From the NCBI RefSeq assembly GCF_013376105.1, contig NZ_JAAMFM010000035.1, positions 1 through 43,911 on the forward strand: a stretch of DNA of 43,911 nucleotides, in the 5' to 3' direction. Positions 1 through 43,911 of the stretch are shown in pieces. Under the pieces are notes generated by a model. That model saw only the letters and a list, made by a program, of their open reading frames with translations, did not search any database and was not told where the DNA came from. Position 1 is the first letter of the stretch. Every line of letters begins with the position of its first letter. Both the position numbers and the translations under genes were made by a program. The DNA is from Arthrobacter wenxiniae. GTDB lineage: Bacteria > Actinomycetota > Actinomycetes > Actinomycetales > Micrococcaceae.

Positions 1-42
1 AAACGGGTGTGGACCGGGCGGATGTCCGGTCCACACCCGTTT
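1..42. repeat. Perfect 17-bp inverted repeat (hairpin)
   Basis: Arms at 1-17 and 26-42 are exact reverse complements around an 8-base loop. It lies just past the end of the IS110-type relic. It could be a transcription terminator, or the remains of a mobile-element end. It is cut by the window edge, so flanking context is missing. No T-run follows on the plus strand, which weakens a simple intrinsic-terminator reading. Confidence 0.6.
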
Positions 43-129
43 AACCCCTTCGCCCAGAGCGATCCTAAGCGCCAGATTTCGATACCCAGTCTTGCCGCTT
101 TACGCCGCCAAACCCGTTCGAGCTGACAA

Positions 130-485
130 TCTCCCCGGCGTTCGACGTATTTTCCGATGGTTTCATCGAAACGCATGCGGGTCTTGGCGATGATGTCCAG
201 GGCCCTGTTCAGGTGCCGGTCGCCGTGGCGGTCGTGTCGGTGGAGCATGGTGTTCCCGCAGGAGGCCGGGGGCGAATTGTTCGCCGAGCCCGGTCAGGCG
301 TGCCCGGATCTGCTTGGCTCAGGCGGCCGCGGCGTCGATGGCACGGGGAACGCTTCGCCGCCGGTGCACGCCCCGGTCGCGTCGGCTGTGATGGCGTAGG
401 TGTGGGTTCGTGCGTGGGTGTCCACACCGATGACGTAAGCGTACCCTTCCGCAACGATGGACATTGCGGAGATCCTCCATTCCAT
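130..485 (-). pseudogene. Decayed IS110-family transposase
   Basis: The minus strand from about 464 encodes YVIGVDTHARTHTYAI followed by an AFPV stretch. This matches the N-terminal catalytic block of IS110-family (DEDD) transposases, which usually read GVDTHK-THxxA. The frame stops at 294. From about 240 to 140 another frame reads HGDRHLNRALDIIAKTRMRF and then YVERR, the conserved C-terminal block of IS110/IS116/IS902 proteins. The roughly 250 residues normally between these blocks are almost all missing, and the two pieces lie in different frames. It is therefore a frameshifted, internally deleted relic that cannot make an active enzyme. Exact ends cannot be fixed. Confidence 0.75.
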
Positions 486-649
486 GACGCTGGTGAACAG
501 GGCGGACGTGTCAACGGAAAGGCACTCGCGCAAAACACCAGGCCAGAGATTGGACGAGTCACACCGCAGCGGCCCTGCATCAAACCTGCCAGCGGGCTCC
601 AGGCCCGCCAATGACCGTTAGAGAGGTTCGAGATGACGACGCCTCCACC

Positions 650-663
650 GTTTCACGTGAAAC
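650..663. promoter_or_regulatory. parS: parS site 1
   Basis: The 14-bp palindrome GTTTCACGTGAAAC is the core of the bacterial parS consensus bound by ParB. The flanking bases are C and T, so the 16-bp consensus is not complete. The TGA stop codon of the pnkp relic (653-655, minus strand) lies inside this palindrome. It is about 4.6 kb beyond the parB end, the farthest of four sites from dnaA. Confidence 0.9.
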
Positions 664-856
664 TACGGGGCCGCGGGCTGGCCGCTTCCGACTCCATGGC
701 AAGGACGGCAAAGGCAGCCCGGTGGACCCGCCCGAGCGGCTTGTCCGCCACCAGCCGCTCCAGGGACTCATGGCCCAGCGCATACCCACGCAGCGCCATG
801 GACAGCCTGTGGCCCACCTTCCTGTCCCACGGCCTGTCCGGCTCGGCGGGTTCGAT

Positions 857-861
857 CCATT
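857..861. repeat. Target-site duplication, left copy
   Basis: CCATT here is repeated at 2209-2213, directly flanking the insertion sequence. Removing one copy together with 862-2208 restores an unbroken pnkp reading frame, which supports these as the true element borders. Confidence 0.75.
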
Positions 862-925
862 CCTGTTGCCTCAAATCAATGCCTCCGCCTAGCTCGATAC
901 GTTGTCTCATTTGATTTCCTCCGCT
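862..925 (+). repeat. Left compound terminal repeat of the IS
   Basis: Two diverged direct copies of a roughly 25-bp motif lie at 865-889 and 901-925, identical at 18 of 25 positions. The inner part (881-925) pairs with 2146-2190 as an inverted repeat with 4 mismatches in 45. Two transposase-binding sites per end is the natural reading, but that is an inference. Confidence 0.75.
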
Positions 926-2108
926 AGCCCTTGTTGTTCCAGCGGGTGTTGACGGGTGGTTTTGGTGGGGGCGCGTTCTTGTTCAGGGAGAGTTTTTCGA
1001 GTTCTCCGGTGAGGTGGAGGATGTCGCGTTGGAGGTGTGCCGGGCGGATGCGCTTGAACGCGGCGTTCATGGTGATGATCGGGCGCTTGCGGACCTGGGG
1101 GTCCTTGATGGCGCGCTGGTGCGGGGTTGCCGGGGCGTCGTAGTGCTTGATGACCTTGGCCCCGTAGCGTTGCTTCGTTGCCACTTTCTGCTGCGGGAGC
1201 AGGTAGTTGGTGAAGAGCCGGTCAAGCTCCCAGATCTCATTGAGTTTGGCCAGCTCGGCCGCAGTGTCGTAGCGGAGGTAGCCGACGAGCTGGCGGACCC
1301 GGGCCCAGTTCTTTTGCTCCACATGGGCGCCGTCGTTTTTGTTGTACGGCCGGGACCGGGTGAAGGTGATCTTGTGCTCGAGGCAGGACCGGTAGAGGTG
1401 CGCGTTGATGAACTCACTGCCATTGTCGCTGTCGATTCCAATGACGGGGAACGGGAAGACGGCCATGACGTATTGCAGGGCATCAAACACCCATTTTTCG
1501 GCCTTGTTCCGCACTGACCGGTTGACCGTCCAGCCCGTGGATATGTCCGTCACCGTCAAGGTGAAGCAATACTCGCCGGAGGCGTTCCCGCCGTCGTGGG
1601 CGATCAGGTCGATCTCGACAAAGCCGGGCACGGCATCGTTCCATTCGGCCCAGGTCCGCATCGGAATCTGGGACTTCACCAAGGATCCGGGCCTGGTGTG
1701 GGTCCGCCCGTCCGGGAGCATCGTGGATGCGCTCATCCGCACCAGCAAGGCGGCCTGGGCATCGGTGACCACAAGCTCCTTCTCGCGGCGCAGCAGTGGC
1801 ACCAGGGCCGGCATCATCGGTGCCAGCGGCTTCCCCGCCGGGGCCCGCAGCACCGACCAGCATAAGACCAGCCCCGGGAGCAGGTCGGGCCCATACAACG
1901 GTCTCCTGCCCGTCCTGGGCCGCCGCGGCGGAGGGTTCAGCGCCTGCCGCAACGCCGCCCTGGCATGGTCCCGGTGCGAGCCCGTCAACTCGACCAGCTC
2001 ATCCAGAATCCGGGCCTTCACCCCCCGCGGAGCCCGTTTGTATGACAGCGCCCGCTCCTTCACCACTGCCTGTCTTTGCGCCATCGTCAGCTCCATGAAA
2101 ACGGGCAT
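924..2108 (-). CDS. DDE integrase-core transposase of the IS
   Basis: This 394-codon protein catalyses movement of the surrounding element. The N-terminal part, up to about residue 60, is basic and probably binds DNA. The retroviral-integrase-like catalytic core shows the expected acidic triad: the first Asp in FVEIDLIAHDGG, the second in GIDSDNGSEF, and the Glu in NDGAHVEQKNW. The C-terminal tail is rich in Lys and Pro. The frame is uninterrupted and occupies nearly the whole element, so it may be active. The start is uncertain: methionines at codons 1, 5 and 9 are all possible. It reads in the same direction as the disrupted pnkp relic. IS family assignment is left open. Confidence 0.88.
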   Translation of the reverse strand: MPVFMELTMAQRQAVVKERALSYKRAPRGVKARILDELVELTGSHRDHARAALRQALNPPPRRPRTGRRPLYGPDLLPGLVLCWSVLRAPAGKPLAPMMPALVPLLRREKELVVTDAQAALLVRMSASTMLPDGRTHTRPGSLVKSQIPMRTWAEWNDAVPGFVEIDLIAHDGGNASGEYCFTLTVTDISTGWTVNRSVRNKAEKWVFDALQYVMAVFPFPVIGIDSDNGSEFINAHLYRSCLEHKITFTRSRPYNKNDGAHVEQKNWARVRQLVGYLRYDTAAELAKLNEIWELDRLFTNYLLPQQKVATKQRYGAKVIKHYDAPATPHQRAIKDPQVRKRPIITMNAAFKRIRPAHLQRDILHLTGELEKLSLNKNAPPPKPPVNTRWNNKG

Positions 2109-2145
2109 AGCCGGAATCCCGAAACCGACACTGACACCACGCCGC

Positions 2146-2208
2146 AGCGGAGCAAATCAAATGAGGCAACGAATCGAGCTACGCGGAGGCTTTCCATGAG
2201 TCAACGCG
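2146..2208 (-). repeat. Right compound terminal repeat of the IS
   Basis: The inner segment 2146-2190 is the inverted partner of 881-925. The outer segment from 2182 repeats the GCGGAG...ATGAGTCAACG pattern and mirrors the left outer repeat. It ends directly at the right CCATT copy. Confidence 0.75.
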
Positions 2209-2213
2209 CCATT
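2209..2213. repeat. Target-site duplication, right copy
   Basis: This is the second CCATT copy; see 857-861. Joining sequence across one copy gives the in-frame peptide LRIIHGTKWIEPAEPDRP, which fits the Pnkp C-terminal region. Confidence 0.75.
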
Positions 2214-3559
2214 TGGTCCCGTGGATGATGCGCAGGTGGTCTCGCCCACGAACGCTATGTTCCGGTGCGCATTCCCCCGCCTTCCCCGCGTGGGGTTGCC
2301 ACATGGCTTGACCGTCGTGGCGGGTGGCACCAACAGCCGCGTAGCCGGCCCAGCACATACCCGCGCGTTGAAGGACCACGGCGGGTACACAGCGACGCGA
2401 AGCATCCAGCCCGCGTCCGGCGCCACCCCCAGTCTTGCGCGTCGCACGGCGTCGTCCAGTCCCGAGTCGTCCGGCCCCGTCAGGAAGCGGAGCGCCTGAG
2501 CGGGCCCAAGGAATGGCCTGCCCGTCCGAGCGTCGACGGTGCCGCGTCATCGCTACGCTGCACCGAACCGCGATGCATTCCGGGTAGCGCAGGGCCGACG
2601 GCCTGCCGCCAAAGGCAGCGCCAGGGTCCAGGCACCTGGTCCCGCTAATCCACTCTCCCTCCAGCGTGGGCGTGTGGCCGTAGGGCACGGTTGGCGCCCC
2701 CCGTAATCCGCTGCCCAAGGCAGGCGCGCCGGGAGAGAGGCCGTACACGCGCCCGCGTCGCCCGTGGTGTCGTCGTAGAGGGCAAAGCGGGCCCCGGCCG
2801 ATGCAGGCCCGTGACAGGCCTCCAGCGGTCCCGCATGGGTCCCAACCAGCCTGCCGCCGTCCAGCACGAGTTGGGAAACGAGTCCAACACGAAAGGATCG
2901 CACCTCGCCCTAAAATCTGCCGGTTCGGCGGCGAGCTGTATCAGGGTCCCTGGCAGCCCATGTCCGGTCACAAGACGCCGGGAGTGTCGGGGCCTGGTCC
3001 GTCCGGTCCGCCTGGTCCCCGACAAACACTGCCTCCGCCCCAGCGGACGGGGCGCGTCGACGGCCCTGCCCTGACTCTGTCCGTCGTGATCGCCTGGCCT
3101 GGGACATCCAGGACGCTGAGCGGCTCACCGAGGCATCCGTGGACGTCGGCGATTACGTCGAACGGGCCCGTGTCCTCGAGGAGGTCGTTGAGCGGCGGCT
3201 CGCGCTTGAACAATTCCGCCACGATATGTGCCCTGCCGCGAAGCACGTGGACCCTGCGGACGCCCTCCCGGCGAAGGAACCGGAACGGCCGGTACAGCTG
3301 GTGAGGCCGCCGGCGCGCCACGCGTGCATCAAGCATCCACCCTCTGCGCTGGCCGTTCCTTGGCAGGCGCACGGCGTAGCTCACGTCCAGCACCACCGCA
3401 GCAGGGAGCACGTCATGCTCCCGGGACAACTTCACCAGGGCCCGCCGTGAGTCCGCCTGCTCGTTCGTGGCATGGATGACAGTGAACAGCCCGGCGTCGA
3501 GCGGGTGGCTCCGACAAGGGCCGGAAGGCGGTGGCCTGGAATGCCACGCTCAACCTTGA

Positions 3560-4243
3560 TCATGCCCTCCTGAAGAGTGCCAGTTGTGTGGGCCATCCCA
3601 GCCTTGGATACTTGGCGCCCACTCCATGGAACTCGACGGCATACCCATCGTCGACGGACATTTCCTGGGCCCAGTCCATAAATTCCTGCCAAGGCCAATC
3701 AATCTGGTGGTCCCCGTGCCGCCGCGCCCACCTGCCGCAGCTGCGGACATAGAGGTTTGTTCTCCGCTTTGGGCGTCGTCACGATGACTGAAGCCGGAGC
3801 GGCCTGCCCCGAGACATTCGCCTGCAGCACGGGGAGAGGTTCGGGCTTCACGTGATTCTCCACCCCCATGAGGACCATTGCGTCCTTGCCTGTGATTTTG
3901 TCATCCTGAAACCTCACCAAACTCCGAATGAGATGTGTCCGTTGACGTGGGGGCTCGACCGGGGCGGATCTACCGTCCCGTCCGGGGCAAGCTGCTTCGA
4001 AGAGCTTGCCTGCCAGGTCCTGCCCGCCCGTGACCGGCACGATGGTACGCGAGCTGGCCGGGGCGGTCTGAGTCCCCGCCAGGCGCATCCCAGCCGTGCA
4101 GCGGTGCTTGATCCCTCCCGATGGAAGACATGCGCCCCGCCATCGCTTGTCTATGGCATCTTCATCCTGGCAGGGTGTTTGTGGAGCAGGTAGCCACGAT
4201 CGGTGGCATTGGATCACGTGTGCGTGATGGTGAGGAGCAACGT
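3560..4243 (-). pseudogene. hen1: Decayed hen1 (RNA 3'-terminal 2'-O-methyltransferase)
   Basis: Bacterial Hen1 methylates the 2'-OH at the 3' end of cleaved RNA before Pnkp ligates it. From 4240 the minus strand reads LLLTITHT, an in-frame TGA, then ATDRGYLLHKHPAR, which matches the Hen1 N-terminus. The expected ATG is ACG or TTG here. About 4060-3990 reads VPVTGGQDLAGKLFE. About 3795-3755 reads ASVIVTTPKAEN, from the methyltransferase core. From about 3720 the C-terminus reads RHGDHQIDWPWQEFMDWAQE and ends GWPTQLALFRRA with a stop at 3560. The family is normally near 450-500 residues; this relic holds about half. The stop overlaps the pnkp start as ATGA, as in a translationally coupled pair. 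Confidence 0.85.
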
Positions 4244-4347
4244 GTCTCCCCCACGGCAGAATGATCGGCTTGATGCCTTCACGACCTCCGCCCCGCCGGG
4301 CCTACGCGGACTGTCTGTGTACAAGCCTTGGGCCAGCTGCCCTTCAT

Positions 4348-4361
4348 GTTTCACGTGAAAC
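4348..4361. promoter_or_regulatory. parS: parS site 2
   Basis: An exact GTTTCACGTGAAAC palindrome with a T before it and a C after it, so 15 of 16 consensus bases match. Its centre is 47 bp from that of parS site 3; such pairs are common in ParB-loading regions. Confidence 0.93.
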
Positions 4362-4394
4362 CCCCGCGGCAGGTCTCGTGCCACCCCCTGACAT

Positions 4395-4408
4395 GTTTCA
4401 CGTGAAAC
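4395..4408. promoter_or_regulatory. parS: parS site 3
   Basis: An exact GTTTCACGTGAAAC palindrome preceded by T and followed by G. It lies about 870 bp from the end of parB. Confidence 0.93.
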
Positions 4409-5278
4409 GAAGAGCAGAACGTGCTTGGCACCGGGCACCCACCCCGCGGCCACAACCGCCATTTGTGACGGCCTATATCTGGGCTGCTGCATAAGGGCAA
4501 AACAGGGCCGGGGCCCGTCCGAGTCAGGGAGGCGCACGGTCCGGGCGGAAGTCCCGCGCAGCACGGGACCACATCTGCCGTAGCTGCCCCACCCAGGCGT
4601 CACCGCGCACCTGGCGATACCTTGATGTCTCGAGATGGAGACCTCGGCTATCGTCTCTTTCCACGGCAATCTCTCACAGGAATCCCTGACGAGAGCGATT
4701 GGAGGGGTCGGGGCTGCCCACCTAAGGCAATTACTCCGATGTGATGCCGGACCGCGTGGGCGGTGTTGCAATGGCTTCGCTCGGTGCTGTTCCAGTGTGG
4801 CCGGTTACTGCTCTGGGGTCGGGTAGAGGTTGAGGCGACCAATATCGGCGCCGAGGATTCTCTGCCGGCCGGAGCGCGGGAAAGGGACCGGGAAGGCGCC
4901 GACGGAGGACATCGACAGACTGTTGCCCGGTGTGCACGGCGCCGACTCGCCGCCCAAACGGCAGCTATTGTCCACCCATCAGGGGGCCGTTGGTTGCCGT
5001 GGGCCCGGAATCGCGCCCAGCTACCGGCGACTCAGACGGCTGGCCCAAAAGTTGAGCCTTGTCAGGGATCAATGGTGACTCTTTCGCCTGACCCGTGCAC
5101 CTGTCTCCGCGCCTCGGGAACTATTCTCCGCGCTTCTCAGACGGCCTATGCGGCTCCGTCGAATCCCCGGCGCTTCTCCATGCATCCCTCTGTTGTCCCT
5201 GGACCACCCGAGGCGCTCCAGCCCCCTCACCGGGAGTTGGGGTTTGCGAACGGCACTCGCGGCCGCCTTCACCAGGTC

Positions 5279-6301
5279 CTAGTTCGAACCCGGGCTCAAG
5301 ACATCCATGATCCTGTTGAGGTCCTCCACCGAAGCAAACTCAATGCTGACCTTGCCCTTCCGTGCACCCAGCGAGATCTTCACATTGGTATCGAGCCGGT
5401 CGGACAAGGAGCTGGCGAGGAAATCAAGACGCTCATGCCGCGGGCTGGGCGCTGCCAACCGCGACTTGTGGTCCTGAACCGGGGCTTGATACAACTGCAC
5501 GGCCTCTTCAGTGGCGCGAACGGACATCCCCTCGGATACGATCTTCTGCGCAAGCTGCTCCATGGCCTCGGCTCCGGGCAGCGAAAGCAGCGCCCGGGCA
5601 TGCCCTGCGGAAAGCACGCCCGCGGCTACGCGCCGCTGCACAACCGGGGGGAGCTTCAACAGGCGCAGGGTGTTGGAGACCTGGGGGCGGGAGCGGCCAA
5701 TCCTGTCAGCAAGCTGTTCATGCGTAGTGCTGAAGTCCTCCAGGAGCTGCTGGTAGGCGGCGGCCTCCTCCAAGGGGTTCAGCTGGCTGCGGTGCAGGTT
5801 TTCCAGAAGTGCGTCCCGCAACAGGTTGTCGTCGGTTGTTTCCCGCACGATGACGGGGATCGTCGCAAGTCCTGCAGCCTGGGAGGCGCGCCAACGGCGT
5901 TCACCCATGACAAGTTCATAGGGCTGGTCGCCGGTCTCGGTCGATTTGCGGACCACAATCGGCTGCAGGATGCCGATTTCCTTGACGGAGTGGACCAGTT
6001 CGGCCATCTCGTCCTCGTCGAAGACCGTGCGGGGCTGCTTGCGGTTGGGGTGGATCTCCCCGACCGGAAGCTCCATGAAACGGGCGCCAGGCACTTCGAC
6101 CAATTCGGGTTCAGGGGCAGGCGATGCTGTGGCCTTGTTGGCAGCCGTGCGCGCGGAAGGCGGCGTCTTTCGTCCCTTTGGCTCCGGAAAAAACAGGTCC
6201 ACGGGCCGGCTTGGCAGGGATGAAGATCCAGAGTCGTCCTGGGTCGAGTTGGGAATCAAGGCCCCTAAGCCGCGACCAAGGCCCCTACGCTTGTCGGTCA
6301 T
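5279..6301 (-). CDS. parB: Chromosome-partitioning protein ParB
   Basis: ParB binds parS, spreads as a CTP-dependent clamp and recruits SMC and ParA to segregate origins. The N-terminus [17 protein letters not shown] is the classic ParA-interacting motif. The ParB/Srx nucleotide-binding fold follows, with [15 protein letters not shown] and the CTP-binding [12 protein letters not shown] motif near residue 140. Next are a helix-turn-helix ([19 protein letters not shown]) and a C-terminal dimerisation segment. The ATG at 6301 is chosen because GGAGGA lies 8 bases upstream; longer in-frame starts exist at 6316 and 6376 but lack the family N-terminus. It follows parA by about 100 bp and is probably cotranscribed. 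At 340 residues it has normal length. Confidence 0.96.
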
Positions 6302-6404
6302 CGATTTTTCCTCCATAGAACGAGCCCCGGCGGTTGCGGGCCTGGTGAATTGCGTGGTGAACGGAAAGGAACACATCTTGCCATCGTGTTCCCCCAGCAG
6401 AAGT

Positions 6405-7478
6405 CTAGCGTTCCGCGATCTCCGCCGCCGCCTCCAGGTACGACAACGCGCCGGTGGATGATGGATCGTAGGTCATCACGGTTTGCTGGTAGCTGGGAGC
6501 TTCGGAGATCCTGACGGACCGCGGTATGAGCGCCCGCAGGACCTGGTTTGGGAAATGCTCCCGTACATCGGCCGCGACATGGGCCGCCAGGTTTGTCCGC
6601 CCATCGTACATTGTGAGCAGGATCGTTGAAACGACCAAATCGGAGTTCAGGTGTTTTTGGATCATTTCGATATTTTTCAACAACTGACTCAGCCCCTCCA
6701 GCGCGTAATACTCGCACTGAATGGGGATCATGACCTCATTCGCCGCGCAAAAGGCGTTGACAGTCAAGAGTCCCAGGCTGGGTGGGCAGTCAATAAAGAT
6801 GAAATCGAGGCGTTCCTCACCGTTTTCTTCGCGGTGCCTGACGTATTCGTCGATCGCGCGGCGCAACCGCTGTTCGCGCGCAACGAGCGAGACCAGCTCG
6901 ATCTCAGCCCCGGCAAGATGGATGGTGGCCGGCGCGCAATACAGGTTTTCAATGTCAGGGCATTTTGCGACAACGTCGGCCAGCGTGAAGTCGTTGATGA
7001 GCACGTCGTAGATGCTGTCAATTTCGGCATGATGGGGCACGCCCAAGGCGGTGGAGGCGTTCCCCTGGGGATCGATGTCAATCACCAGGACCTGCAGTCC
7101 GGCCGATGCGAGGGCGGCCGCAATGTTCACCGTGGTCGTTGTCTTGCCGACGCCGCCCTTTTGGTTGGCGACCGTAAGAATCCGTGTCCGCCGGGGGCGG
7201 GGAAGCCTCCGCCCAAGAAGCCGCTCACGCCTTTTGGTTTCGTTCGCCAGCTGACTGGCGATGGGGCTGCTGTCGTCGAAGTCGTCCTCACTGGTGGCCC
7301 TCCCCGTCGGGGATGTTTCACGTGAAACATGGAAATTAGCCGTTTGGTCAACCCTTTTCGGTTGATTCGAGGTGTGTGAAACCATTCGCGTCCCGATGCT
7401 GCCCGTTGCATCTGCCCGTGCCGACCCCAACGACATAAAAGGCGGTATCCGTTGCGAAGCTGCTTCACTGCTCGTCAC
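6405..7478 (-). CDS. parA: Chromosome-partitioning ATPase ParA (Soj)
   Basis: This Walker-type ATPase binds DNA non-specifically and moves ParB-parS complexes. With the GTG at 7478, the deviant Walker A KGGVGKT falls at residues 107-113. [10 protein letters not shown] (Walker A') and [11 protein letters not shown] (Walker B) follow, so the catalytic core is complete. About 100 residues precede the core, and their limit is uncertain; an ATG at 7385 is an alternative. Between them and the core lies a parS palindrome that is translated as HVSRET. ParB and ParA are encoded in tandem. RsmG, encoded 75 bp upstream on the same strand, is a usual neighbour in actinobacteria. Confidence 0.93.
7315..7328. 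promoter_or_regulatory. parS: parS site 4, within parA
   Basis: TGTTTCACGTGAAACA at 7314-7329 is the complete 16-bp parS consensus, the best of the four sites. It lies in the 5' coding part of parA for either plausible start, so ParB bound here could also affect parA transcription. Confidence 0.95.
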
Positions 7479-7552
7479 GCTGGCACTCTCACTTTCATTT
7501 GGCCGGGATTGCCAGTCACTAGCCTATCGGTTCATCCATGGCCTGCGGTGGA

Positions 7553-8191
7553 TCAGCGGCGCTGCACCTTGACGCGGACCACCGTGGTGGGTTCCGCCAA
7601 GACACCTGCACCGGCAGTCAACACTTCGGTTTGGACCCCGCCAAGTTTCCTGATGACCTTGGCCGCCTTGGCGATCTCTTCCCCTGCGGTGCGCCCCTTG
7701 ATGGCCAGCAGTTCTCCTCTGCCCCCGAGAAGGGGAATGGTCAGGGGTGCGAGGGTACTCAGCGCCGAGACCGCGCGGGCGGTCACCACCTCACATTCGA
7801 CCTTGTCCACGGCCTGCTCAGCCCTGGCGCGGACTATCTCCACATTGTCCAGCCCGAGGTCGGCCACCACCTCCTCCAGCCATACCACCCGGCGCTCCAG
7901 CGGCTCGATCAAGGTCAGGTAGAGGTCGGTACGGGCGATGGCCAGACAGAGGCCGGGCAGGCCCGCGCCACTGCCCACATCGGCGACCTTGGCGCCGTCG
8001 ACAATCAACTCGGCGACGACGGCACAGTTGAGCACGTGTCGGCTCCACAGTCGGGGAACCTCTCTGGGGCCGATCAGCCCGCGTTCGATTCCCGACGTGG
8101 CCAGGTGTTCCACATAGCGTTTGGCCAGTGCCAAGCGGGCGCCAAAAATTTGTTCGGCGGCGACGGCTTCTTCAGCACTCAGATCTGCCAC
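7553..8191 (-). CDS. rsmG: 16S rRNA (guanine-N7)-methyltransferase RsmG
   Basis: RsmG (GidB) methylates G527 (E. coli numbering) of 16S rRNA using S-adenosylmethionine. The SAM-binding motif I is VADVGSGAGLPGLCLAI, near residue 70. LIEPLERRVVWLEEV forms the next Rossmann strand and helix, and VVTARAVSAL is the conserved post-motif segment. Length (212 residues) is normal. It lies between khpB and parA, the usual order near actinobacterial origins. Loss of this enzyme is known to give low-level streptomycin resistance in many bacteria; the copy here looks intact. Confidence 0.96.
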   Translation of the reverse strand: MADLSAEEAVAAEQIFGARLALAKRYVEHLATSGIERGLIGPREVPRLWSRHVLNCAVVAELIVDGAKVADVGSGAGLPGLCLAIARTDLYLTLIEPLERRVVWLEEVVADLGLDNVEIVRARAEQAVDKVECEVVTARAVSALSTLAPLTIPLLGGRGELLAIKGRTAGEEIAKAAKVIRKLGGVQTEVLTAGAGVLAEPTTVVRVKVQRR

Positions 8192-8212
8192 TACAGGTGT
8201 CCCCTCGCAAGC

Positions 8213-8250
8213 GGTCCCGTTAACCTGCCCGAAGGCAGGTTAACGGGACC
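8213..8250. terminator. Perfect 17-bp inverted repeat between khpB and rsmG
   Basis: Arms 8213-8229 and 8234-8250 are exact reverse complements with a CGAA loop. It fills most of the 82-bp gap between the two minus-strand genes. The hairpin is very stable but no long T-run follows on the minus strand. It could be a U-tract-less terminator, an attenuator or an RNA-processing stem. Confidence 0.6.
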
Positions 8251-8273
8251 TTTGGTTGAAAAGCGTTTGAACT

Positions 8274-8804
8274 TTACTGCCCGGCCGTGACCACGATGTG
8301 GCGGCCGGGACCTTCGCCCTCGGACTCGGATTCCAGGCCGAGTTCGGCAATGGCATCGTGGACGATCTTCCGCTCGTAGGGCCCCATGGGTTCCAGCGCC
8401 ACGGATGTGCTTCCAGCCTCGATTCGTTCGGCCGCATCCTTCGCCATCCGCGTCAGCTCGACAGCGCGCTGCTCGCGGTATCCGGCAATGTCCAGGACCA
8501 GGCGCGAACGGTTGTCCGTGGCCGACAGGACGCTGAGCCGGGTAAGTTCCTGGAGCGCGTCCAGCACTTCCCCGTCGCGCCCCACCAATTCCTGGAGGGC
8601 ATCCGATTCCCCATCCGAGATGATGGAGATGTAGGTCCGCCCGTTCCGGACCTCAATGTCGATGTCGCCGTCAATGTCGGCGATGTCCAGCAGCTCTTCC
8701 AGGTAGTCCGCCGCGATGTCGCCCTCTTCCTCGAGGCGGCCGGCCCCGGAGGAATCGTCCTGGACATGCGTTTCTTCGGCGGCAATGTCAGTTTCAGCAG
8801 GCAT
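8274..8804 (-). CDS. khpB: RNA-binding protein KhpB (Jag/EloR)
   Basis: This is a KH- and R3H-domain RNA-binding protein, implicated in cell elongation control in Gram-positive bacteria. The first 45 residues are acidic and low in complexity; the Jag_N domain of Firmicutes homologues is absent, as is usual in actinobacteria. A KH-type segment follows, with SDALQELVGRDGEVLDALQ near residues 70-90. The C-terminal R3H domain contains RLVLDIAGYREQR and LEPMGPYERKIVHDAI. Its ATG shares a base with the yidC stop codon (TAATG), indicating translational coupling with the membrane insertase. Confidence 0.94.
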   Translation of the reverse strand: MPAETDIAAEETHVQDDSSGAGRLEEEGDIAADYLEELLDIADIDGDIDIEVRNGRTYISIISDGESDALQELVGRDGEVLDALQELTRLSVLSATDNRSRLVLDIAGYREQRAVELTRMAKDAAERIEAGSTSVALEPMGPYERKIVHDAIAELGLESESEGEGPGRHIVVTAGQ

Positions 8805-9766
8805 TATTTCTTCTTCCTGTTCTTGCGTTGTGGCTGGCTGCGCTGGCCCTTGGGCTCCGGGACTTCTTCCACTTCAGGGACTATGGCCTTCTTCGAGGCC
8901 CCCAGCAGCGGAAGGCCCTTGGCCTCGCGGCGCTTCTGGTACTCCTTATACGCGGGAGAGCCGGGCGTGGGCATGCGTCGGATGACGAAGAACTGCTGTC
9001 CCATGGTCCAGATGTTGGTGGTGGTCCAGTAAATCAGCACACCGATGGGGAAGTTCACGCCGCCAATTCCGAAGACCAGCGGCAGCACGTACAGCATCAT
9101 CTTCTGCTGCTTCATGAACGGCCCCTGCATGGCCTCTTCGGACATGTTCTTGGACATGATCTGCTTCTGCGTGATGAACTGCGACGCAATCATGGCAATG
9201 ATCATGATCAGGGACAGCACCACCACGGCAACGGAAAGGTCTCCGCCCTGGAGCTGGGGCAGGAAGGCCGCCGAGAGCGGGGCCCCAAAGATGGTGGCGT
9301 GGTCAAACTGCGCCACCTGGGCGTGGCTCATCCCGCCAATCCCCTTGCTTTCGGCATTGGCCTTGGCCACGCCTGAAAGCACCCGGAAGAGGGAGAAGAA
9401 GAACGGCATTTGGATCAGCATGGGCAGGCAGGCCGAGAACGGGTTGGTGCCGTGCTCCTTGTAGAGCGCCATTTGTTCCTGCGCCATCGCCTGGCGGGAA
9501 AGCTGGTCGGTCTTGCCCTTGTATTTGGCCTGGAGCTTCTTCATGTCCGGCTGCAGCGCCTGCATCCCGCGCTGTGCCTTGATTTGCTTGACAAAGACGG
9601 GGATGAGTGCGGCCCGGATCACGAGCACCAGGCCGATGATGGAAAGGGTCCAGGTGATGCCGGATGCTGCGGGCAGCCCGATGAAGGTCAGGGCGTCATG
9701 GAACAGCACCATGATCATTGACACGAGCCACTCGAAGGGCGTCAGAATCGTCTGGAGGAAATCCAT
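8804..9766 (-). CDS. yidC: Membrane protein insertase YidC
   Basis: YidC inserts proteins into the cytoplasmic membrane, alone or with SecYEG. The protein has a short N-terminus without the Gram-negative periplasmic domain. Membrane segments lie near residues 10-30 and 38-60, and others follow TNPFSACLPMLIQMPFFFSL. The conserved arginine of the hydrophilic groove is in LVIRAALIPVF (residue 51). A long cytoplasmic coiled region (QALQPDMKKLQAKYKGKTDQ) lies between TM2 and TM3. The C-terminal tail is strongly basic, which is typical of ribosome-binding YidC forms. Length is 320 residues. It lies in the usual rpmH-rnpA-yidD-yidC-khpB order. Confidence 0.96.
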   Translation of the reverse strand: MDFLQTILTPFEWLVSMIMVLFHDALTFIGLPAASGITWTLSIIGLVLVIRAALIPVFVKQIKAQRGMQALQPDMKKLQAKYKGKTDQLSRQAMAQEQMALYKEHGTNPFSACLPMLIQMPFFFSLFRVLSGVAKANAESKGIGGMSHAQVAQFDHATIFGAPLSAAFLPQLQGGDLSVAVVVLSLIMIIAMIASQFITQKQIMSKNMSEEAMQGPFMKQQKMMLYVLPLVFGIGGVNFPIGVLIYWTTTNIWTMGQQFFVIRRMPTPGSPAYKEYQKRREAKGLPLLGASKKAIVPEVEEVPEPKGQRSQPQRKNRKKK

Positions 9767-9775
9767 ATTTCTTTT

Positions 9776-10180
9776 CTATTCTCCTGAAGCCGTCGGGCGG
9801 CTTGGTGTCTCCGCCTGAACCGCCAGAAAGTAGTCGGGATGGTTCAGTTGGACAATGAGGGGGACCGCGGACGGATCATCCCAGTGGACGTGAGCCGGGG
9901 CGGGCACCGGATCGAGGCCGCCGGCATTCCAGGGATGGCACCGCAGGATGCGGCGTGCCGCGTACCAGCTGCCCTTGACTGCGCCATGAACGGTTACCGC
10001 CTCCAGGGCGTAGGCCGAACATGATGGAAAAAACCGGCACACCTGCCCGTAAGCGGGTGAGATGAAGCGCCGGTAGGTTTTCAGGACAGCAATCAGGATG
10101 TTGCCGGGAAGGTGCCACAGGAACAGCCCGGCAACGGACAGCTGATCGAGTGTGCGACGTTCAAGGCTGGCTTGTGTCAC
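9776..10180 (-). CDS. yidD: Membrane protein insertion efficiency factor YidD
   Basis: YidD is a small membrane-associated protein that aids YidC-dependent insertion. The family core is evident: LKTYRRFISPAYGQVCRFFP, then SCSAYALEAVTVHGAVKGSW and RRILRCHPWNAGGLDPVP. The GTG at 10180 is preferred because AAGGAGGAG lies at good spacing and it clears the rnpA stop by 22 bp. An upstream in-frame ATG at 10321 would overlap rnpA by about 120 bp and lacks family similarity. Length is then 134 residues, with a modest C-terminal extension. Confidence 0.92.
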   Translation of the reverse strand: MTQASLERRTLDQLSVAGLFLWHLPGNILIAVLKTYRRFISPAYGQVCRFFPSCSAYALEAVTVHGAVKGSWYAARRILRCHPWNAGGLDPVPAPAHVHWDDPSAVPLIVQLNHPDYFLAVQAETPSRPTASGE

Positions 10181-10202
10181 AGGCACCTCCTCCTTCAATC
10201 CG

Positions 10203-10613
10203 TCAGGCCTCGTCCACTGCGGCAGCGGTGTCCGGCCGGCCGGCGTCAACCGGCGGTTCCACAGTTTGTCCCGGTATCCGGGAAACAACCTTGGAAAATG
10301 CCCTTTGGTAATCATTGACAAGTTCCCCCCAGGAGGCTGTGGCGGCGGGGGCCAGGGCCCTCACCACAACGTTTACCCCATGGGGATGGCGGCGAACAGT
10401 CTCAACGGCTATTTCCCTTAGTCTCCTCTTAACGAGGTTTCGGGTCACAGCGTTCCCAATGGCCTTCGACACGATGAACCCCACCTGGCTGGGCTCGTCG
10501 GGCAAAGTTGACACCACATATAAGACTACGTTCCGGCGTCCGCAACGGACGCCGGAACGTACAGTATGTGAGAAGGCAGCGGATGTCCGCATTCTGTTTC
10601 TGGTGGCCAGCAC
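10203..10613 (-). CDS. rnpA: Ribonuclease P protein component RnpA
   Basis: RnpA is the protein subunit of RNase P and helps the catalytic RNA cleave 5' leaders from pre-tRNA. The start MLATRNRMRTSAAFSHTVR and the RNR-type motif NAVTRNLVKRRLREI are diagnostic. VGFIVSKAIGNAV is the conserved strand before the RNR helix. The C-terminal 25 residues are a non-conserved acidic tail. It is 136 residues long and lies between rpmH and yidD, the near-universal bacterial arrangement. Confidence 0.96.
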   Translation of the reverse strand: MLATRNRMRTSAAFSHTVRSGVRCGRRNVVLYVVSTLPDEPSQVGFIVSKAIGNAVTRNLVKRRLREIAVETVRRHPHGVNVVVRALAPAATASWGELVNDYQRAFSKVVSRIPGQTVEPPVDAGRPDTAAAVDEA

Positions 10614-10669
10614 CCTGCGATCAACCGCTGCTTCCCTAAGGCTCGACGGATCGTCAAGCAGTTATTGGT

Positions 10670-10807
10670 TTAGGCCGACAGCTCGACGCGACCCTTGCCA
10701 CGGCGGGCGGCCAAAATGGCGCGTCCGGCGCGGGTGCGCATGCGAAGGCGGAAGCCGTGCTTCTTGGCACGACGGCGGTTGTTCGGCTGAAAAGTCCGCT
10801 TGCTCAC
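10670..10807 (-). CDS. rpmH: 50S ribosomal protein L34
   Basis: L34 is a small, very basic large-subunit protein. The 45-residue sequence begins [20 protein letters not shown] after the GTG at 10807 and continues [15 protein letters not shown]. An in-frame ATG far upstream (10900) is rejected because L34 has no such extension and the sequence between is unlike it. The gene reads away from the origin and starts the rpmH-rnpA-yidD-yidC-khpB-rsmG series. Confidence 0.97.
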
Positions 10808-11071
10808 GGTGATTACTCCAAGACAATCTAAAGATGCGCCTTGCCCGAAGCTAAGTAAAGGGAAGAACAGGCCGACGCTAAGTTTGTGGATGCCCGCCAT
10901 TTCCTCCTTCGTTCAAGGAGTCGCGCCGGAGCGCAAAGCAGACACATGGGACTTCACAACGTTAGGTCATGGCAGCACTGCTAGTCAAACCGCCGACGCT
11001 TCCTGGGCTTCTGTTTTGCGCGCCACTTCCCGGAGAGTGCTGGTGCAGCAGCCGGCGCCTGTGCACCGCCC

Positions 11072-11231
11072 CGTGGATAACCCGTGGATAAACTGTGCGG
11101 ACAGGGGTCCCCTGCGCCCACCCGTGTGACATTTATCCACAACCCCTTTTCCTCGCTATCTTCTGGCCTTTTCATCCCTTAGGCTAGGCCCGTGGCAGGT
11201 TATCCACGGCTGTGAATAACTCTGTGGATGA
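11072..11231. promoter_or_regulatory. oriC: DnaA-box array upstream of dnaA
   Basis: The 550-bp rpmH-dnaA gap contains six DnaA-box-like nonamers. The perfect TTATCCACA is at 11133-11141. One-mismatch copies are at 11072-11080, 11083-11091, 11200-11208, 11211-11219 and 11223-11231. They would allow DnaA autoregulation of dnaA and may form half of a bipartite origin. Nothing else identifiable lies between rpmH and dnaA. Confidence 0.8.
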
Positions 11232-11357
11232 CGATGCCTGGTTCATCCCCTCCGGGGCCGGAAGCAACCGGCAGTGTAAGGGAAGTCACGCAGGCACGAT
11301 TGCGCAAATACGAGATTCCGGCGGCACGACCCGCCGGCAGTGAAGGTGGAACAGTCA

Positions 11358-12794
11358 ATGAGCACTGAGGAAATCAATGACGTTGGTAGTTCCTGGCGCC
11401 GGGTCATCCGCATTCTGGAACAGGATGAACGGGTGTCACCGCGGCAGCGGGGCTTCGTTGTCCTCACGCAGCCGCAGGGGCTCATTGGAAACACACTGCT
11501 GGTGGCCGTCCCCAACGAACTGACCCGTGAGGTCCTGCAGACACAGCTCAACAAGGCCTTGGTTGACGCGCTGCGGCAGGTTTTTCCCGACGAAATCAGC
11601 TGTGCATTCAGTGTCAACGCCGACTTGGTTCCCCCTGCCAAGGAGGACGAGGCGGTCCCGGCACCCGCACCCGTCCGGCCCGAGCGGATTGAACGCAACG
11701 AGCCTGGCGAAATCGCCTCAAAACCGTCGCCGATGCTCCCCAGCACGTCCCAGGAATTCGGCCGCCTCAATCCGAAATACATCTTTGACTCCTTTGTGAT
11801 CGGAGCGTCCAACCGCTTCGCCCATGCGGCCGCAGTGGCCGTGGCCGAAGCACCGGCCAAGGCGTACAACCCGCTGTTCATCTACGGCGACTCGGGACTG
11901 GGCAAGACCCACCTCCTCCATGCCATTGGCCACTACGCCCGCCGCCTCTACACGGGCATCCGCGTCCGGTACGTCAATTCGGAGGAGTTCACCAACGACT
12001 TCATCAACTCCATCCGCGACGATGAAGGTGCCAGCTTCAAGCAGCTGTACAGGAACGTAGACATCCTCTTGATCGATGACATCCAGTTTTTGGCCAACAA
12101 GGATGCCACCCAGGAGGAGTTCTTCCACACCTTCAACGCGCTGCATAACCACAACAAGCAGGTGGTCATCACCTCGGACCTGCCACCCAAGCGGCTGCAG
12201 GGCTTTGAGGAACGCATGCGCTCACGGTTTGAATGGGGCCTGCTCACGGACGTCCAGCCGCCGGAACTGGAAACCCGCATTGCGATCCTGCGCAAGAAGG
12301 CCATCGGCGAGGGGCTCTCCGCCCCCGACGACGCACTCGAGTACATTGCCTCCAAGATCTCCACCAACATCCGCGAGCTTGAAGGGGCACTGATCCGAGT
12401 GACTGCGTTCGCCAGCCTGAACCGCCAACCGGTGGACGTGGGCCTGGCTGAAATGGTCCTCAAGGACTTGATCACCGACGACGGCGCCCAGGAGATCACG
12501 TCGACGTCGATCCTGGGGCAGACGGCAGCCTACTTCAACATTTCCATGGAAGAACTGTGCAGCAAGTCCCGCACCCGGACGCTGGTTACCGCCCGCCAGA
12601 TTGCCATGTACCTGTGCCGTGAGTTGACGGACATGTCCCTGCCCAAGATCGGCCAGGAATTCGGCGGCCGCGACCACACCACGGTGATCCACGCCGACCG
12701 CAAGATCCGGGAGCTCATGGCAGAGCGTCGGGCCATCTACAACCAGGTGACCGAACTGACCAACAAGATCAAGCAGCAGCAGCGGGAAGGGTGA
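11358..12794 (+). CDS. dnaA: Chromosomal replication initiator DnaA
   Basis: DnaA binds DnaA boxes, melts the origin and loads the helicase. Domain I (SSWRRVIRILEQD) comes first, followed by a Pro/Ala/Glu-rich domain II around residues 92-130. The AAA+ domain III has Walker A GDSGLGKT at 177-184, and Walker B is LLIDDIQFLANKD. The C-terminal domain IV carries the signature FGGRDHTTVIHADRKI, which contacts the box. ATG 11358 is chosen, with AAGGTGG upstream; a GTG at 11340 would add six residues. At 478 residues it is typical. DnaA-box clusters flank it on both sides. Confidence 0.97.
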   Translation: MSTEEINDVGSSWRRVIRILEQDERVSPRQRGFVVLTQPQGLIGNTLLVAVPNELTREVLQTQLNKALVDALRQVFPDEISCAFSVNADLVPPAKEDEAVPAPAPVRPERIERNEPGEIASKPSPMLPSTSQEFGRLNPKYIFDSFVIGASNRFAHAAAVAVAEAPAKAYNPLFIYGDSGLGKTHLLHAIGHYARRLYTGIRVRYVNSEEFTNDFINSIRDDEGASFKQLYRNVDILLIDDIQFLANKDATQEEFFHTFNALHNHNKQVVITSDLPPKRLQGFEERMRSRFEWGLLTDVQPPELETRIAILRKKAIGEGLSAPDDALEYIASKISTNIRELEGALIRVTAFASLNRQPVDVGLAEMVLKDLITDDGAQEITSTSILGQTAAYFNISMEELCSKSRTRTLVTARQIAMYLCRELTDMSLPKIGQEFGGRDHTTVIHADRKIRELMAERRAIYNQVTELTNKIKQQQREG

Positions 12795-12835
12795 GGACCG
12801 CTGCGCGGGCGCAAGAATCTTCACTAATTAACAGC

Positions 12836-13090
12836 TGTGGATAAGCCTGTGGATAGTTAAGTGCACAACCAGCATTTCCCTGCGCATAACTACCCTGCCC
12901 CCTGTGGATCCCTTAGTAGGTGCGGAAAGTTCTCCACCGCCGCCCACAGCCGCAAGCGGGCTGGCCCCACACCTTGTGCACAGGGCACATTCCCGGAATC
13001 GCGCAGCCCAGGCAGGTTACCCACAGTATCCACAGGACTTACTAACACTACGAATCCTAAGAATTCTTCGTTTCAAACAACATTTTCCTT
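12836..13090. other. oriC: Probable replication origin between dnaA and dnaN
   Basis: The 471-bp dnaA-dnaN gap holds DnaA-box-like nonamers. TGTGGATAA at 12836-12844 is perfect. One-mismatch copies are at 12848-12856, 12974-12982, 13017-13025 and 13026-13034, with a weaker one at 12903-12911. They are followed by an AT-rich segment, 13041-13090, counted by hand at 32% GC, a candidate DNA-unwinding element. In actinobacteria the origin normally lies between dnaA and dnaN. No gene is seen here. Confidence 0.82.
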
Positions 13091-13265
13091 TCCCTTCCCC
13101 AGACCGGCAGGACGGGCTCCGGGCAATGTCCGCCTCGGCTGGTCAAGGGGCTAAGCTGTCTGCAAGCATGTAATTTCACAATGGCAACACCGGCGCCCAT
13201 CCAGCCCGTCCTTTGCCACCACCGGCACCACACACTTTTCGCATGATGAAAGGCGGCACCCTTCC

Positions 13266-14390
13266 GTGAAGTTCCGAGTCGAACGGGATGTTCTGACCGA
13301 AGCAGTCAGCTGGGCCGCACGTTCCTTGTCACCCAGGCCGCCCGTGCCGGTGCTGTCCGGGCTACTTCTCAAGGCGGAAGCAGGGACCCTCAGCCTGGCC
13401 AGCTTTGACTACGAAATTTCAGCCCGGCTGGAAATTGCCGCGGACATTGCCGAGGAAGGCACCATCCTGGTCTCCGGCCGCCTGCTGGCGGACATCTGCC
13501 GCAGCCTGCCTACCGCTCCGGTAGACGTTGAAACCGACGCTTCCAAGGTGACACTGACCTGCCGGAGCAGCCGGTTCCACCTGGCCACCATGCCCGTCAA
13601 CGACTACCCGGAACTGCCGGCCCTGCCCGAACTGAGCGGGACCATAGACGGCGAAGCCTTCGCCCAGGCCGTGTCCCAGGTCATCATTGCCTCGAGCAGG
13701 GACGACACCCTCCCCATCCTGACCGGCGTCAAGATGGAAATTGAAGGCGATCTCATCACCTTGCTCGCCACCGACCGCTACCGGCTCGCCTTGCGGGAAG
13801 TCCGTTGGCACCCGACCACGCCCGGAATCTCCACAGGTGTCCTGGTCAAGGCCAAGACCCTTAGCGAAGTCGCAAAGACGCTGGGTGGTTCGGGAAACAT
13901 CAACATCGCGTTGTCGGACAACAGCGAATTGATTGGTTTTGAAAGCGGCGGCCGCCGCACCACGTCCCTGCTGGTCGATGGCGACTACCCCAAGATCCGT
14001 TCGCTCTTCCCGGAAAACACCCCGATTCACGCGACGGTGGAAACCACCTCGCTGGCCGAGGCGGTCCGCCGGGTGTCCCTCGTTGCGGAACGGAACACTC
14101 CGGTCCGCCTGATGTTCAGCGACGGCCAACTGACCTTGGATGCCGGAACCGGCGAGGACGCGCAGGCCTCGGAAAACCTTGAAGCCTCCCTGGTCGGTGA
14201 AGACATCACGGTGGCCTTTAATCCCCACTACCTCAGCGAGGGCCTGAACGCGTTTGACAGCAAATACGTCCGGTTCTCCTTTACCTCCGCCCCCAAACCG
14301 GCGATGCTCACGGCCCAGGACGACCTTGACGGGGAAAACAGCGATGACTACCGCTACCTTGTCATGCCCGTGAGGCTGCCAAACCAATAG
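13266..14390 (+). CDS. dnaN: DNA polymerase III beta sliding clamp
   Basis: The clamp encircles DNA and tethers polymerase and repair factors. Translation starts at GTG 13266 with KFRVERDVLTEAVSWAARSL. The three repeated clamp domains are visible: the first up to about residue 115, the second around TLPILTGVKMEIEGDLITLL, the third ending YRYLVMPVRLPNQ, whose C-terminal MPVRL is the family hallmark at the hydrophobic partner-binding pocket. The length of 374 residues is usual for actinobacteria. It follows the origin and precedes gnd. Confidence 0.97.
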   Translation: MKFRVERDVLTEAVSWAARSLSPRPPVPVLSGLLLKAEAGTLSLASFDYEISARLEIAADIAEEGTILVSGRLLADICRSLPTAPVDVETDASKVTLTCRSSRFHLATMPVNDYPELPALPELSGTIDGEAFAQAVSQVIIASSRDDTLPILTGVKMEIEGDLITLLATDRYRLALREVRWHPTTPGISTGVLVKAKTLSEVAKTLGGSGNINIALSDNSELIGFESGGRRTTSLLVDGDYPKIRSLFPENTPIHATVETTSLAEAVRRVSLVAERNTPVRLMFSDGQLTLDAGTGEDAQASENLEASLVGEDITVAFNPHYLSEGLNAFDSKYVRFSFTSAPKPAMLTAQDDLDGENSDDYRYLVMPVRLPNQ

Positions 14391-14437
14391 CGGTCCCGCT
14401 TTCGTTCCATCCCACCCAAGCAGAAAAGAGAAACGCC

Positions 14438-15325
14438 GTGCACGTCGGACTTGTCGGACTGGGAAAAATGGGCTTCAACATGCGGGCACGCCTGCGCGCG
14501 GCGGGCATTGAGGTCACCGGCTATGACCGCAACGCCGATGTGACGGACGTCCCCGACCTTGCCGGCCTGGTTGCCGCCGTCCCGGCGCCGCGGCTTGTCT
14601 GGGTCATGGTGCCCTCAGGGGAGATTACAGATTCAGTCATCACCGAACTGGCCGGGCACATGGACGCCGGAGACCTCATTGTTGACGGCGGCAACTCGCG
14701 CTTTACCGAGGACCAGCGGCACCGGGCCCAGCTGGCCGAGAAGTTGATAGGCTTCATGGACGTCGGCGTGTCCGGCGGTGTCTGGGGACTGAAGAACGGC
14801 TACGGCCTGATGGCCGGCGGCTCGGACGAGCATGTGGCGTGGGCCATGCCCATCCTTGATGTGCTGCGTCCGGAGGGGGACCGCGCGGACAGCTTCGTCC
14901 ACGTGGGTGACGTAGGTGCCGGGCACTACGCCAAGATGGTGCACAACGGCATCGAATACGGTCTCATGCAGGCCTACGCCGAAGGCTACGAACTGCTGTC
15001 CAAGAAGGAGATCATCAAGGACCTTCCCGGGACCTTCCGCGCCTGGCAGAAGGGCACCGTGGTCCGTTCGTGGCTGCTGGACCTGATGGTCAAGGCCCTG
15101 GACGAAGACCCGGGCCTGGTATCGATTGACGACTTCGTTGAAGACTCCGGCGAGGGGCGCTGGACAGTGGAAGAGGCCATCGCCAGCGCCGTGCCTGCCC
15201 CGGCCATCACGGCAGCGCTTTTTGCCCGCTTCTCCTCCCGTGAGGACAACTCCCCGGCCATGAGGATGGTCTCGGCCCTGCGCCACCAGTTTGGCGGCCA
15301 CGCCACCAAACCGGCAGGCTCCTGA
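14438..15325 (+). CDS. gnd: 6-phosphogluconate dehydrogenase, decarboxylating (short type)
   Basis: The enzyme oxidises 6-phosphogluconate to ribulose 5-phosphate and CO2 in the pentose phosphate pathway. The N-terminal Rossmann motif is GLVGLGKMGFNMRARL. The substrate-binding DGGNSRF, DVGVSGGVWGLKNGYGLM and the catalytic GHYAKMVHNGIEYGLMQAY blocks are intact. At 295 residues it is the short (YqeC/GndA-like) form, not the 470-residue one, and this form is often NAD-dependent. Translation begins at GTG 14438 after AAAAGAGAAA, a purine-rich site. Its place between dnaN and recF is conserved in actinobacteria. Confidence 0.94.
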   Translation: MHVGLVGLGKMGFNMRARLRAAGIEVTGYDRNADVTDVPDLAGLVAAVPAPRLVWVMVPSGEITDSVITELAGHMDAGDLIVDGGNSRFTEDQRHRAQLAEKLIGFMDVGVSGGVWGLKNGYGLMAGGSDEHVAWAMPILDVLRPEGDRADSFVHVGDVGAGHYAKMVHNGIEYGLMQAYAEGYELLSKKEIIKDLPGTFRAWQKGTVVRSWLLDLMVKALDEDPGLVSIDDFVEDSGEGRWTVEEAIASAVPAPAITAALFARFSSREDNSPAMRMVSALRHQFGGHATKPAGS

Positions 15326-15368
15326 ACCTCGCCTTCACAACAAGCACCTGCGAAGCCAAGCCGTACCC

Positions 15369-16622
15369 GTGTTCCTTGAACATCTTTCCCTGACCGATTT
15401 CCGCAGCTATGCGCAGGTCGACCTAGACCTTTCCCCCGGGGTCACCGTCCTGGTCGGTTCCAACGGGCTCGGCAAGACGAACCTGGTGGAGGCCATCGGC
15501 TACCTGTCCAGCCTTTCCTCGCACCGTGTCAGCTCCGACAGTCCGCTGCTGCGGTTGGGGACTGATCGGGCCCTGATCCGGGCCCAGCTGGTGAGGGGCT
15601 CCCAAAAGCTCGTGGTGGAGGTGGAAATCAATGCCGCCCGGGCCAATCGGGCCCGCATCAACAGGGCCAATCCGATCCGGGCCAGGGACGTGCTGGGACT
15701 GTGCCGCAGCGTGCTCTTTGCCCCGGAGGACCTGGCGCTGGTCAAGGGGGACCCGGCCAACCGGCGTCGTTTCCTGGACGAGCTGCTGGTGGTCCTGACG
15801 CCACAACACGCAGCCACCCGGCAGGACTACGACAAAGTCCTCAAGCAGCGCAACGCCCTCTTGAAGTCCGCGCGGGCGGCACACTTTTCCCGCAGCGGCG
15901 TCACCGTGAGCCAGCTGGCCACCCTTGAGGTATGGGACGCGCACCTGGCGGCGGCCGCCGCGAACCTCCTGGCGGCCAGGCTTGAACTGCTCACCATGCT
16001 GCGCCCGCACATGGCCGAGGCCTATGCCCGATTGACCGACGGCTCCAAGGTGTTGCGGGCCGCCTACCGCAGCAGTCTGGAGACGTCCCCGGATCCGGGG
16101 GACACGTACGACGCCGGCCCCCCCGACGCCGCTGTCCTTTTCCGGGCTCCTTCCGGCAGCGGGGAGGAGGAACTGTCGCTGTGCAGCGTGGCAGAGCTCA
16201 CCGCGAGGTATGTCGCTGCCCTGGCTGCTGCCCGCACCCGGGAACTGGAACGGGGCATGTCCCTGGTGGGGCCGCACCGCGACGAACTGGAACTGCTCCT
16301 GGGCGACGCGCCAGCGCGCGGATACGCTTCACACGGTGAGTCATGGTCGGTGGCGCTGTCCCTGAGGCTGGCGTCCTTCCACGTTCTGGGCGAGGATTCC
16401 CACATTCCGGGCAACCAGCCCATCCTCATCCTTGACGACGTGTTTGCCGAACTCGATGCGCAGCGCCGCAGGAAGCTGGCTGCCATGGTGGGCAGTGCCG
16501 AACAGGTCCTGGTGACGGCCGCCGTGGCCGCGGACATTCCCGAGGAACTGGCGGGCGCGCAGGTGCGGGTCATTCCCGGCGGCGTCCTTCCCTTGGGGGA
16601 AGGTGGTTCCGGTGGTGAATGA
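15369..16622 (+). CDS. recF: DNA replication and repair protein RecF
   Basis: RecF is an SMC-like ATPase that helps load RecA at gapped DNA. The Walker A GSNGLGKT is at residues 30-37. The Walker B and D-loop region LILDDVFAELDAQRR is near the C-terminus, and VGPHRDELEL is a conserved RecF block. GTG 15369 gives VFLEHLSLTDFRSY, the expected N-terminus; the longer in-frame start at 15291 would overlap gnd and is rejected. Length is 417 residues. Its end overlaps the start of the DUF721 gene by a few bases. Confidence 0.94.
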   Translation: MFLEHLSLTDFRSYAQVDLDLSPGVTVLVGSNGLGKTNLVEAIGYLSSLSSHRVSSDSPLLRLGTDRALIRAQLVRGSQKLVVEVEINAARANRARINRANPIRARDVLGLCRSVLFAPEDLALVKGDPANRRRFLDELLVVLTPQHAATRQDYDKVLKQRNALLKSARAAHFSRSGVTVSQLATLEVWDAHLAAAAANLLAARLELLTMLRPHMAEAYARLTDGSKVLRAAYRSSLETSPDPGDTYDAGPPDAAVLFRAPSGSGEEELSLCSVAELTARYVAALAAARTRELERGMSLVGPHRDELELLLGDAPARGYASHGESWSVALSLRLASFHVLGEDSHIPGNQPILILDDVFAELDAQRRRKLAAMVGSAEQVLVTAAVAADIPEELAGAQVRVIPGGVLPLGEGGSGGE

Positions 16623-17205
16623 CCCCTCCGGCGACAGCCGCGGGGGCGACGCAGGGGACGGGTGGCAACGCCGGCTGGGGCCGCCGGCCGCGGACCATGT
16701 CACCGAGGTGGATGCCGCGCAGGCCGCACTGAACCGGATGCGGACCATCGCCAAGAGCCGCGGTGAATTGCGGATTCCGCGCAGCCGCCTGGGGGCGAAG
16801 ACCGTGCCCAAGGCTAAGCGCGCGCCCTTTCTGGACGCGCCGGGCGGCGGGCGCGACCCACAGGGCCTGGGGCGTGTGGTGAGCCGGCTGGTATCCGACC
16901 GCGGCTGGAGTTCACCCCTGGCAGTCGGATCGGTCATGGCTCAGTGGGACACCCTGGTAGGGGCGGACATCGCCGCCCACTGCCGTCCGGAAAGCTTCGA
17001 GGTCACCACCTTGCACGTCCGTTGTGATTCCACGAGCTGGGCCACGCAGTTGAGGCTCCTCTCGTCGTCGCTCCTGGCCAAGTTTGACGCCGAGCTGGGC
17101 GCCGGCGTCGTGACCAGGATCCTTGTCCTGGGGCCGGCCGCCCCCAATTGGCGCAAGGGCTTCCGCAGCGTCAAGGGACGCGGCCCGCGCGACACCTACG
17201 GTTAG
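16615..17205 (+). CDS. DUF721 (DciA-like) protein
   Basis: The N-terminal half is low in complexity and charged. From about residue 95 it has the DUF721 fold: MAQWDTLVGADIAAHCRPES, then LHVRCDSTSWATQLRLL and the closing LGPAAPNWRKGFRSVKGRGP. DUF721 includes DciA, which loads the replicative helicase in bacteria without DnaC. The position next to dnaA, dnaN and recF supports a replication role here, by inference. GTG codons at 16603, 16612 and 16615 are all possible starts; 16615 overlaps the recF end by 8 bases. Confidence 0.88.
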   Translation: MNDPSGDSRGGDAGDGWQRRLGPPAADHVTEVDAAQAALNRMRTIAKSRGELRIPRSRLGAKTVPKAKRAPFLDAPGGGRDPQGLGRVVSRLVSDRGWSSPLAVGSVMAQWDTLVGADIAAHCRPESFEVTTLHVRCDSTSWATQLRLLSSSLLAKFDAELGAGVVTRILVLGPAAPNWRKGFRSVKGRGPRDTYG

Positions 17206-17307
17206 GGGCTCCGGCCCGGTCCCAACCGCCGGCACGGAATTGCCAGTTGCGCTGCAGGGCGTTTTAAACCCCCTTGGGCGTATGTCCCCTCATCCGGGGG
17301 CGAATGA

Positions 17308-19644
<2,337 letters not shown>

Positions 19645-19719
19645 GCTCACGGGAACCCGGCGTTCCCGCACGCGAATATTACGATCCAGGCATATGTTGG
19701 GAATGGAATTTAAAAGACT

Positions 19720-22370
<2,651 letters not shown>

Positions 22371-22374
<4 letters not shown>

Positions 22375-22928
22375 GCACGAATAACCCGAATCCGCGGCCA
22401 GGTACCGCCCCGCGGGTAAGTGCACCGGCCCGCCCCGCGCAGCGTCCCGGAACGGTGGGTGCGTCGAAATCCGCACCCACGGCAAGCAAATCCGCGCCCT
22501 CCGCCGCCAAGCGGCCGGCACCGGCACGGCCGCCGCTCGTCAAGCCGGCGCCCAAGGCCAAGGCGCGACGCGCGCGACTGCTGGTCAGCAAGGTCGAGCC
22601 GTGGTCCGTGCTGAAAATGGCGTTTCTGCTGTCCGTTGCCCTGGGCATCATCACCGTCGTTGCGGCCATTGTGCTCTGGTCCGTCCTGGACGTGATCGGC
22701 CTCTTTGACAAGGTCAACGCCCTCATGACGGACATCCAGGGCTCCGAAGGCGGTTCGGCCTTCGACCTGATGAAGTTTGCCTCCCTCGGCCAGGTGGCCT
22801 CCTACTCGACCATCATTGCCGTCGTCAATGTGGTGCTCTTGACCACGCTGTCAATGTTGTCCGCAGTGCTCTACAACATCTCCGCCACGCTGGTGGGCGG
22901 CATCGGCGTAACCCTCACCGATGACTAG
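22371..22928 (+). CDS. DUF3566 membrane protein
   Basis: This 185-residue protein begins at TTG 22371 and overlaps the gyrA stop, with GGAGG well placed upstream. The first 70 residues are rich in Pro, Ala, Lys and Ser and probably cytoplasmic. The DUF3566 region follows: [20 protein letters not shown], then two membrane segments around residues 82-105 and 143-175. Homologues directly downstream of gyrA are nearly universal in actinobacteria. Function is unknown to me; conserved linkage to gyrase is the main clue. Confidence 0.9.
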
Positions 22929-22950
22929 AAATCCCTTGAAATCCTTGGAC

Positions 22951-22987
22951 CGGCGGGCCCGAATACAACCCGGACCCGCCGATTTGG
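22951..22987 (+). terminator. Hairpin after the gyrA-DUF3566 operon
   Basis: Arms 22951-22961 and 22971-22981 pair at 10 of 11 positions around a 9-base loop, followed by a short AT-rich stretch. Its position 22 bases after the stop fits operon termination. Confidence 0.65.
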
Positions 22988-23013
22988 GACTTTGGGATTG
23001 TGTGGGGTAAAGT
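22984..23013 (+). promoter_or_regulatory. Possible tRNA-Ile promoter
   Basis: TTGGGA (22984-22989) and TAAAGT (23008-23013) are separated by 18 bases and lie about 30 bases before the tRNA. This is a plausible sigma-70-type promoter, seen by eye only. Confidence 0.4.
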
Positions 23014-23041
23014 TTTGTCTCGGCCCGATGCGGGCCAGAGG

Positions 23042-23115
23042 GGGCGTATAGCTCAGGCGGTTAGAGCGCTTCGCTGATAACGAAGAGGTCCCAGGTTCAA
23101 GTCCTGGTACGCCCA
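23042..23115 (+). tRNA. tRNA-Ile (anticodon GAT)
   Basis: The acceptor stem GGGCGTA pairs with TACGCCC, with discriminator A. The D arm has AGCTCAGGCGGTTAGAGC, the anticodon stem-loop CTTCGCTGATAACGAAG carries GAT, and the T loop reads GGTTCAAGTCC. The 3' CCA is not encoded. Its position after gyrA is conserved in actinobacteria. Confidence 0.97.
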
Positions 23116-23152
23116 CGGAGCAAACCCGGTTCTTGCGTAAGGCAGGTGCGAT

Positions 23153-23272
23153 GTGAAGAAGTTGCTGGTGGTCATGGCAGCTCTTGGTGCCGCGGCCTTT
23201 CTGAACAAGAAGTGGCAGGATTCCAAGGTTGCGAAAGCGGCCTGGAGCAAGGCGACAGACACGGTCAACTAG
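23153..23272 (+). CDS. DLW-39 family small protein
   Basis: A 39-residue product starts at GTG 23153 and begins KKLLVVMAALGAAAFLNKKW, one hydrophobic helix followed by a basic amphipathic tail QDSKVAKAAWSKATDTVN. It fits the actinobacterial DLW-39 family, named for its 39-residue length and found between tRNA-Ile and tRNA-Ala after gyrA. The family usually has a DLW near the C-terminus; here the corresponding position reads KAAW, so the namesake motif is altered. Function is unknown. Confidence 0.82.
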   Translation: MKKLLVVMAALGAAAFLNKKWQDSKVAKAAWSKATDTVN

Positions 23273-23295
23273 CCTCCACACATGAACCACCCCAT

Positions 23296-23371
23296 GGGGG
23301 CATGGCGCAATTGGTAGCGCACCTGCTTTGCAAGCAGGGGGTTCGGGGTTCGAGTCCCCGTGCCTCCACCA
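23296..23371 (+). tRNA. tRNA-Ala (anticodon TGC)
   Basis: The acceptor arms GGGGGCA and TGCCTCC pair with one G-T wobble. The anticodon loop CTTTGCAAG carries TGC, and the T loop GGTTCGAGTCC is standard. The terminal CCA is encoded (23369-23371), unlike the other two tRNA genes in this window. Confidence 0.97.
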
Positions 23372-23377
23372 TGGAAG

Positions 23378-23409
23378 AACACCCCGGCCCGCGCGGCCGG
23401 GGTGTTTTT
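23378..23409 (+). terminator. Intrinsic terminator after tRNA-Ala
   Basis: Perfect 12-bp arms (23378-23389 and 23395-23406) around a 5-base loop, running into a T5 tract. This is the cleanest intrinsic terminator in the left two-thirds of the window. Confidence 0.9.
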
Positions 23410-23467
23410 GCTTTCAGCACCCTCGGCCCCGGCGGGATGCCGCCCGCCCATGACCTAGTGTTGAGTC

Positions 23468-24337
23468 GTGATCTTGATCCTGGCCGTAGTCGGCATTTTG
23501 GGTGTTTCGGCTTCGGGGCCCATCATGGCCGCCACGGCCGCACCGGCACTGACCATCGCCTTTTGGCGCAATGCCATAGGTGCCGCGGCCATGGGCACGC
23601 CCGTGCTGCTGCGCAATCGGGCGGCCCTCAAGGGGCTGACACGCGCGGAGCTGAAATGGTCCGGCATTGCCGCCGCCGCCCTGGCCCTTCACTTTGCGTG
23701 TTTTGTCACCTCGGTGAAGCTGACCAGCGTTGCCGCCGCAACGGCCCTGGTATGCCTGCAGGCGGCCTGGATTGCGCTGTTCCAGTGGACGCGCGGACGC
23801 CGCCCCGCCCGGGCCATCATCCTGGGCCTGGGCGTCTCGCTGCTTGGGGTGGTGGCCATTACCGGATTCGACGTGGGAGTGTCCTCCGCGGCACTGACCG
23901 GCGACGTCCTGGCCCTGGCGGGCGGCGCGCTGGCCGCCATTTACACCCTGGCCGGCTCCAAGGCCCGCAAGAGCATGTCCACCACCTTGTACACGGGGCT
24001 TTGCTACTCCATGGCCTCGGTGCTGCTGCTGGCCATGTGCCTGGCGGCCCGCCAGCCCTTGATCCATCTGCCCCCCGAAGCTTGGTGGGGGATCATCGCC
24101 GTGACCGTGGCGGCCCAGCTCCTGGGCCACACCATCTTCAACCACCTGCTCGCCACCATTTCCCCCTTGGTGGTGTCCATGATGATCCTGCTGGAAATTC
24201 CCGGGGCGGCGCTGCTGGCGGGATATTTCCTCGGCGAGACGCTGCCCGCCGGCACCTATGCCGGACTGGCGCTCATCATCGCCGGACTGGCCGTGGTGGT
24301 CCTGCAGCAGGGCCGGGGCGGCATCAAGGCACAATAG
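23468..24337 (+). CDS. EamA-type (DMT superfamily) permease
   Basis: This 289-residue membrane protein has about ten hydrophobic helices in two EamA repeats. The first repeat ends near LGLGVSLLGVVAITGFDVG, and the second ends LALIIAGLAVVVLQQ. Typical family features include the early PALTIAFWRN and the mid-protein LHFACFVTSVKLTSVAAAT. DMT permeases export metabolites or amino acids, but the substrate cannot be told from sequence. It starts at GTG 23468 and is a single gene between two terminators. Its last codons lie within a 16-bp tandem repeat. Confidence 0.9.
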   Translation: MILILAVVGILGVSASGPIMAATAAPALTIAFWRNAIGAAAMGTPVLLRNRAALKGLTRAELKWSGIAAAALALHFACFVTSVKLTSVAAATALVCLQAAWIALFQWTRGRRPARAIILGLGVSLLGVVAITGFDVGVSSAALTGDVLALAGGALAAIYTLAGSKARKSMSTTLYTGLCYSMASVLLLAMCLAARQPLIHLPPEAWWGIIAVTVAAQLLGHTIFNHLLATISPLVVSMMILLEIPGAALLAGYFLGETLPAGTYAGLALIIAGLAVVVLQQGRGGIKAQ

Positions 24338-24368
24338 ATTCAAGGCACAATAGATTCAAGGCACAATA
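24324..24368 (+). repeat. 16-bp tandem repeat across a stop codon
   Basis: TCAAGGCACAATAGAT occurs at 24324-24339 and 24340-24355, then a partial copy to 24368, about 2.8 units. The first unit contains the permease stop codon. It looks like a slippage duplication. Confidence 0.9.
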
Positions 24369-24370
24369 CG

Positions 24371-24405
24371 AAGGGGCCCGGACCGGAACCGGCCGCGGAC
24401 CCCTT
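24371..24405. terminator. Bidirectional hairpin between convergent genes
   Basis: AAGGGG...CCCCTT arms with a GC-rich, imperfect inner stem (24371-24386 and 24389-24405) lie between the plus-strand permease and a minus-strand gene. This fits shared termination. Confidence 0.6.
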
Positions 24406-24448
24406 CATGCCGCGGCGCCCCACAGGCGCGGCTGCGGCCGTCGATGCT

Positions 24449-25360
24449 TTATTTGTTGGGATCCTTGGGCTTCGGGGCCGCGTGCCTGCCCTCATCCGAG
24501 GCCGCCGGATTGGCGTCCTCCGTCGTTGCATTCACCTGGCCGTCCACGGCAGCGTCCGGGCTGGCAACGTCCTGGACAACGGCGTCGGCCGCGGGGACGG
24601 GGGCGGGGACCTCGGCGTCCTGCGCCGGCACAATTGCCGGGGCGGCAGGCGCGGCGGGTGCCACGGACACGGGCGTCTTCCACGGATCAGGCACCGGCTT
24701 GGAGGCCTTCCAGGCGGCAACGCCGGCAGCCGTCGCGGCAGCAAGGACACCGAGCACGATCCAGCCCTTGCCGCCCTTCTTCCGGCTCCTGCGGAGTTCC
24801 GCGGCGGCTGACTTCGCCGCCTTGGCCGCAACCTTTTCGGCGCGCTTGACCGCCTTCCTGCCCCCGCCGAGCCTGGCCGCCACAACGCGGGCCTGCTCAG
24901 GCGCCTTGGACGTTTCCAGGGCAGCGGCCACGGAATTTGCCGCGTCGCCAAGCTTCTCGGAGAATTTCGGAATGAATTCGCCCACCACCTTGTCGCGGGC
25001 CGCCGCCAGGGCCGGGGTGGCATTGTCCAAGGCAACATGGAGGCGTGGGGCGGCCTCGTCCACCGCGTCGGAAATCCTGGGGGCCAGCCGTTCCAGGCCT
25101 TCCTGGAGCCGGGGGGCGACGGCTGCGACGCCGTCGGCGGTGTACTGGGCGGCCCTGCGGATCCCGTCCTGGACCTTGGGCGAGGCCGTTTCAATGCCCT
25201 TTTCGATGCGGGGCGCCGCCCATCCCCAGGCCGCTTCCACGCGGGGCGCGGTCCATTCCTTTGCGGTCTCCACACGGGGGCCGGCCCACTCGCGGGCGTT
25301 GTCCACCCCGGCGTTCAGCGAGCCTTCCAGGCCATGGGTAAAGCGATCCACTGTCTTCAC
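24449..25360 (-). CDS. Amphipathic 11-residue-repeat membrane protein
   Basis: I do not know this 303-residue protein's function. From residue 25 it has about seven imperfect 11-residue repeats of the type WAxPRVExAxx: starts at 25, 36, 47 and 58, then AVAPRLQEGLE, RLAPRISDAVD and EAAPRLHVALD. Such 11-mers form amphipathic helices in apolipoprotein-like, membrane-associated or stress proteins. A basic stretch at 167-198 precedes one clear membrane helix (199-217). The tail after it is rich in Ala, Pro and acidic residues, so probably extracytoplasmic. The layout suggests a cytoplasmic repeat region anchored by one helix. It is transcribed away from the cyclophilin gene. Confidence 0.85.
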   Translation of the reverse strand: MKTVDRFTHGLEGSLNAGVDNAREWAGPRVETAKEWTAPRVEAAWGWAAPRIEKGIETASPKVQDGIRRAAQYTADGVAAVAPRLQEGLERLAPRISDAVDEAAPRLHVALDNATPALAAARDKVVGEFIPKFSEKLGDAANSVAAALETSKAPEQARVVAARLGGGRKAVKRAEKVAAKAAKSAAAELRRSRKKGGKGWIVLGVLAAATAAGVAAWKASKPVPDPWKTPVSVAPAAPAAPAIVPAQDAEVPAPVPAADAVVQDVASPDAAVDGQVNATTEDANPAASDEGRHAAPKPKDPNK

Positions 25361-25500
25361 GTTTTCCTCCAGGTGTCGTCCGTCTTTCTTTGTTAGCCTA
25401 CGTCGGTCGGTGTCCGCGTGCTATCCCCCGGCAGTTCGCCCGGCGCGGAATGCAGGCACCCGGGAGGAAAATTGCCAGTTTGGCGTGGCAGAATGGCGCC

Positions 25501-26043
25501 ATGACTGCTACCCCAACCGCAAAAGCAACCATCAGCACGAGCCTGGGCGACATCGAGGTATTGCTCTTTGGCAACCACGCGCCCAAGACCGTCAAAAACT
25601 TTGTGGGCCTGGCCACCGGTGAAATCGAATGGACCCACCCCGCCACCAATGAAAAGTCCAACGCCCCCCTGTACAACGGGACTATTTTCCACCGCATCAT
25701 CAAGGACTTCATGATCCAGGCCGGCGATCCCCTGGGCCGCGGCGTGGGCGGGCCCGGCTACCAGTTCGACGATGAAATCCACCCCGAACTGAACTTTAAC
25801 GAGCCGTACAAGCTGGCCATGGCCAACGCCGGCCTCCAGGGCGGGCGCGGCACGAACGGCTCGCAGTTCTTCATCACCACCATCCCCACCGGCTGGCTCC
25901 AGGGCAAGCACACCATCTTCGGCGAAGTGGTGGACGCGGGATCCAAGGCCGTTGTTGACGCCATTGAAAGCGTAGCCACGGGTCCCGGCGACAAGCCGCG
26001 CGAGGACGTTGTCATCAACTCCATCACGGTGGAGAACGTCTAA
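25501..26043 (+). CDS. ppiA: Peptidyl-prolyl cis-trans isomerase, cyclophilin type
   Basis: It catalyses proline isomerisation during protein folding. The single cyclophilin domain fills the 180 residues. TVKNFVGLATGE, the catalytic FHRIIKDFMIQAGDP, MANAGLQGGRGTNGSQFFIT and the Trp-containing WLQGKHTIFGEVVDAG are all present. There is no signal peptide, so it is cytoplasmic. ATG 25501 is chosen; an earlier in-frame start at 25390 gives unrelated sequence. A PpiA gene near gyrA and upstream of a rhomboid gene is a conserved actinobacterial arrangement, also seen in mycobacteria. Confidence 0.95.
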   Translation: MTATPTAKATISTSLGDIEVLLFGNHAPKTVKNFVGLATGEIEWTHPATNEKSNAPLYNGTIFHRIIKDFMIQAGDPLGRGVGGPGYQFDDEIHPELNFNEPYKLAMANAGLQGGRGTNGSQFFITTIPTGWLQGKHTIFGEVVDAGSKAVVDAIESVATGPGDKPREDVVINSITVENV

Positions 26044-26062
26044 GCACTCCTTCGAATCATCC

Positions 26063-26121
26063 GGCCGCCGGCGGCACGGCTTGCAGGGCCCGCGCGCCCT
26101 GCGGTCCTACCGCCGGCGGCC
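26063..26121. repeat. Nested inverted repeats between ppiA and the rhomboid gene
   Basis: The outer arms, GGCCGCCGGCGG (26063-26074) and its complement (26110-26121), are perfect 12-mers. An inner hairpin, GCAGGGC/GCCCTGC (26083-26089 and 26096-26102), sits within. It fills much of the 113-bp gap. It could be a terminator for ppiA or a structured leader for the next gene. Confidence 0.65.
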
Positions 26122-26156
26122 ACTAACTTTTCCATCCCGTTACGAGGATCCAAGCC

Positions 26157-27017
26157 ATGAGCCTTCCGCTTCCGGGCGCCGGTGCCCCAGCCGGCGCCCC
26201 AGTCTGCCCCCGCCACCCCGACAGGGTCTCCTATGTGAGCTGCCAGCGGTGCGGACGGCCCACGTGCCCGGAATGCCAGCGCAGCGCCGCCGTCGGCGTG
26301 CAGTGCGTGGACTGCGTGCGCGAAACCGCCAGGAACATGCCGGCGCGACGGACCATCTTTGGCGGCGCCGTGCGGACGGGCCGTCCCGTGGTCACGCTCA
26401 CCATGATGGCCATCTGCGTTGCGGCCTATGTGCTGGACCTGGTCATCCCGAACGGCCTCGTCTTCCGGATGTTCGCGTATGCGCCCTTCTATACGGAGAG
26501 CGAACCGTGGCGCATGGTCACCTCGGCGTTCCTGCACTCCACGAACATCATGCACATTGCCTTTAACATGTACGCGCTCTGGATTCTGGGCCAGGCCCTG
26601 GAACCGGCGTTCGGCCGCGCCCGCTTTGTGGCCATTTATTTCATCAGCGCCCTGGCGGGTTCGGTTGGCGTCCTGTTGATGACCCCCATCGACACGACCG
26701 TGGTGGGTGCGTCGGGCGCCATCTTTGGCTTGTTTGGGGCATTGTTCGTGGTGCAGCGCAAGCGCGGCGGCGACCTCCGAGCCATCATCGTCCTGTTGGT
26801 CATCAACGCGGCCCTGGGCTTTTTCATCCCCGGCATCGCCTGGCAGGCACATCTCGGCGGACTCGTGGCCGGCGCATTGTGCGCCGCAGTCGTTGCCTAC
26901 GCACCCGTCAAGAACCGCAACATCATCCAGTGGGGCGGCATGGCCACCGTCGTATTGATCATGGTGGGGCTGACCCTGTACAAGGTGTCGACGTTCCCTG
27001 CCTTCACCATCGGCTGA
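26157..27017 (+). CDS. Rhomboid family intramembrane serine protease
   Basis: Rhomboids cleave membrane helices. The first 60 residues form a B-box-like zinc-binding segment with CPRH, CQRC, CPEC and CVDC pairs. Six or more membrane helices follow. The catalytic serine is Ser186 in VVGASGAIFG and the histidine is His232 in WQAHLGG, so the dyad is intact. HIAFNMYALW in the second helix is another family hallmark. Length is 286 residues and the ATG at 26157 has GAGG upstream. The N-terminal zinc module is common in actinobacterial rhomboids near the origin. The substrate is unknown. Confidence 0.94.
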   Translation: MSLPLPGAGAPAGAPVCPRHPDRVSYVSCQRCGRPTCPECQRSAAVGVQCVDCVRETARNMPARRTIFGGAVRTGRPVVTLTMMAICVAAYVLDLVIPNGLVFRMFAYAPFYTESEPWRMVTSAFLHSTNIMHIAFNMYALWILGQALEPAFGRARFVAIYFISALAGSVGVLLMTPIDTTVVGASGAIFGLFGALFVVQRKRGGDLRAIIVLLVINAALGFFIPGIAWQAHLGGLVAGALCAAVVAYAPVKNRNIIQWGGMATVVLIMVGLTLYKVSTFPAFTIG

Positions 27018-27050
27018 CGTCGGGCCCGCATTCGGCGGTCCGGTCCGGGG

Positions 27051-27605
27051 CTACTGCGGCTGGATGCTCCGGTAGTCCCCGGCATAGTGCAGCAGCGGCG
27101 ACATGGCCGGCTGCCGAACGGTGGCGCTGCCCATGGAAACCACCTGTCCGATCACCAGCAGGTGGGTCGCCTCCTCGTGCACAGCCGTGGTTGCCAACTC
27201 AAAATAGGCCAGACCGCCGTCCAGGACGGCACAGCCCGTTGCCGGTCCGCGCCGGAACGGCACCTGCGACAACAGGCCCTCGATCGGCGCACCCGGGCTC
27301 GCGAGCCAATTTGCCTGCCTGCGCTGGCCGGCCGCAAGCAGCGTCAGCGCCCATTGGCCCGACGCGGCAACGGCCTGGGCAATCCTTGACCCCTCGTAGA
27401 GGCTGACCAGCATTGTCGGAGGGTCGTAGGACACTGACAGGTAGGCGCTCACCGTCGCGGCGTAGTCGCGCTTCCGCCACACAGTGCTGACAACCCCCAC
27501 TCCGGCCGCCTGCTCCGCGCTGAGACGGCGGTATTCGTCGATGTCGGCCTGGCCCGGCTCCTGGGGGGAAAACTGTTGGGATTCGAGCGGGCCGGTGATT
27601 TCCAT
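27051..27605 (-). CDS. Flavin reductase-like domain protein
   Basis: The protein has the flavin reductase-like (FMN-binding split barrel) fold: AGVGVVSTVWRKRDYAATVS, then LSVSYDPPTMLVSL and HLLVIGQVVSM. These enzymes reduce FMN or serve as the reductase of two-component monooxygenases. ATG 27605 gives 184 residues; 27653 is an earlier in-frame start but lies close to the DnaA-box array. The gene stands alone, with no monooxygenase partner in the window, so its physiological role is open. Its promoter must overlap the DnaA-box-rich region immediately upstream. Confidence 0.88.
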   Translation of the reverse strand: MEITGPLESQQFSPQEPGQADIDEYRRLSAEQAAGVGVVSTVWRKRDYAATVSAYLSVSYDPPTMLVSLYEGSRIAQAVAASGQWALTLLAAGQRRQANWLASPGAPIEGLLSQVPFRRGPATGCAVLDGGLAYFELATTAVHEEATHLLVIGQVVSMGSATVRQPAMSPLLHYAGDYRSIQPQ

Positions 27606-27631
27606 GGTTCCATCGTCCCACGCATCCGGAC

Positions 27632-27985
27632 TTGTCCACAGGACTGTCCACACATGGGCATAACTTACAGAGCTGTAGTTCTAGTAACTGAAAATCCATC
27701 GAACAAGGCTTTTCCACAGCGTTATTCACAATGGGTATAAGTTACACACATGTAATTCCACAGCTGTGGATTACTTTGCGGCGGGAAATTTGTGCAGCGT
27801 GAGACCCACCTTGCCCAAGGTTATCCACTTCTGTGGATAACCTTGTGAACAACTGCCGAGACCACAGTTTTCGAAGACCGCCTGTGGACAGCCTGCGAAA
27901 GTTGTCAACGCCGGTGGATAAGTGTTCTACGGCTTGTGGAAAGATACCCACACTGTGGATAAGTATGGGGACAAGGTGTGAACAA
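27632..27985. promoter_or_regulatory. Dense DnaA-box array distant from dnaA
   Basis: The 565-bp gap between two divergent genes contains many DnaA-box nonamers. Perfect ones are TTGTCCACA at 27632-27640 and TTATCCACA (complement strand) at 27832-27840 and 27954-27962. One-mismatch copies are at 27644-27652, 27710-27718, 27722-27730, 27765-27773, 27821-27829, 27844-27852, 27883-27891, 27913-27921 and 27977-27985. The stretch 27661-27780, counted by hand, is 39% GC, low for this genome. No gene is seen. It could titrate DnaA, control its neighbours, or be an accessory origin. Confidence 0.85.
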
Positions 27986-28170
27986 CGATGCCTTGTCGAT
28001 GGACACATGGCGGTAATGTCAGTCACAACCCCTAACATGTCGACTAATAGGTGGCTCGTCCATAGAATAAGGGCGGGGCATGCGGCGGGACTTTGAGAAT
28101 GATTCAGCCGCATATGGGGACTGCCGTTTCCGGAGCACGCTGCGGACATGGTGCAGGAGGGGGGAAACGC

Positions 28171-30825
28171 ATGGCGCGCCGGGCTGACGTGGATGACATT
28201 GTTGCGCAACTCAAGGACCGCTCGTCAAGGGGCGTCCTCATCGTAGGACCGCACGGCGCAGGCAAGACCTGGATGCTGGGACGGGTCATGGAGGCCCTGG
28301 ACCCCGGCTGCACCACCATCAGGCTGTCCCCCAGCCAGGCCCTGTCCTCCGTGCCTTTTGGGGCAGTCAACGCCCGGATCGGGCAGGACCTGATTCGCAG
28401 CAGTGACTTTTACGCCGTGTTGCAGGGCCTGATGGACCAGGTCGAGGCGGCCGTGGCGACCGGCAACAGGGTGTTCCTTCTCGTGGACAACGGCGAATAC
28501 CTGGACGGCCAAAGCGCGGCCGTCATCACCCAGGTGGTCATGTCCACCGAGGCCAAGCTGATCCTGGTGGACCACCCGGGCGGCCACCGCACCCACCTGC
28601 GTGAACTATGGCGCGACGGCTACCTGGCCCGCTTCGAGCTGGCCCCGCTGAAGTCCGCGGACGTCCAAAAATTCATCGGGGACGTCCTGGGCGGCACCGT
28701 GTCCATTGCCGCTGCCGACTACCTCTCCAGCAGGTCCGCCGGGAACCCGCTGGTCCTCAAGGGGCTGGTTTCCGGCGCCCTGGAAGAGGGGACCCTGCAG
28801 CAGGTGGACGGGGTCTGGGTGCTTGACCATCCGGGCGACCACCTCGGCACCGAATCACGCGATTTCCTCCAGATGGACCTTGACCAGCTGGAGCCGGACT
28901 CCCGGCGGATGATTGAAATTCTGGCACTGGCCGGCCCGCTCCCGTTGGACGTGCTGCTGGATCTGACGGGCACGGACACCATCGACGACATCCAGCAGCG
29001 GGATCTGGTGAGCATCTCTCCCGGCGCGACCCTCATGATGGGACTCTCCCGACCCGCCACGGCCGGACCCATCCGGCACATGGTGCCCATTGGACGGAGC
29101 CGCCGCCTCCTTGCCGACGTGTCCAACGTGCTTGTTCCCGGCCCGGATGCCGGAGCGGACATGGTCATCAACTTCACGCGGTGGACGCTCGACTGTGGGC
29201 TGCCGGTTGAGGACGGCCGAATCGTCGCTGCGGCTGCCATGGCCAACCAGCACCTGCGGCTCAACGACGCCATGCAGTTCAGCAGCCTGCATGTCTCCGC
29301 CCAGCATTCGGCGGCCCTTCTGGCGCAGCGGTCCATCGCGCACCTCAACCACAACTGGGTGGACCAGGCGCGCACGCTGGCCGCCAAGAGCCTGGAGCTG
29401 GCACGCACGGCCGACGCCGGAGCTGCCGCCCTCCGGGCCGTCCACCTCGCCTACTTTGCCGACCGCGAGTACGAGTCCCACTTTGCTGCCGGGCTTGCCA
29501 CCTATGAGGGCAGGTTCGGCCCGGTGGCCCTGGGCCCGGAGGCGGACCGGCCCGCGATTGACGTCATGATTTTGCAGGCGACGAAGGAATTGACCTTGGG
29601 CAACGCCGCCGAGGCGTCCAGGCGCCTCGGCGGGCTGTTGGCGCATCCCCTGTGTGCCAACCGCATTGACCAGACCCTCCTGAAGTCCATGATGTGCGAG
29701 ATTCTCGCCACCACCGGGCGTCTGACATCGGCCACCAGGCTCGCCCGCGAGGTCATTGCCGAGCTGCAAAGCGACGACGGGTTCCCACGGCCGGACATCG
29801 CCCTGTTGGCCTATGCCCGCGCAGTGGCGGCCTTCATTTACGACGGGAACTGGGAACTGGTCAGGGAGTCCCTGGATCCCTCCGTGTTCATCAACCCCGA
29901 CCTGATGCTGTTCGCCGGAGGACTCCGCGACCTGGGCGCGGCCATGGCGCGGAGCAAGCTCGGACACATCGACGAGGCACTGGCATCCCTGCGTCCCGCA
30001 GTCGCCGCGCTTATCGACTACGACCCCTGGCTGGTCCTCCCCACGGCCCTGGGGCTGTTCGCATACTGCCTGGCGCTGCGGGGCGATGCTCCCGGGGCCA
30101 GGGAGCGGCTCGAGCAGTTCCACGCCGTGGAACGCCGTGGCAGCAGGTTCTACCAGCTGGAGGGCACGGCCTTTGCGGCCGCCGCGGCCGCCATGGCCGG
30201 GAATCCGCAGGACGGCACCCGCCGGCTGAAGGAACTCCGGGCAGATTGCCAGGCCCTGGGCTATGCGGGAACGGAACTGACCGTGCTGACGCTCCTGGTC
30301 CGCATCGGTGACACCTCGGAGGCCGGCCGTCTGGCCGAAGTCGCCGACATCCTTGAATCCGGTTACAGGGACTTTTACCGCCAATGGGCCCACGCCCTCC
30401 TCTCGGGTGACCCTGATGCCCTGGACCTGGCCAGCACCACCGCCATGGGACACGGCTTCGAGTTGATTGCCGCCGAGCTCGCCACGCTTGCCCAACGGGG
30501 CTACGCGGACGATGGCAAGGTACAAAACAGCCGGAAGACCGGCACCAGGGCCATTTCCATGCGGGACAAACTGCCCGGACTGGTGTCACCCGTCTTCAAG
30601 TCCAACGACCTCCCGCAAATGACGCGGCGCGAACTTGAGATTGCACAACTCGTCGCCGAGGGGGAATCCAACAATTCCATCGCCGAGCAGCTGGGAGTGT
30701 CACTGCGCACCGTCGAGGGACACCTCTACCGGACCTTTATCAAGCTGGACCTTCAGTCCAGGGAACAACTCGCGGCCCTGGTGCGGGAAAGCCAAAGGGC
30801 CGACGCGGGCGCAACCGCACGCTAG
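28171..30825 (+). CDS. Large ATPase transcriptional regulator, LuxR-type HTH
   Basis: This 884-residue protein fits the LAL/STAND-like regulator class. The P-loop is GPHGAGKT at residues 26-33 and a Walker B-like LLVDNGEYLDG follows near residue 110. The middle, about 400 residues, is helical and TPR-like. The C-terminus has a LuxR/GerE helix-turn-helix: MTRRELEIAQLVAEGESN and NSIAEQLGVSLRTVEGHLYR. Such proteins switch on genes after ligand-driven ATPase cycling; the ligand is unknown. ATG 28171 is chosen because GGAGGGGG precedes it; earlier in-frame starts exist from 28093. Its promoter lies next to the DnaA-box array. Confidence 0.88.
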   Translation: MARRADVDDIVAQLKDRSSRGVLIVGPHGAGKTWMLGRVMEALDPGCTTIRLSPSQALSSVPFGAVNARIGQDLIRSSDFYAVLQGLMDQVEAAVATGNRVFLLVDNGEYLDGQSAAVITQVVMSTEAKLILVDHPGGHRTHLRELWRDGYLARFELAPLKSADVQKFIGDVLGGTVSIAAADYLSSRSAGNPLVLKGLVSGALEEGTLQQVDGVWVLDHPGDHLGTESRDFLQMDLDQLEPDSRRMIEILALAGPLPLDVLLDLTGTDTIDDIQQRDLVSISPGATLMMGLSRPATAGPIRHMVPIGRSRRLLADVSNVLVPGPDAGADMVINFTRWTLDCGLPVEDGRIVAAAAMANQHLRLNDAMQFSSLHVSAQHSAALLAQRSIAHLNHNWVDQARTLAAKSLELARTADAGAAALRAVHLAYFADREYESHFAAGLATYEGRFGPVALGPEADRPAIDVMILQATKELTLGNAAEASRRLGGLLAHPLCANRIDQTLLKSMMCEILATTGRLTSATRLAREVIAELQSDDGFPRPDIALLAYARAVAAFIYDGNWELVRESLDPSVFINPDLMLFAGGLRDLGAAMARSKLGHIDEALASLRPAVAALIDYDPWLVLPTALGLFAYCLALRGDAPGARERLEQFHAVERRGSRFYQLEGTAFAAAAAAMAGNPQDGTRRLKELRADCQALGYAGTELTVLTLLVRIGDTSEAGRLAEVADILESGYRDFYRQWAHALLSGDPDALDLASTTAMGHGFELIAAELATLAQRGYADDGKVQNSRKTGTRAISMRDKLPGLVSPVFKSNDLPQMTRRELEIAQLVAEGESNNSIAEQLGVSLRTVEGHLYRTFIKLDLQSREQLAALVRESQRADAGATAR

Positions 30826-30869
30826 CGGGTAGCGGCCCGCGGGCTAGAGTGGCTGGTCCTCCAAAAATA

Positions 30870-30884
30870 GAGTGGACACCACTC
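30870..30884. repeat. Short perfect inverted repeat GAGTGG-ACA-CCACTC
   Basis: Six-base arms flank a 3-base loop about 45 bases past the regulator gene. TAGAGTGG also occurs just upstream at 30845. It may be an operator or a weak hairpin. Apart from the RNA below, nothing else is seen in 30826-31212. Confidence 0.4.
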
Positions 30885-30994
30885 GAGATCGCAGCCCCGG
30901 CGGTCCCTAGCCTTAAGGAGCACGCCCCGCCAGGCGTGCGGCCTGTCGGCTGGCCGGACCAACCTCCGGACACTGGCGGGGACCAGACTCTCCA

Positions 30995-31095
30995 ATGCCA
31001 CCGTGCAAAGGGGAAAGCGTGGCAGCCAAGTCCCCCAGCTGGCTGCCACAGGGCAGCAGGCAAAAGCCCCCGCCTCCCCCGCGGGGGCTTTTGTC
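30995..31095 (+). ncRNA. Probable 6C small RNA
   Basis: Two consecutive strong hairpins each expose a C-rich loop. The first has perfect 10-bp arms (31019-31028 and 31040-31049) around AGTCCCCCAGC. The second has perfect 12-bp arms (31062-31073 and 31081-31092) around CTCCCCC and ends in a T-run. This two-hairpin, C-rich-loop layout is that of the actinobacterial 6C RNA, called B11 in Mycobacterium tuberculosis. The 5' end is not fixed. It is intergenic with no reading frame. The identification is by remembered structure, not by a covariance search. Confidence 0.78.
31062..31095 (+). terminator. Intrinsic terminator, second hairpin of the 6C RNA
   Basis: Perfect 12-bp AAAAGCCCCCGC/GCGGGGGCTTTT stem with a 7-base loop and a T4 end. 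It doubles as the 3' hairpin of the small RNA. Confidence 0.88.
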
Positions 31096-31212
31096 CGCCC
31101 GTGCACCCTGTGCCCGAACGGCGTGTGCAGCCTAGACTGAAAATACACAGGCCATGAGCCAGGCCGCCGGCCTCGGCAGCCGCAAGGAAACCGTGGGAAG
31201 TTGGGTGGAGCA

Positions 31213-31533
31213 ATGTTCGGGAACGAATCAGGCGGGCAGGCGCGTGATGGCAGCGGGAACGAGCCGGAGGAGGACCGGGGACGCTACGTTGAAGGCGTTT
31301 ACGGCAAGGCGGGATCGGAGCCCGGCCACCACGCCGCGGATGGCCAGGGCCAGTACGTCGAGGGTGACTATGGCCGCACCGGTTCTGAAGGCGCAGACCC
31401 GGACGACGCCAGCGGGAGGTACGTGGAAGCGGACTACGGCAGCGCCGGCGACGTCCCGGGGCACGGGACCGCCGAGCCCAGGGGCGACTATGTCAGCGGC
31501 GACTACGGCGACGCCGGTGAGGTGGAGGAGTAG
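31213..31533 (+). CDS. Small acidic YG-repeat protein
   Basis: I do not know this family's function. The 106 residues contain four copies of a 22-23-residue unit with the core GxYVEgxYGxaG, at about residues 23, 46, 68 and 91, for example GRYVEGVYGKAG and GQYVEGDYGRTG. The protein is acidic, rich in Gly and Asp, and has no Cys, signal peptide or membrane segment. It is probably disordered or a repeating beta-turn structure. ATG 31213 is chosen; an in-frame TTG at 31201 is possible, and neither has an ideal ribosome-binding site. It converges on crgA with only 3 bases between stops. Confidence 0.75.
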   Translation: MFGNESGGQARDGSGNEPEEDRGRYVEGVYGKAGSEPGHHAADGQGQYVEGDYGRTGSEGADPDDASGRYVEADYGSAGDVPGHGTAEPRGDYVSGDYGDAGEVEE

Positions 31534-31536
31534 GCC

Positions 31537-31791
31537 CTAGCTGCGCCAGCGGGTGGTCATCATGAAGCCCGCAAGGGCAATGGCAAAGCCGATGCCGATG
31601 TTCCAGTTATTGATGTTCGGAATCGGGAATTTGCCGTCAGAGATGTAGTAGGTGATGATCCAGAACAGGCCCACGAGCATCAAGGTCACCATGACCGGAA
31701 GGAACCATGCCGCGTTTGGCTGCTGTGCCTTGGAAGACGACGTTTGGGCAGGACCCTTGGTGGGGCGGCGGCGCGGTTTGGACTCGGGCAC
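31537..31791 (-). CDS. crgA: Cell division protein CrgA
   Basis: CrgA is a small actinobacterial membrane protein that helps assemble the septal machinery with FtsZ, FtsI and FtsQ. The 84 residues have a basic, Ser- and Pro-rich N-terminus up to about residue 27. Two membrane helices follow: AAWFLPVMVTLMLVGLFWII and IGIGFAIALAGFMMTTRW. They are separated by the characteristic SDGKFPIPNINNWN loop. Its location beside the pknA/pknB cluster is conserved across actinobacteria. Confidence 0.96.
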   Translation of the reverse strand: MPESKPRRRPTKGPAQTSSSKAQQPNAAWFLPVMVTLMLVGLFWIITYYISDGKFPIPNINNWNIGIGFAIALAGFMMTTRWRS

Positions 31792-31957
31792 TGTGGCACT
31801 CCTCGACGTGGGTGTTCAGGCAGCTGACTCGCTGTTGCTTGGACGGCTGCCCAAGCCAGCGGTGTGCCGGGAAAGTTCTTCCGCGGCGCTGAACTGCCGG
31901 TATTGTTGACGTAATTCTAGCTGCAATTGCCGAACCGCGGATTGCACCGGCCCAGCC

Positions 31958-32001
31958 GTCGCCTGACAAGTCGCCCGACAAGTCGCCTGACAACCCGACA
32001 A
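31958..32001 (+). repeat. 12-bp tandem repeat upstream of the sortase gene
   Basis: GTCGCCTGACAA occurs at 31958-31969, with one change at 31970-31981, and again at 31982-31993; a shortened copy follows to 32001. It stops directly before the ribosome-binding site (AAGGAG at 32000-32005), so copy number could alter leader length or promoter spacing. Confidence 0.85.
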
Positions 32002-32015
32002 GGAGTGTCCACCGC

Positions 32016-32786
32016 GTGGTCCGTATGCCAGAACATGCCGGGCCGGCGCGGAGCGTCGTCCGGACCGTGGTCCAGGTGGCGGGGGAACTGCTGGTCACGG
32101 CCGGGCTGGTCTTGTTGTTGTTTGTGGTGTGGGAGTTGTGGTGGACCAACATCGACGCCGACAACGCCCAGCAGCGCGCCGTCGCCACGTTTGTGCGTGA
32201 CGCCAGCGGCCCCGTGGCGCCCGTGGCCGCGCCGGGCCCGGCGTCCGGGGACCATGGGGCGCCCGTGGTGGCGGCGGAGGTTAACACCCCGGGGACTGTG
32301 TTGGGCGTGGTGTACATTCCCCGGTTCGGCAAGGACTACAACAGGCCCCTGGTGGACGGCACGGCGCCGGAGCAGCTCAACACGCTGGGACTTGGCAGGT
32401 ACGAATCCTCGGCCATGCCGGGGGCCGTCGGAAACTTCGCCATCGCCGGCCACCGGCAGACGCACGGAGCCGTGTTGGATGCCATCCACACGCTCGTCCC
32501 GGGAGACAGGATCTACGTCCAAACCAGGGCCGGCTACTACACCTACGTTTTCCGCAATAATGAGATTGTGCTGCCCACCCAAACCGACGTCCTCCTGCCC
32601 GTGCCCACCCGGCCCGGCGCCAGGCCCACTGAGCGGTTCCTGACCATGACCAGCTGCAACCCCCGGTTCGGATCCGCCGAAAGGATCATTGCCTACTCCG
32701 TCATGGAAGCCTGGCGGCCTGCAAGCGCCGGCCCGCCCGCGGCCATCGCAAGCCTCGTGGCCGCCACCCGGGCGAAGGGGCGGTAG
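32016..32786 (+). CDS. srtE: Class E sortase
   Basis: Sortases cleave sorting signals and attach surface proteins to peptidoglycan; class E is typical of high-GC Gram-positives and prefers LAxTG-type signals. An N-terminal membrane anchor lies at residues 22-45. The beta-barrel domain carries catalytic His146 in FAIAGHRQTH and Cys214 in LTMTSCNPRFG, with a conserved Arg just after the Cys. Start GTG 32016 has AAGGAG 10 bases upstream. At 256 residues it is typical. The window holds no obvious sortase substrate. It precedes a small membrane protein gene, as in many actinobacteria. Confidence 0.94.
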   Translation: MVRMPEHAGPARSVVRTVVQVAGELLVTAGLVLLLFVVWELWWTNIDADNAQQRAVATFVRDASGPVAPVAAPGPASGDHGAPVVAAEVNTPGTVLGVVYIPRFGKDYNRPLVDGTAPEQLNTLGLGRYESSAMPGAVGNFAIAGHRQTHGAVLDAIHTLVPGDRIYVQTRAGYYTYVFRNNEIVLPTQTDVLLPVPTRPGARPTERFLTMTSCNPRFGSAERIIAYSVMEAWRPASAGPPAAIASLVAATRAKGR

Positions 32787-32788
32787 CC

Positions 32789-32959
32789 GTGTACGGATGG
32801 ATCTTTCGCCGCCTGCCGGGGCCCCTGTGGTGCCGCATTCTCACTTCCGCCCTGCTCATCGCCGCGGCCGTCCTGCTCCTGATGCAGTTCGTCTTCCCGT
32901 GGTTGAACCAATTCAACCCGCTCAACGATTCAACGATTGGTGGTAGTTCCCAGCCATGA
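32789..32959 (+). CDS. Small single-pass membrane protein
   Basis: The 56-residue product starts at GTG 32789 as VYGWIFRRLPGPLWCRIL and has one membrane helix (LTSALLIAAAVLLLMQFVF). The short tail ends NDSTIGGSSQP. It begins 2 bases after the sortase stop, and its TGA overlaps the ATG of the next gene (ATGA), so all three are probably one operon. A small protein of this type is common at this position in actinobacteria, without known function. Confidence 0.82.
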   Translation: MYGWIFRRLPGPLWCRILTSALLIAAAVLLLMQFVFPWLNQFNPLNDSTIGGSSQP

Positions 32960-33594
32960 CCACACGCATTTTGGTGATCGACAATTACGACAGCTTCGTT
33001 TACACCCTGGTGGGGTATCTCCAGCAGCTTGGCGCCGAAACCACAGTTGTCAGGAACGACGACGTCACCATGGCTGAGGCTGTTGAGCTCGCCACGGCGC
33101 GTGACGGGGTCCTGGTTTCCCCCGGGCCCGGCACGCCGGCCGAGGCCGGCATCTGCATCGAGCTGATCCGCTGGTGCGGTGAAAACGCCAAGCCGATGTT
33201 CGGCGTCTGCCTTGGCCACCAGGCCCTCGCGGAGGCCTACGGCGGGGTGGTCACCCACGCCGAACAGCTCATGCACGGAAAGACCAGCAGCGTCTTCCAC
33301 CATGGCAGCGGCCTTTTCGCCGGGCTGGCCAGCCCCGTCACGGCCACCCGCTACCATTCGCTGGCCGCGGTCCGGGAGAGCATTCCGGAGGTGCTGGAAG
33401 TGACGGCTGAAACGGCGGACGGCGTGGTCATGGGCCTGGCCCACAAATCGGCGCCCCTGTGTGGTGTGCAGTTCCATCCGGAATCGGTCCTGACCGAGGG
33501 CGGCTACCAAATGGTCGGGAACTGGCTTGAAACCGTCGGATTGAAGGGTGCTGCCGCGCACGCGGCAACCCTCAGCCCCCTCATCAACAACTGA
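32956..33594 (+). CDS. pabA: Glutamine amidotransferase component (PabA/TrpG)
   Basis: This class I glutamine amidotransferase supplies ammonia to chorismate-using synthases, making aminodeoxychorismate (folate) or anthranilate (tryptophan). The triad is complete: Cys85 in GVCLGHQA, and His174 and Glu176 in VQFHPES. SPGPGTPAEAG is the conserved oxyanion-side loop. At 212 residues it has normal length. The synthase subunit is not in this window, so PabA and TrpG roles cannot be told apart; mycobacterial homologues beside pknB are called TrpG. It overlaps the preceding gene and converges on pknB. Confidence 0.93.
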   Translation: MTTRILVIDNYDSFVYTLVGYLQQLGAETTVVRNDDVTMAEAVELATARDGVLVSPGPGTPAEAGICIELIRWCGENAKPMFGVCLGHQALAEAYGGVVTHAEQLMHGKTSSVFHHGSGLFAGLASPVTATRYHSLAAVRESIPEVLEVTAETADGVVMGLAHKSAPLCGVQFHPESVLTEGGYQMVGNWLETVGLKGAAAHAATLSPLINN

Positions 33595-33606
33595 CCGGCA
33601 CCCGCC

Positions 33607-35514
33607 TCAGTGCCCCCGGGGCGTTGGCGGCGTCGTGGGCTGCCTGCCCTTCTTGGGCGGGGTGGGCGTTGGCGTCGGTTTCTCCGGGGCCTTGGCAAGG
33701 GTGACCGTGATGAGGGTCCTCTGCGGCACCTCGGTGCCGGCACTCTCCGACTGCCCCGTGACCATTCCGGGTGCCACGGCCGTGTTGGTCTGGTATTCAA
33801 AGGTGGCCTGAAGCAGCGGGGATGCCTTGTGGAGGGCGTCCCTGACGGCCTGCTGCACCTTGGCCGGGTCCGCGGTCAGGTCGAACAGGGACGGCATGGC
33901 CACCTCCCCGGTAGAGATTTTCAGGGTGATCCTCTGCCCCACCGGTACGGTTTCACCCGGCTTGGGGTCCGTGGTCACCACCAGGTTCGCCTGGATGGTC
34001 GGATCGTCAACAAAGTCGTTGGGCTCGAAGACCAGGTTGAGGGTGGACAGCTCCGCCCGGACCTCGGACTCCGTCCGTCCCGCCAGGTCCGTCGGGATCT
34101 TGACCTCCGAGGGCCCCTTGGACACGAGCAGCACGATGGAGGAGTGCACGGACAGCAGGCCCCCGCTGGGGGGGTCCGTCCCGATCACGTCGCCGGCCGC
34201 GACGGACTGCGAATATTCCGTCGTGGGCTTCGGGTCTAGCCCGGCCTCCAGCAGCTTGGTGGTCGCGTCGATCTCATTCATTTTGGCCACGTCCGGGATG
34301 CTCACCTGCACCGGAGGGGGCGGCTTGGCGTTCAGCAGGTTCCAGCCAATGTACCCCCCGCCGGCCAAAATCATCGCCAGGAACACGAACAGCGTCAGCA
34401 CCCAGGCCCGGCGGCGGCGCCTGACACCGCGGTCGGGTTCCTCGGGCCCTTCGGAGGCACCGCCGTCGTCGGTCGTCAGGGCGCCTCCCGCCAAAACCTT
34501 CGCCATGGCGCGGGTGGCCGGGCCGCCGTCGTCGTACCCTCCCGCGGCGGCCACGGCCACCGGCGAGGCAGCCAGGGGCCGGGGGACCGGGGCGGCCACG
34601 GCGTCCAGGGGGTCCGTGACGGCGGGGACCACGGGGGAGGCCAGCGTGACCCCCGTCCGGGCGGCCCGGAGCGCCCGCCGGAAGGACGCGGCATCCTGGA
34701 AGCGGTCCTTGCGGTCCTTCTGCAGCGCCTTCAGCAGGACACTGTCCAACGCCGGGGACACCTCCGGCTTGAACGAGCTCGGCGGCGGAGGAAGCTCCCG
34801 CACGTGCTGGTAAGCCACGGAGACGGGCGAATCGCCCGTGAACGGCGGCCGCCCGGCCAGCATTTCGTAAAACAGGCAGCCCGCCGAATACAGGTCGCTG
34901 CGGGCGTCCACGGACTCGCCCCGCGCCTGTTCCGGCGACAGGTACTGGGCGGTGCCCATGACCGTCTGGGTCTGGGTCATGGTGGCGGCCGAGTCGGAGA
35001 GGGTGCGGGCGATGCCAAAGTCCATGACCTTCACGCCGCCGGGATGGCCCTCGGCATCCTCCACCACCATGACGTTGGCCGGCTTGATGTCCCGGTGGAC
35101 GATTCCCGCGCGGTGGCTGTATTCCAGCGCGGAGAGGACACCCAGCGTGAAGTCGATCGCCTGGTCCATGGTGATCGAGTCCGCACGCACCAGGTCCCGC
35201 AAGGTCTTGCGGCTCACGTACTCCATGACGATGTAGGGCAGCTTGGCGCCGTCGCCGAGGGGATCGCCGCTAAAGTGTTCCCCGGTGTCATAGACGGCGA
35301 CAATCGAGGGGTGGTTGAGCCCCGCCACAGCCTGGGCCTCCCGCCGGAAACGGGCCTTCAGCTGTGCATCCCGGGCCACGTCGCCGCGCAGCAGCTTGAT
35401 GGCCACGGTGCGGCCCAGCCGCAGGTCGCGGGCCATGTACACATCCGCCATGCCACCGCGGCCCAGCAGTTCGCCAATCTCGTACCGTCCACTGACGACG
35501 CGGGGAACATTCAT
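33607..35514 (-). CDS. pknB: Serine/threonine protein kinase PknB with PASTA domains
   Basis: PknB senses muropeptides or lipid II and controls growth and division. The kinase domain has GRGGMADVYMARD (P-loop), VAIKLL (catalytic Lys), HRDIKPANVMV (catalytic Asp) and MDFGIA. The activation loop carries [15 protein letters not shown], whose Thr residues are the usual autophosphorylation sites. One membrane helix follows near residues 370-392 (WVLTLFVFLAMILAGGGYI). Three PASTA repeats lie outside, fewer than the four usual in mycobacteria. The tail is Pro- and Thr-rich. It is the last gene of the fhaA-pknB operon, 52 bp after pknA. Confidence 0.96.
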   Translation of the reverse strand: MNVPRVVSGRYEIGELLGRGGMADVYMARDLRLGRTVAIKLLRGDVARDAQLKARFRREAQAVAGLNHPSIVAVYDTGEHFSGDPLGDGAKLPYIVMEYVSRKTLRDLVRADSITMDQAIDFTLGVLSALEYSHRAGIVHRDIKPANVMVVEDAEGHPGGVKVMDFGIARTLSDSAATMTQTQTVMGTAQYLSPEQARGESVDARSDLYSAGCLFYEMLAGRPPFTGDSPVSVAYQHVRELPPPPSSFKPEVSPALDSVLLKALQKDRKDRFQDAASFRRALRAARTGVTLASPVVPAVTDPLDAVAAPVPRPLAASPVAVAAAGGYDDGGPATRAMAKVLAGGALTTDDGGASEGPEEPDRGVRRRRRAWVLTLFVFLAMILAGGGYIGWNLLNAKPPPPVQVSIPDVAKMNEIDATTKLLEAGLDPKPTTEYSQSVAAGDVIGTDPPSGGLLSVHSSIVLLVSKGPSEVKIPTDLAGRTESEVRAELSTLNLVFEPNDFVDDPTIQANLVVTTDPKPGETVPVGQRITLKISTGEVAMPSLFDLTADPAKVQQAVRDALHKASPLLQATFEYQTNTAVAPGMVTGQSESAGTEVPQRTLITVTLAKAPEKPTPTPTPPKKGRQPTTPPTPRGH

Positions 35515-35566
35515 GGTGTCAGTGTCCTTTCACTTGCTTGGCGGTTCGGGCGGGGTGGCGGTGCTG

Positions 35567-37342
35567 TTATTTCGTGGGGGTCGCGGTCGGCGGGTTGGGC
35601 GGCGCCGTTGGCGCCGCCGGCCCGGTTGACACGTAGTAGGTCACGATCGACCCCTTGGCGGCCTGTGAACCGGCCGTGGGAACAACCCGGGCCACGGTGC
35701 CGGCGGGAACAGTGTCCGAGGCTTCCTCGGCCCGGGCGGGCAGGAAGCCGGCGTCCGTCAGGGCCTGGTCATAGGCGTCGGCCTTCTGTCCGCGGAAGGA
35801 GGGCACGGTGGCCATTTCCGGTCCCTTGGATACGGTGACGGTGACTTCGGTGCCCGGGGCCAGCGGGCCCGTGGGCGACAGCTCCGCGACGTCGCCGGCG
35901 GCAACGTCCGCATTGAAGACATCGTCCCCGCGCTTGACCTTCAGCCCCCGCTGTTCCAGCGTCGTCCGCACGGCGTCGAAGGGTTTCCCCAGGAATTCGG
36001 CGGCGGAAATGAGCACCGTCGCCGGAGCCGCGGTGGTGGGTTCCTGCGTCGGTGTCTCGGAAGGCGTTTCGGACGGCGTCGTGGCGGGCGCGGAGCTCAC
36101 CGTGGGGGCTGCGGACTTCGTGGCCGCCGGGGTGCCGTCGAAAACTCCGAGGCTTTGCAGCAGCAGCGCCGCAACGGCAAACAGCAGGAGGGCGATCAAG
36201 GCGACCGCCGGCCACGTCCACGGACTGCGGCCGCGCTTGACGGGCTCGTCGGACGTTTCCTCGGAATCAAGATCGCCCATCAGCGAATTCTCGTCCGGGT
36301 CATCATGCCAGGCGCGTTCGGCGCCGAGTGCCTCCGCGCGGGTGGCGGCGGCCCCGGCGGCGACTCCCGCGCCCACCAGGGGAAGCGCCGTCGTGCTTGG
36401 CTCCGACACGCTGCCCACCACGGAGGTGGGGGCCGTGGCGTTGATGTCAACGGGCGCCGTGATGGGGCCCGTGGTGGCCTCGAACAGGAGCATGCCCGGC
36501 ACGGCCGCGTGTGCAGCCGTGATGTTGCCGGTCCGGATCGCCTCGGCGGCCTCGGCGAGTTTCAGGGCGTTGGCGGGCCGGTTGGCCGGGTCCTTGGCCA
36601 GCATGGACATCAACAGCGCGCGGACCGGTGTGGGCAGGGTGTCCGGGAGCGGCGGCGGGGCGTCGTTGACCTGCGCCAGGGCGATGGCAATCTGCGACTC
36701 GCCGGAGAACGGCCGGTGGCCGGTGATGCACTCGTATCCGATGATCCCGAGTGAATAGATGTCACTGGAGCCGGTGGCCACCTGTCCGGTGGCCTGCTCG
36801 GGGGCCAGGTACTGGGCCGTGCCCATGACCTGGCCGGTCTGGGTCAGCGGCACCTGGTCGGCCAGGCGCGCGATGCCGAAGTCGGTGATTTTCACCCGGC
36901 CTTCCGGGGTGATGAGCAGGTTGCCGGGCTTGACGTCGCGGTGCACCAGACCCTGGGCGTGCGCCACGGACAGGGCGCGCGCGGTCTGGGCGATCATGGA
37001 CAGCGTCCAATCGGCGGACAGCACGTGTTCGCGTTCGATCAAGGCGGAGAGCGGCTCCCCGGGAACCAGTTCCATGACCAGGTACGCCGAGCCGTCCTCC
37101 TCACCGTAGTCAAAGACGTTGGCGATCCCCACATGGTTCAACAGTGCCGTGTGCTTGGCCTCGGCACGAAAGCGGGCCCTGAAGCCGGGATCCCCCGTGT
37201 ATTCGTCCTTGAGGATTTTGATCGCGACAATGCGGCCCAGGACCAGGTCCTGCGCCTTCCAAACTTCGCCCATGCCGCCGATGGCAATGCGTGAGGTGAG
37301 TTGGAATCTGCCGCCTAAGGTGATTCCTGAAGTAGGCCTCAC
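35567..37342 (-). CDS. pknA: Serine/threonine protein kinase PknA-like, with PASTA domains
   Basis: The kinase domain has [36 protein letters not shown] and the [17 protein letters not shown] activation loop. A linker rich in Ala, Thr and Glu leads to one membrane helix ([19 protein letters not shown]). After it come a Thr/Pro/Ser-rich spacer and two PASTA repeats, for example [20 protein letters not shown]. Mycobacterial PknA lacks PASTA domains, so this one may also sense cell-wall fragments; whether it is common to Micrococcaceae I cannot check. GTG 37342 overlaps the pbpA stop by 4 bases. Length is 591 residues. Confidence 0.93.
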
Positions 37343-38796
37343 TTTTTCAACACCGCCTTGAAGAGTTTGCTTGCGTTGGGACTTGTCAGTGCCGCGCCGG
37401 TCGGCACGTCAACATTGGGCATCATGATGGTGACCACGTACTGCGGATCATTGGCCGGCGCGAAGCCGGTGAACCATGCATTGTTCAAACCAGTATTGCC
37501 GACTTCCGCGGTACCGGTTTTGCCGGCCACCTGCACGCCGGGAACGGCGGCCGCACCTGCAATGCCGTTGTCGACGACGCTGACCATCCAGTCCCTGATC
37601 TGGTGGGCGATCTCCGGCGTGGTGGACTGCCGCAGGACTTCCGGCTTCAAGGTTTCCACCGTCTTCAGGTCAGGTGTCCGCACGGTCTGGACCAGGTTGG
37701 GCTTCATCTGCTTGCCGTCATTGGCAATGGCCGCCGTCATCATGGCGATTTGCAGCGGAGTTGCCGTCACGTCCTGCTGGCCGATCGCGCTGCGGGCCAG
37801 GGCCGGGCCGTCCAGTTTGCCCGACGAGCCGGGGAACTGGCTGCCCGTGACGGCATCCGGGAAGGTCAGGGACTTGTCGTTGAAGCCGAACTTGTCCGCC
37901 TGCGCCGTGATGGCATCCTGTCCCAGGTCCAGGGCGATGCTGGCAAACGGCGTGTTGCACGAATTCTCGAGGGCAAAGGTGAAGCTGGCCTTGTCCTGCG
38001 TGTCGCACTGGCCGTACAGGTAGTTGGGCAGCGTATAGGCGATCCCGGGAAACTTCATGGCCGCCGGATTGGGCAGCACGCTGTCCTTGTTGTACTTCCC
38101 GGACGCGAGTGCGGCCGCCGTGTCGACCAGCTTGAAGACCGAGCCGGGCGCGTACGTCTGCTTGTACGCCGCCGAACCAAACAGGTCGATGCCGGGCACA
38201 TTGACCAGCTTTGCGTATGCCGCGTCGACGGACGCCTGGTCGTGGCTGGCCATGAGGTTGGTGTCGTAGGACGGTTTGGAAACCATGGCAACGATGGCGC
38301 CCGTCTTGGGGTTCATGACCACGATGGAGCCGGCGACGCCGTCGGGGATCATGTCGTAGGCCATCTTTTGAATGGCCGGATCGATGGTCAGCGCCACCGA
38401 CTGCCCCTGCGGCCGGACACCGGTGAAGGCCTGTGAAATCCGGTCGAACAAGGCCTCGTTGGTCGTGCCGGCCAGCTCGTCGCGCATGGCGGACTCCAAC
38501 CCGTACTGGCCGGCGTACTTGCTGAAGAAGCCGGTCAGGCCCGCATAGAGCAGGGGGTCGTTGTACTTGCGCTGATACTTGCAGTCCGAATCCGTGGCCA
38601 CGGATTCGGCAATGGGATGCCCGCCCACCAGAATGGGGCCGCGGTCGCTGCAGAACGTCTTCAACAGCTGGCGGTTGTTGCTGGGGTTGGCGTTGAGCGA
38701 ATCGGCGTCGAAGAACTGCACATAGGAGATGGAGCCGAAGAGCAGAACGAACAGCGCGATGGCCACGATCCAGGAATTTCGAATGGCCTGGTTCAT
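37339..38796 (-). CDS. pbpA: Class B penicillin-binding protein PbpA
   Basis: This transpeptidase crosslinks peptidoglycan as partner of the RodA glycosyltransferase encoded just upstream. One N-terminal membrane anchor lies at residues 8-25. The three catalytic motifs are intact: SVFK at 219-222, SCN at 279-281 and KTG at 426-428. At 485 residues it is a typical actinobacterial PbpA. The start ATG overlaps the rodA stop and the end overlaps the pknA start, each as a 4-base coupling. PbpA is a known PknB substrate in mycobacteria. Confidence 0.95.
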
Positions 38797-40163
38797 GATG
38801 CGGGCACCTCCTTCCGGGACTGGTCATCGGGCTTGGCGGCCGACTCGGCCGGCCTCCGGGCGGCATTGGAAATCTTCAGTAGCAACGCGACGATGATCCA
38901 GTTGGCCAGCAGGGAGGAACCGCCGGCCGCAAGGAACGGCGTTGTCAATCCGGTCAGCGGGATGAGCCGGGTGACGCCGCCGATGATGACGAAGCACTGC
39001 AGCGCAAAGGCAAACGACAGCCCCACGGCCAGCAGCTTGCCAAAGGAATCCCGGGTGCCCAGCGCCGCACGGAAGCCGCGCCCAATCAGCAGGGCATAGA
39101 GGCACACGACGGCGAACAGGCCCACCAGCCCGAGTTCCTCGCCAATGCTGGCGATGATCATGTCGCTGTTGGCCAGGGGGACGCTGTCCGGGGAACCTTC
39201 GCCCAGGCCCGTTCCCAGCAGCCCGCCGTTGGCCATGCCAAACAGGCCCTCAACCACCTGGAAGCTGCCGCCATTGGCCCCGATGTACTGGGGATCCAGC
39301 GCGTGGATCCAGGTGTCGATCCGGCGGGTCACGTGCGGGAAGATGCTGTACGCGGCATACCCTCCCACCGCCATCAGCACCAGCCCGATGAAGACCCAGC
39401 TGATGCGGCTGGTGGCCACGTAGATCATGACCATGAACAGGCCGAAGAACAGGATCGACGTGCCCAGGTCGTGCTGGAACACCAGCACCCCCACGCTGGC
39501 AATCCACGCGACAATCATGGGCCCGAGGTCGCGAATCCTCGGCAACTGCAGGCGGCCCAGCCTCTTGCCGGCCAGAAGGATCAGGTCCCTGTTGGAGGAA
39601 AGATACCCGGCAAAGAATATGGCCAGGGTGATCTTGGCAATCTCGCCGGGCTGGAAGCTGAAGGGCCCAAGCTTGATCCAGACGGTGGCCCCGTTCACGT
39701 CGCCGGCCGAGATGCCCGGAACCAGCGGCAGGATCAGCAGGAAGGCGGAGAGTGCCAGGGAAATGTAGGTGTACCGGCGCAAGACGCGGTGGTCCTTGAG
39801 CAGCCAGAGCACCGACACCGCGGCGGCCACCGCCAGACCCGTCCAGAGCCACTGGCGCTGCCCGGCGGTGTCCCCCGTGACAATGTCCAGACGGTGGATT
39901 ACTGCCAGCCCCAGACCATTGAGCGCCACCGTGACGGGCAAGATCACCGGGTCCGCATATTTTGCGCGGAACCGCAGTGTTACGTGGACGGCCAGTGACA
40001 GGCCGGCCAGCACGGCTGCCTGGGTGTAGAAGTCGTTGTCAAAGGTCCGGCCCAGATTGAGATTGACAAGGGCGTTGGCCATGACGCCCATGCCCAGGGC
40101 CAGGACCAGCAAAAGCAGTTCAATGTTGCGGCGCGGCTTGGCAACAGTCATCAGTTGGCTCAT
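38793..40163 (-). CDS. rodA: SEDS glycosyltransferase RodA/FtsW family
   Basis: RodA polymerises glycan strands from lipid II. The 456-residue protein has about ten to twelve membrane helices. Family motifs include GANGGSFQVVEGLFGMANGG and the C-terminal TRLIPLTGLTTPFLAAGGSS. The ATG at 40163 has GGAGGT upstream and overlaps the pstP stop by 4 bases; a longer upstream frame gives unrelated Pro-rich sequence and is rejected. Its position next to pbpA identifies it as RodA rather than FtsW, which is normally in the dcw cluster. Confidence 0.94.
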   Translation of the reverse strand: MSQLMTVAKPRRNIELLLLVLALGMGVMANALVNLNLGRTFDNDFYTQAAVLAGLSLAVHVTLRFRAKYADPVILPVTVALNGLGLAVIHRLDIVTGDTAGQRQWLWTGLAVAAAVSVLWLLKDHRVLRRYTYISLALSAFLLILPLVPGISAGDVNGATVWIKLGPFSFQPGEIAKITLAIFFAGYLSSNRDLILLAGKRLGRLQLPRIRDLGPMIVAWIASVGVLVFQHDLGTSILFFGLFMVMIYVATSRISWVFIGLVLMAVGGYAAYSIFPHVTRRIDTWIHALDPQYIGANGGSFQVVEGLFGMANGGLLGTGLGEGSPDSVPLANSDMIIASIGEELGLVGLFAVVCLYALLIGRGFRAALGTRDSFGKLLAVGLSFAFALQCFVIIGGVTRLIPLTGLTTPFLAAGGSSLLANWIIVALLLKISNAARRPAESAAKPDDQSRKEVPAS

Positions 40164-41869
40164 TGTCCACCTCCGGGGGTGCATGTGGGGGCGGCTGACG
40201 GCGTGGCCGAAGTCGGGGACGCCGCCGGCGCCGCGCCGGACGGTTTCACGGCGCCGCGGGACGGCTTCGGCGTGGCTGTTGCCTTCGCAGTGGCCTTCGG
40301 CGTCGCCTTGGACGTGGGAGCCGTACCGCCCGGCGTGCCGAAGGGGGAACGGGTGGCCGGAACCAGCGCGCAGGGCGGGGTGCTGGTGCCGGTTCCCAGT
40401 TGCAGGTCGCTGATGATTTGCTCCGCGGCGCCGAGCGAGGCGGCCGGGAGTGTCTGGGCCACCAGCTGCTGGGAATATTCCGGCAGGGACGTGACGGACA
40501 CGGTGGTCTCGCGCTGCAGATGGGACAGGCGAATCGGGCCCAGGTTTTGGGACACCCCCTGGAAGATGGCCACGTTGCCGTGGGAGACCCCCACGAAATA
40601 CTGGGTTTGCGTCCACGCGAAGGCAGCCCAGGCCCCGGCGACGATGGCAATGGCTGCCAAACCGCCCACAATCGAAAACAGCCAGCGCCGGTAGCGGGCG
40701 CGGGGCAGGGACTGCTCGGTCTCGTCCTCCGACAGCGCAGCCTCGACCGGCTTGTGGGTCAGGACGGTCGCAGCCCGCTGCGTGGCGGGATGGCGGGCCA
40801 GCTGGGGGATCTTCCCTTCGGCATTAGCCGTGAGGGCGGCCCCCACGAGTTCGTGGGGGCGTTGCGACAGTTCAAGGCGCACCACGGCGGCGCGAATGTG
40901 GGCGTCGAGTCCCTCCGACGCGTCATCTCCGCCGTCATCGCCGGTTGCTGCGGCCGCATCGGGACCGGCTGGCGAGTCAGCAACCGGGGACGACGTCGCG
41001 CCCGGTGCGCCGCCGCCGTTCCCGCCGCCGGCAGGCACCGGGGAGAGGGAGGGAAGGTCCTGCTCGTCGGGGACGGTGCCGGGAGCATCGTTGCCCGCTA
41101 TGGTGTCCAGCGCCGCGGTGGTGGTGTCCTCCGGGGTGGCCTCGGCCACGTCGAAGACCACCACGGTGACGTTGTCCGGGGAGCCGGCGGCCAGGGTCAG
41201 GTCAATGAGGGTTTCGGCGCAGTGCGCCAGGTTGCTGGTGTGCCGGACCACTTCCTCCACCGTCTCGTGGCGGACAAAGTTCAGTCCGTCGGAGCACAGC
41301 AGCCAGCGCTCACCGGGTTCGGCGTCGAAGTATTTCAAGTCCAGTTCCGGGGAGGCATCCACGTCGCCCAGGACCCGCATCAGTACGTTCTTGTGGGGAT
41401 GGACCTCGGCCTCGGCCTCGGTCATCCGGCCTTCGTCAATCATGCGCTGCACGAAGGTGTGGTCGGCACTCATCTGCTCGAAGACGCCGTTCTTGAGCCG
41501 GTACGCCCGCGAGTCACCAATGTGGGCGTAGGCCAGGCGCCGCCCGGACAGCAGGAGTGCGGTCACAGTGGTGCCCATGCCGGCCAGCTTGGGATTGACG
41601 TGGACCAGCTCCGAGAGGAGGGAATTGGCCGTCTGGATTTCGTCGGCCAGGTGGGTGCCGGGGTCGTCCCCTGCATATCCATCGCGGTCCAGGTGGATCA
41701 GGTCCAGCACCGTCGAGGCGCTGGCAACGTCGCCTCCCGCGTGCCCGCCCATGCCATCTGCAACCACGGCGAGGTGTCTGCCTGCATACGCGGAGTCGTC
41801 ATTCTTCGCCCGGACCAGGCCCATGTGCGACCTTGCCGCAAAGCGCAGGATCAACGGGTGTTCGGTCAT
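40160..41869 (-). CDS. pstP: PP2C-type serine/threonine phosphatase PstP
   Basis: PstP removes phosphates placed by PknA/PknB and related kinases. The PP2C metal-binding residues lie in RAKNDDSAY, VVADGMGGHAGG (35-46), LLCSDGLN and AGSPDNVTVV. The catalytic domain covers the first 240 residues. A long acidic, Gly/Ala-rich juxtamembrane region follows, then one membrane helix near residue 400 (WLFSIVGGLAAIAIVAGAWA) and an extracytoplasmic domain ending in a Pro/Ala/Lys-rich tail. It is 569 residues long and starts 2 bases after fhaB. Confidence 0.95.
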   Translation of the reverse strand: MTEHPLILRFAARSHMGLVRAKNDDSAYAGRHLAVVADGMGGHAGGDVASASTVLDLIHLDRDGYAGDDPGTHLADEIQTANSLLSELVHVNPKLAGMGTTVTALLLSGRRLAYAHIGDSRAYRLKNGVFEQMSADHTFVQRMIDEGRMTEAEAEVHPHKNVLMRVLGDVDASPELDLKYFDAEPGERWLLCSDGLNFVRHETVEEVVRHTSNLAHCAETLIDLTLAAGSPDNVTVVVFDVAEATPEDTTTAALDTIAGNDAPGTVPDEQDLPSLSPVPAGGGNGGGAPGATSSPVADSPAGPDAAAATGDDGGDDASEGLDAHIRAAVVRLELSQRPHELVGAALTANAEGKIPQLARHPATQRAATVLTHKPVEAALSEDETEQSLPRARYRRWLFSIVGGLAAIAIVAGAWAAFAWTQTQYFVGVSHGNVAIFQGVSQNLGPIRLSHLQRETTVSVTSLPEYSQQLVAQTLPAASLGAAEQIISDLQLGTGTSTPPCALVPATRSPFGTPGGTAPTSKATPKATAKATATPKPSRGAVKPSGAAPAASPTSATPSAAPTCTPGGGQ

Positions 41870-41871
41870 CC

Positions 41872-42357
41872 CTACGGCCTCAATTCGATGACCGTTTTGC
41901 CGATCCGAACCGGGACGCCAAGTTCAACGGGCAGTGCCCGCGTCAATTGCGTGCCGCCGAGGTATGTGCCGTTGGTGGAGCCCAGGTCCTCAATGAACCA
42001 GCGCGTGCCCTGCGGAAACAGCCTGGCGTGGCGGCCCGAGGCGTAGTCGTCCTCGAGCACCAGCGTGGCTTCCTGGGCCCGCCCCAAGAGGATGGGGGTG
42101 CCGGAGAGCTCCAGCGTGGTTCCCGTCAGTGGCCCTTCAGTCACCACGAGCTCGCGCGCCTGCGCCTTCGCGGGGGCGGGCTGTTCGACCAGTTCAGGAT
42201 GCCTGCGGGCCTGGCGTGCCGTGGGGGCGCCCACCTTGGCCTTCCGGCCGATCACCAGGTCCCGGCGCATGGCAGCCACAACGCTGAAGACCATGACCCA
42301 CATCAGGATCAGGAAGCCGAACCGCAAAATGGTGACTGTCAGGCTGAGATCATTCAC
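41872..42357 (-). CDS. fhaB: FHA-domain membrane protein FhaB (FipA)
   Basis: FHA domains bind phosphothreonine; FhaB links kinase signalling to septum formation in mycobacteria. It has one N-terminal membrane helix (LRFGFLILMWVMVFSVVAAM), a basic linker and a C-terminal FHA domain. FHA signatures GTPILLGRAQEATLVLEDD, SGRHARLF and DLGSTNGTYLGG are intact. At 161 residues it has normal length. The ATG overlaps the fhaA stop by 4 bases, and it precedes pstP. Confidence 0.95.
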   Translation of the reverse strand: MNDLSLTVTILRFGFLILMWVMVFSVVAAMRRDLVIGRKAKVGAPTARQARRHPELVEQPAPAKAQARELVVTEGPLTGTTLELSGTPILLGRAQEATLVLEDDYASGRHARLFPQGTRWFIEDLGSTNGTYLGGTQLTRALPVELGVPVRIGKTVIELRP

Positions 42358-43163
42358 GGGCGGCCGCCATTCCGTGCCGGCAGGATGCGGAAGGTGATCT
42401 CTGTCCGGCCCATGGTGATGGTTGTTCCGTCGGTCAGCTCGGCGCTGCCGTGCACCCTGTTGCCATTGACGTAGCTGCCGTTGGTGGATCCAAGGTCGAC
42501 GGCGGTGCTGACGCCTCCGCGGGTGCGGATCTCCAGGTGCTTCCGGGAGACTCCCGTGTCGTCAATGAGAATGTCCGCCTCGGACGACCGGCCCAAAGTG
42601 ATGGAGCTGGCATTAAGTGAGTACCGCTGGCCATCTATGTCCAGTACGGGCCGGCCCGCGGGCACGGCTTTCCGCGGAGCCGGTTCCTGGCGCTTGTACA
42701 TGGGAGCGGGCGGCTGCCTCGGCTGGACGGGGGCGCGTGCCGGGGCTGCCGGCGGCGGGGCCGGGCGCTGCGTCGCGGGGCTGGAGGGCTGGTTTTCCTT
42801 CTCGGTGGCGGAGGCCACCTCGAAATTGCCTGCCCGCAACTCTGCCTCGTGGTTAAACGTGACGCGGACCGGGCCCTGCAATACATAACCCTGGCTGCGT
42901 GAGTGGTTGATGACAACATCGCAGAGCTCCTCGGCGAGGGCCACGCCCCAGGAGCGCGCTCGTTCAAAGTCGGTGTCGCCCAGCTGGATGTTGAACACAT
43001 TGGGCGCCAAGGTGCGGCCGGCGTCGAGAGTCATGGCCTTGTCATCAAGTTCACGGCGAAGGGCGCTGGCAACCTCTACGGGCTGCAGGGCCTTCGAACC
43101 CCGGGAGAAGGCGCCGCGAACTGCCTTTTCAATGCCTCTTTCAACATTGTCGAACAGTCCCAT
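42354..43163 (-). CDS. fhaA: FHA-domain protein FhaA with DUF3662 domain
   Basis: FhaA binds phosphorylated partners such as MviN/MurJ and PknB and restrains peptidoglycan synthesis in mycobacteria. The N-terminal DUF3662 domain begins MGLFDNVERGIEKAVRGAFS and covers about 130 residues. A Pro/Ala/Gln-rich linker (about 140-175) leads to the C-terminal FHA domain, with ITLGRSSEADILIDD, SRKHLEI and DLGSTNGSYVNG. ATG 43163 has AAAGGAGGAG just upstream, so an upstream in-frame start at 43415 is rejected. At 269 residues the linker is short compared with mycobacterial FhaA. It is the first gene of the operon. Confidence 0.95.
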   Translation of the reverse strand: MGLFDNVERGIEKAVRGAFSRGSKALQPVEVASALRRELDDKAMTLDAGRTLAPNVFNIQLGDTDFERARSWGVALAEELCDVVINHSRSQGYVLQGPVRVTFNHEAELRAGNFEVASATEKENQPSSPATQRPAPPPAAPARAPVQPRQPPAPMYKRQEPAPRKAVPAGRPVLDIDGQRYSLNASSITLGRSSEADILIDDTGVSRKHLEIRTRGGVSTAVDLGSTNGSYVNGNRVHGSAELTDGTTITMGRTEITFRILPARNGGRP

Positions 43164-43562
43164 GCTGTCTCCTCCTTTCGTTTGGGTGTGGCACGTGGCG
43201 GCCACCGGCAATCTTCGGTCCCGTGGCTGTCCCTGCACGGCATGAAAACATGCGTTAAGGAACAGTCGCCCGCACGTGGGGCAACGATCCACATCGTCGA
43301 TACTACTGGGCGCGGCTTGGAATGACCTTATTGAGGGCCTTGTTTGGGCTGGAATTCCTACCCGGGGATGAGTCCGCGCACCATGCCCTGGCGCCGGGCA
43401 AAACCGCGGGTTCAAGGGGCGGCCGGACGGTTTGGTGGGCGGCGCCGGACGTCAACACGCCGCCCTGCATCCGGCCGTTTAGGAATTTGGCAAGCTGTCC
43501 TATATGCTTGATCTCGCTGTTCCACTGAAACCCGTAAGGGAAACGGTGGAAACCGGCAAAAC
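43164..43562. other. Divergent intergenic region, fhaA to tRNA-Leu
   Basis: About 400 bp with no convincing gene. It must contain the promoter of the fhaA-pknB operon (minus strand) and that of the tRNA (plus strand), but I see no clear consensus hexamer pairs. TTGGCA at 43487 is an isolated -35-like match. Confidence 0.6.
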
Positions 43563-43645
43563 GCGCGAGTGGCGGAACGGCAGACGCGCTGGCTTCAGGT
43601 GCCAGTGTCCGAAAGGGCGTGGGGGTTCAAATCCCCCCTCGCGCA
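43563..43645 (+). tRNA. tRNA-Leu (anticodon CAG)
   Basis: The acceptor GCGCGAG pairs with CTCGCGC and the discriminator is A. The D arm TGGCGGAACGGCAGACGC fits class II tRNAs. The anticodon arm CTGGCTTCAGGTGCCAG carries CAG. A long variable arm (TGTCCGAAAGGGCGT) marks it as leucine-type, and the T loop is GGTTCAAATCC. CCA is not encoded. Confidence 0.96.
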
Positions 43646-43657
43646 CGTTGATGAACG

Positions 43658-43703
43658 AAGGTCCCTGACAGAACCAAGTGGTTCTGTCAGGGACCTTTTC
43701 GTT
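43658..43703 (+). terminator. Intrinsic terminator after tRNA-Leu
   Basis: Perfect 18-bp arms (43658-43675 and 43680-43697) around AAGT, followed by TTCGTTT. The arm length is unusual for a tRNA terminator. Confidence 0.92.
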
Positions 43704-43791
43704 TAACCAGTCCCTGGCCTGGGTCTCCGGTGGCTGCCGGCCTGCCGCCCAAGTGTCTGATGCCCACCCGTCTTGTGCCTATTCAATCCCT

Positions 43792-43826
43792 TGTCGGCTG
43801 TCGGCTGTCGGCTGTCGGCTGTCTGC
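43792..43826 (+). repeat. 7-bp tandem repeat (TGTCGGC)x5
   Basis: Four exact TGTCGGC units from 43792 are followed by TGTCTGC. It lies in the gene-free end of the window (43704-43911), where I see no coding sequence. It is a likely slippage-prone microsatellite. Confidence 0.9.
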
Positions 43827-43911
43827 GCATCCGCGGTCCGGGGAAAGGCCGCCCTGCAACCCGGCAGCCATCTGTTGCCCAACCCGGGACAAGCGGACCC
43901 CCGGTCGATTT

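Follow-up and report, generated by a model that had tools for sequence, protein, structure and literature searches.

A dense DnaA-box array near dnaA in Arthrobacter wenxiniae is probably the Micrococcaceae form of an old actinomycete DnaA-binding locus

How actinomycetes limit DnaA is, to our knowledge, a largely open question. Streptomyces coelicolor reportedly carries DnaA-box clusters outside oriC (D78, H24 and H69), which are said to have been proposed to titrate DnaA, and the locus described here, also an actinomycete box cluster lying outside the likely oriC, may be likened to them by description. A closer counterpart is found in Mycobacterium tuberculosis, for which Hicks et al. (2020) report that DnaA binds the Rv0010c-Rv0011c region by IDAP-seq and EMSA; Rv0010c-Rv0011c is among the five regions most strongly bound in vitro (together with oriC, rpmH-dnaA, the region upstream of dnaB, and Rv3843c-RVnc0040), and the homologs of all five are bound in vivo in M. 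smegmatis, that of Rv0010c-Rv0011c as detected by ChIP-seq (PMC7738170). In that paper, natural variants are described as recurring in a small palindrome at Rv0010c-Rv0011c and as lengthening cells, the initiation rate is given as unchanged in mutants of the region, expression of Rv0010c and Rv0011c is given as unchanged in dnaA mutants, and the authors state that the region has no obvious counterpart in other species (PMC7738170). Rv0011c is crgA (PMC3989709). In Escherichia coli, datA is described as non-coding, as separate from oriC and as lowering the activity of DnaA (PMC4585315), and DARS as a locus in which the opposed boxes I and II assist head-to-head contact between DnaA molecules (PMC8682772). 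Within the open literature that we searched, we found neither a paper linking crgA with intergenic DnaA boxes, nor one that treats the replication origin of Arthrobacter together with DnaA boxes and GC skew.

The DNA that we analysed is a stretch of 43,911 nucleotides from Arthrobacter wenxiniae (contig NZ_JAAMFM010000035.1), hereafter referred to as the window. Between positions 27632 and 27985 of the window lies an array, annotated without strand, of 13 DnaA-box nonamers with at most one mismatch to TTRTCCACA (TTATCCACA/TTGTCCACA), three of which are perfect (starts 27632, 27832 and 27954). A preliminary description of this DNA had counted at least twelve boxes, three of them perfect, in the same 354 bp, and its other measurements were likewise borne out. 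The array starts 14.8 kb past the end of the dnaA frame (15 kb had been given), corresponding in Arthrobacter to approximately 16 kb from the dnaA start, and its overall GC content of 47.5% falls to 38.3% in the lowest 120-bp stretch, at 27658, where a core of 39% had been noted. Box density in the gap that holds the array is 26.7/kb, as opposed to 16.7/kb in the rpmH-dnaA gap (6 boxes) and 10.6/kb in the dnaA-dnaN gap (5 boxes), in agreement with the earlier statement that the array is denser than the gaps beside dnaA, for which about six boxes each had been estimated. Rfam and tRNA scans of the window returned nothing besides three tRNAs.

Clustering of this kind is rare in the A. wenxiniae genome. 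Dinucleotide shuffles of the array (n = 1000) contain a mean of 0.34 boxes and a maximum of 3, and in 300 kb sampled from this genome of 4.33 Mb, as 15 stretches of 20 kb each, no 354 bp contain more than 2 boxes. Across the full 4.33 Mb (88 contigs), we obtained 1108 DnaA-box matches with at most one mismatch, versus 578 for the reversed pattern. Perfect boxes number 69, all of them listed, and at least three of these fall within 400 bp at only two places, one being the array and the other lying upstream of dnaB, within a cluster of 9 boxes. The one-mismatch boxes were listed in part, and the array is the densest cluster among those found, while weaker clusters may exist elsewhere. The second-densest cluster found is the set of 9 boxes directly upstream of dnaB (G000:C15:29321-29566; positions 822-1066 of locus L111), a location that agrees with the dnaB-upstream DnaA site reported for mycobacteria. 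A. wenxiniae has box clusters at four of the five mycobacterial DnaA-bound regions (PMC7738170), Rv3843c-RVnc0040 lying outside this comparison.

The array is built from several recognisable parts. In composite unit 1 (27627-27681, plus strand), the boxes 27632 (>) and 27644 (>) precede palindrome E1, ATAACTTACAGAGCTGTAGTTC (27660-27681, plus strand), and in composite unit 2 (27705-27759, plus strand), the boxes 27710 (>) and 27722 (>) precede palindrome E2, ATAAGTTACACACATGTAATTC (27737-27758, plus strand), such that each unit comprises two rightward boxes 12 bp apart and then a palindrome, which we call E. Palindrome E has the form ATTACA-N4-TGTAAT and is distinct from the DnaA box. Both copies were located by pattern search and were aligned in 22 genomes; exact matches to the pattern ATAASTTACANNNNTGTARTTC occur genome-wide only at E1 and E2, the next two matches carrying three mismatches. 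The box search placed an inverted box (<) after composite unit 2, at 27765, which is followed by a box triad reading > < < (27821-27852, plus strand; starts 27821, 27832 and 27844, with spacings of 11 and 12) and by five further boxes, all < (27883-27985, minus strand; starts 27883, 27913, 27954, 27966 and 27977).

The triad invites comparison with DARS. By our own measurement, the boxes in the cores of E. coli DARS are ordered > < < and start 14 and 12 apart, and the window triad shares this order, with boxes I and II opposed (27821 > and 27832 <) and box III oriented as box II (27844 <), while its boxes closely resemble the DARS1 core. However, the triad, with spacings of 11 and 12, departs from DARS1 and DARS2, and so do the other families that share the layout, in which the spacings are 10 and 13. 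The resemblance to DARS is suggestive at the level of sequence, and the triad falls outside the DARS type by its spacing. The array is also similar to datA in being a non-coding locus outside the likely oriC, and we know of no counterpart of palindrome E in datA. In E. coli, DARS elements act by promoting the release of ADP from DnaA, and datA, whose boxes are combined with an IHF site, stimulates hydrolysis of ATP.

Conservation of the gap in relatives, which the preliminary description had proposed examining, is extensive. Within the genus, the array is present in 21 of 22 genomes at 73-83% identity, and the matches span 347-394 bp in all but one (L022, 186 bp); the sole miss (G009) also lacks a match to dnaA or gyrA. 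When these 21 relatives are aligned with A. wenxiniae itself, the boxes and palindrome E are the conserved parts of the alignment. Each of the 22 arrays holds 10-15 boxes, and the > < < triad, spaced 11 and 12, is retained in every one of them (counting boxes with up to 2 mismatches). Beyond the genus, 12 of 13 other Micrococcaceae genera have an array as well, with 4-10 boxes per 400 bp and no farther than 13 kb downstream of gyrA. These arrays lie directly after the rhomboid gene in all 12 cases, and for 7 of them the 20-kb piece also includes crgA; from the thirteenth genus (G023), the 20 kb examined yielded neither rhomboid nor crgA, nor the flavin reductase or LuxR gene. Similar density at many unrelated regions, or want of conservation, had been put forward as evidence against the array, and a partial check left it unrefuted.

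Gene order around the array provides a test of one of the readings offered by the preliminary description, in which the boxes would place promoters of the flavin reductase gene and the LuxR-type gene under the control of DnaA. In the window, a cyclophilin-type peptidyl-prolyl isomerase gene (ppiA-like; 25390-26043, plus strand) and a rhomboid-family gene (26157-27017, plus strand) form the conserved left context, the rhomboid gene being the conserved left neighbour of the site. The flavin reductase gene (27051-27605, minus strand) stands between rhomboid and array in Arthrobacter, and the gene for a LuxR-type AAA ATPase (28171-30825, plus strand; the frame is open from 28093 and the start at 28171 is inferred from sequence) is a variable right neighbour, whereas crgA, encoding the cell-division protein CrgA (31537-31791, minus strand), anchors the site on its right side in many genomes. 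The distance of 3.6 kb between array and crgA in the window is due to inserted genes. Four parS-like 16-mers (0-2 mismatches) occur at 649, 4347, 4394 and 7314, all of them beyond dnaA as seen from the array.

The promoter reading draws on the divergence of the flavin reductase and LuxR-type genes from the array in A. wenxiniae, which is as the preliminary description had stated, yet the array is retained in genomes that lack them beside it. An exact search for the E2 core in a collection of species genomes returned 68 stretches, 67 of which have at least three DnaA boxes adjoining, and rhomboid and/or crgA is present in the fetched piece for 66. Among these 68 loci, some of whose fetched pieces are incomplete, 10 show the flavin reductase gene and 4 show the LuxR gene, and neither occurs beside any of the 12 arrays from other genera; consequently, we regard both genes as lineage-specific neighbours. 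The one match of the 68 without a cluster is a second E2 match in Sediminivirga luteola (L208), on another contig and with a single DnaA box. Two records titled Sporosarcina and Vibrio cholerae (L188 and L198) contain the actinomycete rhomboid-element context, and are probably mislabelled or mixed assemblies. The promoter reading for the two named genes fares poorly against these counts and strikes us as very improbable.

The site extends well beyond the Micrococcaceae. We found crgA (PF06781) in 190 of 197 genomes of the class and examined 65 of the 190 loci, a non-random set composed of the 30 best-scoring loci and 35 chosen ones (20 for family coverage and 15 more). Of these 65 loci, 61, representing 32 of 34 families, carry a DnaA box in the 400 bp 3' of crgA: among the first 50 loci, 47 have at least one such box and 40 at least two, and the remaining 15 supply 14. 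Box density 3' of crgA in the first 50 loci is 5.83/kb, compared with 0.21/kb in the rest of the loci and 0.60/kb for the reversed pattern. The four misses include a locus from the window's own family (L138), in which the array lies farther from crgA, and neither boxes nor E were detected in the two f53 loci.

Palindrome E accompanies the boxes in most of these lineages. In 46 of the 65 loci and 28 of the 34 families, E directly adjoins two or three DnaA boxes to form a composite unit. Among the first 50 sites, which were unselected for E, 41 score at least 10 of 14 for E, versus none of 49 control segments on the other side of crgA, while only 5 of the 15 additional loci reach this score, most of these 15 having been taken from families already seen without E. 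Boxes without a good E occur at six f37 and six f35 loci, and also in f26 and f50. The six f37 genomes (L158, L159 and L254-L257), which we take to be Streptomycetaceae, have 4-5 boxes beside crgA. Exact DnaA-box words recur across families at these sites.

Spacing and covariation were assessed in a set of 56 segments, consisting of the sites with an E score of at least 10, four loci from a strict pattern search (below) and six hand-picked Micrococcaceae. In this set E stands at a near-fixed spacing from the boxes, although the constancy of E within it is partly by construction, given that the segments were selected for E. Box layouts upstream of E (boxes with up to 2 mismatches) read > > < in 23 of the 56, > < < in 17, and are mixed in the rest. 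In 48 of the 56, every nonamer of the palindrome differs from the DnaA box at 4 or more of 9 positions, whereas the palindrome of the mycobacterial locus has been read as two DnaA-box-like sequences (PMC7738170). That the mycobacterial palindrome is E we infer from its position and from the sequence of mycobacteria-like loci such as L151.

Two further searches addressed how specific the composite unit is to this neighbourhood. A strict pattern of the third box plus E, applied to 197 genomes, yielded 24 matches in 23 genomes and none with the backward control; the window's own array is not matched by this pattern. Of these matches, 20 are beside crgA (19 within 100 bp of the crgA position, and that of G191 placed by tblastn), 2 come directly after rhomboid with crgA elsewhere (G099 and G188), and 2 were left unplaced (G058 and G222). 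In the small genomes G099 and G188 (loci L251 and L252), the composite element stays with rhomboid and not with crgA. A profile built from 50 of the 56 segments, covering 29 families and leaving out the window's family (f1), was then run on 1.63 Mb. The only matches below an E-value of 0.05 in the window are composite units 1 (0.021) and 2 (4.6e-4), and likewise, in two relatives, the 400 kb surrounding each origin gave only the two units of the array; no match in 20 pieces of the A. wenxiniae genome reached 0.05. Among the 13 other genera, the profile matches the array in 12, and it also matches a site between rhomboid and crgA in G043, which belongs to a family outside the training set. Three matches below 0.05 are off-site, two of them in L076 and the third in the dnaA region of G037. 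The former (L076 7908-7959 and 9598-9653, from G028) lie 1-3 kb beyond the array and are possibly extra copies of the unit. The latter (L104 2832-2883; E-value 1.7e-4), from a different family, resembles a composite unit, hinting that the unit can also adjoin dnaA.

The orientation of neighbouring genes bears on two rival explanations. The left neighbour points towards the class-wide site, convergent with crgA, in 41 of 52 called loci (9 were uncalled), which argues further against a promoter, and a promoter of the present neighbours is unlikely. In the other 11 of the 52 it points away, including five loci of f22, a presumably mycobacteria-like family, and a promoter role is consequently possible in some lineages and may apply to f22 and the others of this orientation. 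Convergence raises the alternative of a bidirectional terminator or hairpin between the two genes, with the DnaA boxes a coincidence. Inverted box pairs do form palindromes, and a few sites appear, by eye and uncounted, to have paired departures from consensus in facing boxes. However, paired positions of E, the only element examined in this way, show no covariation beyond shuffles in the 56 segments, so that a protein site fits E better than a hairpin, and we rejected the hairpin reading of E. Moreover, a terminator would need none of the exact DnaA-box words that recur across families, and we give this explanation almost no credence. As for the protein, MtrA was considered as a binder of E and set aside on comparison by eye: E is an inverted repeat, while the MtrA consensus is given as two direct repeats of 5-6 nt (PMC5650626).

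A third reading in the preliminary description was that of an accessory origin, which may be extended to an alternative one. Dense boxes and a core of 38% GC are compatible with this, as is a DnaA-trio-like run in the array that scores 3 of 6, a value reached by 7 of 300 random segments. The dnaA-dnaN gap also scores 3 of 6, so that the trio score does not discriminate between the two, and by this measure unwinding at the array is possible. The dnaA-dnaN gap (12795-13265, without strand), which is the likely oriC, contains a pair of boxes 9 bp apart at 13017 and 13026, followed by the DnaA-trio-like stretch TTACTAACACTACG. In 11 of 13 other genera, this combination was recognised by eye in the dnaA-dnaN gap, while a box pair at 9 bp is absent from the array. 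Published work likewise places actinomycete oriC between dnaN and dnaA (PMC5487470). GC skew was uninformative: in a change-point analysis of two relatives, asymmetry is too weak to place an origin within 15 kb. The fit corrected for gene strand prefers the array side to dnaA in G003, by 1.7 log units, a weak asymmetry, and peaks 60 kb away in G017, such that the two genomes disagree. For raw skew, the minimum of G003 is 3.3 kb away from the dnaA start, and that of G017 is past the array by 13.5 kb. Since the double-box motif sits in the dnaA-dnaN gap, the array is probably not an origin; the accessory-origin reading gains little positive support, and we see hardly any chance that it is correct.

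A further explanation is pure titration, in which many high-affinity boxes near the origin would soak up free DnaA and the palindrome would be incidental or architectural. The array is the densest box cluster found in the genome and is near dnaA, E. coli likewise enriches DnaA boxes near oriC (PMC12371093), and the six f37 sites have several boxes without a good E. Nevertheless, the near-fixed spacing of E, and its presence at 41 of 50 unselected sites as against 0 of 49 controls, speak against this, and many families keep 2-3 boxes, too few to titrate much; titration suits the version with 13 boxes better than those with 2-3. Additionally, the unchanged initiation rate in mycobacterial mutants, as reported (PMC7738170), fits poorly with simple titration. 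Overall, titration in this pure form is doubtful, although possible. Given the mismatch in DARS spacing and the poor suitability of titration to the 2-3-box versions, we favour a DnaA-regulating nucleoprotein site with a putative second, dimeric protein bound at E.

We consider it reasonably probable, on the basis of sequence comparison, that the array is the Micrococcaceae form of an old actinomycete control locus that binds DnaA, is not an origin, and has a predicted palindrome-binding partner. Similarly to Rv0010c-Rv0011c (PMC7738170), the site is a gap in the crgA neighbourhood with a cluster of DnaA-box-like sequences and a palindrome; unlike Rv0010c-Rv0011c, the version in the window has 13 boxes and two palindromes. 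The array lies in the rhomboid/crgA neighbourhood near dnaA, and its boxes and palindrome follow the fixed order, both units being found by the 29-family profile. Many actinomycetes retain the site just 3' of crgA and/or just after rhomboid, and its Micrococcaceae form would be an enlargement to two composite units, a triad and extra boxes. Boxes, palindrome, spacing, position and conservation are drawn here from the sequence, while binding and the cell-cycle phenotype are drawn from the mycobacterial counterpart. Given DnaA binding at that counterpart, the array is probably bound by DnaA in A. wenxiniae and most likely acts on DnaA. In the mechanism that we propose, DnaA would bind the boxes of the array, and a putative second, dimeric protein would probably bind E, which abuts the third box. 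The locus would be copied soon after initiation, and would consequently take up DnaA and/or change its nucleotide state, which may limit or re-arm initiation and couple it to the division cycle. The most likely mode is a datA/DARS-like action or titration, lowering or restoring DnaA activity. Among the three readings of the preliminary description, it is that of a datA-like, DnaA-controlling site which is best supported, and those of a promoter for the named genes and of an accessory origin which are not.

DnaA binding at the mycobacterial site was known already, having been reported without a mechanism or an obvious counterpart (PMC7738170). The present comparison shows that this site recurs class-wide, that most families have it in composite form, and that its version in Arthrobacter-type bacteria is enlarged. 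There is perhaps an even chance, as judged from sequence, that actinomycetes share a hitherto unrecognised DnaA-control element, a nucleoprotein switch composed of 2-3 DnaA molecules and a putative palindrome-binding protein, with a datA/DARS-like role, situated in the ppiA-rhomboid-crgA neighbourhood beside division and kinase genes, and amplified in Micrococcaceae. The class-wide recurrence of the site opens hosts other than mycobacteria for its study, and points to a specific missing protein, the putative binder of E.
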